A DNA stretch of 44,541 nt, taken from a virus. A model generated the notes under the pieces. That model did no database searches, was not told the DNA's origin, and worked only from the letters and a program-made list of their open reading frames with translations. Below, one piece after another: positions 1-44,541 of this stretch. The stretch is from positions 1 to 44,541 of the IMG/VR virus record IMGVR_UViG_3300049445_000392. One strand, 5' to 3'. Position 1 is the first letter of the stretch. Each line of letters opens with the position of its first letter. The position numbers and the translations under genes were made by a program.

Positions 1-130
1 CGTCCTGCTCCCTACAACAGTAGCCACCGGGGGTCAGATGCGCACGTGTGCGCCGTGTATGCATGGTGGGATAGGTGTCACATGTGCGCCACTCGCCCCG
101 GGCCTACGTACATCGCCCACGGTCCTATAC

Positions 131-763
131 CTACTCCGCGATCGTGTCAACAGACTTACACGGATCGTGTAGTTCGCGCCCACGCGCTCCCAAGACGTGG
201 GCATGCATGCGCAGCACCACGAACGCGCGGAGCATGGGGTGGAGCTCCGGCTTGCGCTCCACCACCTTCGCCAAGCACGCGATCCCTTGCGCCACGTAAC
301 GGCACACCGTCCGCCCATTCATGCCAAGGCGGCGCGCCGTGGCCCCCGCGTTGGACGTGACCCAATAGTCCACCAAGACCGCGGCCATGAGCGGTCGCAT
401 GGGCCGCGGGGTGATGGTGCCTAGCGCGCGCGCCACTTCGCCCACGTCCATGTGAAGCTCGGGAAGCGTGACGGCCAGTCTAAGCCGGTACTGTGCGCGG
501 AGTAGCCTGTAGCTAAGCCTTTGCTGTGACATTCCGCAAAGCGCGCCCACGTCCGCTTGGCGCATGCCTTCCCCGCATAGGCGAAGCCCTTCCGCTTCGG
601 CCGGCGGAAGCCGCTCCAAGGCGCGTGTCAGCTTGGCCCGCATGGCTTGCCGGAGCTCGGCCCGGTGGACGTTGGCCGCTTCGATCAGCTCGGCCGCTTC
701 GGCTTCGGCCGGCGGCGGCGCGGCCACGCACCGATCGATCATGTGTGGATCGATGGCTCGCAT
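131..763 (-). CDS. Double sigma-region-4-like HTH protein, candidate late transcription regulator
   Basis: A 210-residue protein with two separate helix-turn-helix segments that look like sigma-70 region 4. The first is about residues 52-95 (LPPAEAEGLRLCGEG then a recognition-helix-like GMSQQRLSYRLL), the second about 122-166 (YWVTSNAGATARRLGMNGRT). I chose the ATG at 763, which overlaps the end of the upstream methyltransferase by 25 bp; the longer open frame up to 949 is an out-of-frame reading of that gene. It is the last gene of a minus-strand operon with a small protein and a methyltransferase. Its final codons contain a copy of the dispersed operator-like motif at 157-171. No sigma region 2 is visible, so it may be an activator rather than a full sigma factor. 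The HTH character is well supported; the late-gene role is inference. Confidence 0.6.
   Translation of the reverse strand: MRAIDPHMIDRCVAAPPPAEAEAAELIEAANVHRAELRQAMRAKLTRALERLPPAEAEGLRLCGEGMRQADVGALCGMSQQRLSYRLLRAQYRLRLAVTLPELHMDVGEVARALGTITPRPMRPLMAAVLVDYWVTSNAGATARRLGMNGRTVCRYVAQGIACLAKVVERKPELHPMLRAFVVLRMHAHVLGARGRELHDPCKSVDTIAE
157..171. promoter_or_regulatory. Operator-like pseudo-palindrome
   Basis: TACACGGATCGTGTA, six-base arms TACACG/CGTGTA around GAT. It is one base from copies at 1710-1724 and 8306-8320 when read in the other orientation, and shares the core ACACGGATCGTGT with 22252-22264. Unlike most copies it lies inside the last codons of a gene. Confidence 0.45.
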
Positions 764-1458
764 TGCGCGTCCCGTTCTGCAAACACTCGGCCCTGTAAGA
801 CGGCGAAGCGGGACGCGTCCGGTTCCCCACCGATCGCGGCCCGGCCGGCCCGCATGGCCGCGATCACCGTGGTCCCGGTGCCCGCACACGGATCGCACAC
901 CACGTCCCCGGGCCGTGTGTAGTCCGTGACTAGATCCTGCATGAGCCAAAGCGGCTTCGAACCCGGTAAAAGCAGCTTTTCCCGGGGCCCAATGTACGCT
1001 CCCGGGAGCGTGCCGCTAAGGGGCCGCATTCCCACCGGCCGCGCCACCAAAAGCCATATGGCCCAGCTGGACGGGCCGTCCCCGGACATCCGGCACGTCA
1101 TGCCACGGATCACGCAAGGGATCGGCGCGAACACGTAGCGATCGGCCGCCTTGAAGGCCAGCTCATACACGGGGAGCTGATCGTGGGAGCACAGAACGGC
1201 CATCCAACGCGTGACGCGTGGGGACCACGTGGCCACGAACGCGCACGCTTGGGAGTCGCTCCATTGGGCGAAGTCCAAGCCGTCCAGCGTGACCCCGCGT
1301 GCTCCATCGTGCCGCTTCACCTTTTGGCCCGCGTGGACGCGGTCACTGAACGGCGGATCCGCGATCAGAACGTCCACGCGCTCCACGCGCGCTTGGAGCT
1401 CTTGGTGGGTGCATTGGTAGATCTGGACGTCCCCCGCGGATCCGCGTGGCTCCGTCAT
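739..1458 (-). CDS. Beta-class DNA methyltransferase (N6-adenine or N4-cytosine)
   Basis: A 239-residue amino-methyltransferase. The catalytic motif IV is DPPF at residues 34-37 and the S-adenosylmethionine-binding motif I is DPCAGTGTT at 189-197; this order (IV before I) is the beta class. The ATG at 1458 overlaps the stop of the preceding small gene as ATGA, so translation is probably coupled. It would methylate phage DNA at an unknown site, either to evade host restriction or to regulate. F instead of Y in the DPPY motif occurs in active members. The target sequence cannot be read from the protein. It is one of two DNA methyltransferases in the window. Confidence 0.9.
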   Translation of the reverse strand: MTEPRGSAGDVQIYQCTHQELQARVERVDVLIADPPFSDRVHAGQKVKRHDGARGVTLDGLDFAQWSDSQACAFVATWSPRVTRWMAVLCSHDQLPVYELAFKAADRYVFAPIPCVIRGMTCRMSGDGPSSWAIWLLVARPVGMRPLSGTLPGAYIGPREKLLLPGSKPLWLMQDLVTDYTRPGDVVCDPCAGTGTTVIAAMRAGRAAIGGEPDASRFAVLQGRVFAERDAQCEPSIHT

Positions 1459-1676
1459 GGTGCGATCCCCACGTCCCAATTGTACGTCCCCGGGCCATCC
1501 TCCCCGTCACACGCTTCCCGCACAATTTCCGCGTATCGATCGCCGGCCAATACTCGGACCATCTGATCGATTACCCACGCTCTGTGATGGGACCCATCAA
1601 TCCCGCCAAATTGAACCGCGATCTCTATCGCTTGGCCGATGACATTGTTCGGCCCGTCCCCCGCTTCGGTTGCCAT
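1455..1676 (-). CDS. Small conserved phage protein, paralogue of the 10311-10532 product
   Basis: A 73-residue protein of unknown function. Residues from about 31 to the end (AWVIDQMVRVLAGDRY, then YNWDVG) align with AWVLDQIVRALTGRQY and RKWDEG of the gene at 10311-10532, so the two are paralogues within the genome. The start ATG at 1676 has a strong ribosome binding site, AGGAGG at about 1682-1687, which overlaps an operator-like repeat. It heads the operon with the methyltransferase and the sigma-like gene, so this promoter region probably controls all three. Confidence 0.7.
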   Translation of the reverse strand: MATEAGDGPNNVIGQAIEIAVQFGGIDGSHHRAWVIDQMVRVLAGDRYAEIVREACDGEDGPGTYNWDVGIAP

Positions 1677-1684
1677 GCATGCCT

Positions 1685-1724
1685 CCTACACGATCAATGT
1701 GTAGGAACCTACACGATCCATGTA
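1685..1724. promoter_or_regulatory. Tandem operator-like repeats upstream of the methyltransferase operon
   Basis: The 64-bp gap between the resolvase and the 73-residue gene holds two direct copies of CCTACACGATC, starting at 1685 and 1708, 23 bp apart. The first lies in a 21-bp inverted repeat with arms CCTACAC/GTGTAGG (1685-1705). The second is TACACGATCCATGTA (1710-1724), identical to the reverse strand of 8306-8320. The first overlaps the ribosome binding site of the 73-residue gene, so a bound protein would block it. Confidence 0.6.
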
Positions 1725-1740
1725 CGGCTTTACACGCGTG

Positions 1741-2334
1741 CTAACGCTTCGGAAGCACCTTCCCCACTTCCGCGGCCCGTGCTCCCCACCGGGAGATCCC
1801 GATCGCGGCGGCTTCATCCGGGCCAATACTGGCTAGCCCGGTTTCACGTTGGGCCGCGGCCAGCTCCAAGGCGCGGATCTGTTCCCGGCGCGCGCGCGCC
1901 GCCGTGGCCCCGAACAACGGCCGCCGCCACCGCGCCGGAAGCACACTCAAGATCCGCCGCTTCACCACCTTCCGCTCCCGAAGCTCCGCCATCCACCGTT
2001 CACGGGCCGCGCCAAGACCTAACAGTGTCTTACGGTTTCCACCCCATGGTGACTCTAGAATCACCACTAAGACGGTTTCGCTTTCGAATGCGGCGCGCAA
2101 GGCGCGGTCCACCACCCACGCCACCGTAACGCGGTCTTCCGTGTCGAGCTCCCCGCTACTCCAAAGCACACCCCGCACGCGAAGCGCAAAGCCGGATTTT
2201 GATGCGGTATCTATCCCTAAAACCGTACACTTCCACGGCGCGGCCGCGGACAAGGCGAGTGATGGATTAGGTGTCCTACGCTGGCTAGGCTTTGGCCTAC
2301 GCGGGCCACGTTTTGCCCACCTATTGCGGGCCAT
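1741..2334 (-). CDS. RuvC-like Holliday-junction resolvase
   Basis: A 197-residue protein with an RNase-H-fold acidic triad typical of RuvC-like resolvases: GIDTAS with D42, VVILES with E94, and GPDEAAAIGI with D173/E174 near the C-terminus. Phages use such enzymes to cut branched intermediates during recombination and before packaging. The N-terminal 30 residues are basic (RKRGP-type) and may bind DNA. I chose the ATG at 2334; a GTG six bases upstream is also possible. It follows and slightly overlaps the Pro-rich protein gene. Related DNA-repair nucleases share the fold, so the junction specificity is inferred. Confidence 0.8.
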   Translation of the reverse strand: MARNRWAKRGPRRPKPSQRRTPNPSLALSAAAPWKCTVLGIDTASKSGFALRVRGVLWSSGELDTEDRVTVAWVVDRALRAAFESETVLVVILESPWGGNRKTLLGLGAARERWMAELRERKVVKRRILSVLPARWRRPLFGATAARARREQIRALELAAAQRETGLASIGPDEAAAIGISRWGARAAEVGKVLPKR

Positions 2335-2902
2335 ACACACACCCCACTAAGCCAATACCCCATGACTTTCCAACCTGTAAGACGGTGAGTGTTCGTGTGG
2401 TCTTTTCCGCGACAACGCCACCTAATGCAAGGTCGGTGGATATCTCGAATAGTGGGTTTCGAACCTTCCTATCCACCCACTGTGCGATGATGTGTGAGCT
2501 GCGATCATTCAGCGTACCTACACACAGTGCTTCCCACTCTGTAAGATGAAGTACGGTCACCCCTTGGCGTCGCAGGTGTGAGTACGTGACAGTGTGCCAT
2601 GTGTGGAACACGGCGCGTTTACCGCATAGCCAAACCAAGGCGAAGGGAAGCGGGAGCTCGGCCCACGGTCCGACCGCCGGGAGCTCGGCCAGCTCGGCCA
2701 CGGCAAGCGCGGCGGAAGCCTCCAAGCCGGCCGGGAGCGGCACGCCATGGGGTAGCGTGGCCCGCGTGGGCCCCGGGGCCGGTGGCGGCGCGGGGGACCC
2801 ATGCTCCGGGGCCGGGGCCGGTGGCGGCGGGGCCCGTGCGGGGTCCGGGATGGGTATGGGCGTAGGCATGGGGTCGCCGATCGTGATGTCCTGGAAGCGC
2901 AT
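2321..2902 (-). CDS. Proline-rich hypothetical protein
   Basis: A 193-residue protein I do not recognise. Residues 12-55 are a Pro/Ala-rich segment, followed by a folded-looking domain with WLCGKRAVFHTWHTVTYSHL and LTEWEALCVGTL. I took the ATG at 2902 rather than a TTG five codons upstream. It lies between the repeat-rich candidate origin and the resolvase and overlaps the resolvase start, so it is probably part of the replication/recombination operon. A role there is inference from position only. Confidence 0.55.
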   Translation of the reverse strand: MRFQDITIGDPMPTPIPIPDPARAPPPPAPAPEHGSPAPPPAPGPTRATLPHGVPLPAGLEASAALAVAELAELPAVGPWAELPLPFALVWLCGKRAVFHTWHTVTYSHLRRQGVTVLHLTEWEALCVGTLNDRSSHIIAQWVDRKVRNPLFEISTDLALGGVVAEKTTRTLTVLQVGKSWGIGLVGCVYGPQ

Positions 2903-3021
2903 TTCCAAAATCCTCAATGATTACATGGTCATTTCACAATGTGTCCCGAGGTGTCCCATAAAGTGTCCCAAAGAAATTGGTGTCCCCATCCCCGTTTTTG
3001 TAGTGGTTTCAGCTAGTTCCG

Positions 3022-3175
3022 CCAATGTGTCCCATGTGTCCCGTGTGTCCCGTGATTTGAATACCCCCTTCATGTGCGCGCCCACGCACGCGCACACATG
3101 CATGCGCGCACACGCACACACACATGTGTGAACACTTGATTTCACGGGACACATGGGACACATGGGACACATTGG
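3022..3175. repeat. 39-bp inverted repeat with iteron triplets
   Basis: Left arm 3022-3060 and right arm 3137-3175 are inverted copies with about 35 of 39 positions matching; each contains three GTGTCCC units at 9-bp spacing flanked by CCAAT and GTGA. The 76-bp centre is the alternating purine-pyrimidine tract. The structure could extrude as a cruciform or bring bound initiator proteins together. Confidence 0.75.
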
Positions 3176-3198
3176 CGCAAGGGTTCGTAACCCTTGCG
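3176..3198. terminator. Perfect stem-loop after the primase gene
   Basis: Arms CGCAAGGGTT (3176-3185) and AACCCTTGCG (3189-3198) around a 3-nt loop. It lies about 80 nt past the primase stop in the transcribed direction. There is no T-run, so it may be an RNA structure or part of the origin rather than an intrinsic terminator. Confidence 0.4.
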
Positions 3199-3275
3199 GA
3201 TTTCGGGAATGCTTCCGGCGGGGCCGCGGGACACGGTGTCCCGGAGCGCGTGGGACACATTGCGTGGCGCGCCGA

Positions 3276-5816
3276 TCACTCCGTGCGTTTCCAAACCACA
3301 TAGCGTGCCTTCCCTTGATTCACGATCGTCCGGCGCGCTTCGGGGCGAAAGCGATCATCGTTGGGCGTGGTTTCGATGCGTCCGGCTTTCGCCCACTCAC
3401 GCATGACTGACATGTAAGATCTATTGTGCTTGACGAATAGATCCCTAAGCGATCGTGCGTTGATCCAGGTTTCGATTACTTGCCCGCTATCGTCCACCAC
3501 GCGGACCCCGTGGCGCGGCCCGGCATGGGAGTGCGGCGGCCGCACCGATCCGCGTGTGGTTTGCTGCGCGGCCGGGAACGCTTCGGGATTGGACGCGATC
3601 CAGGTTTCGAGCTCCGCCGCCATGGCTTCGGCCGCGCTTTCAATCGGTTCCGGATCCACCCCGTCCGCGTGCTGGCCGCTGCATACGGATTCGTGCTTCG
3701 CGAAGCCGTAGGCTTGCACCAAGAGCGCTTCCACCACGCCTAACAGGGAGTAGTAATCCGCCGTGCGGGAGCGCACTCCGGCCGCTTTGGTGTCCCCTAG
3801 ATACTTGGCCCGTGCATGTTCCCGGAGCTTGACTATGTGGGCCCACCCATTCGGGTCTTGCGCCAAGAGATCCGCAATCCACCGGGCCCCGAAGCTTCCC
3901 GCATGGCGCGCACAGTCGGACGCAAGCGCGTGGATCTTCGGCGCGTCACCGTCCAAAGTGCCGAAGCCTTCCACGTTCAGCGCCACCACGCGGGCTTGCG
4001 CGCCGGTGGCCATCCCTTCGCCCAAAGGGATCTCACCGGCCGATAGCACCACCGTCCGCCAATGGCGCGCGCGTTGCGCCGCCGCCGTGGCCGTGAGTCT
4101 TCCCCGCGACTCACCATTGGCCAGCGTGTAGATCAAGCGCTGGACCGTGACGGGGTCACTCGCACCCACTTCATCGTAGCAAAGCGGCAAGTCCGAAAGC
4201 GTGGCGGCGCGGAGCTCGGCCGCGTTGGCCGTGGTGTTCCACGTGGCGACCCACGCGGGATCGTCCGGATCCCCGAACATCGAAGCCGCAATGCGTAACA
4301 TGGTCGTTTTGCCGCGGGACGAATCCCCGCAAAGGTGGAGCGCGAAGCCGCGGCTTCGCAGTGGCCTTAGGAGCGTGGCGGCCAAAGCGGCACACATGAT
4401 CCGCCGCATGACCGGCCCCGTGTCCCAAGCGCGCCGGAGTGCCTCCGCGTGGGCTTCGAATTCACCCCGGGGCCGAAGTGCCGGGGCCACGCGGTCCAGC
4501 TCCCCGGCCACGGTGAACCCGTCCGCGTGGTCCAGCACGAAAGCCGCGCCGGCCTCCCCCGGGGTGCCGATCCATCCGGTGTGCGATACGGCGCGCGCCA
4601 CCGGGAGCACGGACTCATTGGCCAGCTCCAACGCCAAGAACCACGGGGCCATGTGCTTGGCCGTTTGGCTCGTCACCGGCGCGCCCACGGGGCCGAGCTC
4701 CGCCACCATGGCCCGTGCATCGATCAAGGCTTTGCGCGTCACTTGGGCCGTGGCCCACGCGCCGTTCGCTTTCCACGTCACGGTGGCGTTCTGTTCCCCG
4801 GTCACGTAGTCCGCGGCACGCGCCGTGATCATGATCGGGGCCGGGCCCACCACCACCGTTCTGTCCCCCGCCGCGCACGTCACTTGGCCCGTGGCCGAGA
4901 TCTGGTATCCCCGGGGGATCGCCATGTCCGCGGGGATTGGCGCGCCGGCCAAGCACTCCACCGCACTGGCCGCGGTGGTAGTGAGCTCCGCGGGGTCTTG
5001 GAGCGCTTGCGCGTCTTGCTCGATTACGGCCCGCGTCTTTTCGGCCCCGAACATGGCCAAGTAATCGTCGATCCCTTTGCACGGGCACCGCTTAGGAGGT
5101 GTGACAAACCACACCGCGGTGGCCCCGGCTTCGATCAAAGCGTCCCGGAACGCGTGCGCGGCCCGCATGACACCGGCGTTTTCCCACGCGTCTTGATCGT
5201 ACACCAAGACGTGTTCGCGGCCCGTGATCCGGACGTGGGCGAGGATCGTGGGGTGGATCGTGCGCGGCCCGCGTTCACCCTTTGCGCGCTTGGCGGACCA
5301 CGACTCCACCCCGGTTAGACCCACCACCGTGTAGCCTAACTGTTCGAGTGCTAGCGCTTTCTTTTCACCTTCCGTCCACAGTTGTGTCCCGTCTGACTGT
5401 AGCAAGCCGTCCGCGCGCGCACGCGGCGGGAAGTAGACCATGATGCCTATCCCGCGCGGCTGATCGTACTTGGCGTGACGCTTGCGGACCTTGTCATACC
5501 ACGGGTGATCCGCGCGCACGCGGAACGCGAACGGGGCCAGTGGCGGCGCGCCGGGGAGGTGGAAGGGGAACGCGATCGCGAAGCCGGAGTGGAGCGGATG
5601 CGTCCGGCCGAGTAAAGCGATCGCTTCATCTCGCGTTTCAATCGAGTACAGATCGGCCGCGTCTATCGTCGCATCGGTGAGTCCGGATGATTCGCGAAGG
5701 TGCCGCCGGTGGGCTTCGGTGAGCGCGCGCGCCGTGGGCGGGGGAAGCGGCGGCGGGGTGTAATCGGGCTTGCGCTTGGTGGACGCGGACTCCGTATCAT
5801 CATCACCGCGGGCCAT
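3276..5816 (-). CDS. Primase-helicase (DUF3854 TOPRIM-like plus DUF927 helicase domain)
   Basis: An 846-residue replication protein. The N-terminal half has a TOPRIM-like DUF3854 arrangement: WTEGEKKALAL (E149, E151) and VYDQD (D207, D209). The C-terminal half is a DUF927-type helicase: Walker A GDSSRGKTT at 497-505 and a Walker-B-like LPLCYDEV at 543-550. The last 120 residues look like a winged-helix tail (NARSLRDLFVKHNRSYMSVMREW). Such fusions prime and unwind DNA at phage and plasmid origins. It sits immediately beside the GTGTCCC repeat region, which supports both calls. It follows the 218-residue helical protein by 5 bp, so they are co-transcribed. Confidence 0.85.
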   Translation of the reverse strand: MARGDDDTESASTKRKPDYTPPPLPPPTARALTEAHRRHLRESSGLTDATIDAADLYSIETRDEAIALLGRTHPLHSGFAIAFPFHLPGAPPLAPFAFRVRADHPWYDKVRKRHAKYDQPRGIGIMVYFPPRARADGLLQSDGTQLWTEGEKKALALEQLGYTVVGLTGVESWSAKRAKGERGPRTIHPTILAHVRITGREHVLVYDQDAWENAGVMRAAHAFRDALIEAGATAVWFVTPPKRCPCKGIDDYLAMFGAEKTRAVIEQDAQALQDPAELTTTAASAVECLAGAPIPADMAIPRGYQISATGQVTCAAGDRTVVVGPAPIMITARAADYVTGEQNATVTWKANGAWATAQVTRKALIDARAMVAELGPVGAPVTSQTAKHMAPWFLALELANESVLPVARAVSHTGWIGTPGEAGAAFVLDHADGFTVAGELDRVAPALRPRGEFEAHAEALRRAWDTGPVMRRIMCAALAATLLRPLRSRGFALHLCGDSSRGKTTMLRIAASMFGDPDDPAWVATWNTTANAAELRAATLSDLPLCYDEVGASDPVTVQRLIYTLANGESRGRLTATAAAQRARHWRTVVLSAGEIPLGEGMATGAQARVVALNVEGFGTLDGDAPKIHALASDCARHAGSFGARWIADLLAQDPNGWAHIVKLREHARAKYLGDTKAAGVRSRTADYYSLLGVVEALLVQAYGFAKHESVCSGQHADGVDPEPIESAAEAMAAELETWIASNPEAFPAAQQTTRGSVRPPHSHAGPRHGVRVVDDSGQVIETWINARSLRDLFVKHNRSYMSVMREWAKAGRIETTPNDDRFRPEARRTIVNQGKARYVVWKRTE

Positions 5817-5821
5817 GTGGA

Positions 5822-6478
5822 CTACACCTCCGCGTGATCGTGCTCCGGGTTCGCGGTGGTGTGGTGGGGGTCAGCTCCGGGGATTGGCACGGGGTCCGGT
5901 GTACGCTCCCCGTATTCGTGGTGTGTGATCATTCCCGGCGGTTCGTGTGCGGCTTGTGTGCCGGTGGCACTTGCAATGTGTTGTAACGCTTCGGCCACGG
6001 TGAGCTCGGCCGGCGGTGGTGGCATATTGGGCACCACGGCCAAGCCATGGTGGCGGCGGCGGCGGCGCGAACCTATCGGCACCGGCGCGGCCACCGTGGG
6101 CGGATCCACCACGTCCAGCGTGAGCTGCAGCTCGGCCGCTGTTAGCGCGATAGTGTCCAGCGCTTCCCCGGTGTCCGTGCGGTGTGCGGTCTTGGAGCGC
6201 TCTTGATAGTTCGCGCGCCATTCCACGGTGATGGCCCGCATTTCGAAGCCCGCGTGGACCACGGTGGCGATTCGGCCGGCTTCGCGTGCGTGGGAGCGTG
6301 CCAACTTAGACAGCTCGGCCGCGTCCGCTTTGAGCGATGCGGCTTGCTCGGCCGCGGCCGCCATGCGGGCCCCGCGATCTAGTTTTTCCGTGTCGGTGAG
6401 CTGGCACGCTAGATCCCGGACTTCGGTGGTGATCACCGGCCGTTCGTCGGTGGTGGGCGGCTTGGTAGCGTCGCTCAT
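5822..6478 (-). CDS. Helical hypothetical protein in the replication operon
   Basis: A 218-residue protein of unknown function. Residues about 15-110 are predicted mainly helical and rich in Ala, Glu and Lys (TDTEKLDRGARMAAAAEQAA and LKADAAELSKLARSHAREAG), suggesting a coiled coil; a short basic patch GSRRRRRHH follows and the C-terminus is Pro/His-rich. The ATG at 6478 overlaps the stop of the HTH/H1-like gene as ATGA, which rules out the longer frame that starts inside that gene. It probably acts with the primase that follows it, but no function can be assigned. Confidence 0.7.
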   Translation of the reverse strand: MSDATKPPTTDERPVITTEVRDLACQLTDTEKLDRGARMAAAAEQAASLKADAAELSKLARSHAREAGRIATVVHAGFEMRAITVEWRANYQERSKTAHRTDTGEALDTIALTAAELQLTLDVVDPPTVAAPVPIGSRRRRRHHGLAVVPNMPPPPAELTVAEALQHIASATGTQAAHEPPGMITHHEYGERTPDPVPIPGADPHHTTANPEHDHAEV

Positions 6479-6900
6479 GATGCCACCGCCTTGCGGCCGC
6501 GGCGGGACGTGGTGGTGGTGGTGGTGCGCGCGCGCTTGCTGGCCGCGGCACGGCCGGTGGAGCGCGTGGACTTGGCCTTGGCCGGCTTGGCCGCGGGCTT
6601 CGGCTTGCGCTTCGCTCCCACCGCCGCGGGCTTCGGCTTCGCGTTGCGCTTGGCCTTGGGATCTAGCGGGCCGCAAAGATCCGCCATAGTGACGGCCCCG
6701 CCGGTATGTTGGACGATCTTGAAAGCGTGCTCCAAGCTGGCCCGGACGCGGCCGTGGGCGATCAGCCATAGCGTGGACACACCCCACTGCTTGGCACACA
6801 CAGTGATATGACGCTTAGGATCGGCGTCGAACCACTGCTTTAGCGGGGTGGTAGGCTCGTCAATTGCGGACGCTTCGGGGGTGGGCATGGGGTCCACCAC
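6475..6900 (-). CDS. HTH protein with histone-H1-like basic tail
   Basis: A 141-residue protein made of two parts. Residues 20-80 resemble a small Cro/YdaS-like HTH (HITVCAKQWGVSTLWLIAHG). Residues 82-141 are a Lys/Ala/Pro-rich tail (KPKPAA, AKPAKAKS, SRRGRK) like eukaryotic H1 or bacterial HctA/Hc1-type nucleoid proteins. It is first in the left-going operon and diverges from the XRE repressor gene, the place of Cro in lambda. A dual role as early switch and DNA-condensing protein is inference. Its upstream region carries paired operator-like repeats. Confidence 0.7.
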   Translation of the reverse strand: MVDPMPTPEASAIDEPTTPLKQWFDADPKRHITVCAKQWGVSTLWLIAHGRVRASLEHAFKIVQHTGGAVTMADLCGPLDPKAKRNAKPKPAAVGAKRKPKPAAKPAKAKSTRSTGRAAASKRARTTTTTTSRRGRKAVAS

Positions 6901-6901
6901 G

Positions 6902-6941
6902 CTACACGATCCATGCGTCGGTGCGTGAACGGATCGTGTAA
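6902..6941. promoter_or_regulatory. Bipartite operator in the divergent control region
   Basis: Two inverted copies of the half-site TACACGATCC, at 6903-6912 and reversed at 6931-6940, separated by exactly 18 bp. The same arrangement and spacing recur at 8282-8321. It abuts the start codon of the HTH/H1-like gene, so binding here would block the left-going operon. Confidence 0.65.
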
Positions 6942-7039
6942 CGCGTGCATAGGTCCCAAAGGTGACCCAGCGTCACCAAAGCGCCCACATTGCGCATTTT
7001 CCGGGGTTTGGTTGCCGTTCCCGGGGTGCGTATTGGCTC

Positions 7040-7076
7040 TTGACTGGATAGGGTTACATCTTGCATCTATGCATAC
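7040..7076 (+). promoter_or_regulatory. Possible promoter of the repressor gene
   Basis: TTGACT at 7040-7045 is a good -35 box. With an 18-bp spacer the -10 would be CATCTA (7064-7069), a weak match. The GTG start at 7077 follows within a few bases, so the mRNA would have almost no leader. Confidence 0.3.
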
Positions 7077-7835
7077 GTGACTCAGCGTGATAGCCAAAAC
7101 CCGCTAGCCGCCAAGACGGTTCAGGCGCGGATCCGCGCCTTGTACGAAGCCCGGGGATTCAATCGCGCCACCTTCGCGCGCGCACTGAACGTGGGCTATT
7201 CGGTGGTGGCAAATTGGGAGTCACCCACGAACCCGTACTCACCAAGCATTCCAAACCTCCGCGAAGCCGCAGTGGTGCTTCGCGTGAGCACGGATGATCT
7301 GATCTTCGGAATGGAGCCACGTCCGCAAATGCTGTCCCCGAACATCCCCACACAAGGTCACGGGGCCGGCGCATATTCGATTGACTTGGGCACGCTTCGA
7401 ATCGCGCTGGACCGCGTGAGCGCTTCCGCGGCGGCGCGCGAAGCCTTAGTCACGCATATGGAGTCCCCGCGGGGACAGCTCCAACGCGTGACCGTGGACT
7501 ACGCTTTGGCGTTCGCGGAAGCGTGGGACGAAAGCCGCACCGCCGGGGCCGATGATACGGCCGCCACCAAGGCGGCGGTGGGGGCCGCTATTAACGCGCG
7601 CGCTGAATCGAGTGCGCGCGTTGGAGCGATACGATCCACCGTGCTAAATGCAGTCGGCCCCGAAGCCCCGGCGGCACCTTCGCCAAACTCTCACGCGGGA
7701 TCCCGTGGCGCATTTCCGTCAAACGGATCCGCCACGCGTGATAAAGCCGCCGGTCCCACACCGGGCAAGGGAAAGAATCGATCGCGTCCCCCTGCGAAAA
7801 AACGCGTTCGTCCGAAGCTTCCGCGATCGCTCTGA
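7077..7835 (+). CDS. XRE-family HTH protein, probable phage repressor
   Basis: A 252-residue protein beginning at a GTG. Residues 15-77 form an XRE/Cro-CI HTH (RIRALYEARGFNRATFARAL then a recognition region VGYSVVANWESP). Residues 90-165 look folded and helical. From about 170 on, the sequence is low-complexity Ala/Pro/Ser and then basic (KGKNRSRPPAKKRVRP). It diverges from an HTH/H1-like gene across a control region with paired operator repeats, which fits a lysogeny repressor. No LexA-type serine protease motif is visible. Its last 245 bp overlap a convergent gene that has more typical codons there, so the tail may be incidental. Confidence 0.75.
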   Translation: MTQRDSQNPLAAKTVQARIRALYEARGFNRATFARALNVGYSVVANWESPTNPYSPSIPNLREAAVVLRVSTDDLIFGMEPRPQMLSPNIPTQGHGAGAYSIDLGTLRIALDRVSASAAAREALVTHMESPRGQLQRVTVDYALAFAEAWDESRTAGADDTAATKAAVGAAINARAESSARVGAIRSTVLNAVGPEAPAAPSPNSHAGSRGAFPSNGSATRDKAAGPTPGKGKNRSRPPAKKRVRPKLPRSL

Positions 7836-8157
7836 ACGGAAGCGCCACGTGGAGCGGGATCTCCCACGAATCAATAGTCAAGACGTCCGCCACCGCGATC
7901 GCGCAATGGGCCGCTAGGTTCAGCGCTGGCCGATCCGGATCGTAGCGGATGATGGCGATCGTCCCGGGATAGCGGCCCATGAGCTCCGCGATCTCCGCCT
8001 TGGTCGGATCCGGATCCCCCGCGGATTCTTCGGACCACACGATCCCGGCGGCCCGTCCCCACGCCCACGGATCTGCATATCGATGCATAGGCGGTATGGG
8101 ATGCGACAGATCCGCCACTGTGCGCAAGTGAAATCCACGCAGATCGCAAAAGCGCAC
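7591..8157 (-). CDS. Hypothetical protein convergent with the repressor gene
   Basis: A protein of up to 188 residues from a GTG at 8157; an ATG at 8088 (MHRYADPW) would give 165 residues and is equally plausible. I do not recognise it. The composition is balanced (PTKAEIAELMGRYPGTIAII, VADVLTIDSWEIPL), and codons such as GGGATCCCG, GTGTGGGAC and TTG match neighbouring genes right through the segment shared with the repressor gene (7591-7835). That argues it is real and that the 245-bp antisense overlap is genuine. Function unknown. Confidence 0.55.
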   Translation of the reverse strand: MRFCDLRGFHLRTVADLSHPIPPMHRYADPWAWGRAAGIVWSEESAGDPDPTKAEIAELMGRYPGTIAIIRYDPDRPALNLAAHCAIAVADVLTIDSWEIPLHVALPFRAIAEASDERVFSQGDAIDSFPCPVWDRRLYHAWRIRLTEMRHGIPRESLAKVPPGLRGRLHLARWIVSLQRAHSIQRAR

Positions 8158-8210
8158 TGTGTGCGCACGCGGGCCGGTGTGTATGCACGTGTGCGAACAA
8201 ATTGCATGGT

Positions 8211-8229
8211 GATGCGTGCATAGGTGCGG
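8211..8229. promoter_or_regulatory. GCGTGCATAG motif
   Basis: GCGTGCATAGGTGCGG here matches ACGCGTGCATAGGT at 6941-6953 and ACGCGTGCATAGAT at 17901-17914. All three lie 10 to 100 bp from TACACGATC-type operators in control regions, so this is a second shared regulatory element. Confidence 0.4.
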
Positions 8230-8281
8230 CTTTGTGGCGGTGAGCGTCCGGACTAGCTGATCGGGGCCGTCTTGCGTAGGC

Positions 8282-8321
8282 CTACACGATCCGCGTATAC
8301 GCGGTTACATGGATCGTGTAG
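8282..8321. promoter_or_regulatory. Bipartite operator overlapping the nuclease start codon
   Basis: CTACACGATCC at 8282-8292 and its reverse complement GGATCGTGTAG at 8311-8321, 11-bp perfect arms with an 18-bp gap, the same spacing as at 6902-6941. The gap contains most of a 14-bp perfect palindrome, CCGCGTATACGCGG (8291-8304). The ATG of the nuclease gene (8309) lies at the edge of the right half-site, so binding should block the right-going early operon. Confidence 0.65.
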
Positions 8322-9382
8322 CGGACTCATTGTGGCCGTGGGACCACCGCAAGTATGGGAGTCTGTTAGACCCCGTCCATAAGTCTCACTGTAGTTATTT
8401 CGTTGGACATTTTGCGTGTCCAAAACAGTTCCAATACGTGCGGACTGATAGGGACGGCCAGCTCCGCGAATCCGGCATGCGTGCGAGTTTGGGCACCGCC
8501 GGCCACGCGGTGGTGGCCATGGTGTTAGATGGCACGTGGACCGGCCACCGGGACGCGGGAACGATCGCGCGCTGGATTGCGCGCGCCGTGCCGGACGCGG
8601 ATCCGGAAGACGTGATGGACACCGCGGCCGCGGCGGACGGCTTGATCGCGGACTTGCCGCGGTGGGTCTTGCGTGTGATCGGGGTGGAGCAAGGCTTCAT
8701 CGCGCCGTTCGGTGATTACTGGCTCGCTGGACACATCGATCTGATCTACGAACCCGTGGCGGCCCCGGGCACCGTGGCCATGTGTGATTGGAAGTTTGGC
8801 GCGCAAAAGCCGCACCCCATTGCTTTGGAACACGGGTTCGAAGCGGGCTTGTACTCGGCCGCACTGCACACGGGGTACTTTGAAGATCCCGTGGGCCGTG
8901 ACCGCGTGGGCTTGGAACGGGATCTGATCCGCGAAGTCCAAGCCGCGGCGGATCCACGGTACGTCAAGCCCACCTACGGGGCTTTCCCAAGCCAGATCCA
9001 CCAAGTCCACGCGGCGGACTACGTCCCGTATAAGCGCGCCGGGAGCAAGCTCTTGGAGCGGCCGGAAGACTTGGCGCTGCATGGGTATAGGGAAGCTACC
9101 CAGCACAAGTACAAGGCGGGGGATCGGCGCGGCGGGGCTTGGATGCCTATTAGGTTGCGGCCGGACGTTCTGTCCCGCTTCCACTCACGCTTGCGGGTGA
9201 TCGTGGGGACGGTCCGGCTTGGCCGCTTCATTGATAGCCCGGACGAAAAGTGTGGACGGTGTCACTACCGCGGAGCGTGCTTGAACGCGGGGTATGCAGC
9301 GGGGAGCACGGAAGACGATTACGCCGCGCTAGCGCGGCTTGAAAAGGCGGAGCGTGCACATGAGCGCGGAAAGCTCACGTGA
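8309..9382 (+). CDS. PD-(D/E)XK nuclease with iron-sulfur cluster motif (Cas4/AddB-like)
   Basis: A 357-residue RecB-family exonuclease. The core is GTAGHAVV (H66), E127, GHIDLIYE (D144) and CDWKFG (D160, K162), the PD-(D/E)XK signature. Four cysteines, C37 and then CxxCx5C at 315, 318 and 324, match the 4Fe-4S cluster arrangement of Cas4 and AddB nucleases. It probably processes DNA ends for phage recombination or replication together with the RecD2-like helicase downstream. It is the first gene of the right-going operon and overlaps the C5 methyltransferase start as GTGA. The absence of cas1/cas2 argues against CRISPR adaptation. Confidence 0.85.
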   Translation: MDRVADSLWPWDHRKYGSLLDPVHKSHCSYFVGHFACPKQFQYVRTDRDGQLRESGMRASLGTAGHAVVAMVLDGTWTGHRDAGTIARWIARAVPDADPEDVMDTAAAADGLIADLPRWVLRVIGVEQGFIAPFGDYWLAGHIDLIYEPVAAPGTVAMCDWKFGAQKPHPIALEHGFEAGLYSAALHTGYFEDPVGRDRVGLERDLIREVQAAADPRYVKPTYGAFPSQIHQVHAADYVPYKRAGSKLLERPEDLALHGYREATQHKYKAGDRRGGAWMPIRLRPDVLSRFHSRLRVIVGTVRLGRFIDSPDEKCGRCHYRGACLNAGYAAGSTEDDYAALARLEKAERAHERGKLT

Positions 9383-10110
9383 GGATCGGATCCCTCTTTT
9401 CCGGGATCGGTGGTCTTGAGCTGGGTTTGGAGTGGTCCGGGCTCGGCCACACGGTGTGGCAAGTGGAGCGCGATGTGTTTTGCCGCGGAGTGTTAGCTAA
9501 ACATTGGCCCCGTGTGGAGCGGTTCGAGGATGTCAAAACAGTTGGACGAAACAACCTCCGTCCCGTGGACCTTATTTGCGGCGGGTTCCCGTGCCAAGAC
9601 GTCAGCAGCGTTGGCCGGAGAGCTGGCCTTGGTGGTGCTAACAGCGGCTTATGGGTCGAGTTTTTACGGATCGTCACAGAGCTCCGGCCGGGGTGGGTCG
9701 TGGTCGAAAATGTCGCCAGCGGAGCGGCTAAGTGGGTCGATTCCGTGCGCACGGGCTTGGAACAGCAGGGCTACGCATGCTTACCGGTGCCGCTTGCGGC
9801 GGCGGATGTTGGAGCTAAGCACCGGCGCGCGCGCGTCTTCATCATTGCGGCCCACACTCACGCGCCAATCGTACGGAACGAACCGCGGGGGAGCCGCTGG
9901 CCGCGTGGGCAAGGTCCGGCCATCGCTCCGCGCGATGGCCGGTGGGCCGCTGAACCCACAATGGGCCGAGTGGTTCATGGGATTTCCCGCGGAGTGGACG
10001 GAGCTTCGAGTCGAGTCGCGGCGCTAGGCAACGCAGTGGTCCCGCAATGTGCCGAAGTGATCGGACACATCATTCAAGAATTGGAGCGTAGCTATGAGCG
10101 GAAGACGTGA
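9379..10110 (+). CDS. C5 cytosine DNA methyltransferase with reframed target-recognition region
   Basis: A 243-residue open frame with the main C5-methyltransferase motifs: SLFSGIGG (SAM binding), GGFPCQDVS with catalytic C72, VENV 109-112, AKHRRARVF 146-153 and GNAVVPQ 217-223. The stretch between residues about 158 and 215 does not fit the family. The matching sequence (PLNPQWAEWFMGFPAEWTEL, TRQSYGTNRGGAAGRVGK) is instead in the +1 frame at about 9850-10025. The gene therefore appears to have two compensating frameshifts, or sequencing indels, around its target-recognition domain. Starts at GTG overlapping the nuclease stop. Whether it is active is uncertain. Confidence 0.85.
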   Translation: MRIGSLFSGIGGLELGLEWSGLGHTVWQVERDVFCRGVLAKHWPRVERFEDVKTVGRNNLRPVDLICGGFPCQDVSSVGRRAGLGGANSGLWVEFLRIVTELRPGWVVVENVASGAAKWVDSVRTGLEQQGYACLPVPLAAADVGAKHRRARVFIIAAHTHAPIVRNEPRGSRWPRGQGPAIAPRDGRWAAEPTMGRVVHGISRGVDGASSRVAALGNAVVPQCAEVIGHIIQELERSYERKT

Positions 10111-10318
10111 ACGTGAACAGTTAGACCCCGTGTCCATCCCGGACGTGGAATGCATCGCGGCCACCGAACGCGCGATCCGCGTGGTGATCGCGGGGGACAC
10201 GCGGTGGATCCCACAATCGCAGATCACACCCATGTCCGAAGTGTATCAGTTGGGCGATCGCGGAACGCTGATCATCACCGCGTGGTTCGCGGAAAAGGAA
10301 GGGATAGGTGATGGTTGA
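10094..10318 (+). CDS. Small phage protein with WIPQSQI motif
   Basis: A 74-residue protein. The core (ATERAIRVVIAGDTRWIPQS then QI, SEVYQLGDRGTLIITAWFAE) resembles short phage proteins of unknown function with a WIPxSQI...GD.GxLxxxxW pattern, which look like small beta-barrels. It overlaps the methyltransferase end and the next gene, so it is translationally coupled within the early operon. Confidence 0.65.
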   Translation: MSGRREREQLDPVSIPDVECIAATERAIRVVIAGDTRWIPQSQITPMSEVYQLGDRGTLIITAWFAEKEGIGDG

Positions 10319-10532
10319 TATACGTACATTCTCGCAAGGGGAAGCGGCGCGCGCCGGCCGGATAGCGGACGCTTTGATTATCGCCATGCGGTACGGCCAC
10401 CGCCGCGGCCGCGAACGCGCGTGGGTCTTGGATCAGATCGTCCGTGCGCTCACCGGACGGCAATACCGCGAATGGGTCGCACACTTCGAAACGAACGATC
10501 GCAAATGGGATGAAGGGACAGAACCACAATGA
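10311..10532 (+). CDS. Small conserved protein, paralogue of the 1455-1676 product
   Basis: A 73-residue protein from ATG 10311 (a GTG lies one codon upstream). AWVLDQIVRALTGRQYREWV and the terminal RKWDEGTEPQ correspond to AWVIDQMVRVLAGDRYAEIV and YNWDVG of the other copy. Both copies lie next to DNA methyltransferase genes: one precedes the beta-class enzyme, the other follows the C5 enzyme at one gene's distance. Function is unknown; a partner of modification or replication is speculation. Its stop overlaps the next start (ATGA). Confidence 0.7.
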   Translation: MVDIRTFSQGEAARAGRIADALIIAMRYGHRRGRERAWVLDQIVRALTGRQYREWVAHFETNDRKWDEGTEPQ

Positions 10533-11416
10533 CTCCCTTAGAGTCCGGATTGCGTCAAGCGGCTGTAGCGGCGGCGCGCAAATACTCCGCCGGGTTCTAC
10601 ATTCAAGACGGCAAGCTGCGATGCGGCACCAATGATGCGCGCATACTGAACGATCCGGACGCGCTAACCCTGACGTGTTGGGCGGCAGACTGGTTTCGTC
10701 TTGGATTTCCAACAATGACAATCGGCCACAAATACGCGGCCGCCCTAATGACAACAACGATCCCGGATATCCCAATCATGGCGCCGTGGCCGGCTTTTCT
10801 TGTGCGATTGCCGGACCGCATGATGTCACTGGAAAACGGTGACCGCTTAGAACCATTATGTCACATGGTATGCATACACGCCGCTAGCATGTGGTTTTGG
10901 TTCGCGTTTACCGAAGGTAAAGCAAACTTACACCGACTAAACCTCTCAGAGTCAGAAATGCGCAACTTTGGCTTTGAGATCGATGGCAGCAACCTAACGA
11001 AATATGATGAGCGCACCATGGTCGCGTTGACACGTCTACTCATGAACGCATGCGTAGCCATGTCAGATCCCCGCAACGTTCGACCTTCCGCCAAGGGAAC
11101 CGCTCCACCGTCCATCGATCCATCGGGTTTCCCGCGGTACGGCGGCGGCACGTTTCAGCTTGGCGCGCCGGTAACTGTCGATTGTAGACAGCCGCTCCAA
11201 GCGTTCTTGCGCGGTGTCCCGCACGCAAGATCGTCGCTTCGGTGGCTAGTGCGTGGACACTGGCGAAACCAAGCGTGCGGGCCGGGACTTGAACAACGCG
11301 CAATGAAGTGGATCGAACCGTACTGGAAAGGTGATCGGGAAAACGCGCTGCTGATTCGCGATCACAAGCTTAGTCGAACAGTAACCCCTAACAACGTCAC
11401 TGCAGACACGGACTAA
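10529..11416 (+). CDS. Hypothetical phage protein
   Basis: A 295-residue protein without a family I can name. The C-terminal part (SSLRWLVRGHWRNQACGPG, then KWIEPYWKGD) is a motif I have seen as VRGHWxxQxxG...WIxPxWxG in phage and mobile-element proteins of unknown role. The middle is rich in Met and aromatic residues (HAASMWFWFAF). Its codons are visibly more AT-rich than its neighbours (for example AATGATGCGC, CTAACGAAATATGAT), suggesting separate acquisition. Coupled to the preceding gene by an ATGA overlap. Confidence 0.65.
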   Translation: MTPLESGLRQAAVAAARKYSAGFYIQDGKLRCGTNDARILNDPDALTLTCWAADWFRLGFPTMTIGHKYAAALMTTTIPDIPIMAPWPAFLVRLPDRMMSLENGDRLEPLCHMVCIHAASMWFWFAFTEGKANLHRLNLSESEMRNFGFEIDGSNLTKYDERTMVALTRLLMNACVAMSDPRNVRPSAKGTAPPSIDPSGFPRYGGGTFQLGAPVTVDCRQPLQAFLRGVPHARSSLRWLVRGHWRNQACGPGLEQRAMKWIEPYWKGDRENALLIRDHKLSRTVTPNNVTADTD

Positions 11417-11421
11417 AACAC

Positions 11422-12330
11422 ATGGCACCTAGATCAAACGCTAACACCGCGAATCCTTCCACCGCCGCCGCACCGGCCGCGCCACCTTCCACCGCACTGA
11501 CTAACCCGGCCGATGAAGCCGCCGCGCTGGCCGCCTTGAACGCATCCGTGGAAGGGGATGAAGTTTACGACGGCTTTTCCGAGAGCATGGGATCGGATCA
11601 GTTCCGGCTTCCCCGCCGCCTTTTCAATCAGTCCAAAGGGACAGACGTGGACGGTAACCGGCTTGTTCCGGATGTGTACTACGATCCGATTTCACAGCGC
11701 TCCGCCAAGACGATCGATGCGATCTTGATCATGGAGCACACCACGCGTGCGTTCACTACGTACGATGAAGACACGGAAGAAACGACATACATATGTATGT
11801 CGAACGATTGCGTGACCGGGATCGAACAAGCCACGCAACGGCCGCGCACATGCAAGGGGTGTCCGGACGCGGCGTGGAAAAAGAACGCCAAAGGGAAGCG
11901 TTCGGTGAACTGCGACGAGTCTTACTACGTGCTGGCCGTGGACATGGCCACGCGCGAACCGTTCGTGATTTTGTTCCGGCGGACTTCGGCCAGCGCGATC
12001 CGGACCCACGTGCAAAGGCACCACTTCGGCAAGCGTGAGCTCCCGGACGGCCGGAAAGCAAACATGCCGCTCTATTGGCGGCGCGTGCGCTTGTCCTTGG
12101 AGCTGTCGGAAAACGGCAAGTATGCCGTACCGGTGATCGAAGTGACCGGTGTCACGGACCCCGCTACGGCGGACATGTGCCGCGAAACGCTGGACGCGTA
12201 CCGAAGCATACTCACGCGCGCGGAAGACCACTCCAAGGCGGAAGCGGCCCCGGCGGCGGCCGCTAACGGCGGCGGCGGCGGCGGCGCGCCTAACACCAGC
12301 TTCGATCCGGAAGACTTCGATCGGAGCTGA
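11422..12330 (+). CDS. Putative single-stranded DNA-binding or replication accessory protein
   Basis: A 302-residue protein with an Ala/Pro/Thr-rich N-terminus, a central beta-rich domain, a cysteine group (ICMSNDC, RTCKGCP, NCDESY) that could bind zinc, and a C-terminus built like SSB: a Gly linker (GGGGGG) followed by an acidic, hydrophobic-containing tip (FDPEDFDRS). Its position among nuclease and RecD2-like genes fits a ssDNA-binding protein. Sequence similarity to classical SSB is not evident, so the call rests on tail architecture and context. Confidence 0.5.
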   Translation: MAPRSNANTANPSTAAAPAAPPSTALTNPADEAAALAALNASVEGDEVYDGFSESMGSDQFRLPRRLFNQSKGTDVDGNRLVPDVYYDPISQRSAKTIDAILIMEHTTRAFTTYDEDTEETTYICMSNDCVTGIEQATQRPRTCKGCPDAAWKKNAKGKRSVNCDESYYVLAVDMATREPFVILFRRTSASAIRTHVQRHHFGKRELPDGRKANMPLYWRRVRLSLELSENGKYAVPVIEVTGVTDPATADMCRETLDAYRSILTRAEDHSKAEAAPAAAANGGGGGGAPNTSFDPEDFDRS

Positions 12331-12332
12331 TC

Positions 12333-13340
12333 ATGGGAGCATCGATCACGCTTCGGGGAACGCTGGACCGGTGGCAGCAACACGGGGACACGGGGTGGGG
12401 GCGCGGCACGTTCACGCCCACCACGGGCCCCGGGGACCGCGTGACCGTGGTGGGCACGATCCGCGGAGCTCGGCCCGGTGACGCGGTGGAGCTCACCGGC
12501 ACACACGAAACACATCCCAAGTACGGCGCGCAGTTCAAAGTCACCGCCGGGGCCGTGACGATCCCGGACTCCGTGGACGGCGCAGTGGCGTGGATCGCCC
12601 ACCACCTTCCGATGCTAGGGAAGAAACGCGCGCGCGCCATGCTGGACCACTTCGGGGGACTGGACGCGTTTTGGAAGGTGGTGGAGTCGAACCCCGGCCG
12701 GCTGGCCGAAGTGCCGGGGATCACTGCGGAGCGTGCGGTGGAGATCCAAGCGGTCTATGCGACGGTGAAAGACACACGCGAACACGGAAGCACGCTCCGC
12801 GGGTGGGGTTTGACGGAAGGTCAGATCTCTAAATGCATGATGGTGTTCGGCCGGGATCTAGCGGACGTGGTGGAAGCCATCCGCGCGAACCCCTATCAAC
12901 TGTATGAGCGCGTGCCGGGGTTTGGATGGCTCACGGCGGACGCGGTGGCGCGCCGCACCGGGATCCCTATGGAGTCCCCGGTGCGGATCCGTTCCGCCTT
13001 GCGGCACGTTCTAGAATCACACATGAGCGAACACGGCCACGTGTTCATGGTGCCGATCGATTTCCAAGTGGCGGTGGGTGAGCTCTTGAGTTTGAGCAAG
13101 CTCACCGTGTTGGACTCAATCGATATCGCTTTGGCCAAGGGGGAGATCATCCGCCGGGGCAAGCGTATTTACGCGGCGAAAATCGACGCGATCGAAATGC
13201 TGTTAGCGGATTACATCGTTAGACGCGGAGGGTTAGTGTATGCGAACCGTAGTGATCGAAAGTCCAATGGCGGGCCGGCCGCCGGCATGGGTGTGGAAGA
13301 TCTTTCGTCCGGCGGTGGCGTGGATCCTATATCAACGTAA
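12333..13340 (+). CDS. RecD2-like helicase, N-terminal half (split gene)
   Basis: A 335-residue protein equal to the N-terminal half of RecD2 helicases: an OB-like domain (about 1-75, HPKYGAQFKV), helix-hairpin-helix segments (LPMLGKKRARAMLDHFGG; NPYQLYERVPGFGWLTADAV) and the winged-helix part ending at IYAAKIDAIEMLLADYIVRR. No ATPase motif is present. The last 34 residues overlap the next gene and look like read-through. The helicase motifs are encoded separately at 13752-14975, after an inserted 516-bp gene. The two halves may assemble in trans; their summed length (742) is normal for RecD2. Confidence 0.85.
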   Translation: MGASITLRGTLDRWQQHGDTGWGRGTFTPTTGPGDRVTVVGTIRGARPGDAVELTGTHETHPKYGAQFKVTAGAVTIPDSVDGAVAWIAHHLPMLGKKRARAMLDHFGGLDAFWKVVESNPGRLAEVPGITAERAVEIQAVYATVKDTREHGSTLRGWGLTEGQISKCMMVFGRDLADVVEAIRANPYQLYERVPGFGWLTADAVARRTGIPMESPVRIRSALRHVLESHMSEHGHVFMVPIDFQVAVGELLSLSKLTVLDSIDIALAKGEIIRRGKRIYAAKIDAIEMLLADYIVRRGGLVYANRSDRKSNGGPAAGMGVEDLSSGGGVDPIST

Positions 13341-13755
13341 CCGTCGGTATGCGTTGGCATGCGTTAGACACGCGGTGTTAGTCATGGGTGAAAGCCCCTA
13401 CGCATCCCACGTGATGTTCGGCCACGCGCTGAACGATCGCGTGGCCGCGGAGCGCGATGTGGGTATGCGAATCGGTTTCCAGTGGGGGGCCATGGCCGAA
13501 GCGCGGATCGTATATTGTGACCTTGGGATCGCCCCGGGCATGGAAGCCGGGATCGCGAACCGCCCCGCGGGCCAAGTGTTGGAGTTTAGATATCTAGATC
13601 CCAAGAACGTCCACCGGTGCGACATGTGCGGGGTGATGGTTCCGCCGGACACGAACCATTGCGGATCCACGCGGTGTGCCGTGGCCGTCCACATGAAGCT
13701 CCCGCCGCGGCCGGCCGGCGGGGGAACCATCCGCGGCCCGTGGGGTGACACGTGA
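13240..13755 (+). CDS. DUF7768-like protein with C-terminal zinc-ribbon-like motif, inserted in recD2
   Basis: A 171-residue protein resembling the DUF7768/DUF4406 group, related to nucleoside 2-deoxyribosyltransferases: VVIESPMAG, NRRYALACVRHAVLVMGESP, then YASHVMFGHALNDRVAAERD and GMEAGIANR. The C-terminus has a CxxC...C...C pattern (CDMCGV, HCGSTRC) suggesting a zinc ribbon. It has its own strong ribosome binding site (GGAGG, 8 nt before ATG 13240), starts inside the RecD2 N-terminal gene and overlaps the ATPase-half start as GTGA. In phages this family is often near replication genes; its substrate is unknown. Confidence 0.7.
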   Translation: MRTVVIESPMAGRPPAWVWKIFRPAVAWILYQRNRRYALACVRHAVLVMGESPYASHVMFGHALNDRVAAERDVGMRIGFQWGAMAEARIVYCDLGIAPGMEAGIANRPAGQVLEFRYLDPKNVHRCDMCGVMVPPDTNHCGSTRCAVAVHMKLPPRPAGGGTIRGPWGDT

Positions 13756-14975
13756 GCGCGCTGGTTTTGGACGCGTCCCAAGCCCACGCGGTGGAGCTTA
13801 TGCTCCGCGCGCGCTTCGGCTTGGTGACGGGCCCACCGGGGTCCGGCAAAACCACCACGCTACGGACCGCGCTGGCCGAGCTCCCGCCGGGGGAACGCGC
13901 GGCCCTTGCGGCGCCCACGGGCAAGGCGGCGCGCCGGATGGAGCAAAGCACCGGCCGGCCGGCGGTGACGCTTCACCGGTTGCTAGGGTACCGGCCCGGG
14001 GCCGGCTTCACCGTGGACGCGGTGGACGCGTCCGTGGTGATCGTCGACGAAGCCAGCATGATCGATTATGAGCTCGGACTTGCGCTGATGGAGCGCACGG
14101 GCCACGCACGCTTGATCCTAGTGGGCGATGCGGATCAGCTCCCGCCGGTGGGCCCCGGCCGGATGTTCGGGGACTTGGTGGACTCCGAAGCGGCCCCGGT
14201 GGCGCGGCTTCGAACCCAGCACCGCGCCGCCGCGGAGTCATGGGTGGCGCGCAACGCTCCGCGCGTTTTGACCGGTGGGCCGCTTGAACTGGACGCGTGC
14301 CCGGGGTTTGAGCTGATCGAAGTGGAGCAAGCCGCGGACGTGCCGGCGGCCGTGCGCGGGGCCATCGTAGCGGCGGGATATTCACGGGCCGGCGGCGCGG
14401 ACGCGGTGCCGCCCATGGTCTTGTCACCACAGAAACCCGGCGGCGCGGGGTGTGACGGCTTGGGCCGGGAGCTCGATTCGCTCTTGAACCTGAACAGCCC
14501 CGTGGCGGCGGACGGGGAACCCACGCGTTCACGCGGGCCGGACCGCGTGGGGATTCGGCTTGGGACGCGAGTGATCCAAACCGCGAATGACTATGACTTG
14601 GGCGTGATGAACGGGGAGCTAGGCACGGTCACGGACTTCCCCGCCGGTGGCCCGATCACCGTCCACTTCCCGGACTTGGGATCGTTCGCGCAATACACGC
14701 TCAGTGACTCGGACGCGTTGCAGCAAGCGTACGCGCTCACCATACACAAGACGCAGGGGAGCGAGTTTCAACACGTGATCTGTGTAGTCCATTCGACACA
14801 CACACGTATGCTCAATAGATCGATCCTGTACACCGCGATCACGCGCGCCAAGGCGAAGGTGACGATCGTGGGGGACCGCAAGGGGATCGGCCGCGCCTTG
14901 AAGAAAGACGGCGCGCGCCGGGACACCACGCTGATCGAGAGAATCGCGGGGACTTTGGAAGGTGTGAGAATCTAG
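13752..14975 (+). CDS. RecD2-like helicase, C-terminal ATPase half (SF1B)
   Basis: A 407-residue helicase core: Walker A TGPPGSGKTT at 26-35, APTGKAA (54-60), DEAS motif II at 99-102, GDADQLPPV motif III, ALTIHKTQGSEF and ILYTAITRAK motifs V-VI. It begins with SALVLDASQAHAVELML, which matches the junction just before Walker A in intact RecD2. It starts at a GTG overlapping the DUF7768-like gene. It should act 5'-to-3' on DNA, presumably with the N-terminal half encoded at 12333. Together with the Fe-S nuclease it could form an end-processing module. Confidence 0.9.
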   Translation: MSALVLDASQAHAVELMLRARFGLVTGPPGSGKTTTLRTALAELPPGERAALAAPTGKAARRMEQSTGRPAVTLHRLLGYRPGAGFTVDAVDASVVIVDEASMIDYELGLALMERTGHARLILVGDADQLPPVGPGRMFGDLVDSEAAPVARLRTQHRAAAESWVARNAPRVLTGGPLELDACPGFELIEVEQAADVPAAVRGAIVAAGYSRAGGADAVPPMVLSPQKPGGAGCDGLGRELDSLLNLNSPVAADGEPTRSRGPDRVGIRLGTRVIQTANDYDLGVMNGELGTVTDFPAGGPITVHFPDLGSFAQYTLSDSDALQQAYALTIHKTQGSEFQHVICVVHSTHTRMLNRSILYTAITRAKAKVTIVGDRKGIGRALKKDGARRDTTLIERIAGTLEGVRI

Positions 14976-15003
14976 GAACTAACGGATAGGAAGGAAACTG
15001 TTT

Positions 15004-15564
15004 ATGCTAGACGAAAATGAGGAAACGCAGGAAACGATGTTCATTCCGGTTCCGCCGCCGGTGGACATGCTCCCGATCGGATCCGCACCGGCGGAAAACA
15101 TCCGCCCCGCTTTGGAGCTCACGCGTCAAATTGCGGAGCTAGGGATCCTTGGTGTGGTGGTGGCGGTCACGCCCACGCAAAGCGGGCACAAGCTGGCCAT
15201 GCCGGATTGGAGTCACCTATCCGCCGGTGGCGGCGGCTTAGCTCTGGACTTGATCTCCGCACGCGTGGTGCCCGAGGTGGGCGGCCGCGTGGGGTTCACG
15301 GCGGAGCTTGCGGACGAAGCCGGTATGGATCGGACCATGTCCGCTTTGAACGCGGTGTGCGAGCTCATACGGCGGACACGCGAAGCGGCGGACGGCCTAG
15401 AAAAGGTGGTGAACGCCACGCTTGCGGGGATGGCCCGGTTAGGTGTGGACGTGGTGAGCACAGCGGATCTCCCCGAAGCTGACACGGCGGAAGGGGACCA
15501 CCCCGCGGATGATGAAGTCACCGCACCGGGATCCACCGCTGAACCCTTGGACGTAGTGGAGTAA
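15004..15564 (+). CDS. Hypothetical acidic protein
   Basis: A 186-residue protein I do not recognise. It has a Pro-rich N-terminus, a mid region with hydrophobic helices (RTMSALNAVCELIRRTREAA) and a strongly acidic C-terminus (EADTAEGDHPADDE). The ribosome binding site GGAAGGAAA lies 6 to 8 nt before the ATG. It is separated from the helicase by 28 bp and followed closely by an excisionase-like gene. Confidence 0.65.
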   Translation: MLDENEETQETMFIPVPPPVDMLPIGSAPAENIRPALELTRQIAELGILGVVVAVTPTQSGHKLAMPDWSHLSAGGGGLALDLISARVVPEVGGRVGFTAELADEAGMDRTMSALNAVCELIRRTREAADGLEKVVNATLAGMARLGVDVVSTADLPEADTAEGDHPADDEVTAPGSTAEPLDVVE

Positions 15565-15569
15565 CCCCC

Positions 15570-15815
15570 ATGTCCACCGCACCGATCACGATCACGTGTG
15601 ACAACGCACTGGCCGCCACCGGTATGTCGTGGGCGCAGTGCAAACGACTGGCCCGCCGGTTGGGCGTGCCGGTGATGAAGCTGTCCCACAAATGTATGGT
15701 GATCGATGCGGTGCTGTTCTTGGACGCCATGCGTAAGTCCGGGGACTACCGTCCCGCACCGGTGGCGGCGGATGATGTGGACGCGGCCCTTATAGCGTGC
15801 GGACTCAAGCGGTAG
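15570..15815 (+). CDS. Small HTH protein, excisionase-like
   Basis: An 81-residue protein. MSWAQCKRLARRLGVPVMKL followed by IDAVLFLDAMRK resembles the winged HTH of AlpA/Xis-type or MerR-like excisionases, with a helix-turn-helix over residues 18-40. It lies at the end of the early operon, with a strong terminator after it and the integrase converging from the other side, a usual place for a recombination directionality factor. The DNA-binding call is fair; the Xis role is inferred. Confidence 0.5.
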   Translation: MSTAPITITCDNALAATGMSWAQCKRLARRLGVPVMKLSHKCMVIDAVLFLDAMRKSGDYRPAPVAADDVDAALIACGLKR

Positions 15816-15849
15816 CTCCCCACGGGGTATGTGGGCGGATCCGAAAATC

Positions 15850-15884
15850 CCCCGCCGGGAGCGAACCCGGCGGGGTGTTTTTTT
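15850..15884 (+). terminator. Intrinsic terminator after the early operon
   Basis: Perfect 10-bp stem CCCCGCCGGG/CCCGGCGGGG with a 6-nt loop, then TG and seven T residues. It follows the excisionase-like gene by 34 bp. Confidence 0.9.
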
Positions 15885-15922
15885 GGCGGACACGTCCACA
15901 CGGTCACATGTACGGTTGCGCT

Positions 15923-16228
15923 ATGGGTCTTGCCTACTTCAATCGCCAAGGGGAGCCAATGACGGCGGATGAATGGACGGTGGAGTTTGAGCGTTGGCCC
16001 GATCGCCAGCTCGCACTCGACCGCATAGGGGACGCGGTGGTGAGCACGGTGTGGATGGGGATCGGCATTCACTACGATCCCGCCGGCCGGCCGTTGATTT
16101 TTGAGTCCCGCGTCACCGGGCTTGACACGGAAGCGCGTCACTACATCTGGCCCACCGAGTCCGAAGCCGCGGCCGGCCACGCGGCTTTGTGCGAGCTGAT
16201 CCGGGAGCTGAAACGTGAGTCCCCTTAG
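15923..16228 (+). CDS. Small phage protein, paralogue of the 21122-21493 product
   Basis: A 101-residue protein. FNRQGEPMTADEW, VVSTVWMGIG, RPLIFESRV and ESEAAAGHAALCELI align with FDRNGDPMTYDAW, QISTIWDGGLG, RPLIFETRI and EAEAVRAHADLLRVI of the other copy. This pattern (STVWxG...PLIFE...EAxAGH) is widespread in phages of actinobacteria and others and has no known function. I placed the start at ATG 15923, after the terminator; the upstream part of the open frame is non-coding. It is a single-gene unit between two terminators. Confidence 0.75.
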   Translation: MGLAYFNRQGEPMTADEWTVEFERWPDRQLALDRIGDAVVSTVWMGIGIHYDPAGRPLIFESRVTGLDTEARHYIWPTESEAAAGHAALCELIRELKRESP

Positions 16229-16264
16229 CTCACATTCCCCCGTTGACAGATCCCGAAAGTACAA

Positions 16265-16303
16265 AACCCCGGCCGGTTTTCACCGTGCCGGGGTTCTTTT
16301 TTT
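16265..16303 (+). terminator. Intrinsic terminator
   Basis: Stem AACCCCGGC/GCCGGGGTT followed by C and seven T residues. It follows the 101-residue gene by about 36 bp. Confidence 0.9.
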
Positions 16304-16384
16304 CCAGGTAGCAAGCGCTAAGCGTTTGCCATCCGCCGGCAACCGATGCTGTCATATGCGCGAATATGGAAATCAATCACACGC

Positions 16385-16420
16385 AAAAGCCCCGGAAACC
16401 TTTCGATTCCCGGGGCTTTT
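16385..16420. terminator. Bidirectional terminator between the early operon and integrase
   Basis: AAAAGCCCCGGAA/TTCCCGGGGCTTTT stem with A-rich and T-rich sides, so it can stop transcripts from both directions. It separates the plus-strand genes from the convergent integrase. Confidence 0.8.
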
Positions 16421-16463
16421 GACTGTTTGTAGGCGTAGCTCTGCTACGTCTAAAGTCGGCGGA
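16421..16463. other. Candidate attP segment next to the integrase 3' end
   Basis: Between the bidirectional terminator and the integrase stop is a short inverted repeat, CGTAGC (16434-16439) and GCTACG (16443-16448), around TCT. Core sites of tyrosine integrases often look like this and often lie beside int. Without attL/attR or a host sequence this is only a candidate; 16304-16384 could equally hold the site. Confidence 0.25.
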
Positions 16464-17825
16464 TTATTGAATGGTTGCAGCTAGTTGCTTCCGGCGCCCG
16501 CCGCGGCCCGGCAATAGACGGCGAACGCCGGTGGCAATGATGATCTGACCGGTGCGGAGCTCCGGGATAGCTAGGTTGAGTGGAGCAAGGTCCAGCCACC
16601 CCGCCGCGCGGAACAGCTCCGCTTCGCGCGTGTAGCGCTTGATCATTTCCGCGGACGTGTGGCCGGTGTGTTCGCGGACTTCCGCATCTGTCAAGCGGCG
16701 TGCGATCCCAAGCGTGACCCACAAAGCGCGCAAGTCATGAGCGCGTGCCCAGTCCTGCGAACCCGCTTCCGTTCCACGCTCAAACAGGATCGGCCGCGTC
16801 TTACGTAGGCCGGCCGCTTCCAAATACTTCCGGTAGTACATGGCCGCGTGGGCTTGCGGGAATGTCGGATGGAAGATCCGGTCAGTGGACTTGGCGTTCG
16901 GAAAGTACATGTCCCGGTATTGCTCCAAGCCTTCCACCGTGCCGGCGGATGCCACCCACTGTCCCCATTTCTTGGTCTTCCTCCACCACGCGCGGAGCAC
17001 GTTCGCCTTACCCATCTTGATCACCCCGGCCCACGTGAGATCCCACGCATCATCCATGCGGGCCCCTTCGCGGGCTAGGTAGGCAAAGAACACGCGATCG
17101 TGGACGGAGATCGCGGTGCACTCACATACGGCTTCGTCATCGGTGGGCCATAGCGTGGCGGGGACGCGGTGGCGGGTTTGCTTCGGACGTGCGCCGCGGG
17201 GGACGGGGTAGATCTTGATCAGCCGTAGTGGGTACACGGCCAGCGAAATCACACGCGCCGCCGTGTTCCACACGCCCACGCGTGCGCCTTGGGTAAGGTG
17301 TGCGCAGCGCTCCGCATTGAACACTTGGGTCAAGTGGTCCACGTCCACCACTTCCACCGGCACGTGGCCGATCTCCGGATAGATGTATTCCGAAAGCTGA
17401 CGTTTGAGATCGTCCAAGCATGCACGTTCTTTGATCCCTTGGATCTCCCCACGCATCCACATTTCGCCCACGTCCCGGACGGTCTTCCCCACACGTGTGG
17501 CGCGGTCCTTGGTGATGTTCTGTGCCACCAAGCCGTCCCGGATCATCCGCTCCCACGCGGGCCGGAGCATGGCGCCGTCCAAGCCCACGGTGACGCGTGC
17601 GGCCCGGTTGAGCTCGGCCGTGAGTTCATCACGCGTCACCGTGCCGGTGGCGAATAGCACGCGTGCGTGCTCCACGATCGCGCCTTGGAGCCAGTCCGTG
17701 TGAGGATCCCCGGGAAGCCGGTGGAGCGGCACCGAGATCCGGGACGCGCCGCCACCGAGTGAAATGCGCACGATCACCGTGCCGTCCTTCGCGTAATCAC
17801 GACTGCCGCTTGCTGGTTTGCCCAC
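16464..17825 (-). CDS. int: Tyrosine-recombinase integrase
   Basis: A 453-residue phage integrase. The catalytic domain shows REGARMDDAWDLTW (R256), HDLRALWVT (H363, R366), EHTGHTS (H389) and the nucleophile in MIKRYTRE (Y398). The N-terminal half has arm-binding and core-binding regions. It starts with a GTG at 17825 preceded by AGGAG (9 nt). It integrates the phage DNA at a host attachment site and makes this a temperate element. An operator-like motif at 17916-17925 and the shared GCGTGCATAG element lie upstream, so expression is probably under the repressor. Confidence 0.95.
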   Translation of the reverse strand: MGKPASGSRDYAKDGTVIVRISLGGGASRISVPLHRLPGDPHTDWLQGAIVEHARVLFATGTVTRDELTAELNRAARVTVGLDGAMLRPAWERMIRDGLVAQNITKDRATRVGKTVRDVGEMWMRGEIQGIKERACLDDLKRQLSEYIYPEIGHVPVEVVDVDHLTQVFNAERCAHLTQGARVGVWNTAARVISLAVYPLRLIKIYPVPRGARPKQTRHRVPATLWPTDDEAVCECTAISVHDRVFFAYLAREGARMDDAWDLTWAGVIKMGKANVLRAWWRKTKKWGQWVASAGTVEGLEQYRDMYFPNAKSTDRIFHPTFPQAHAAMYYRKYLEAAGLRKTRPILFERGTEAGSQDWARAHDLRALWVTLGIARRLTDAEVREHTGHTSAEMIKRYTREAELFRAAGWLDLAPLNLAIPELRTGQIIIATGVRRLLPGRGGRRKQLAATIQ

Positions 17826-17900
17826 GTGTTTTTACTCCTAAATCCGGCCCGGAAACTCGGACCGCGTAGACGTAGTGAACATGATCGAAGTGAGTTTGTC

Positions 17901-17925
17901 ACGCGTGCATAGATCGATCGTGTAG
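17901..17925. promoter_or_regulatory. Operator-like motifs upstream of the integrase
   Basis: ACGCGTGCATAGAT (17901-17914) followed by GATCGTGTAG (17916-17925), the half-site of the dispersed operator. The 303 bp from 17826 to 18129 hold no gene; besides this they contain promoter-hairpin copies 1 and 2. Confidence 0.45.
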
Positions 17926-17957
17926 GCGTGCCGTGTAGCGGTGCCGCGGACGGCGGC

Positions 17958-17996
17958 GGATTATCGCTTGACGAAAATCTGTTTCGCACGTATACT
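17958..17996 (+). promoter_or_regulatory. Promoter-hairpin repeat copy 1
   Basis: The -35 TTGACG (17968-17973) and -10 TATACT (17991-17996) are 17 bp apart. The -35 sits at the centre of arms GGATTATCG/CGAAAATCT (two mismatches). A conserved ACCCTGGGTACT starts about 7 nt after the -10. Transcription would run right into copy 2 and then antisense to the membrane-protein gene. Confidence 0.8.
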
Positions 17997-18040
17997 AAAC
18001 TAACCCTGGGTACTGGACCCAAGCGTGTGAGCGCGAACGC

Positions 18041-18092
18041 ATACGGCCCGCGGTGATTATCGCTTGACGAAAATCACCGCGGGCCGTATACT
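18041..18092 (+). promoter_or_regulatory. Promoter-hairpin repeat copy 2, 22-bp arms
   Basis: -35 TTGACG (18064-18069), -10 TATACT (18087-18092), spacer 17 bp. Arms 18041-18062 and 18068-18089 pair over 22 bp with one mismatch, so the hairpin covers almost the whole promoter including most of the -10. Followed by GATATT and ACCCTGGGTACT. No plus-strand gene follows closely. Confidence 0.8.
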
Positions 18093-18129
18093 GATATTAC
18101 CCTGGGTACTAAGCCCCGGCGGGGCCGCG

Positions 18130-18270
18130 CTAGCTCCCGGTGCGCAGCATGTCCCGCCACACGAGAAACCCGATTATCCACGCTATCCCGATCGCAGGCT
18201 GCCACACGGACGCCACTGCGCATACGGTGGAGCTGAGTGCGATAAACCCCCTGACCTGTGTGCTTGTCAT
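18130..18270 (-). CDS. 46-residue membrane protein
   Basis: A short gene whose product starts MTSTQVRGFIALSS and ends RDMLRTGS. Residues 9-40 are strongly hydrophobic (VCAVASVW, AIGIAWIIGFLVW), enough for one long or two short membrane helices. The ATG at 18268-18270 overlaps the stop of the ribbon-helix-helix gene (ATGA) and is preceded by GGAAGG, so translation is coupled. Function unknown; small membrane proteins in moron islands are often superinfection-exclusion or toxin components, which is inference here. Confidence 0.6.
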   Translation of the reverse strand: MTSTQVRGFIALSSTVCAVASVWQPAIGIAWIIGFLVWRDMLRTGS

Positions 18271-18521
18271 ACCTTCCCCCGGGCCAAGAGTGCCGCCACC
18301 GCTGGCCGTAGGAGCTCGGCCACGGTGGTGCTTTCCGCTTCCGCTATGGCGGCCAGCGCGTCCGCGTCCGCTTGGGACATGCGAACGCCCACGGTCCGCG
18401 TGGCCACGTCACCACCAAGGCGTGGGCGGCCGCGGCCGCGCTTCGGGGCTTCGGCCGGCGCGGGCTTCGCGGCCGTGGGCGGGGTGGACTTCGCGGCGGG
18501 GTTTCGTACTGCTTTCGTCAT
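18267..18521 (-). CDS. Ribbon-helix-helix protein with AT-hook
   Basis: An 84-residue protein. The C-terminal half (TRTVGVRMSQADADALAAIA then TTVAELLRPAVAALL) fits a CopG/Arc-type ribbon-helix-helix. Just before it is RGRGRPRLGG, an AT-hook core, and the N-terminus is Lys/Pro/Ala-rich. The ATG at 18521 lies only 6 nt after the -10 of promoter-hairpin copy 3, so its mRNA should be leaderless. Being encoded inside the promoter-hairpin array, it is a good candidate to bind the array's TTTTCG...CGAAAA palindromes. It is coupled to the membrane protein, like a small two-gene cassette. Confidence 0.7.
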   Translation of the reverse strand: MTKAVRNPAAKSTPPTAAKPAPAEAPKRGRGRPRLGGDVATRTVGVRMSQADADALAAIAEAESTTVAELLRPAVAALLARGKV

Positions 18522-18527
18522 ATGTTT

Positions 18528-18556
18528 ATGATGGCCCGGGGAGGTATTATCGTCAA
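18528..18556 (-). promoter_or_regulatory. Promoter-hairpin repeat copy 3
   Basis: Read on the minus strand: -35 TTGACG (18556-18551), 17-bp spacer, -10 CATCAT (18533-18528), then 6 nt to the ATG of the ribbon-helix-helix gene. The palindrome around the -35 is weaker than in other copies. Confidence 0.8.
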
Positions 18557-18563
18557 GCGAAAT

Positions 18564-18587
18564 GGGCCCGGTTTCTTTCCCGGGCCC
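18564..18587 (-). terminator. Stem-loop after the 104-residue gene
   Basis: Stem GGGCCCGG/CCGGGCCC with an 8-nt loop between the stop of the unknown gene and promoter copy 3. It lacks a long T-run on the minus strand, so it is a weak or structural terminator. Confidence 0.4.
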
Positions 18588-18597
18588 CGTGTGCGTT

Positions 18598-18912
18598 TCA
18601 CACCACCACGAAGTGAAACTCGCAGGAGTGGAACACCACTTCGGAAGCGGCCACCATTTTTGCGTCCATCGCACCCACCAAGTCCGCGCGGCACATGCGG
18701 AGCAAGCCGGCTTGGTGAGCGGCCACGAGCATGGCGGCGAAGGTTTCCGCGTCCGACCGGCGGAACCACTCGGACTTGATCGAACCGATGAAGGCCAGCT
18801 CCCCGTGGTACTTGGCGGTTTGCGGAAGGGCCGCCGCGGTGCGGACCGCTTGCGCAAACGCCGTGAGCTCGGCCACCGTCGCGTCACACACCGTGTTTGT
18901 TACGTTCTGCAT
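18598..18912 (-). CDS. Small conserved phage protein of unknown function
   Basis: A 104-residue protein from ATG 18912; the upstream part of the open frame is promoter. The C-terminal segment AGLLRMCRADLVGAMDAKMV, then AASEV, followed by FHFVVV, is a pattern I associate with short unnamed phage proteins. The start codon follows the -10 of promoter copy 4 by 6 nt, which predicts a leaderless mRNA. No membrane segment or known catalytic motif. An accessory (host-directed) role is inferred from its separate promoter and island location. Confidence 0.65.
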   Translation of the reverse strand: MQNVTNTVCDATVAELTAFAQAVRTAAALPQTAKYHGELAFIGSIKSEWFRRSDAETFAAMLVAAHQAGLLRMCRADLVGAMDAKMVAASEVVFHSCEFHFVVV

Positions 18913-18918
18913 ATGTTC

Positions 18919-18958
18919 ATAATGGCCCGGGGCCATATTTTCGTCAAGCGAAAATATG
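18919..18958 (-). promoter_or_regulatory. Promoter-hairpin repeat copy 4
   Basis: Minus strand: -35 TTGACG (18947-18942), 17-bp spacer, -10 CATTAT (18924-18919), 6 nt, then ATG. The arms CATATTTTCG/CGAAAATATG (18934-18943, 18949-18958) are a perfect 10-bp inverted repeat around the -35. Confidence 0.85.
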
Positions 18959-18971
18959 AACGATTAGATCG

Positions 18972-19011
18972 GGGAGTTTCGCTTGACGAAAATCCCGCCG
19001 GGGCCCATGCT
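18972..19011 (+). promoter_or_regulatory. Promoter-hairpin repeat copy 5
   Basis: -35 TTGACG (18983-18988), 17-bp spacer, -10 CATGCT (19006-19011), 6 nt, then ATG 19018. Arms GGGAGTTTCG/CGAAAATCCC (one mismatch). It diverges from copy 4, about 25 bp away. Confidence 0.8.
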
Positions 19012-19017
19012 TAGAAC

Positions 19018-19239
19018 ATGGACGAAACGAACACGGGCAAGGCGGCGACGGGGACCACGAAGCGGCCGTGGGTGTGCGAGATCGAAACGGCCGGCACGTG
19101 GGGGCCGTATGGTGGCCACTTCGGCACGCTGGCCGGGGTTCGCCGTTCGTGGGCGTTGCAGTCCACATGGTGGCCGGCCGGCACGGCCCCGGCGGCCCGT
19201 GCGCGGAACATCACCACCGGGGAGATCGTGGCGCTGTAA
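19018..19239 (+). CDS. Small accessory protein
   Basis: A 73-residue protein of unknown function (KRPWVCEIETAGTWGPYGGH, then RRSWALQSTWWPAGTAPAAR), rich in Trp and Gly with a likely small beta fold. The ATG is 6 nt from the -10 of promoter copy 5, so the mRNA should be leaderless. It is followed by a 26-bp perfect palindrome. It is a monocistronic cassette in the accessory island. Confidence 0.6.
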   Translation: MDETNTGKAATGTTKRPWVCEIETAGTWGPYGGHFGTLAGVRRSWALQSTWWPAGTAPAARARNITTGEIVAL

Positions 19240-19256
19240 GCGTGCGGGGAATGGCG

Positions 19257-19282
19257 GCGGATCCACACTAGTGTGGATCCGC
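19257..19282. repeat. 26-bp perfect palindrome
   Basis: GCGGATCCACACT and its exact reverse complement, no spacer. It lies 17 bp after the 73-residue gene. It could be an RNA stem at the 3' end (no T-run follows) or a dimeric protein site. Confidence 0.6.
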
Positions 19283-19344
19283 GCGTGGGGTGGATCGGGC
19301 CGGGCCGCGGTGCGTTTGGTGCGCGGTCCGCCCACACGCTTGGG

Positions 19345-19404
19345 TCCAGTACCCAGGCTAATATCAGTTTACAGCGGCGGACTATTTTTGTAAAGCGAAA
19401 ATAG
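19345..19404 (-). promoter_or_regulatory. Promoter-hairpin repeat copy 6 (diverged -35)
   Basis: Minus strand: -35 TTTACA (19394-19389), 17-bp spacer, -10 TAAACT (19371-19366), then GATATTA and GCCTGGGTACT. Arms CTATTTTTG/CGAAAATAG with one mismatch (19382-19404). It lies between the 3' ends of two genes and reads antisense into the 73-residue gene, so it may drive an antisense RNA or be a relic. Confidence 0.65.
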
Positions 19405-19405
19405 A

Positions 19406-19708
19406 TTACGGATCGATCGGCGTGGGAACCCGGGCCATGTCGAGATCCGCGGCCAAGCGGTCCGCGTCCGACACAAGCCCCGGCGGATTGTCCACCGCCA
19501 AGGCGGCCCGCACCGCCGCGTCCTTCGCCTCCAAGAGCTTCCGGAGCGCCACCGTCCGCTCCGGGTTCCGTGGCACGGTCCGAACGATGTGGGTGGCCAG
19601 CGCGTGGAATGGTGCACTCACCGTCCGCAAGTGCGGTGGTAGGTGTTCGTACGCAAAGAACTGTTCTATGTGGTCCGCGTTGCGCGTGGGCGCTGTGTGG
19701 TTTGGCAT
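19406..19708 (-). CDS. Acb2-like cyclic-nucleotide sponge (candidate anti-CBASS protein)
   Basis: A 100-residue protein. ADHIEQFFAYEHLPPHLRTV, HALATHIVRTVPRNPERTVA and LRKLLEAKDAAVRAAL match the pattern of Acb2/Tad1 hairpin-domain phage proteins: an HLP...S.pF..lA helix and a C-terminal LRKLLEAKDAAVRA helix. Acb2 binds cyclic di- and trinucleotides and so blocks CBASS (and some Thoeris-type) abortive-infection signalling. I placed the start at ATG 19708; the promoter (copy 7) has its predicted start about 48 nt upstream. The family call is by recognition, not a search. A C-terminal extension (VSDADRLAADLDMARVPTPI) is unlike typical short members. Confidence 0.75.
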   Translation of the reverse strand: MPNHTAPTRNADHIEQFFAYEHLPPHLRTVSAPFHALATHIVRTVPRNPERTVALRKLLEAKDAAVRAALAVDNPPGLVSDADRLAADLDMARVPTPIDP

Positions 19709-19744
19709 GCGTGCAAGGCTATCCCCGCCCACACGCTCCGGTCC

Positions 19745-19801
19745 AGTACCCAGGGTAATATCAGTTTACCACGGCGGAGTATTTTCGTCAAGCGAAAATA
19801 C
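19745..19801 (-). promoter_or_regulatory. Promoter-hairpin repeat copy 7 (drives the Acb2-like gene)
   Basis: Minus strand: -35 TTGACG (19791-19786), 17-bp spacer, -10 TAAACT (19768-19763), GATATT, then ACCCTGGGTACT from about 19756, the likely transcription start. Perfect arms GTATTTTCG/CGAAAATAC (19779-19801). Confidence 0.85.
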
Positions 19802-19836
19802 CCTAAGCCGGGGACGGTCCGGCGGGGCTTGGTACC

Positions 19837-19851
19837 TACACAGATCGTGTG
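19837..19851. promoter_or_regulatory. Operator-like motif before the lipoprotein gene
   Basis: TACACAGATCGTGTG, two differences from TACACGGATCGTGTA at 157-171. It ends 13 bp before the lipoprotein ATG, so a bound repressor would silence the gene. Confidence 0.45.
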
Positions 19852-19864
19852 TTGCGATCCGCGT

Positions 19865-20428
19865 ATGCAGTACCGATCGATCTCCGCCGCCGCCTTGCTG
19901 TTCACCGCCGCCACCGCGATCACCGCATGCCCGGAAGCCACTTCCGAAGCGGACCCCGGGCCGGTGGACATGGCGGCCGCGGGGAGCGCGGCCGGGGCCG
20001 GTGGTGACGTGGGCCGGAGCTCGGCCGCCGGAAGCCCGGCCGAGTCACCGGCGGGCCGTGGCGGGGCCGGTGGGAGCTCGGCCGGGGCCGGTGGGAATCA
20101 CGCGGGGAGCGCGACCGGAAGCCCCGCCGGTGGAGCTCCGGCGGGACGCGGTGGCGCCGGTGGCGTGGGCGGGAGCTCGGCCGGTGCGGGTTCCGGCGGG
20201 GCCGGTGGGGTGGGCGGGGCCGGGGCCAGTGGTTACAAGGTCCGGTGTGTTGCAGGGGACTACAACATGACGTGTGACGCGGCGAAGCTTGCTCACATAT
20301 CGATGGTGTGGGGTGGTGGAAACACATGCGGTTCGGAGTCCGAAGCCTTGCCGTGTGTGATTGGTGATGAATGTATCATGCTGATCTCGGACGGCCGAAC
20401 GCTCACCGGCGCTTGCGTTCGACCATGA
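19865..20428 (+). CDS. Exported lipoprotein with Gly/Ser-rich linker (lysogenic conversion candidate)
   Basis: A 187-residue protein with a lipoprotein signal peptide: basic start MQYR, hydrophobic stretch AAALLFTAATA, lipobox ITAC with C22. Residues 30-135 are low-complexity Gly/Ala/Ser/Pro; the last 50 residues hold several cysteines (RCVAGDYNMTC, GNTCGSE, LPCVIGDEC, GACVRP) and probably form a disulfide-bonded domain. This layout is typical of myxobacterial surface lipoproteins. In a phage it could alter the host surface, for example to block superinfection; that is inference. An operator-like motif covers its upstream region. ATG 19865 is the only start that keeps the signal peptide. Confidence 0.8.
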   Translation: MQYRSISAAALLFTAATAITACPEATSEADPGPVDMAAAGSAAGAGGDVGRSSAAGSPAESPAGRGGAGGSSAGAGGNHAGSATGSPAGGAPAGRGGAGGVGGSSAGAGSGGAGGVGGAGASGYKVRCVAGDYNMTCDAAKLAHISMVWGGGNTCGSESEALPCVIGDECIMLISDGRTLTGACVRP

Positions 20429-20432
20429 GATC

Positions 20433-20503
20433 CGCGTCCAGTACCCAGGGTAATATCAGTTTACCGCGGCCGCATATTTTCGTCAAGCGATAATATGCGG
20501 CCG
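20433..20503 (-). promoter_or_regulatory. Promoter-hairpin repeat copy 8, 16-bp arms
   Basis: Minus strand: -35 TTGACG (20486-20481), 17-bp spacer, -10 TAAACT (20463-20458), GATATT, ACCCTGGGTACT. Arms 20467-20482 and 20488-20503 pair over 16 bp with one mismatch. It lies immediately after the lipoprotein stop and reads antisense to that gene; it also forms the last codons of the next minus-strand gene. Confidence 0.8.
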
Positions 20504-20631
20504 TTGCATTCGCGGAGCTGACCACGTAACCGGATGATCTCCCGCGCCAGCACGACTAAGCACCGCGCCCAACGCATCGGAGTGCCTTCGCACCGTGCCG
20601 CCGCTTCGATAGCTTCATTGACGGTCGGCAT
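20461..20631 (-). CDS. Short hypothetical protein
   Basis: A 56-residue product from ATG 20631 (TVNEAIEAAARCEGTPMRWA, RCLVVLAREIIRLRGQL), mostly helical. A TTG at 20703 would extend it to 80 residues and overlap the upstream gene. The stop codon overlaps the -10 of promoter copy 8 and the last 14 residues are encoded by that hairpin, so either the hairpin invaded the gene end or the true C-terminus is incidental. Function unknown. Confidence 0.4.
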   Translation of the reverse strand: MPTVNEAIEAAARCEGTPMRWARCLVVLAREIIRLRGQLRECNGRILSLDENMRPR

Positions 20632-20669
20632 TGCCTCGAGAGCGCTTGGTGGACGCTTGAATCCACGTG

Positions 20670-21125
20670 TCACCGGCCATGCTCCCGGCACCACTTCCGC
20701 CAATCCGGGGCCGGGACGTCCAAGCGGTTATCCGTGCGGATCACGTCCCGTGTCCAAGCGAACATCTCCGGCCCGATCGCGATCGCGAGATCTTCCACCG
20801 TGCCGATCCGGGCCAGCTCACGCGGGGAAAAGCGGGACAGATCGTCCGCTAACATGAGTCCGTTGTCCGTGCGGCGAAGGTTCACGCCCACGCCGCCGTC
20901 CATGAACTGGACCACGCACCCCGTGGCTTTGGCCAGTGTGGTTCCGTCTGTGCCCGGCGGCCGCACCACCATGTGACCGATCTGGATCCCGGCCACGTCC
21001 ATGGTGATGTGTTTGGTGCGGACCGTCACCACGTCCGGGCAATACGGTGGATACCGGTCCAACCACCGGTACTGATCGCGGTCCACTTCGAACACTTCAC
21101 GCGGACGCGCTTGCGTTTGTGTCAT
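20670..21125 (-). CDS. Hypothetical phage protein
   Basis: A 151-residue protein I cannot name. It is a mixed alpha/beta sequence (TVRTKHITMDVAGIQIGHMV, VRPPGT; FSPRELARIGTVEDLAIAIG). It overlaps the upstream paralogue gene as ATGA, so the two are co-translated. No catalytic motif is evident. Confidence 0.6.
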   Translation of the reverse strand: MTQTQARPREVFEVDRDQYRWLDRYPPYCPDVVTVRTKHITMDVAGIQIGHMVVRPPGTDGTTLAKATGCVVQFMDGGVGVNLRRTDNGLMLADDLSRFSPRELARIGTVEDLAIAIGPEMFAWTRDVIRTDNRLDVPAPDWRKWCREHGR

Positions 21126-21493
21126 GAGCGAAACTCCGGATCCCGCGGACGATCGTTCAGCATGTTCCGCAAACCTTGCAATTCTTTTTCATCGTTCACG
21201 GCGGCATGGATCACGCGGAGCAAGTCCGCGTGGGCGCGGACCGCTTCGGCTTCCGTGTGCCAATGGAAAAACGCGCTCCCGGAGTCTTCCCCCGGAAGGT
21301 GGATCCGCGTTTCGAAGATCAAAGGCCGGCCGGTTTCGTCCTTCCGATAGCCCAAGCCGCCGTCCCATATAGTCGAGATCTGAACGGGGCCGATGATGTC
21401 CAGTCCTACGCGGCGGCGGGGCATGTCCCAAAATGCAGCGTTCCACGCGTCATACGTCATGGGATCGCCATTACGATCGAACAAATGCGACAT
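21122..21493 (-). CDS. Small phage protein, paralogue of the 15923-16228 product
   Basis: A 123-residue protein of the STxWxG...RPLIFE...EAxA family described for 15923-16228: FDRNGDPMTYDAW, QISTIWDGGLG, GRPLIFETRI, EAEAVRAHADLL. It has a C-terminal extension (NDEKELQGLRNMLNDRPRD) missing in the other copy. I chose ATG 21493 over a GTG two codons upstream. An operator-like GATCGTGTCA lies at 21520-21529. It starts a left-going operon of up to three genes. Confidence 0.7.
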   Translation of the reverse strand: MSHLFDRNGDPMTYDAWNAAFWDMPRRRVGLDIIGPVQISTIWDGGLGYRKDETGRPLIFETRIHLPGEDSGSAFFHWHTEAEAVRAHADLLRVIHAAVNDEKELQGLRNMLNDRPRDPEFRS

Positions 21494-21519
21494 ATGCACG
21501 CATGCTAAACCCGTGATTC

Positions 21520-21529
21520 GATCGTGTCA
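21520..21529. promoter_or_regulatory. Operator-like half-site
   Basis: GATCGTGTCA, a half-site of the dispersed operator with one change, 27 bp before the start of the left-going three-gene operon. Confidence 0.35.
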
Positions 21530-21543
21530 CCGTGGCCTACACG

Positions 21544-21585
21544 AAAAAAACCGCCGGGGGTGGCTGCGGTAACCCCCGGCGGTTT
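21544..21585 (-). terminator. Intrinsic terminator after the double-HTH gene
   Basis: Perfect 13-bp stem AAACCGCCGGGGG/CCCCCGGCGGTTT; on the minus strand it is followed by a run of seven T residues (A-run 21544-21550). It ends the transcript of the gene at 21646-22185. Confidence 0.9.
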
Positions 21586-21645
21586 CGGCTTGCAGTGTGC
21601 GGCGTGAGCGAACCGATCGGAACGTGGGCCGCGTGGCGCGCGCCG

Positions 21646-22185
21646 TCAAGCAAGCTTGGGCCCACATCCGACGATCTGATCCAGCGCGCGCCGGAGCGCG
21701 TCACGCTCGATTGTCACCGCTTGCAAAGCGGTTTGGAGCTGGACCGCGGTGGTATATAGCCCGTTGCCGGTCACCGTCACGGGGACGGGCACCGGGGCCG
21801 GGGTGGGTGCGGGAGTGGGCACGGCCGCCGGCTTCGGCTTCGCCGCGGTGAGCTTCGGCTTCGGTTTCGCCGCGGCCGCGGTCTTGGCTTCGGCTTCGGC
21901 TTCAAGGCACCACCGGGCCACACTGGACTTGGACACGCCAAGCTTTTGCGCGATCTGGATTTGCGTCTTTCCTTTGGCGCGGAGCTCCGCCGTGCGTTCG
22001 CGAAGCTTCGCGAATTTCTCCGCTGAACCATGCGGCTTGCGCTTCAGCTTCGCCGCTTTGGCGACCGCCGCTTTCCAGTTGGCTAGCGTGCTTGGATGGA
22101 TGTCCAGCTCCCGCGCAACTTCCACCGCGGGCTTTCCATCCGCGATCAGCGCTAGCGCTGTTTCTTTGAGCTCCGCGTCATACAT
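21646..22185 (-). CDS. Double helix-turn-helix protein with basic linker
   Basis: A 179-residue protein. Two HTHs of the transposase/resolvase type lie in tandem: ALIADGKPAVEVARELDIHP (about 11-30) and ELRAKGKTQIQIAQKLGVSK (about 66-85). They are followed by a Lys/Ala/Pro linker (KPKPKLTAAKPKPA), a run of APTPAP repeats, and a C-terminal helix (LQTALQAVTIERDALRRAL) that may form a coiled coil. No catalytic domain is present, so it is a regulator or DNA architectural protein. I chose ATG 22185; ATG 22215 is possible. Paired operator-like motifs lie upstream. Confidence 0.65.
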   Translation of the reverse strand: MYDAELKETALALIADGKPAVEVARELDIHPSTLANWKAAVAKAAKLKRKPHGSAEKFAKLRERTAELRAKGKTQIQIAQKLGVSKSSVARWCLEAEAEAKTAAAAKPKPKLTAAKPKPAAVPTPAPTPAPVPVPVTVTGNGLYTTAVQLQTALQAVTIERDALRRALDQIVGCGPKLA

Positions 22186-22250
22186 AGCCAAACCACCCCG
22201 CCGCGTTACCTGCATTAGCCATTGCGTGCGATCTCCTTTTCGGGGAGCGA

Positions 22251-22281
22251 CACACGGATCGTGTGACGCGATCCGTGTGTA
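22251..22281. promoter_or_regulatory. Operator-like inverted repeats before the double-HTH gene
   Basis: CACACGGATCGTGTG (22251-22265) shares the 13-bp core with the motif at 157-171, and GATCCGTGTGTA follows at 22270-22281. The 180-bp gap 22186-22366 between divergently ending modules otherwise shows nothing recognisable. Confidence 0.5.
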
Positions 22282-22366
22282 CATTGTGACGCGTGCTAAG
22301 CGCAAGCGGTGGCGGTGGTGGTGTCAAAATGCGGAGTGGGCTATCACGCGTGAGTGGGCTTTGTGA

Positions 22367-25300
22367 TCAATACCAAAGCTCGGCCGTAATGCCGCCTTGC
22401 ACGGCCCCGTGCGCGCCTTGGAAAACAGCTGTCGCCGATGTCGAGAAAGCAAGCGCGTTTAGGTTGTGCGCGCCCGCCGCTGTGAGTTGCTGCGCCACGG
22501 CGGACAAGCCGGCATCGTTGCTCGCCCCCGGCATACGCAAGCCGCTAGGGACCGTAAGGCTATCGATGCCGATGCCTAGCGTACCGATCCCGCCGCCAGG
22601 TGTTAGGCCGCCTATATGCTCGGCCCTGACTACGTCTAGCGATTGGCCTTGCACGTATTGTACCTTGGCGGACGCTTGCGCGTTGATTTGTTGCCACGTG
22701 TTCGCACTCGGGATCGTCCACGTGTCGAAAGCGGCGGACCACGTGAACGCGCCGCGGATGCGGTTGGCTTGATTCCAGATCCCGCAGATCGGATTGGCTG
22801 CGCCGCTTGCTGCTGACACGTGACTGAACGTGGTCGCCGAGTCGGGCAAGATCGTGCCGACATACCGCTGTGTCGGCACGCCCGACTTGACCCAGACACC
22901 GTTAGTTTGAACTAACGCCGTTGCGCGCGTGGTGGCATTGGTCCAAGGGAGCAGCGCAAGGGTTACGCCGGTAAGGCTACCAAACACCGCGAACACATCG
23001 CATGGAATCCCCGCTGTCTGACCGGTCACGGCAACGCTAGGGTTCGACGAAGGCGTGACCGGATACCAGTCCAGTCCGTTGTTGCTTAGGCTGATACGGT
23101 ATCCGCTGTGCGGAACAAGGTAGACCGTGCTGGATGACCCGTCCGTCGGGATGCTGCTTGCCGCGTTGTTGCTAACGCGAAAACCGTTGAAACCGTTGTG
23201 CAGTGAGTGAGCTTGATGTGAGTGATCTTCCGGCGACCACTTCGCCGCCGTGCCATTGTTTGCCGCCACCGATGGCTTGCCTACGTCGACTGGTAGCGCG
23301 GTCGCTTTTTGGCCGCCGATCTGTGCGATCTGTAGTGACGTGGTGCCAAGCACGATCGGATCGTTTGTGGTGAGCGTCCATAGCGTGTCTTTGTAGGTGG
23401 TGCCTTCATTGACGTAAACGAGCGAGCCGCCGGAAAACTTGGCCGTAGTGTCCGTGTCGGTGGCGCGTGTCCAACCGGACCCACTGACAACGATCCATAT
23501 GCCGTTGTTGTTGGCGAGTGTTTGTGCCGTAACTAGAATGCGGTCGCCGGTCGCGGTTAGAACACCGTCAATCGTGGTGTTTCCGCCCGTTGAAAGGATC
23601 ACGCCAAGATCCGCGATGGACACGAGTCGCACCGGTGCCTTGAAAGCGAGCGACATCGAATCGAGACGGATCTTGTCCGCCGGCAACAGGAACCCACCGG
23701 CACCCTGCGTCGCATAGCTCGGCATCGCGTGCACGTGATCCGCCAACGCGAAACCCGGCCCAATTCCGGCAAGCGCCGAACTCGCAATGGGAAGCGATGA
23801 CGGCGCCACTGCGGCGGGCACGATATGCACGTGATCTTCAGCGGCCCACCGCGGCGCAACGCCCGGCGTCGGTGTGGCACCGGCCGTGATCTGACTCGGG
23901 TTGTTGGTGGCGCGCAGTCCACCGCACTGCGTGATCACGATGTTAGTTGTGCCGAGAACAACAGGATCGTTTGTCGAGTTGAACCACAACGTGTTGTTGT
24001 AGGTCGAGCCTTCGTTGACCGAGATCAACGCACCGCCGGGAAACTCCGCCGAGCTGTCACAATCCGACGCGCGCGCCCAAGCACCAGCGGCGACAACATA
24101 GATTCCGTTAGCCGTTTGGTCAGTCTGCGCGGTGAGTAACACGCGATCACCGGCCACAGTCAAAATCGAGTCGATCGTGGGCGTGCCACTGAGCGCGACG
24201 TTCGCCGTTGCGACGAGTCGCACCGGTCCCTTGACGACAAGGTTCATCGAATCGAGACGGATCTTGTCCGCCGCCGACATGAAACCCGCCGCGCTCCCGG
24301 TTGCCGCCGCATGCAATGTCCCGCCGCCGCGCGTTCCGTGTTGTGCATCCGTGGCTAGGATGCCCACCTTGATATCATCGGCGTTGACGGCGATCGATCC
24401 GTCCGCGTTAGCTCCAACGGCCAGCGTTTTGCCGGTGCGAATGAGTCCGCCACCGGCGGAGTCTAGATAGTTTTTCGGCTTCCAGTGCGCGGCCGACTGA
24501 ACCCAGATCCACTCATAATATGTATTGCCCGGAAGCGTGAGTGTCCCCGGACTTGCTACGATGGTAGTTCCGTCCGGTGAAACGATGGACTGGCCGGTGG
24601 CGGCCATGACGCTAGCGCTCGTCCCGTTGACGTAGATCCCAAGACAGTCACCAATCATCGGATTGCTGGGCGCGCTGACCACGTCACCGTTGGCCGCTAA
24701 CACCCACTGATTCGGCCGTACCGTGCCCGTACTAGCGACGTCCGAAAGCTCCAACGCGGCTTTCGCCTCATGTCCGGATCCACCGTGCGGGACCCATCGA
24801 AAATCTTCCCCGAACGTGATCGATGTCCATTCGTACCACCCGCCGGGCCTTAGCGGTGCCGTGACCGCGATCACTCTGTCGATATACAGATAGGCCGAAC
24901 TAGTGACACTAACACCCGTGGTGTCAGGTCCAACGTAAACGCCCACGCGTTGGCCGTTTTCCGTGGGAGTTGGCAACGTCGAAGTGATGTTGTTCGCGGC
25001 AATGACCCATTGCCCAAAATCAGGATCGGTTCCATCCCCGTATTCAAGCCCGCCGCCGGCACCGCCGCCGGAGCTCGGACCGGATGACCCACGCGGGATC
25101 CACGTGCTAGTCCCCGCCATGTCCACCAAAAACCACTCAATATAAGTCCCCGCGGGGATGGTGACAAAACTGTCGAGTCCGCCGGGAATCAATACACCTT
25201 CATAAAAAAGGGACGTGTCCCCCGACGCGAAAACGTTGACATCCGCGGTGGCATAGATTCCCGCGCCGCATCCAATGGGCGTAGCGGGAAGTCCTATGGG

Positions 25301-25669
25301 GCCGCCAAGCGTCCACACGGTCCACTGATTGATCCCCGGTGGAACGTCCACGCCGCCGAAGCTAAGCGCCACGCTCCGCCACACCGCGTCCGGCGCGTTC
25401 GGATCGTTGATTACAAGCGATTGGCCGACAAGTCCCGCCGGGGCGTCGCTCACGTTGATCGGATCCGTTTCGGAGTTTGCGATGTCCGTAGCGCCGCCGC
25501 TACTCCCGCCGCCGCCGGGTTGCCACGTGGCGTGTGTCGCATCCGTGGCCGTTAGGACGTCCCCGGGATTCGGGGCCGGAGCATCGCCCACGTTCACCGG
25601 GGCCCCTCCGCTTTCGGTGGCCAAGTCCGTGGCGATCGACTGATCAAATAGTTTGTCTAGAAACGACAT
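22367..25669 (-). CDS. Tail fibre / receptor-binding protein with internal repeats
   Basis: An 1100-residue fibre protein. The N-terminal half has three related 80-90-residue units (about 113-195, 218-297, 319-400), each with a QWxxxxxG start, a GIYV-like middle and an xEW...W.P end. The C-terminal half has two about 120-residue units (464-584 and 660-786), each beginning LLPADKIRLDSM-like and containing GDRVLLTAQT...NGIYVV...WARA, a common fibre repeat. EDHVHI/LADHVHAM/EDHSHQ His motifs lie between units. It is less GC-rich than the rest of the virion genes. It probably contacts the host surface; the specificity is unknown. Confidence 0.85.
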   Translation of the reverse strand: MSFLDKLFDQSIATDLATESGGAPVNVGDAPAPNPGDVLTATDATHATWQPGGGGSSGGATDIANSETDPINVSDAPAGLVGQSLVINDPNAPDAVWRSVALSFGGVDVPPGINQWTVWTLGGPIGLPATPIGCGAGIYATADVNVFASGDTSLFYEGVLIPGGLDSFVTIPAGTYIEWFLVDMAGTSTWIPRGSSGPSSGGGAGGGLEYGDGTDPDFGQWVIAANNITSTLPTPTENGQRVGVYVGPDTTGVSVTSSAYLYIDRVIAVTAPLRPGGWYEWTSITFGEDFRWVPHGGSGHEAKAALELSDVASTGTVRPNQWVLAANGDVVSAPSNPMIGDCLGIYVNGTSASVMAATGQSIVSPDGTTIVASPGTLTLPGNTYYEWIWVQSAAHWKPKNYLDSAGGGLIRTGKTLAVGANADGSIAVNADDIKVGILATDAQHGTRGGGTLHAAATGSAAGFMSAADKIRLDSMNLVVKGPVRLVATANVALSGTPTIDSILTVAGDRVLLTAQTDQTANGIYVVAAGAWARASDCDSSAEFPGGALISVNEGSTYNNTLWFNSTNDPVVLGTTNIVITQCGGLRATNNPSQITAGATPTPGVAPRWAAEDHVHIVPAAVAPSSLPIASSALAGIGPGFALADHVHAMPSYATQGAGGFLLPADKIRLDSMSLAFKAPVRLVSIADLGVILSTGGNTTIDGVLTATGDRILVTAQTLANNNGIWIVVSGSGWTRATDTDTTAKFSGGSLVYVNEGTTYKDTLWTLTTNDPIVLGTTSLQIAQIGGQKATALPVDVGKPSVAANNGTAAKWSPEDHSHQAHSLHNGFNGFRVSNNAASSIPTDGSSSTVYLVPHSGYRISLSNNGLDWYPVTPSSNPSVAVTGQTAGIPCDVFAVFGSLTGVTLALLPWTNATTRATALVQTNGVWVKSGVPTQRYVGTILPDSATTFSHVSAASGAANPICGIWNQANRIRGAFTWSAAFDTWTIPSANTWQQINAQASAKVQYVQGQSLDVVRAEHIGGLTPGGGIGTLGIGIDSLTVPSGLRMPGASNDAGLSAVAQQLTAAGAHNLNALAFSTSATAVFQGAHGAVQGGITAELWY

Positions 25670-25681
25670 GGTGAAGCCCCT

Positions 25682-26542
25682 TCATCCGTTGCGCGCGCCG
25701 GGATCCGTGAAGAACACCGCAAGCGCAAATAGTCGATTGTGCGGTCCGTCCGGCAAAGTCACGTCCACATAAAACGCTTCGGCACCGTTATTCACGGTGT
25801 GCAATGCGGGAATGAACCCGGCGGAGAATGTGCACTGTGTGGTCGAAAAACCAACTGTTTGATTGACTGTAATCAGAATGGTTGGATCCGTAGGGTCCAC
25901 CAAAGCCCCGCCGGAGCTAGCCCACGCGGCTTGCGCATTCATATACAGCGTCGCCGAGTTGGCCGCGGACACGTCGTGCGCGCGCCACACTGCGAAGATC
26001 GAAAGCGATGGTGCGCCACGCGGGACGCCGCGCACCGGGAAACGGATGATCGCGGCCCCGGCGCCGGTAGTCACACCCCATGTGTCAAACAGATCATCGT
26101 AGGAACCGTTAGCCGAAATAAGCCGGCCATCACACAGTGGAATGTTGATCACGCGGCCCGGTTGAGCTCCGCTCGCATACGCCACGTCATGCGTGCCGCC
26201 GGTCAGGATCAGCTGATTATCCGTCGCGATCGCACCGGTGGCCGCGAAGCCGCCGGCCACGTTCACGGTGCCGTCCGCGGCCGTCACGTTGCCGTTGACG
26301 GTAGTGGTGCCGCTCACGGTCAAACTGGCCGCGGTGACGGCCGCGAAAGTGTTAGGTTGCGTGAAGGTGTTAGGCGCGCTCTTGCGGGCCGCGTCATCGG
26401 TTACCACCTTCAAGGCTTGCGTGCGGTCACCTAACCCTTGCGCAACTAGAGTGATCGCGGCGGCGCGCGCCGGTGGATCGGTGCCGTCCGGAACCGTGAT
26501 CGATGGCGTGAAGGTGGGCGTTTCGGTGATCGTATGTGCCAT
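25682..26542 (-). CDS. Second tail fibre-like structural protein
   Basis: A 286-residue protein rich in Thr, Ala, Val and Gly. Residues 60-110 (TFAAVTAASLTVSGTTTVNG, NVTAADGTVNVAGG) look like the shaft of a fibre; the C-terminal domain (VWRAHDVSAANSATLYMNAQ) looks globular. It lies between the gpI-like protein and the large fibre, as a fibre adaptor or accessory fibre would. Exact role unassigned. Confidence 0.7.
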   Translation of the reverse strand: MAHTITETPTFTPSITVPDGTDPPARAAAITLVAQGLGDRTQALKVVTDDAARKSAPNTFTQPNTFAAVTAASLTVSGTTTVNGNVTAADGTVNVAGGFAATGAIATDNQLILTGGTHDVAYASGAQPGRVINIPLCDGRLISANGSYDDLFDTWGVTTGAGAAIIRFPVRGVPRGAPSLSIFAVWRAHDVSAANSATLYMNAQAAWASSGGALVDPTDPTILITVNQTVGFSTTQCTFSAGFIPALHTVNNGAEAFYVDVTLPDGPHNRLFALAVFFTDPGARNG

Positions 26543-26556
26543 GGCGAAGCCCCGAT

Positions 26557-27249
26557 CTAACTAGTAATGGGGATGTAAATAGGCGCGGCCGCCCCGTCGA
26601 ACGCCGCACCGGAGTCGAACGTGTCCGGCGCGAATCCGTCGAACATTTCGGCCCCGGTAAAGAACACCATCACGTTGCCTAACGCGTGGGCCGCGTTCCA
26701 CGCGGTGGGGATCGCGGCAATGTCGCTCACATCATCGGCGGACGGGGAATCACCCCACGTGTCCGTGAAGTAAAAGAGCCACCACTGCGCCCACCGATCC
26801 GGAGTGGCGTCCGGACTCCAATCGCTAAGCACGTAACGCGTGATCGTTCCGTCCGCGGCCATGTCGTATGTTAGGCCGTTGCGCGCGATCAAAACGATCC
26901 GAAACGTGTCCGGCTGATAGTGCAAGTACAGCTGATCCAGCATCGCAAGCGCGGATCCGCGGTGCGCGTGATCCGTGAGCCATTGCGTTAGGCGCGCTGC
27001 ATAGGCGGCGTCCGACTCGGAAAGACCGCGCAGGATCCGCCGTTCTTTTCCGATGATCGGGAGCGATTCGTTCGAGTAGTATCCCGGGAAGCGCGTTTGG
27101 ACCCCGGATAGAAGTGCATCACCGAACGCGTCAACTAGGAGCGAATGCGCATATAAATAGCGCTTGCCCACGTAGCCTAACAGCCACGTGGGCACGATCT
27201 GTTCAAGCGTGTCACGGAACGTTTTGAGTGGTTCGAGGTATGGCGCCAT
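26557..27249 (-). CDS. Baseplate protein, gpI-like
   Basis: A 230-residue protein following gpJ by 2 bp, the usual position of tail protein I. FRDTLEQIVPTWLLGYVGKR, ESDAAYAARLTQWL and a Trp-rich segment (RWAQWWLFYFTDTW) are in line with this class of wedge protein that connects fibres to the baseplate. Sequence similarity to P2 gpI is not obvious to me, so the call leans on order and length. Confidence 0.6.
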   Translation of the reverse strand: MAPYLEPLKTFRDTLEQIVPTWLLGYVGKRYLYAHSLLVDAFGDALLSGVQTRFPGYYSNESLPIIGKERRILRGLSESDAAYAARLTQWLTDHAHRGSALAMLDQLYLHYQPDTFRIVLIARNGLTYDMAADGTITRYVLSDWSPDATPDRWAQWWLFYFTDTWGDSPSADDVSDIAAIPTAWNAAHALGNVMVFFTGAEMFDGFAPDTFDSGAAFDGAAAPIYIPITS

Positions 27250-27251
27250 GG

Positions 27252-28442
27252 CTACACCGCAAACCCTTCCGGCGGCGGCACTTGGTGGATCGTGCCCACC
27301 GGGACGTTCAGCGTGATCACGTTCCCCGTGCTAAGCACCGTGTCCCCCGCCGGCACGGTCACTAGCACGTGGAATATTTCTTCGAACGTGTCGCCGATCA
27401 CCGCCGCGATCTTGTCCCGGTAAATCATGCCGGGGTTCCCGGGAATCACGTTCCCGCCGATCGGTTGGGCGGCCACCCATGCCGTGAGCTCGGCCGCCAC
27501 CGCGTCTTGGACTTGAAGGTCCGATCGGCCGGACGTGTTATACATCCAAAGCTCATAAGTGACACTTAGTGGAAACTCGATGGCGGACGTGGCGGTAGCG
27601 TTCACGCAAAGCGGTTCCGCGTTGAGCTCGATTGCGTCTTGCGCGATCACCGCGTCGGCCGGCGGGACGGCGCCGGTGGCCGTGGCGATCCACACGGTCA
27701 CGTTCCCATAGCCATCCTTTTCGATCCGCGTTCGCGTGATCCCCACGTTCGTTCCGTCCGGCCGCGTGGCGCTGCGCACTGCATAGGTGTACGCATCCCA
27801 CGGGCCCATGGGTGACAGCGATCCAAGCTTGGCCGAGCTCCGCGCGCGCAAGGCGGCGTCGGACTCCGCATCTTGCCCCACCACCGCGGCGGGGTTCGAT
27901 ACGGACACCCCGGTCACCGTGGTCACCATGCTCGAGATCGCGCCGGGGATAGACGTGGACGCGGATCCCGATTCCACGGCGCGGATCGGCACGTTGTAAG
28001 TATGACTTGGCGTGGTGGGCGATCCGGACGAGATCGAAACCGGATCGGTGTTCCGGTAGGTCTTGCCGGTGGCCGGGTTCAGGAAGATCAGATCTTCAGG
28101 ATCGAATGTGTAGACTCCGCCGGCCGAGTTAGTGAGCGTGACGAAACCAGTGGCCAAGGTGGCCGGATAACGGTCCACCCCGTAGACGTAATGGGCTACA
28201 ACGGTAAGCCAGTCCCCTTCGCTTAGCTCCAAATAACCGGACTTCGCGATCAAAGCTTGGAGTGACGAAAGTGCCGATAGGATGATCGAAAACCCCGTGG
28301 TGATCGTCCGCACCACCGCGCCGGTTTTCCACGTGGACGTGTTTAGGCCGAGTGTGCCTAACACGGTGTAGAGACTCGACTGGATCTCTTGTTCGGTAAC
28401 CGGCTTGACTAGATCGTCAAAGTCTATGGTGGGTGTGGGCAT
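27252..28442 (-). CDS. Baseplate J-like wedge protein
   Basis: A 396-residue protein with the Baseplate_J pattern: a hydrophobic N-terminal part (RTITTGFSIILSALSSLQAL), GSASTSIPGAISSMVTTVTG, VSVSNPAAVVGQDAESDAAL, RARSSAKLGSLSPMGPWDAY and AVRSATRPDGTNVG. It assembles with the gp25-like and gpI-like proteins into the baseplate wedge of a contractile tail. Length and order are normal for the family. Confidence 0.9.
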   Translation of the reverse strand: MPTPTIDFDDLVKPVTEQEIQSSLYTVLGTLGLNTSTWKTGAVVRTITTGFSIILSALSSLQALIAKSGYLELSEGDWLTVVAHYVYGVDRYPATLATGFVTLTNSAGGVYTFDPEDLIFLNPATGKTYRNTDPVSISSGSPTTPSHTYNVPIRAVESGSASTSIPGAISSMVTTVTGVSVSNPAAVVGQDAESDAALRARSSAKLGSLSPMGPWDAYTYAVRSATRPDGTNVGITRTRIEKDGYGNVTVWIATATGAVPPADAVIAQDAIELNAEPLCVNATATSAIEFPLSVTYELWMYNTSGRSDLQVQDAVAAELTAWVAAQPIGGNVIPGNPGMIYRDKIAAVIGDTFEEIFHVLVTVPAGDTVLSTGNVITLNVPVGTIHQVPPPEGFAV

Positions 28443-28451
28443 GCGGCACCG

Positions 28452-28925
28452 TTAGCCTAACTGTTCGATCAAAACGCTTGCGTCCGTCACGTAGAACGTG
28501 AGCGCGAAGGTTTCGTCCAAGTCCCGCGGAGTGGAGATCACCGCCACGCGGAGCGTTTCGTGATTCGTGAACGCGGTAGTGACTTCGCAGTCCACAATCC
28601 GATCATCTTTGATCAGTTCATTGTGGACTTCCGTGTCCAGCGTTTTGAGCTGGGTTTCCGTATACCCTTGGTTCAGCATTCCGCGGACGTCCGTTCCGTA
28701 GTTCGGATCGTCCGCTAGCTGGCCGCGGGCCGTGATCAAACGGCGCGCTTGCGCTTCGCCGATCGCGCGCGCCGTGTAGGGATCCACTTCCTCCATGGTG
28801 GGCGTGAGATCTTCCACGCATGCGAGATCCACCCCGTAGCCCAATGGTGTGGAAGCGGGCACGTCCACGATCCGCGTGAGCTCGGCCACTTGCGCTTCGA
28901 ACGCGGCGGCGAAGGTGGCGTTCAT
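28452..28925 (-). CDS. gp25/W-like baseplate wedge protein
   Basis: A 157-residue protein with the GPW/gp25 features YGVDLACVEDLTPTMEEV, ARRLITARGQLADDPNYGTD and VRGMLNQG. It sits between the hub/spike and gpJ genes, as in P2 and Mu. It is 40 to 50 residues longer than T4 gp25. It starts inside the hub/spike stop (ATGA overlap). Confidence 0.8.
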   Translation of the reverse strand: MNATFAAAFEAQVAELTRIVDVPASTPLGYGVDLACVEDLTPTMEEVDPYTARAIGEAQARRLITARGQLADDPNYGTDVRGMLNQGYTETQLKTLDTEVHNELIKDDRIVDCEVTTAFTNHETLRVAVISTPRDLDETFALTFYVTDASVLIEQLG

Positions 28926-30163
28926 TCGGAGTCCCCCGCGATCTGGACTAGGTCCGATCCCTTGGTGATCTCCCCGGTGAGCTCCGCGGCAAGTATCGGG
29001 GTGGGTGTGGTGGAGTCGAACGAAACGAGATACGGGGTCCCCGGCGTCATAGGCCCCACGGCCGGCACCACCGGCGCGAAGGTGACGATCGTCCCAATGC
29101 CGCCGGACTTCACTTCATCGCCCACGCGGGCCGCACGCGGGCCCGTAGCGCCACCGATCGTGATCAGCTCCGGGATCCATCCGGACCCATCCCGGCCGAT
29201 GAAACCGGAGATCACCGGTTGCGTGGCGTCCCCTTCCAAAAACTCCAAGAGCACGATCCCGCCGGGAGCAAGCTCCGGATACACCCCGGGAGCTCCGGGG
29301 AACATCCGAATGGTTTGCGCGTCCGGAAGCCCGGCCAGCTTGCGAACGGCTTGGACGTCCACGCGGCCGTCCCCGCGCATCTGAACCACGCGGTATTGGT
29401 ACCGGCCGTAAAGCCGCCTTGCGAGCTGTGAATCGATAATGTCGACTAGGACTTGGGCCAGCTCGGAAAAGCGCGGATCCGCGTCCGCGCCGCTCCAAAA
29501 GCGGCCGCGCATGCCTTCACCGTCCACCGTGAGAATCAGCTCCCGGATCGTTTGCGGCTGATCCAAGCGCGCCGTGATGATCGATCCGATCCCCACGGCG
29601 GAGAGTGTGTCCACGGCCAGCGTGCCGCGCCGTGTGTGCGGATTGAACGCTAGGACTTCATACGCGGACGCGTCCGTGGCGGAGCTCGGCCGCGGGCCCA
29701 CGTGCGTAATCCCCGCGTAGTCCACCCACCACGGATTGCCGCCGGTGGCCACTTGGAGCGCGATGGACGCGGGAGCTTCGGCGCGGACATAGTCCGCGGC
29801 CAAGCGCTCCGCCGCCGGCACAAAGTCACCTAGCGTTTCCCCGCATTCCCGGGCCGCGTCCGCCGCCACTAGCTGCGCTTTGACTCCCGCGTCATTGTGA
29901 TAGTGTTTGGGCGCAAGCACCTTCCCCCATGCGCCGGCCCCGGCCACCACTCGCGATTGGCGTTTGAGTCCGAATGTCCCGTCTTCCGCGGGAAGGATCG
30001 TCCCGGTGATGGACTCGGTTCCAAGCTGGATCTGAATCTTGCCGGACACGTCCGGAGCTTCGATAAACTCGAGCTCCCCGGACCACGGGCCGGTGTTCGG
30101 GATCGTGACTTGAAGGGTTTGGAGCAGCGCGTTTCCCACGCGTGCGAATGCACGATCGGTCAC
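28922..30163 (-). CDS. Baseplate hub/spike protein
   Basis: A 413-residue protein. The middle (ISSL-type Asp/Ser strands, DADPRFSELAQVLVDIIDSQ) is followed at about 260-330 by an OB-fold-like segment (YRVVQMRGDGRVDVQAVRKL, APGGIVLLEFLEGDATQPVI) as in gpV/gp45 spikes. It thus appears to combine hub and spike-stem functions. It lies between a tail protein and the gp25-like wedge, which fits. A separate spike tip or PAAR protein was not seen. Confidence 0.75.
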   Translation of the reverse strand: MTDRAFARVGNALLQTLQVTIPNTGPWSGELEFIEAPDVSGKIQIQLGTESITGTILPAEDGTFGLKRQSRVVAGAGAWGKVLAPKHYHNDAGVKAQLVAADAARECGETLGDFVPAAERLAADYVRAEAPASIALQVATGGNPWWVDYAGITHVGPRPSSATDASAYEVLAFNPHTRRGTLAVDTLSAVGIGSIITARLDQPQTIRELILTVDGEGMRGRFWSGADADPRFSELAQVLVDIIDSQLARRLYGRYQYRVVQMRGDGRVDVQAVRKLAGLPDAQTIRMFPGAPGVYPELAPGGIVLLEFLEGDATQPVISGFIGRDGSGWIPELITIGGATGPRAARVGDEVKSGGIGTIVTFAPVVPAVGPMTPGTPYLVSFDSTTPTPILAAELTGEITKGSDLVQIAGDSE

Positions 30164-30166
30164 GGG

Positions 30167-30718
30167 CTATGCTCCCCCGGGCTTGTGCCCGTTGTTAGGC
30201 TTGGACATGGCTTGGACCTTGTTTTGGAACAGAAGTAGCGCGGCTTGGACGCGTGCCTCCACGGGATCTTCCGGTGTGGCTTCGGATCCTTCCGCCTTGC
30301 TTAGCGCGAAGGTGGGCGATCGATATTCGATCACCTTGAGCTCCACAGTCCACTCACCGTCCCCGGTTTGCGTGGGTGCCACGATTTCTTCGATCACTAC
30401 GGACTTGACGCCTAACATTTCTGTTAGTTTGGATTTGATATCCAAGCCCTTGGCGTTCTTGCCAATCGGAAGCCGCGAAATAAACGGCTTGAACGCATAC
30501 CAGTCCGTCCAGTCTTGGACCGTGTAAAGCCGAAACTTGATCGAAAAGTGGGCTAGCTTCTTTCCCTTGAACACCACCGTGGCGCCGGACAAGCCATAGC
30601 CGCCGCGTTCTTCCCATTCGAACGGGGAGCCCAAACCGTCAATGTCACAGATCCCCGGTGTTAGCCGCTTGGCCAACTGGATCTTGTCTTCCGGATCGGT
30701 GAGTGGGGACCACGTCAC
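30167..30718 (-). CDS. Tail/baseplate protein of unknown class
   Basis: A 183-residue protein between tape measure and hub. FEWEERGGYGLSGATVVFKG and KLAHFSIKFRLYTVQDWTDW suggest a beta-sandwich, with a helical C-terminus (VEARVQAALLLFQNKVQAMS). Genes at this position usually encode a hub-associated protein (for example gp53-like or LysM-containing), but no LysM motif is visible. It overlaps the tape-measure start by 4 bp. Confidence 0.6.
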   Translation of the reverse strand: MTWSPLTDPEDKIQLAKRLTPGICDIDGLGSPFEWEERGGYGLSGATVVFKGKKLAHFSIKFRLYTVQDWTDWYAFKPFISRLPIGKNAKGLDIKSKLTEMLGVKSVVIEEIVAPTQTGDGEWTVELKVIEYRSPTFALSKAEGSEATPEDPVEARVQAALLLFQNKVQAMSKPNNGHKPGGA

Positions 30719-32658
30719 GCGGCTTGATCTCCCGGCGCGCCAAGCTGGAAGCCGGCCACGCGCAACGTTTTGGCCAACTGACTAACAAAGTCCTTCGCGG
30801 CTTGTGCGGGGTCCGCGTAGCCTTGCAAGTTGATCGCTTGGATGATCACCGTTCCGCCGGCCGGCGCGCCGGCCGCGGCCGGGGAAGCGCCTCCACGGCC
30901 GCCGCCGGCCGGTGCTTGCGGCACGTCCACCAAGTGCTCCACCGATTGATTGACGTCCGGCGCAGTCGAATCGATCCCGAGCTGCAAACCTTCACCAAGG
31001 TTCGCGCCGATTTCTTCGAACACTTTGGACGGGGATCGGACCTTGAATACAGATTTGAAAATGTCCACCACGCTGGTGGCGATCCCCTTGATCCCGTCCT
31101 TTACCTTGGCCCACCCCTCCGCGAACCCCTCAAACATGTATTGGAATAAGAGCTTGAAATCGATCTCCTTCCACGCTTGGACTAGCTCATTGATCACCAC
31201 GACTAACAAAGCCACGGCCGCGATTATTAGTAACAGCGGAGCCAGCGTGATCAGCATTTCCAGAGCCCACGCTCCCCACGCCACTACCTGCGACCAGATC
31301 GAAGCCAGTACCGGGATCAAAGCGCGCACCAAGCCCGGGATCGATTTGATCGCGAGCCACGTCATTTTGGCGCCCACTAGACCGGTCACGGTAAGCAGTG
31401 CCCACATGGAACCGGCCAAGAGATCGAATGCCGCTTTGCCCGTGGTGACGGCCCATTCCGCGTCACCTACCGCGTCCGGGACATCGGTCCCAAACTTGAC
31501 CCCGAACATGTCCGCCACTTCAAGGACCGCTAGCCCAAACTCCAAGGCGGCCAAGATCAACCCTTGAAAGAACCGCTTTGCGATCGGGATCACACGTGTG
31601 ATCTGATTGATGATCGGCTGGATCAGCGTGCCTAACAAAACCTTCAAGGCGCGGCCGGACGCGGTGGATTGTGCGAATAGCGCGTTGAATCCGGCTTTCG
31701 CTTTGAGCAAAGGTTCAATCCGGATCCCGGTGGTGAGTGCCGCGTAGGATTCTTCTAGCTTCTTAGCTTGGACGTCCAATGACAGCATTTGCTTTTGGGC
31801 AATGCCTCCAAGTTGGTTCCGCACGTTTTGCGCGAAACCCTTCACGTTCCCGCCGGTCCGGTTGATCGCTTCCGCGTAACCGATCCACATGCTGGCTTGC
31901 TCTTGGCCTTGCGTGGACGTTTTGATCGCGGCCGCGTCTAGCGCGTCCGTGAGTGCTTCCCCGCGGAAGTGGGCTTTATAGAGCTGCGTCGCGAGCCCCG
32001 CGATCTGATCCCGCGATAGCGCGGACGAAGCGGACACTTTATCAATCGAGTCTTGGAGATCTTGCGCGGACCCCGCGGCCACGCCGTAGTAGTTCCGGAT
32101 CTTGGTGAGTCCTTCCAAGCGCAAGAGCTCGGACCGGCGCGCGTCCGCTTGCGCGATTGCGTAGCGCGTGAGCGCGATCGTAAAGCTAACCAGCTTCACC
32201 TGAACACCAAGCATCGCGGCCGCGATCCCCACCAAAGCGGTCTTGATCGGATTGTTCGCGATCGTAGTCACCAAGCGGCCAAACACGGCCACCACGGAAC
32301 CGATCGGGCCCGGCATGCCTTGCGTTGTTTTGGCTAGCTCGGCCAGTTGCGCTTGGAGTGACTTTCCGCCGCGCCGGTTTTTCTCGAACGTCCCGCCAAG
32401 TGATAGGAAAGCGGACCGCGCCGTGGCGATGCTTTGCTTTTTCGCATCGATCCCGGCTTGGAGTTTTTTGAACTGTTCCACGTTGACCACGGTCCCGCCT
32501 TGCAGATCCTTCATGGCCTTTTGCATTTGCGCGAGTGCTTGCGTGTCCCCTTTGATCTGATTTTCAAGGTCCGCCAAAGCCTTAGCGCCGGACTCCGCGC
32601 CAGCTTTTAGGCTGGCCGTGTCCATCTGAATCCCTAGCGTGACGTCTTTATCCGCCAT
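30715..32658 (-). CDS. Tape measure protein
   Basis: A 647-residue protein. The N-terminus is helical (LENQIKGDTQALAQMQKAMK), the middle has several hydrophobic helices (NPIKTALVGIAAAMLGV; EMLITLAPLLLIIAAVALLV) and the C-terminus has the VRSPSKVFEEIGANLGEGL motif typical of tail tape measures. It sets tail length and is ejected with DNA. Length is modest, predicting a tail of about 100 nm by the usual 1.5 angstrom per residue rule. Follows the frameshifted chaperone, as expected. Confidence 0.95.
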   Translation of the reverse strand: MADKDVTLGIQMDTASLKAGAESGAKALADLENQIKGDTQALAQMQKAMKDLQGGTVVNVEQFKKLQAGIDAKKQSIATARSAFLSLGGTFEKNRRGGKSLQAQLAELAKTTQGMPGPIGSVVAVFGRLVTTIANNPIKTALVGIAAAMLGVQVKLVSFTIALTRYAIAQADARRSELLRLEGLTKIRNYYGVAAGSAQDLQDSIDKVSASSALSRDQIAGLATQLYKAHFRGEALTDALDAAAIKTSTQGQEQASMWIGYAEAINRTGGNVKGFAQNVRNQLGGIAQKQMLSLDVQAKKLEESYAALTTGIRIEPLLKAKAGFNALFAQSTASGRALKVLLGTLIQPIINQITRVIPIAKRFFQGLILAALEFGLAVLEVADMFGVKFGTDVPDAVGDAEWAVTTGKAAFDLLAGSMWALLTVTGLVGAKMTWLAIKSIPGLVRALIPVLASIWSQVVAWGAWALEMLITLAPLLLIIAAVALLVVVINELVQAWKEIDFKLLFQYMFEGFAEGWAKVKDGIKGIATSVVDIFKSVFKVRSPSKVFEEIGANLGEGLQLGIDSTAPDVNQSVEHLVDVPQAPAGGGRGGASPAAAGAPAGGTVIIQAINLQGYADPAQAAKDFVSQLAKTLRVAGFQLGAPGDQAA

Positions 32659-32682
32659 GACTTTGCGCGCCGGCCGTGGCCC

Positions 32683-32862
32683 CTAGTGCTTTTCAGTGTG
32701 GGCTTTGATTAGGACTTGCATCAGTGCCGCGACCCACACCGCACCGGTGTAAGCCTTGGCGTCCCGGTCTATGTCGTCATATTCACGTCCGAACGCTGTT
32801 AGGAGGCATTCCGCGATTAGACCGGTGTTGTCCCGGCGGGTGATCCCTAACAGCGTGTTTAT
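32683..32862 (-). CDS. Tail assembly chaperone, frameshift extension
   Basis: A 59-codon frame with no ATG/GTG/TTG start that continues the 146-residue chaperone in the -1 frame. Its translation starts INTLLGITRRDNTGLIAECL and ends LIKAHTEKH; the codons (CTGTTAGGG, GACCGGGAC) match its neighbours. The frame opens only 12 bases before the slip point, so it must be reached by frameshifting at 32859-32865. Together the product would be about 205 residues, the equivalent of lambda gpG-T. Confidence 0.75.
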   Translation of the reverse strand: MNTLLGITRRDNTGLIAECLLTAFGREYDDIDRDAKAYTGAVWVAALMQVLIKAHTEKH

Positions 32863-32865
32863 TTT
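32859..32865 (-). promoter_or_regulatory. Probable -1 ribosomal slip site
   Basis: On the minus strand the 0-frame ends TCA-AAA-TAA. The Lys tRNA on AAA can re-pair one base back on AAA while a TAA stop waits in the A site. Location between tube and tape-measure genes is where tailed phages conserve such a shift. Confidence 0.65.
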
Positions 32866-33299
32866 GAAGTGAGCTCGTCATTCCGGAAGCCGGCCAACGT
32901 GGCCATAGCTGAGCCGAAGCGGACAAGCGCGCCGGGGAGATCTTCGAGCAAACGATCCACGTGATCCGCGTCCGGAAAGACAATGCACGATCTCACGATC
33001 GATTCGATGTCCTCCGTTTTGGTGTTTTTCTTTTCCATGAAAGCGCGGTAGCGCGCCTTGGCCGGACGTTTGAGGATCACCGATCCGTGTTCGGTTTCGG
33101 TGTCGAGCACGAGCAAGTGTGTCCCCACCGGCCCGTAGTCCGCTTCCGCCTTTTCGAGCGCTTCCGCCAAAGCAAGCCGGCGGAGCGCTTCGCCGCGTTT
33201 GGTTTTGGCGGTGAGCTCCCGCGTGCGCGCGGAGCGTGCATCCGCAAGCTCCGTCAAGCGTTCTTCGATTTGTTCTTCCGTCAGATCTAGATCGGGCAT
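32859..33299 (-). CDS. Tail assembly chaperone (G-like product)
   Basis: A 146-residue, highly charged helical protein (EEQIEERLTELADARSARTR; RLALAEALEKAEADYG) between the tail tube and tape-measure genes. In tailed phages the gene here makes a short chaperone and, by frameshift, a longer one; both coat the tape measure during tail assembly. Supported here by the open -1 frame downstream (32683-32862). Not part of the virion if the model holds. Confidence 0.8.
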   Translation of the reverse strand: MPDLDLTEEQIEERLTELADARSARTRELTAKTKRGEALRRLALAEALEKAEADYGPVGTHLLVLDTETEHGSVILKRPAKARYRAFMEKKNTKTEDIESIVRSCIVFPDADHVDRLLEDLPGALVRFGSAMATLAGFRNDELTSK

Positions 33300-33342
33300 G
33301 TATCCCCCTTGTAACGGTTAGGTGTGTTTCGTGGCGTGAACG

Positions 33343-33834
33343 CTAGCCCGGGAAGCCGCGGGACGAATCGAACAAAGTGGCCCCGTTCCGGACGATATAC
33401 ATCACCGACACGGCCAGCTCCGTGGTGGTTTCGTCCGTGGACTGTTCTTGGGATTGATTGACTCCGGTAAGTCGACACCGGTTCAGGATCGAATGCATAG
33501 GGCTTAGCGCGAGCTGATCCGGTTCGACCCATTGCGCGTCCACAGTCCACTCCGCGAAGCCGTAGGACTTGCCGTCCGGTGACTTGGTGCGCAGGTACGC
33601 AAGAAAATCCGCGAACGAACTAGTCCGCATGATCAGCTTGGTTTCGTCGCACGAATATTTGCCTCCGGTTCGCGCTACCGGCGCGAAGTGGCGCCCTTGG
33701 CCGTAGCCATATCCAACTTCCAATTTATCGTTGAACGTTAGACTTGTGACGCCAAAAAAGCGCTGTCCGTCCAGCTTGATCACAATGCTGGACCATGAAT
33801 AGGCATTCCCGTTGATTCTTTGTACGTCCGCCAT
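33343..33834 (-). CDS. Tail tube protein
   Basis: A 163-residue protein after the sheath gene. VQRINGNAYSWSSIVIKLDG and GQRFFGVTSLTFNDKLEVGY match the tail-tube beta-barrel of Mu/P2-like phages. Size and order are as expected. It forms the inner channel of the contractile tail. Confidence 0.85.
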   Translation of the reverse strand: MADVQRINGNAYSWSSIVIKLDGQRFFGVTSLTFNDKLEVGYGYGQGRHFAPVARTGGKYSCDETKLIMRTSSFADFLAYLRTKSPDGKSYGFAEWTVDAQWVEPDQLALSPMHSILNRCRLTGVNQSQEQSTDETTTELAVSVMYIVRNGATLFDSSRGFPG

Positions 33835-33852
33835 GATGGTGTGGAGCTCCTG

Positions 33853-35304
33853 TTAGGCGGCCGTGGTGGCGGCCGCGATCGCCACTTGGAACGCGAGATC
33901 GATATCGATAGCCTTCGGATAGCCGAACGGTTGGATCCGGCCCGTCACGTGTAAGGTTTCCGTTTGGATTAGATTGTCGCTGCGCGACACCACGCACGCG
34001 ACGCCGCTAGCTTTCGGCTTGGCCATGAGCGCGGCGGCCAGCGCGTTGACCGCGCCGTTTTCCATTTCCTTGGCGTCTTCCTCCAAGATCTTGCCGGTCT
34101 TGGTGTCCGTGGCCACGCCCACGGATAAGCGGAAATCGAAATACTGTTGCAAGACCGTCGCGCCGATATTCATGATCCGGCGGTGCTGGCAGTATTTGAA
34201 GTCTGATCCGTTCGCGGAAAAGATCCGCGGATTGTTGACGTAAGTTCCCTGATAGGCGTTCCACGAACGCGCTACGGTGAAGCGCTGATCGTCCAGTCCG
34301 GGATAGATGGACTCGTCATGACACCGGGGAAGGAGGTTCCCGTTTTCATCGTAGATCGTGCATGGAAGCGGCCCGTTGCGCAGCGCGGCCGCGTCCAGTT
34401 CCTCGGATAGGGCCGCTAGGAACGGCGCGAACACCCAATTCCACGGCCGCATGTACGCGCGGCCGTTGATCGCGCTGGGCACTACGCACGCGCCGGCCGC
34501 GAGCGATCCATAGTTCATGGCTTCGGAAGCCCACGCGGTGCTTAGGCTGGTTTGGTAGTCCCCATCCGATTCACCCACGTCCGGGATCCGAACGGACGCG
34601 GTCCACATCCGAAACTTGCCGCGGGCCGCGTAGCCTTCAAACTTGGCGCCCAATGCGGTCACGTCCGCGGGGTCCAGGGGCCCGAACACGGATAGGATAT
34701 CCCAAGGCACCACGCTTGCGGCCAAGGCCGTTAGGCCGTCATTTAGGTCCGTGGCGTTCCACTTCGCGGCGGTGGTGTTGGCCGTGATCGTGTCACCGGT
34801 GACCAAGGTTCCCGCGGCGAAGTCCAGTGTGACCCCGGACCCCGGGAGCGCGAACACCATGGACGTTCCAAGATCGGTCGGCGCGGACATGGTCCGGCCG
34901 CCGTCCAAACTCCACCGGATGATGATCCCCGCGGTTCCTACCGTCCCGCCCAAGTCCACGGCCACAAAGATCTCGTAGTCGTCCGCCGGCCCGGCGGTGA
35001 CGGTGGACGTCACTACGGACGTCCCGGTGCCGTGCAATTCGATCGCCCACACCGCGCCGGGCACGGACGCGTTGACGCGCACGCACAAGACGGGGTTCCC
35101 GTAGCGTTCGATCGCGTGCGCGGCCCCTTCCACCATGGGCCCGTCCACCAAGACTTCCTGCAAGCTTTTCACCGTGCCAAACGATTGCGGAAGGTTCAGC
35201 GGCCCGCCGGTGGAACACCCCACTACGGCCAGTAGCGATCCGAATTGCGGCGGCAAGATCCCAAGCGCGTTCGATTGAATCGTGATCAGAGTTTTAGGTT
35301 GCAT
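33853..35304 (-). CDS. Contractile tail sheath protein (DUF2586-like)
   Basis: A 483-residue sheath protein. It has the long beta-rich N-terminus, the conserved region NWVFAPFLAALSEELDAAAL, QRFTVARSWNAYQGTYVNNP with RIFSANGSDFKYCQHRRIMN, and C-terminal HVTGRIQPFGYPKAIDIDLA. The pattern (R.W....G.Y..N.R......SDF) is that of Mu-type and DUF2586 sheaths. It establishes the phage as a myovirus. Abundant product expected. Confidence 0.9.
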   Translation of the reverse strand: MQPKTLITIQSNALGILPPQFGSLLAVVGCSTGGPLNLPQSFGTVKSLQEVLVDGPMVEGAAHAIERYGNPVLCVRVNASVPGAVWAIELHGTGTSVVTSTVTAGPADDYEIFVAVDLGGTVGTAGIIIRWSLDGGRTMSAPTDLGTSMVFALPGSGVTLDFAAGTLVTGDTITANTTAAKWNATDLNDGLTALAASVVPWDILSVFGPLDPADVTALGAKFEGYAARGKFRMWTASVRIPDVGESDGDYQTSLSTAWASEAMNYGSLAAGACVVPSAINGRAYMRPWNWVFAPFLAALSEELDAAALRNGPLPCTIYDENGNLLPRCHDESIYPGLDDQRFTVARSWNAYQGTYVNNPRIFSANGSDFKYCQHRRIMNIGATVLQQYFDFRLSVGVATDTKTGKILEEDAKEMENGAVNALAAALMAKPKASGVACVVSRSDNLIQTETLHVTGRIQPFGYPKAIDIDLAFQVAIAAATTAA

Positions 35305-35326
35305 GCTGTGATCTCACTGTTAGACG

Positions 35327-35932
35327 TCAAGGGTTTGGCAGTGGAGTAGGAACCGGCGGCGGCACCGGCGGCGGGTGAGCGTCCACGTGGATGTGTTCGG
35401 TGTAGTCCAGTTCCGTGAGATCGATCTCCGCCGCGGGGTAAAGCAGTGACTGGCCCGCGCCGTCCGGGCCGATGTCCATCACGGCCGATTGGATCGTGCC
35501 CACCGCGATCATCGCGGTCCCATACCGGACATAGTCCCGCGTACCAGCGCGGACCCAATCTTGGCGAATCAGTTGGAACGTTCCGAGCGCGTTTAGGTAG
35601 ATCGCACGCACCCATTGATCGAATAGGAACCGCGTGGCTTTCCACGCTTTGAGTTCGTCCACTGGATCGGCCGAGTCCCCGAAGCCTGAAATGATCACAT
35701 AGAACGACTCTAGGAACGTGAATAGCGGCTTCGGGATCGTGCCCGGGTTTTTGGCCGCGGTGATGGTTCCCGCGGCCCCGGCGGGGTCACCGGGGACCCA
35801 TACGATCCGCGGCTTCACATGGTGGCCGCCGGACTTCGCCCAACCGAATGGCTGTTCACAGTCCAAGCCGTCCGCGGCGAATTGCGCTTGAACGTCATAG
35901 TAGAGCTTTTCTAGTGCGAATATAACAGCCAT
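35327..35932 (-). CDS. Tail terminator / neck protein
   Basis: A 201-residue protein directly before the sheath gene in transcription order, the place of the tail-terminator in many myoviruses. LFTFLESFYVIISGFGDSAD and FLFDQWVRAIYLNALGTFQL suggest the alpha/beta fold of this class. The C-terminus is a Pro-rich tail (PPPVPPPVPTPLPNP). Assignment is by position and size. Confidence 0.6.
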   Translation of the reverse strand: MAVIFALEKLYYDVQAQFAADGLDCEQPFGWAKSGGHHVKPRIVWVPGDPAGAAGTITAAKNPGTIPKPLFTFLESFYVIISGFGDSADPVDELKAWKATRFLFDQWVRAIYLNALGTFQLIRQDWVRAGTRDYVRYGTAMIAVGTIQSAVMDIGPDGAGQSLLYPAAEIDLTELDYTEHIHVDAHPPPVPPPVPTPLPNP

Positions 35933-35939
35933 AGGGAGC

Positions 35940-36362
35940 TCACGGTTTCGTCATGTAGGCCGTGAATGAATCGGTGATCACCTTGAAGATCGCGTCCGTG
36001 ACCGGCACCGGAAGATCGCGATCGGGAGTGGGAATCACGACACGCTTGGTTCCGCCTTTGGCCCACCCACGGTGATGGCGCGATTCAATCCCTGTTAGGC
36101 GGATCATGATTTTCGTCCCAATGGCGCCCACGAACACCGCGCCGGCCGCGTGGGCTAGCGGCTTTCCGTGGCCCTGCTTCTTAGGCGCCCACGCGCTTCC
36201 CCACGGATCCGCTCCCGCGTTGATAGTCAGATCTAGCTTTTCTTGGACTTGACGAGCGGCGTCCGGCGCGCACTGATTCACAAACTCCGGCAAGTCCCGC
36301 ACGCGCAAAATCAACGCTTGCAGGTCTTCCGTGCCGGTTATGGTGGCGGTGGGGTTAGCCAT
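35940..36362 (-). CDS. Virion morphogenesis / head-tail joining protein
   Basis: A 140-residue protein from ATG 36362; the longer frame upstream overlaps the connector gene. DLPEFVNQCAPDAARQVQEK followed by ADPWGSAWAPKKQG and SRHHRGWAKGGTKRVVIP resemble Mu gpG / HK97 gp10-like neck proteins, which have a W.P...G......R.H..G pattern. It would join the head and tail. Confidence 0.65.
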   Translation of the reverse strand: MANPTATITGTEDLQALILRVRDLPEFVNQCAPDAARQVQEKLDLTINAGADPWGSAWAPKKQGHGKPLAHAAGAVFVGAIGTKIMIRLTGIESRHHRGWAKGGTKRVVIPTPDRDLPVPVTDAIFKVITDSFTAYMTKP

Positions 36363-36379
36363 GGGTGGAGCTTGAGCTG

Positions 36380-36880
36380 CTAGCGCTTGCCGTAGCGCGT
36401 GCCGCGTCCGTTCGTGTCTTCCTGTCCGCCGATCTGACGTTGAATGCGCTTCCACACGAAGGGGGACGTTTCGGAGTAGGTCCGCGCGTAGCCTTTGACG
36501 ATCCCGTTCCCTGTTAGGTCTTGGCGTAAAGGGAGCTCGTATAGGCCGTCTTGCGCGTTGGCCGCTTCTTTGAGCTCTTGGACGGTGGTGTCAAACTGTT
36601 TGACGAATAGCTGTGCATCATCATCCGTGGGATTGAACCCGCGTTTCATGTACACATCTAGACTCACCAAGACGGTGAGCCAACGCAAGATCACGCTTGG
36701 ATACGGCTGTTCGACGAACGGCACCGCATAGCGCTTGCCTAGAAGCGAATCGATGTAGCCGCTGCGATCGGTGAGCGCGAAGTCCACAAACTCCGGAGCT
36801 TGTGACACCACTTGATCGATGTATTGCGCGGGGAGCAAAGTCCGGCTTTGAAACTCGCTCGTGGTTAGATATTGCGACAC
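36380..36880 (-). CDS. Head-tail connector (DUF1320, Mu gp36-like)
   Basis: A 166-residue protein. YLTTSEFQSRTLLPAQYIDQ, DFALTDRSGYIDSLLGKRYA and PSVILRWLTVLVSLDVYMKR follow the DUF1320 pattern of Mu gp36, an adaptor between portal and neck. The gene follows the capsid gene after a strong hairpin, consistent with lower expression than capsid. Confidence 0.8.
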   Translation of the reverse strand: MSQYLTTSEFQSRTLLPAQYIDQVVSQAPEFVDFALTDRSGYIDSLLGKRYAVPFVEQPYPSVILRWLTVLVSLDVYMKRGFNPTDDDAQLFVKQFDTTVQELKEAANAQDGLYELPLRQDLTGNGIVKGYARTYSETSPFVWKRIQRQIGGQEDTNGRGTRYGKR

Positions 36881-36928
36881 GCGAACCCCGGCGCCGTGGT
36901 GGACTGGTAGCGGTACGAATCAGCGTGT

Positions 36929-36993
36929 GGATAGGCGGCCGGCCGAGTCCGCTCCAAGGGGGGTCGAAGTGTCCCCGGACCGGCCGCCTATCC
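36929..36993 (-). terminator. Large hairpin after the capsid gene
   Basis: 14-bp perfect arms GGATAGGCGGCCGG (36929-36942) and its reverse complement (36980-36993), with further partial pairing inside. It lies 18 bp after the capsid stop on the transcribed strand. No T-run follows, so it is likely a partial terminator or mRNA-end stabiliser that makes capsid mRNA more abundant than downstream mRNA. Confidence 0.6.
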
Positions 36994-37010
36994 GATCAAG
37001 TCCGCGCGCG

Positions 37011-38042
37011 TTACGCGCCGCACTTGAAGATCAAATACGGATGCATGTTCATCATCGCCACGCGGCCGGAGTAGATCCATTCCCACGTGTTGAGCTGGGC
37101 CATCATCGCGTCATTGCCCATGGAGTTTTCGAACATGCGGAAGGGATCGCGGTTCGATAGGACGAACGGCGCGTGTGCTCCGGCAAACTCGCACACGATG
37201 TAGTAAACCGAGTCCGAACCCGGCACGGCCGGAAGTCCGGCGCCGGCCACGGCACCGAATGCGGAACCGAGCTCCGGGGCCAGTACCGGCTTGCCTAGCC
37301 CAAGATTTTGGGCGATCGGGGTGATGTCCTGCGTACCGCCGCCGCCGCCGGCCGCGCCACCGGGAGCAAACTGGCCTTGGAGGATTTGCACCAAGCGCGG
37401 ATACAAGAGCGACGGTGCCAGCGCGGCCCGGATCATGAGATTGCGCGGTTTGCCGCTTGGGTCCTTCAAGGTCCCGGTGATAGTCGAGATCGCTTTGGCG
37501 TAGTTTCTGACTGCCACGTCCAGCGTGACGGCGGGATCCGAAATGTCCACGCCCGTAATGACATTGGAGTAAGTCCCGGCCACCGTGTTGCGGCCGTTCA
37601 CGTAGTGGGCGTTATGGAAGATCCCTAAGCCGTCGTAGGTGGGCTTGTTGCGGATCATCGCGTCCACTAGCAAACGTTGCGGCGAATAGATGCCATCATT
37701 CGTGATGTCACGGACCCAGTCCGCCGCGGCTTGGATCTTGTTGGAGTCCAGATCGGTGAGCTCACCGTCCGTCATGTTGAAGCCCTTACGGAGGTAGCGA
37801 TTCGTCACCGAGTGCTTCAAGTAGGCGCGCGAATCGTACGAAACGGACTGGCCGCTCACCCCTTCGTCTTCCAAGCGCGCGGACTGGATCGCGAAGGTGA
37901 AGATCTGGGTTTCGCTATCCGTAAATTCTTCGTAAGCCGCTTCGCGCCACCAAAGCCGCTGTTGGGCTTGATTGCGCGTATCAATGCCAATATTGATTAG
38001 CCGATCGCGAACCGTGGAAGTGATTTGTGGTGAGACAAACAT
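37011..38042 (-). CDS. Major capsid protein (Mu gpT-like)
   Basis: A 343-residue capsid protein of the Mu gpT family: AYEEFTDSETQIFTFAIQSA, KHSVTNRYLRKGFNMTDGEL, GIFHNAHY, SVYYIVCEFAGAHAPFVLSN and DPFRMFENSMGND. It has the HK97 fold by family. No scaffold-like N-terminal delta domain is seen; the scaffold is supplied by the protease gene. A Gly-rich insert (GGAAGGGGG) at about residue 230 is unusual. Confidence 0.9.
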   Translation of the reverse strand: MFVSPQITSTVRDRLINIGIDTRNQAQQRLWWREAAYEEFTDSETQIFTFAIQSARLEDEGVSGQSVSYDSRAYLKHSVTNRYLRKGFNMTDGELTDLDSNKIQAAADWVRDITNDGIYSPQRLLVDAMIRNKPTYDGLGIFHNAHYVNGRNTVAGTYSNVITGVDISDPAVTLDVAVRNYAKAISTITGTLKDPSGKPRNLMIRAALAPSLLYPRLVQILQGQFAPGGAAGGGGGTQDITPIAQNLGLGKPVLAPELGSAFGAVAGAGLPAVPGSDSVYYIVCEFAGAHAPFVLSNRDPFRMFENSMGNDAMMAQLNTWEWIYSGRVAMMNMHPYLIFKCGA

Positions 38043-38089
38043 GATTGTGTTTGATCCTGTTAGTCGTGATTAGGGGGAACGGTTCGCGG

Positions 38090-38521
38090 TTATTCTTCCA
38101 AAGCCGGCGGCGCCGGGTTTGTGAGCGTGGGGGTTACGCGGACTTGAACGCGCGCCGTGTCCGCCGCGATCACGACACCAAGCATGCATTTGGCGGTACC
38201 GGTGGCTTGCACGGTGAACGCGTCTTTGATGAAGCACTCCGTGAACGGAATGGTCACCGGCGCCACGGTGTCATTGGCAAACGAGTAGCTATAGATCGGT
38301 TCGAACAAAGCCACTTCGATCGGCGTAGTGCCATCCCCCGTGGCGTCACGCGTGGCGAAGCCCACGGGGATCATGGTGTCTGTGGCCGCGGTGGCCACTA
38401 CCAGTTTGCCCGTGGCGGGGTCCCCGCACAGTAAGTCCCCTTGCTGAACCACGGCGCCGGACGTCAGAACGAACGGCAAGACCTTGGAGATCTTCGGGTT
38501 TGCGTAATCGAATATCGACAT
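38090..38521 (-). CDS. Head decoration protein
   Basis: A 143-residue beta-rich protein immediately before the capsid gene in transcription order. VLPFVLTSGAVVQQGDLLCG and PATGKLVVATAATDTMIPVG are the DUF2190/decoration pattern found at this position in Mu-like and other phages. Likely binds the capsid surface and stabilises it. Confidence 0.75.
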   Translation of the reverse strand: MSIFDYANPKISKVLPFVLTSGAVVQQGDLLCGDPATGKLVVATAATDTMIPVGFATRDATGDGTTPIEVALFEPIYSYSFANDTVAPVTIPFTECFIKDAFTVQATGTAKCMLGVVIAADTARVQVRVTPTLTNPAPPALEE

Positions 38522-38556
38522 GATGATGTGTCCTTATGGGGTATCTGATTGTCAGA

Positions 38557-40005
38557 TCACGCTTGCCCGTAAGAGTCCGGGGAGTAGTCTTCCGGGACGT
38601 CGAAAAACAAAGTCCCGTTGACAAGCTTGGTGACGCGCTTTTGCGCTTTGGGTACGGTGCCGGTAAGCCGATCGATCCGGCGCGCAAGCGCGGGATCCAC
38701 TGCGACCGCCGGCTTGCGCGGCTTGACGTCCGGGGTTCCGTGCGGGGACGAAAGCGTGGCCACCGGCGGCAAGCGGCCGGGCTTCGGGATCGCGGCCACG
38801 ATCGCTTGGACGTCCGCTAAGGGCTTGTTTCGCAGTGCGGCGCGCAGTGCCTTGGGATGGCCGGTGAGCAAGCGATCGATCTGATCCTGCTCACGTTCGC
38901 GCTCCACGCGGTTCAAGCGTGCCGATACCGCGGCAAGTTGAGACGCGAGATCTTGCGCGGTGCGCGTGGACACCGTGGCCGCCGCGGGCTTCGGGGCTTC
39001 ATCCTCCGCCGCCGGTTCCTCCGCGGGGTCTTCCGCTTCGGGGTCTTCCGCGTCGTCTTCCCCTTCGGGCTTCGGCTTCGGTTCAGCTTCATCCCCGTCC
39101 GGTTCCCCTTCGGGGTTTTCCATGGCGGCCAGCATGCGGCGCGCGCTTGCCGCGTTCGGATCGTCCCCTTCCGCGGTGGCTTGTAGTGCCGCTACGATCT
39201 CTGCGTAGTTCATTGGTAATCCCGTCCCTTGTGCGAGTGACGCGACCACCGCGTCGAAACTCATGATTTGATCAGCCAGGCGCGCCGTGACCGCGCCGGG
39301 GCCCGTGAACAGTCCGCCGTCATACGCGGACACTTGCTCCACCGGGATTTGCCGGCGCGCCGCTACTAGTTCGAAAAACGGCACGGCCAGCGCATTCACC
39401 AAAGCTTGCGTGTTCGCGTGCTCCGTTTCGGTGAGCGGTGTTTCGGGGTGCCCGTAAGTCTTATGTGTGCCGGATGTAATCAGCGTGACGGCCACGCCAC
39501 GGGCCGCGTTGGCCACGCTCACATCCGGCCGCGCTTCGATTACGCCAATCGAACCCACCACCGCGTTCGTGGCTAAGAAGATCCGGTCCGCGGCCACGGC
39601 CAGCGCGTAAGCGGCGGAAGCGGCTTCCCCGCCCACGTATGCGATGAATGGCTTTCCGGCCGCGTCCGCCATGGCGCGCAAGCCGCGGGCCGTGTCGATC
39701 GCTCCGTACAAAACCCCGCCGGGGGAGTTTAGTTTGAGCACCACGGCGCGGACCGTGGGCGTGGCCAGCGCGCACGCGAAGCGCTCCCGGATCGCGTCGT
39801 AACCGTCTTCCCACGCGTTGCCGGACTGGCATAGCGGGCCGTCCACGCTCACCACGGCCACGCGATCATCCGCGGCCATGCGGATGTCACGGGACACCGG
39901 CGGCGCGAATAGCTCGAACATGGCCATGGGCCGGATCGCAAGCGGGCCCCGGGCTTCGAAGCGGCGCGGGGCTTGCGGGGCCGCGGTGACGTCTTGCGGC
40001 TTCAT
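38557..40005 (-). CDS. S49-family head maturation protease fused to scaffold
   Basis: A 482-residue protein. Residues 45-260 are an SppA-like S49 protease: NSPGG 93-97, catalytic S130 in GGEAASAAY, K182 in SGTHKTYG. Residues 265-482 are acidic and then helical (GDEAEPKPKPEGEDDAEDPE; QLAAVSARLNRVEREREQDQ), typical of a scaffold. An internal ATG at 39213 (MNYAEIVAAL) could produce a separate 218-residue scaffold, as lambda Nu3 and Mu gpZ are made from protease genes. The start overlaps the portal stop (ATGA). Confidence 0.9.
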   Translation of the reverse strand: MKPQDVTAAPQAPRRFEARGPLAIRPMAMFELFAPPVSRDIRMAADDRVAVVSVDGPLCQSGNAWEDGYDAIRERFACALATPTVRAVVLKLNSPGGVLYGAIDTARGLRAMADAAGKPFIAYVGGEAASAAYALAVAADRIFLATNAVVGSIGVIEARPDVSVANAARGVAVTLITSGTHKTYGHPETPLTETEHANTQALVNALAVPFFELVAARRQIPVEQVSAYDGGLFTGPGAVTARLADQIMSFDAVVASLAQGTGLPMNYAEIVAALQATAEGDDPNAASARRMLAAMENPEGEPDGDEAEPKPKPEGEDDAEDPEAEDPAEEPAAEDEAPKPAAATVSTRTAQDLASQLAAVSARLNRVEREREQDQIDRLLTGHPKALRAALRNKPLADVQAIVAAIPKPGRLPPVATLSSPHGTPDVKPRKPAVAVDPALARRIDRLTGTVPKAQKRVTKLVNGTLFFDVPEDYSPDSYGQA

Positions 40006-41765
40006 GCTGCCACCGTCCCGGGTTCAGCCACCGGCGGCCCCGTGCGCGCCGGTGGCGCGGCCGGGGCCGGTGCCGCGGCGGTGGTGGGCACGAAACCGTT
40101 TCCCGCGGATCCCAAGAGCTCCGCGGCTTGATCGTCCGATACGAGAAACGCGCGCTTTAGGATCCCGATCGCGGCGTCCCGCGGGAGCTCCCCGGCGGCC
40201 ACCGCTCGGACGATCTCCACTAGGCTTGTGACTTGCGCGCCGTTCAAAGCGGTATCGCTGGCCGGTTGCCCGGTGGCCGCCACCGCCGCGGTTTCGCTCC
40301 CGGGGTCCGCGTTCGGTTCATCCATGGGTGCGGCCGTAGACGCGCCACCTTGAAGCAAGCGCAAGCCGCCGCCGCTAGCGGCGCGGCCCGTGCCGGTGGT
40401 TTCGTCCGCTTCGGGGATGCCATCCCCGTCCGCGTCACCAAGCACCGGGATCGCAAACTGATTGCAGATCGCGGCCACGTCCAAGCGCTGTTCCGATCCC
40501 GCGGCCACGAACGCTTCCGACAAAGCGGTGATCGCGGATGCCACTTGCGAGAATGCTTGCGCGGACGCGGCCAGCTCGGCCGGGGCCGCGGTGACGTATT
40601 CACGCGTGACGGCCGTGTTTTCGAAGCCCAGCGCTTCCAGGATCAACGGCAAGATCTGGAAGTTTTCAACGTGTGCCAAGACGTTGGCATCCGCTTGGAT
40701 CAAGTCATTACGGATCGCACGGAATAGGGACGCGTTTTGGAATCCACTTCCTCCATCAGCTACCACAGTATTGCCGCTTATAAGAAAGATGATCTGTTCG
40801 GTTTGCTCCGCGATCGTCTTACTAAAGCACTCGTAGCCACGTCCGTTAGATTCAACGAGCTTACAGTCTTGGCCCGGCTTCAATAACATTGTGGTGTTGA
40901 GTCCCCACGCCGCTATTTGGTCGAACAGTGACGCGTCTTGATCTTCATCCGCGCCCACCGGGGAAGTCCCCACGCGGGCCGGGTTCGCGAGTTTCGACTC
41001 CCACGAACTACGGTATGACAAAGCGTGCAGTGTCACTATGTAACATTGCATCAAAGCCTTCCACAGTCCGCGCCGCCATGGCGTGGTCCGGCCGGCGGTG
41101 TAGAGCACGAACGCGGAGTCACGATCGGTGGGCCACACCCCGGGTTCCACCACCACCGGGCCGGCCACGGAATTGTAGATCCACGTGTTCGTGTCTATGC
41201 GGTACTGCAAACCCGCGGGGTCCAGGTGACGGAACAAAGGAAGCCCGGACGTAGACGGTTGGAGCTCCCCGATCGCGTATCCAAGCTTGATCGCGTCTTC
41301 CGAAAAGCGCGAACGCTCCCCCGGCGGGACTAGGTAATCATACAAACTGTTAGGGGTTTCCCCCGTGTCTGATCCAGCTCCCGCGATCACGCCTTGCTTC
41401 AAGAGCGAAATCGCGGCGGGGTTCCCGGCCCACTTCACGGGCAAACGGACAAGCCCGGACGTCCGCGTGGCCATAAGCCCTTGGGCCACGGGGTGTTGAT
41501 CGCACGATTGGAGCAACTGGCATGCAAGCGTGAGCTGGCCCAAGTCCGCCGCTTGGACGGCCGCGTCCAGATCGTCCAGGTAGATCGCGGTGGACGTCAT
41601 GCGGGAGCGGTACAAACCGCCACCCATGATCTCCCGCGTTTGCTTCACTTGCGGATCGTTCAGCGAACGCGCGCCGGTCCTTTGAGCTTGGCCGAGCTCA
41701 TACAGCGGACGGGATCGAAACCATCCCGCTACCGTTCCGGAGATCTTTTGCGCGAGTGACGCCAT
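40002..41765 (-). CDS. Portal protein (DUF935, Mu gp29-like)
   Basis: A 587-residue portal of the Mu gp29 type: DPVxxG-like CDQHPVAQGLMATRTSGLVR, RHLDPAGLQYRIDTNTWIYN and PWRRGLWKALMQCYIVTLHA. The C-terminal 140 residues are low-complexity and include DADGDG (444-449), a calcium-binding-like loop. The portal forms the DNA entry vertex. The gene has its own AT-rich upstream element shared with the terminase gene. Confidence 0.85.
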   Translation of the reverse strand: MASLAQKISGTVAGWFRSRPLYELGQAQRTGARSLNDPQVKQTREIMGGGLYRSRMTSTAIYLDDLDAAVQAADLGQLTLACQLLQSCDQHPVAQGLMATRTSGLVRLPVKWAGNPAAISLLKQGVIAGAGSDTGETPNSLYDYLVPPGERSRFSEDAIKLGYAIGELQPSTSGLPLFRHLDPAGLQYRIDTNTWIYNSVAGPVVVEPGVWPTDRDSAFVLYTAGRTTPWRRGLWKALMQCYIVTLHALSYRSSWESKLANPARVGTSPVGADEDQDASLFDQIAAWGLNTTMLLKPGQDCKLVESNGRGYECFSKTIAEQTEQIIFLISGNTVVADGGSGFQNASLFRAIRNDLIQADANVLAHVENFQILPLILEALGFENTAVTREYVTAAPAELAASAQAFSQVASAITALSEAFVAAGSEQRLDVAAICNQFAIPVLGDADGDGIPEADETTGTGRAASGGGLRLLQGGASTAAPMDEPNADPGSETAAVAATGQPASDTALNGAQVTSLVEIVRAVAAGELPRDAAIGILKRAFLVSDDQAAELLGSAGNGFVPTTAAAPAPAAPPARTGPPVAEPGTVAA

Positions 41766-41767
41766 GT

Positions 41768-41826
41768 GCTTCTAACACATGGCACTAATACAAAAATACC
41801 TGTCAGGTTATTTAGTGTCTGACAGT
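41768..41826 (-). promoter_or_regulatory. Candidate late promoter, portal copy
   Basis: An AT-rich block between terminase and portal. On the plus strand it contains CTAACACA (41772-41779) and ATACAAAAATA (41788-41798), both repeated at 44252-44279 before the terminase genes with almost the same spacing. CTGTCAG/CTGACAG arms flank it. Likely a phage-specific late promoter or regulator site. Confidence 0.6.
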
Positions 41827-43544
41827 TAGCGGCGGCGGCCCGCGAACGGATCGATCGCGCCCGCACGTCCCCGGGCTAGCGGAACGTTACGCGCTCCGGC
41901 GGGCCGTGCGTGCGCGTGCGCGGTGGTGACCGGTGGCCGATGCATGGACGGTAGCACGGCGCGGACCGGCGCGATCACGGTGGTAGCCTTGCGCTCCGTT
42001 TCCCATTCCGTTCCGAACGCTTGCCAAGTTGACAATATGCACGCGTCCAGTTTGTCCGGGCTTCGGCCGAGCTCTTGATAATAGGTTTCCTTCGGGGTGA
42101 TCTTGGCTTTGCCGCGTGCGTTGATCGTCCAACCTAACAGCTGGACTTCCTCCACTATCATGGGATCCGGCGGGAACGATCCGCCGTCTTTGCACCACCG
42201 ATCAAAGTTGGCCGCCATGCCGTCCCGGTGGCGATCGTAGCTTTCACGCTCCCGCTTGGCCGAGTCGTGCGCGCGCTGGCCCCAGCACTCAAACACCCCG
42301 GGGTGGTGCTCTTGGTGGTATTTGAGCGTGAGCCGCAAGCGTTTACCGATCGTGCCTTCCGAATCGATGTTCACCACCGGCACTTCCCCACGCTCCCCAT
42401 AGATGGCCAAGAGCTCCAAGAGCACGGCCAAGATCCCTTCGTCATCCAAACCGCGGTAGGTGTAGACCGGTTCGAAGATCCGTAAGCCCCGGCGAAGCGC
42501 GATCGCAGTGAGATCGCCGCGTCCTTCCGTGCCTTCCCCGGCGGGATCGATCCCCACGTGCAAACGGCCCCGCGCTTGCGTCTTGGTGTAGCGCGCCACG
42601 ATCGATTGAACGCGTGTGTCACCAAACAACAGGGACGCTTCCACGATCGGGAAGTTGCCTTCAATGTGGACGGCCACGTGGGCGGACTCGGCCCCGTGTT
42701 CGGCGATTTCCTGATCCACCCATTCACGCGTGGCAAGCCCGGGGACTATGCTTTGGCCGGTCTTATAGTTAGGCGTTTCCCGGGACGATATATGGATCTT
42801 ACACCACCGATCGGACTTGAACGCTTGCGCGAAAAACCCGGTTCGATAGTTCGGGTTTCCTAACAGCATCACCGCGCCGCCGGAAGCAAGCGCGCCCATG
42901 TAGCCCGCGAATAGTTCGTCCGGAATGCCGGAAGCTTCATCTAACAGGATCAAACACTCGACACCGCCAAAGCCTTGCGCGGACGTGACGCGCCGTGCGG
43001 TCTTACCGATGATGTACCGCGGATAGCGGGGATCTTGGGACTTCAAACCGGACTTGGATGTTTTCCCGAGCTCCCCATCCAAGACGGCCGAGTGTGGGCA
43101 CGGCCGCGGCTGATCGGGATCCGCGTCAACGCAGTCCGCGCATAGCCCGGACTGCGCATGCAGCCGCCGGACTTCCGTCCATATGATCAACTCGATTTGC
43201 TCGGACGTGGTGGACCCGAGCAAGACTTGGCCCCGCTTGAAGCACGCGAACCGCCATAGCGCCAAGATCGCGATCGCGGTGGACTTGCCCACGCGCCGGC
43301 CGGACCGGACGGCGGTGTATGTGTGATGTACTACAGCGGTAATCACTTCCGCTTGCCGGTCCCAAGCACGTATACCTAAGATGTAATACGCGAACCCGGC
43401 GGGATCGTCCGCGTAGCGGGGATCGGGCCACGTGATCGAATCGCGCGCGCGCTTCGCCGCTTGGAGCGCTTGGAGGAAAGAACCGGCCAGCGTGGCCAGC
43501 ACACGCGCCGGCCGGCCGCGCCGTTCCGTGGACTGCACGCTCAT
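41826..43544 (-). CDS. Terminase large subunit
   Basis: A 572-residue packaging motor. Walker A GRRVGKST at 82-89, Walker B CLILLDEA at about 197-204, and the nuclease core VGIDPAGEG with D333. Between them are four possible zinc ligands, C134, C137, C149 and H151 (LCADC...CPHS), an uncommon insert. It cuts and pumps DNA into the prohead. The start overlaps the small-subunit stop as ATGA. Confidence 0.9.
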   Translation of the reverse strand: MSVQSTERRGRPARVLATLAGSFLQALQAAKRARDSITWPDPRYADDPAGFAYYILGIRAWDRQAEVITAVVHHTYTAVRSGRRVGKSTAIAILALWRFACFKRGQVLLGSTTSEQIELIIWTEVRRLHAQSGLCADCVDADPDQPRPCPHSAVLDGELGKTSKSGLKSQDPRYPRYIIGKTARRVTSAQGFGGVECLILLDEASGIPDELFAGYMGALASGGAVMLLGNPNYRTGFFAQAFKSDRWCKIHISSRETPNYKTGQSIVPGLATREWVDQEIAEHGAESAHVAVHIEGNFPIVEASLLFGDTRVQSIVARYTKTQARGRLHVGIDPAGEGTEGRGDLTAIALRRGLRIFEPVYTYRGLDDEGILAVLLELLAIYGERGEVPVVNIDSEGTIGKRLRLTLKYHQEHHPGVFECWGQRAHDSAKRERESYDRHRDGMAANFDRWCKDGGSFPPDPMIVEEVQLLGWTINARGKAKITPKETYYQELGRSPDKLDACILSTWQAFGTEWETERKATTVIAPVRAVLPSMHRPPVTTAHAHARPAGARNVPLARGRAGAIDPFAGRRR

Positions 43545-44251
43545 GCGTCAACGTCCGTGGGCGGAATGGGGACCGCCCCGGGGCCCGGGGACTCCACCGC
43601 GGCGAATGCTTCGATCAGCTGATCTAAGCATGTAGGGCATTGTCGCACGATTCCCACTACACGATCGCGGAGCTCCCGGAAGTGTGGGGAGTGGGCCATG
43701 CGATCCAGCGTGATCGGTTCTTGGGCTTCCAAGCTGGCCCGAAGCCGGAGCAAGGCGCGGATCTCACCGCTTAGACGTGCGGCCGCGTTCGGTGAGATGT
43801 CCGGCAAGCTGGCCGCGTAGCGGGCCCGCATGAGCTGGGCTTCCACTTCGCCGCGTGTGGTGCCTAGCGGTTCCAAGACCGGTTCCGGTTCCGGCGGGAG
43901 CTCCGGTGCGGCCGCGGGGAGCTCGGCCCCGGTGGCGACCGGTGGCGCGGCCGGCGGCGGCACCACGGGCCGGCCCGTCATGCTGGCCATGTAAGCCTGG
44001 AATGCGTCCGCCGTGGGCTTGGTGTCCAAGGCTTCGTCCCACGCTTCCACGGGGATGTGGTAGGAGGCGAGCAAGCGGGCCCGGAAGAAATCGATCGGGA
44101 GCTTCCGACCTTGGCGCCAGTCATGCACCACCGCGCCGCCGGCCGCGCCTACTTCGTGTGCGATTTCCCTTTGGGACGCATCCACGGCGCGGAGTAGCGC
44201 GGCCCCACGGTTAGGCGGCGGGAGCTCATAGCGCGGCGGCTTTCCAGGCAT
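43541..44251 (-). CDS. Terminase small subunit (probable)
   Basis: A 236-residue protein upstream of the large subunit. Residues 12-60 form an HTH-like region (VDASQREIAHEVGAAGGAVV), then a long Pro/Glu-rich linker, then a helical domain (EVEAQLMRARYAASL; RLSGEIRALLRLRASLEAQE) that could oligomerise. HTH plus oligomerising helices and position fit a small terminase that recognises packaging DNA. No direct family match is claimed. Confidence 0.65.
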   Translation of the reverse strand: MPGKPPRYELPPPNRGAALLRAVDASQREIAHEVGAAGGAVVHDWRQGRKLPIDFFRARLLASYHIPVEAWDEALDTKPTADAFQAYMASMTGRPVVPPPAAPPVATGAELPAAAPELPPEPEPVLEPLGTTRGEVEAQLMRARYAASLPDISPNAAARLSGEIRALLRLRASLEAQEPITLDRMAHSPHFRELRDRVVGIVRQCPTCLDQLIEAFAAVESPGPGAVPIPPTDVDA

Positions 44252-44310
44252 CTAACACAATGACAGTCATACAAAAATAACCGTCGAATAGATGTGTTAG
44301 ATTTGCGTAC
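44252..44310 (-). promoter_or_regulatory. Candidate late promoter, terminase copy
   Basis: AT-rich block with CTAACACA (44252-44259) and ATACAAAAATA (44269-44279), the same two elements as before the portal gene, and TGTGTTAG (44293-44300) forming an inverted repeat with the first. It directly precedes the ATG of the small terminase. Confidence 0.6.
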
Positions 44311-44321
44311 TCTGGACCGGT

Positions 44322-44465
44322 CTAGACTTTATCACGCGTCCTAATCGAATCGCGATCGCGATCGATCGCTAGGACTGCGCACAGTGCCCACGCGTCCAGC
44401 GCCCCCACGAACACGATCACTGTGATCGCCACTAGCTCCGGGAGCTCTAGTCCCCATCCGTTCAC
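44322..44465 (-). CDS. 47-residue membrane protein upstream of the terminase genes
   Basis: A short gene starting with GTG at 44465, preceded by CCGGGG. The product starts MNGWGLELPELVAITV, has one hydrophobic helix (IVFVGALDAWALCAVLA) and a charged C-terminus (IDRDRDSIRTRDKV), giving N-out/C-in or the reverse. Single-pass proteins of this size can be holins or membrane regulators; nothing else here looks like a lysis gene, so a holin-like role is possible but unproven. Confidence 0.5.
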   Translation of the reverse strand: MNGWGLELPELVAITVIVFVGALDAWALCAVLAIDRDRDSIRTRDKV

Positions 44466-44541
44466 GATCTACCCCGGTCTAACGTTAGCTAGCGCTGGCT
44501 AGCAGGTAATCAGCCTGATATGGCCCGGCCACGGCGACAGA

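Follow-up and report, generated by a model that had tools for sequence, protein, structure and literature searches.

The locus between positions 12333 and 14975 of the 44,541-base virus record analysed here (hereafter the window) raises the question of why a helicase of the RecD2 type should be encoded by two genes with a third one between them, and whether the separate products still make up one enzyme. The genes for the N-terminal subunit (12333-13340, 335 aa; OB fold, HhH, HHH_RecD2 and winged helix), for a DUF7768 protein (13240-13755, 171 aa; Pfam PF24963, phrog_355) and for the core subunit (13752-14975, 407 aa; SF1B helicase domains 1A, SH3 and 2A) lie head to tail on the plus strand. 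As stated in a preliminary description of this DNA, the middle gene has its own ribosome-binding site, a GGAGG-type sequence located on the plus strand inside the N-half gene (13227-13231, give or take a few bases) and about 8 nt ahead of the ATG, and it overlaps both neighbours. The overlap with the N half comprises 101 nt; that between the DUF7768 stop and the core start comprises the 4 nt GTGA (13752-13755, plus strand) and suggests translational coupling of the two genes. A search of the plus strand for terminator-like hairpins revealed none between 12333 and 15564, and an intrinsic-terminator-like hairpin of 10 G-C pairs followed by a T run is located at 15850-15875 (plus strand), 3' of the core gene. 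The three genes presumably form one operon.

The same early module contains a PD-(D/E)XK (RecB/Cas4-like) nuclease gene (8309-9382, plus strand; Pfam PDDEXK_1). Immediately 5' of recD2-N lies a conserved gene (11422-12330, plus strand) with a weak Pam3 gp34-like match (E 0.0065, under the cut-off); similar ORFs are found upstream of recD2 in five of the related IMG/VR records described below (L001, L003, L004, L005 and L015). The 846-aa product of 3276-5816 (minus strand), which contains DUF927 and DUF3854, is a probable helicase/primase-type replication protein. The structural genes (22367-44251, minus strand) include a Mu-type portal protein (PF06074) and DUF2586, and a tyrosine-type integrase is indicated at 16464-17825 by a Pfam match below the cut-off. 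The virus is therefore probably a temperate phage. Between 17960 and 20490, eight copies of CGCTTGACGAAAAT are dispersed over both strands; the whole window contains 10 matches at up to two mismatches, compared to 0.28 expected. Five of the sites also have TTACCCTGGGTACT (0.08 expected), which follows a TATACT/TAAACT-like -10 element. Judged by their sequence, these sites resemble repeats of a sigma-70 promoter equipped with a palindromic operator; the integrase gene is close by.

Both flanking products were assigned to RecD2 by means of profile searches. For the product of 12333-13340, the Pfam domains OB_YrrC (4e-10), HHH_5 (3e-5) and HHH_RecD2 (3.5e-20) were found; the matches to OB_YrrC and HHH_RecD2 exceed the Pfam cut-off, so a RecD2-type N-terminal region occupies a gene of its own. 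The product of 13752-14975 matches AAA_30 (5e-35), SH3_13 (5e-8, albeit at 33 bits and thus under the 41-bit cut-off) and UvrD_C_2. Both products belong to the same phage family, phrog_4412, but match it in complementary regions: of the 743 profile positions, 46 to 296 are covered by the N half and 331 to 737 by the core. The core contains motifs I-VI of the motor (among them GPPGSGKT, VDEAS, GDADQLPP, HKTQGSE and YTAITRA), and the helicase motifs are invariant across the aligned cores. A PDB profile search with the core gave an E-value of 1e-75 for RecD2 (3e1s) and of 7e-14 for Dda (3upu); RecD2 leads by about 100 bits.

The cut lies where the preliminary description had placed it. The RecD2-homologous part of the N half extends over about 302 aa, as in its relatives, and ends at approximately 13238. 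The core resumes about 30 residues ahead of the Walker A lysine (LDASQ...GPPGSGKT), and its relatives start there, too. Together, the two parts amount to 302 + 407 = 709 aa, compared to 756 aa for the intact RecD2 of L015, which agrees with the claim that their summed length equals that of a normal RecD2. The last 33 residues of the N protein do not belong to RecD2 but result from the N frame running on into the DUF7768 gene, because the overlap is constrained in the DUF7768 frame (dN/dS 0.21) and not in the N frame (1.9, from few codons). N-terminal region and core are thus not combined in one polypeptide; two ORFs with a gene between them constitute a split, non-canonical variant of RecD2.

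The split is not confined to this assembly. Five relatives (L001-L005) were identified when IMG/VR was scanned with the core; identity is 93% for one of them and 55-59% for the other four. All are split, and DUF7768 directly follows the N half except in L004, where one additional small gene precedes it. A scan with DUF7768 added L095 as a seventh phage, the window included, having the order N - DUF7768 - C. The arrangement thus recurs in six further records, each from a different metagenome; five of these phages have diverged widely from the window. Chance and misassembly are therefore excluded. Furthermore, purifying selection acts on all three genes: two pairs of phages yielded dN/dS values of 0.205 for N, 0.19-0.21 for DUF7768 and 0.136 for C (window versus L001), and of 0.25, 0.25 and 0.21, respectively (L002 versus L003). 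Frameshift-like cuts are a frequent error in metagenome contigs, but seven far-diverged contigs from separate metagenomes, in which an entire gene separates the halves, and dN/dS values of 0.14-0.21 in the window, reduce the probability of a sequencing or assembly artefact or of a decaying pseudogene to practically nil.

A wider scan with the core profile, in which the records were scored with N, C and DUF7768 profiles, distinguished three states. DUF7768 lies between the halves in the window, L001-L005 and L095. In nine further phages (L013, L014, L016, L018, L048, L055, L086, L068 and L074) recD2 is split without DUF7768 between the halves, and a search of their whole records for DUF7768 gave no match. 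Both RecD2 parts are thus conserved in seven genomes with and in nine without the intervening DUF7768 gene. The third state, an intact recD2, is found in L015, L017, L029 and many others; in these three sister phages a DUF7768 gene lies 0.6-1.3 kb downstream. According to the preliminary description, homologous genomes with intact recD2 together with a split confined to this assembly would speak against it; the split is not so confined, although sister phages with intact recD2 do exist. In each split phage the cut is located at the same domain boundary, and N and C are on the same strand and mostly adjacent. The halves directly overlap or abut in five of the nine phages of the second state (GTGA in L014, ATGA in L048 and L086; also L016 and L055), whereas those of L068 and L074 are about 2 kb apart. 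The junction of L013 is occupied by another small gene. Here, the two halves share one frame and are separated by a TAG (4342-4344) and about 50 codons that do not resemble coding sequence in this frame; the distinct small ORF is in another one. Of the 80 bacterial best matches, 78 have an intact recD2, and a contig end truncates the remaining two. In a scan of genome_contigs, all RecD2 genes found were intact, and no prophage of the present phage group appeared. L045 contains an intact phage RecD2 ORF of 1203 aa (3430-7038) whose core is interrupted near profile position 329 by about 440 residues, a possible intein or inserted domain.

Phylogenetic trees were used to deduce how often the split arose. 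In the core tree, the window clade includes L013 (support 97/87 for these eight rows) and is adjoined by L014 and by the sisters with intact recD2; the N tree agrees on the window clade. The tree requires at least four changes of state, and forcing all split cores together was rejected (AU p = 0.0036). Fission, or fission followed by re-fusion, has therefore happened more than once. When the window clade, L013 and L014 were constrained to group to the exclusion of the intact sisters, the tree fitted as well as the unconstrained one (p = 0.52); a clade of the DUF7768-bearing rows without L013 is disfavoured (p = 0.04). Consequently, fission is not necessarily linked to DUF7768, which L013 has probably lost. 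The DUF7768 proteins of split phages and intact sisters are kin (an SH-aLRT of 95 sets them and one other row apart from 49 others), and the PD-(D/E)XK nuclease, present in 11 of 26 records, is common to the window clade, L013, L095 and the intact-recD2 sisters. It follows that one phage group has both fused and split recD2, with DUF7768 at differing places.

The intervening protein is, as had been proposed, DUF7768-like: the product of 13240-13755 matches PF24963 with 2e-15 and 57.3 bits (cut-off 26; 55-67 bits for its relatives) and phrog_355 with 1.7e-9. It has a Cys-rich C-terminal tail. A search of PDB sequences yielded nothing, and no paper on DUF7768 was found in a literature search. 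An AF2 model (pLDDT 82, confident up to about residue 140) was compared with known structures by means of Foldseek. The top hits were nucleoside 2-deoxyribosyltransferases, with a probability of 1.00 but weak scores (E 0.008, TM 0.45). In line with the phrog_355 match, the model suggests a nucleoside-deoxyribosyltransferase-like protein with a probable role in nucleotide metabolism or modification. In viral contigs, 74 of 80 DUF7768 loci have no recD2 nearby, and DUF7768 is thus a generic phage gene.

Other genes occupy the junction as well. In L002, a GIY-YIG-like (MUG113/T5orf172) nuclease gene (3600-3992) lies directly before recD2-C. The junction of L003 contains a gene (3396-3998) that looks by eye like a PD-(D/E)XK nuclease, albeit having no Pfam match, and a further ORF; small genes are found in L004, L013 and L095. 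The recD2 junction seems to be an attractive site for nuclease genes. Homing endonucleases of T4-type phages are a precedent for the claim that the insertion itself split the gene, and both the position of DUF7768 and the nuclease-type genes at the same spot in L002 and L003 could be read in this way. However, no nuclease or mobility domain was detected in DUF7768 by Pfam, PHROG or Foldseek, the same split exists without it in L013, L014 and seven others, other or additional genes sit at the junction elsewhere, and a split that predates the divergence of L014 fits the tree equally well. Insertion of DUF7768 as the cause of the fission is consequently very improbable, and a homing-endonuclease event involving this gene was rejected as a candidate.

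It had also been suggested that the inserted protein is a third partner of the helicase. A true third subunit or regulator, placed between the halves for a fixed ratio of the three proteins, would be in line with the occurrence of DUF7768 between the halves in seven of eight clade members, with the overlaps that link the genes in the window and with purifying selection; the related copy that three sister phages have downstream of their intact recD2 could be read likewise. In contrast, L013 is nested in the clade and has no DUF7768 in its record, the DUF7768-bearing rows alone are disfavoured as a clade, and the junction is shared with other genes. Since the large majority of DUF7768 loci lie away from recD2, this suggestion found no support, and we regard a third subunit as improbable. 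DUF7768 would rather be a passenger at the junction.

In order to assess whether the halves are compatible with RecD2 packing, those of L013 were read through the TAG as one chain, solely for the purpose of modelling. When unpaired N-only and C-only rows were aligned to this linked chain, MAFFT spread the N rows over the core, and the result was not used for folding. Because an alignment of intact RecD2s was used instead, the model shows a fit to this packing and not binding of the halves. The linked model has a pTM of 0.85, with both halves confident and a disordered 44-residue linker (pLDDT < 50). Superposition on 3gpl, 3gp8 and 3e1s covered 573-617 columns with TM values of 0.83-0.86 by target; for the DNA-bound RecD2 3gp8, these values are 617 columns and 0.84. 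The split halves are thus predicted to still fit the packing of RecD2.

Taken together, the conserved split, purifying selection, the agreeing N and C trees and the packing-compatible model support the two-subunit RecD2 that the preliminary description had envisaged. It is likely that fission occurred at a domain boundary and that the products of one operon rejoin as a two-subunit, RecD2-like 5'-3' helicase, with DUF7768 as a passenger. In an ancestor of the phage group, recD2 would have been cut in the linker between winged helix and domain 1A, which separated the N-terminal region (about 300 aa) from the SF1B motor core. The halves, translated from one operon, would reassemble non-covalently as a heterodimer in which the N subunit may contact the fork and ssDNA, and the C subunit may provide ATPase activity and 5'-3' translocation. 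Because read-through was no longer needed, the junction could have become a permissive site that collects small genes, such as DUF7768 in this clade. Physical assembly, helicase activity and the role of each subunit are what we infer from these data.

Two alternatives concern the relationship of the halves. According to the first, the fission was adaptive: the free N protein would work in trans and serve the core, and perhaps also the co-encoded RecB/Cas4-like nuclease, as an exchangeable factor for loading or strand switching, the subunit ratio would set the mode of the helicase, and DUF7768 would possibly be a nucleotide-sensing regulator. We consider this rather unlikely. Somewhat less unlikely, but still clearly disfavoured, is the absence of a joint enzyme, the core alone being a Dda/RecD-like helicase and the N half an independent DNA-binding protein with another role. 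T4 Dda and Pif1 work without an N-terminal region of the RecD2 type, and the core of the split enzyme retains all motor motifs. Other phages possess core-only helicases of about 410-450 aa (for example L050, L053 and L058), near which a diverged N half was sought and not found; the core of split RecD2 might therefore act alone. These helicases, and the distance between the halves in L068 and L074, argue against two subunits of one enzyme. On the other hand, every split phage found has N together with C on the same strand, the cut lies at the same boundary each time, the two trees agree, and the model fits RecD2 packing, which argues for the two-subunit enzyme.

The phage pair can be compared with several known systems. 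Bacterial RecD2 (Deinococcus radiodurans 3e1s/3gp8, Bacillus subtilis YrrC) has the same domains in the same order (OB, HhH, HHH_RecD2, winged helix, 1A, SH3, 2A) and the same motor motifs; the phage has two genes with another one between, whereas the bacterial best matches are one ORF where complete. T4 Dda and the core-only SF1B helicases of phages resemble the window core in length and motor motifs, but the latter is closer to RecD2 and is accompanied by a RecD2 N region. By sequence, the window DUF7768 is a clear member of PF24963 that differs from most others by its Cys-rich tail and its location inside a split recD2. In T4-type phages, enzymes of DNA metabolism likewise occur as two polypeptides that need reassembly (nrdA of Aeh1, polymerase 43A/43B of phages 25 and 44RR, topoisomerase 39/60 of T4), in some phages with an intervening gene (PMC2988022). 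The split NrdA of Aeh1 is fully functional, and the parts of the phage 25 polymerase co-purify and are active (PMC2988022). The RecD2 case concerns another enzyme and another phage group, has DUF7768 rather than a homing endonuclease as intervening gene, and shows the split at one and the same domain boundary in several lineages. A search of the open literature gave no report of a split RecD2. The split is thus a new enzyme for a known class, the split phage replication enzymes, and RecD2 joins their short list as tolerant of fission. After fission, the junction becomes a site where small genes collect. The N-terminal region of RecD2, comprising about 280 aa, has been reported as uncharacterised and as a likely mediator of strand switching at forks (PMC12143592). 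The natural split offers a way to study the role of this part: RecD2-N is made as a separate protein in several lineages, such that motor and N region can be purified apart, titrated and recombined.
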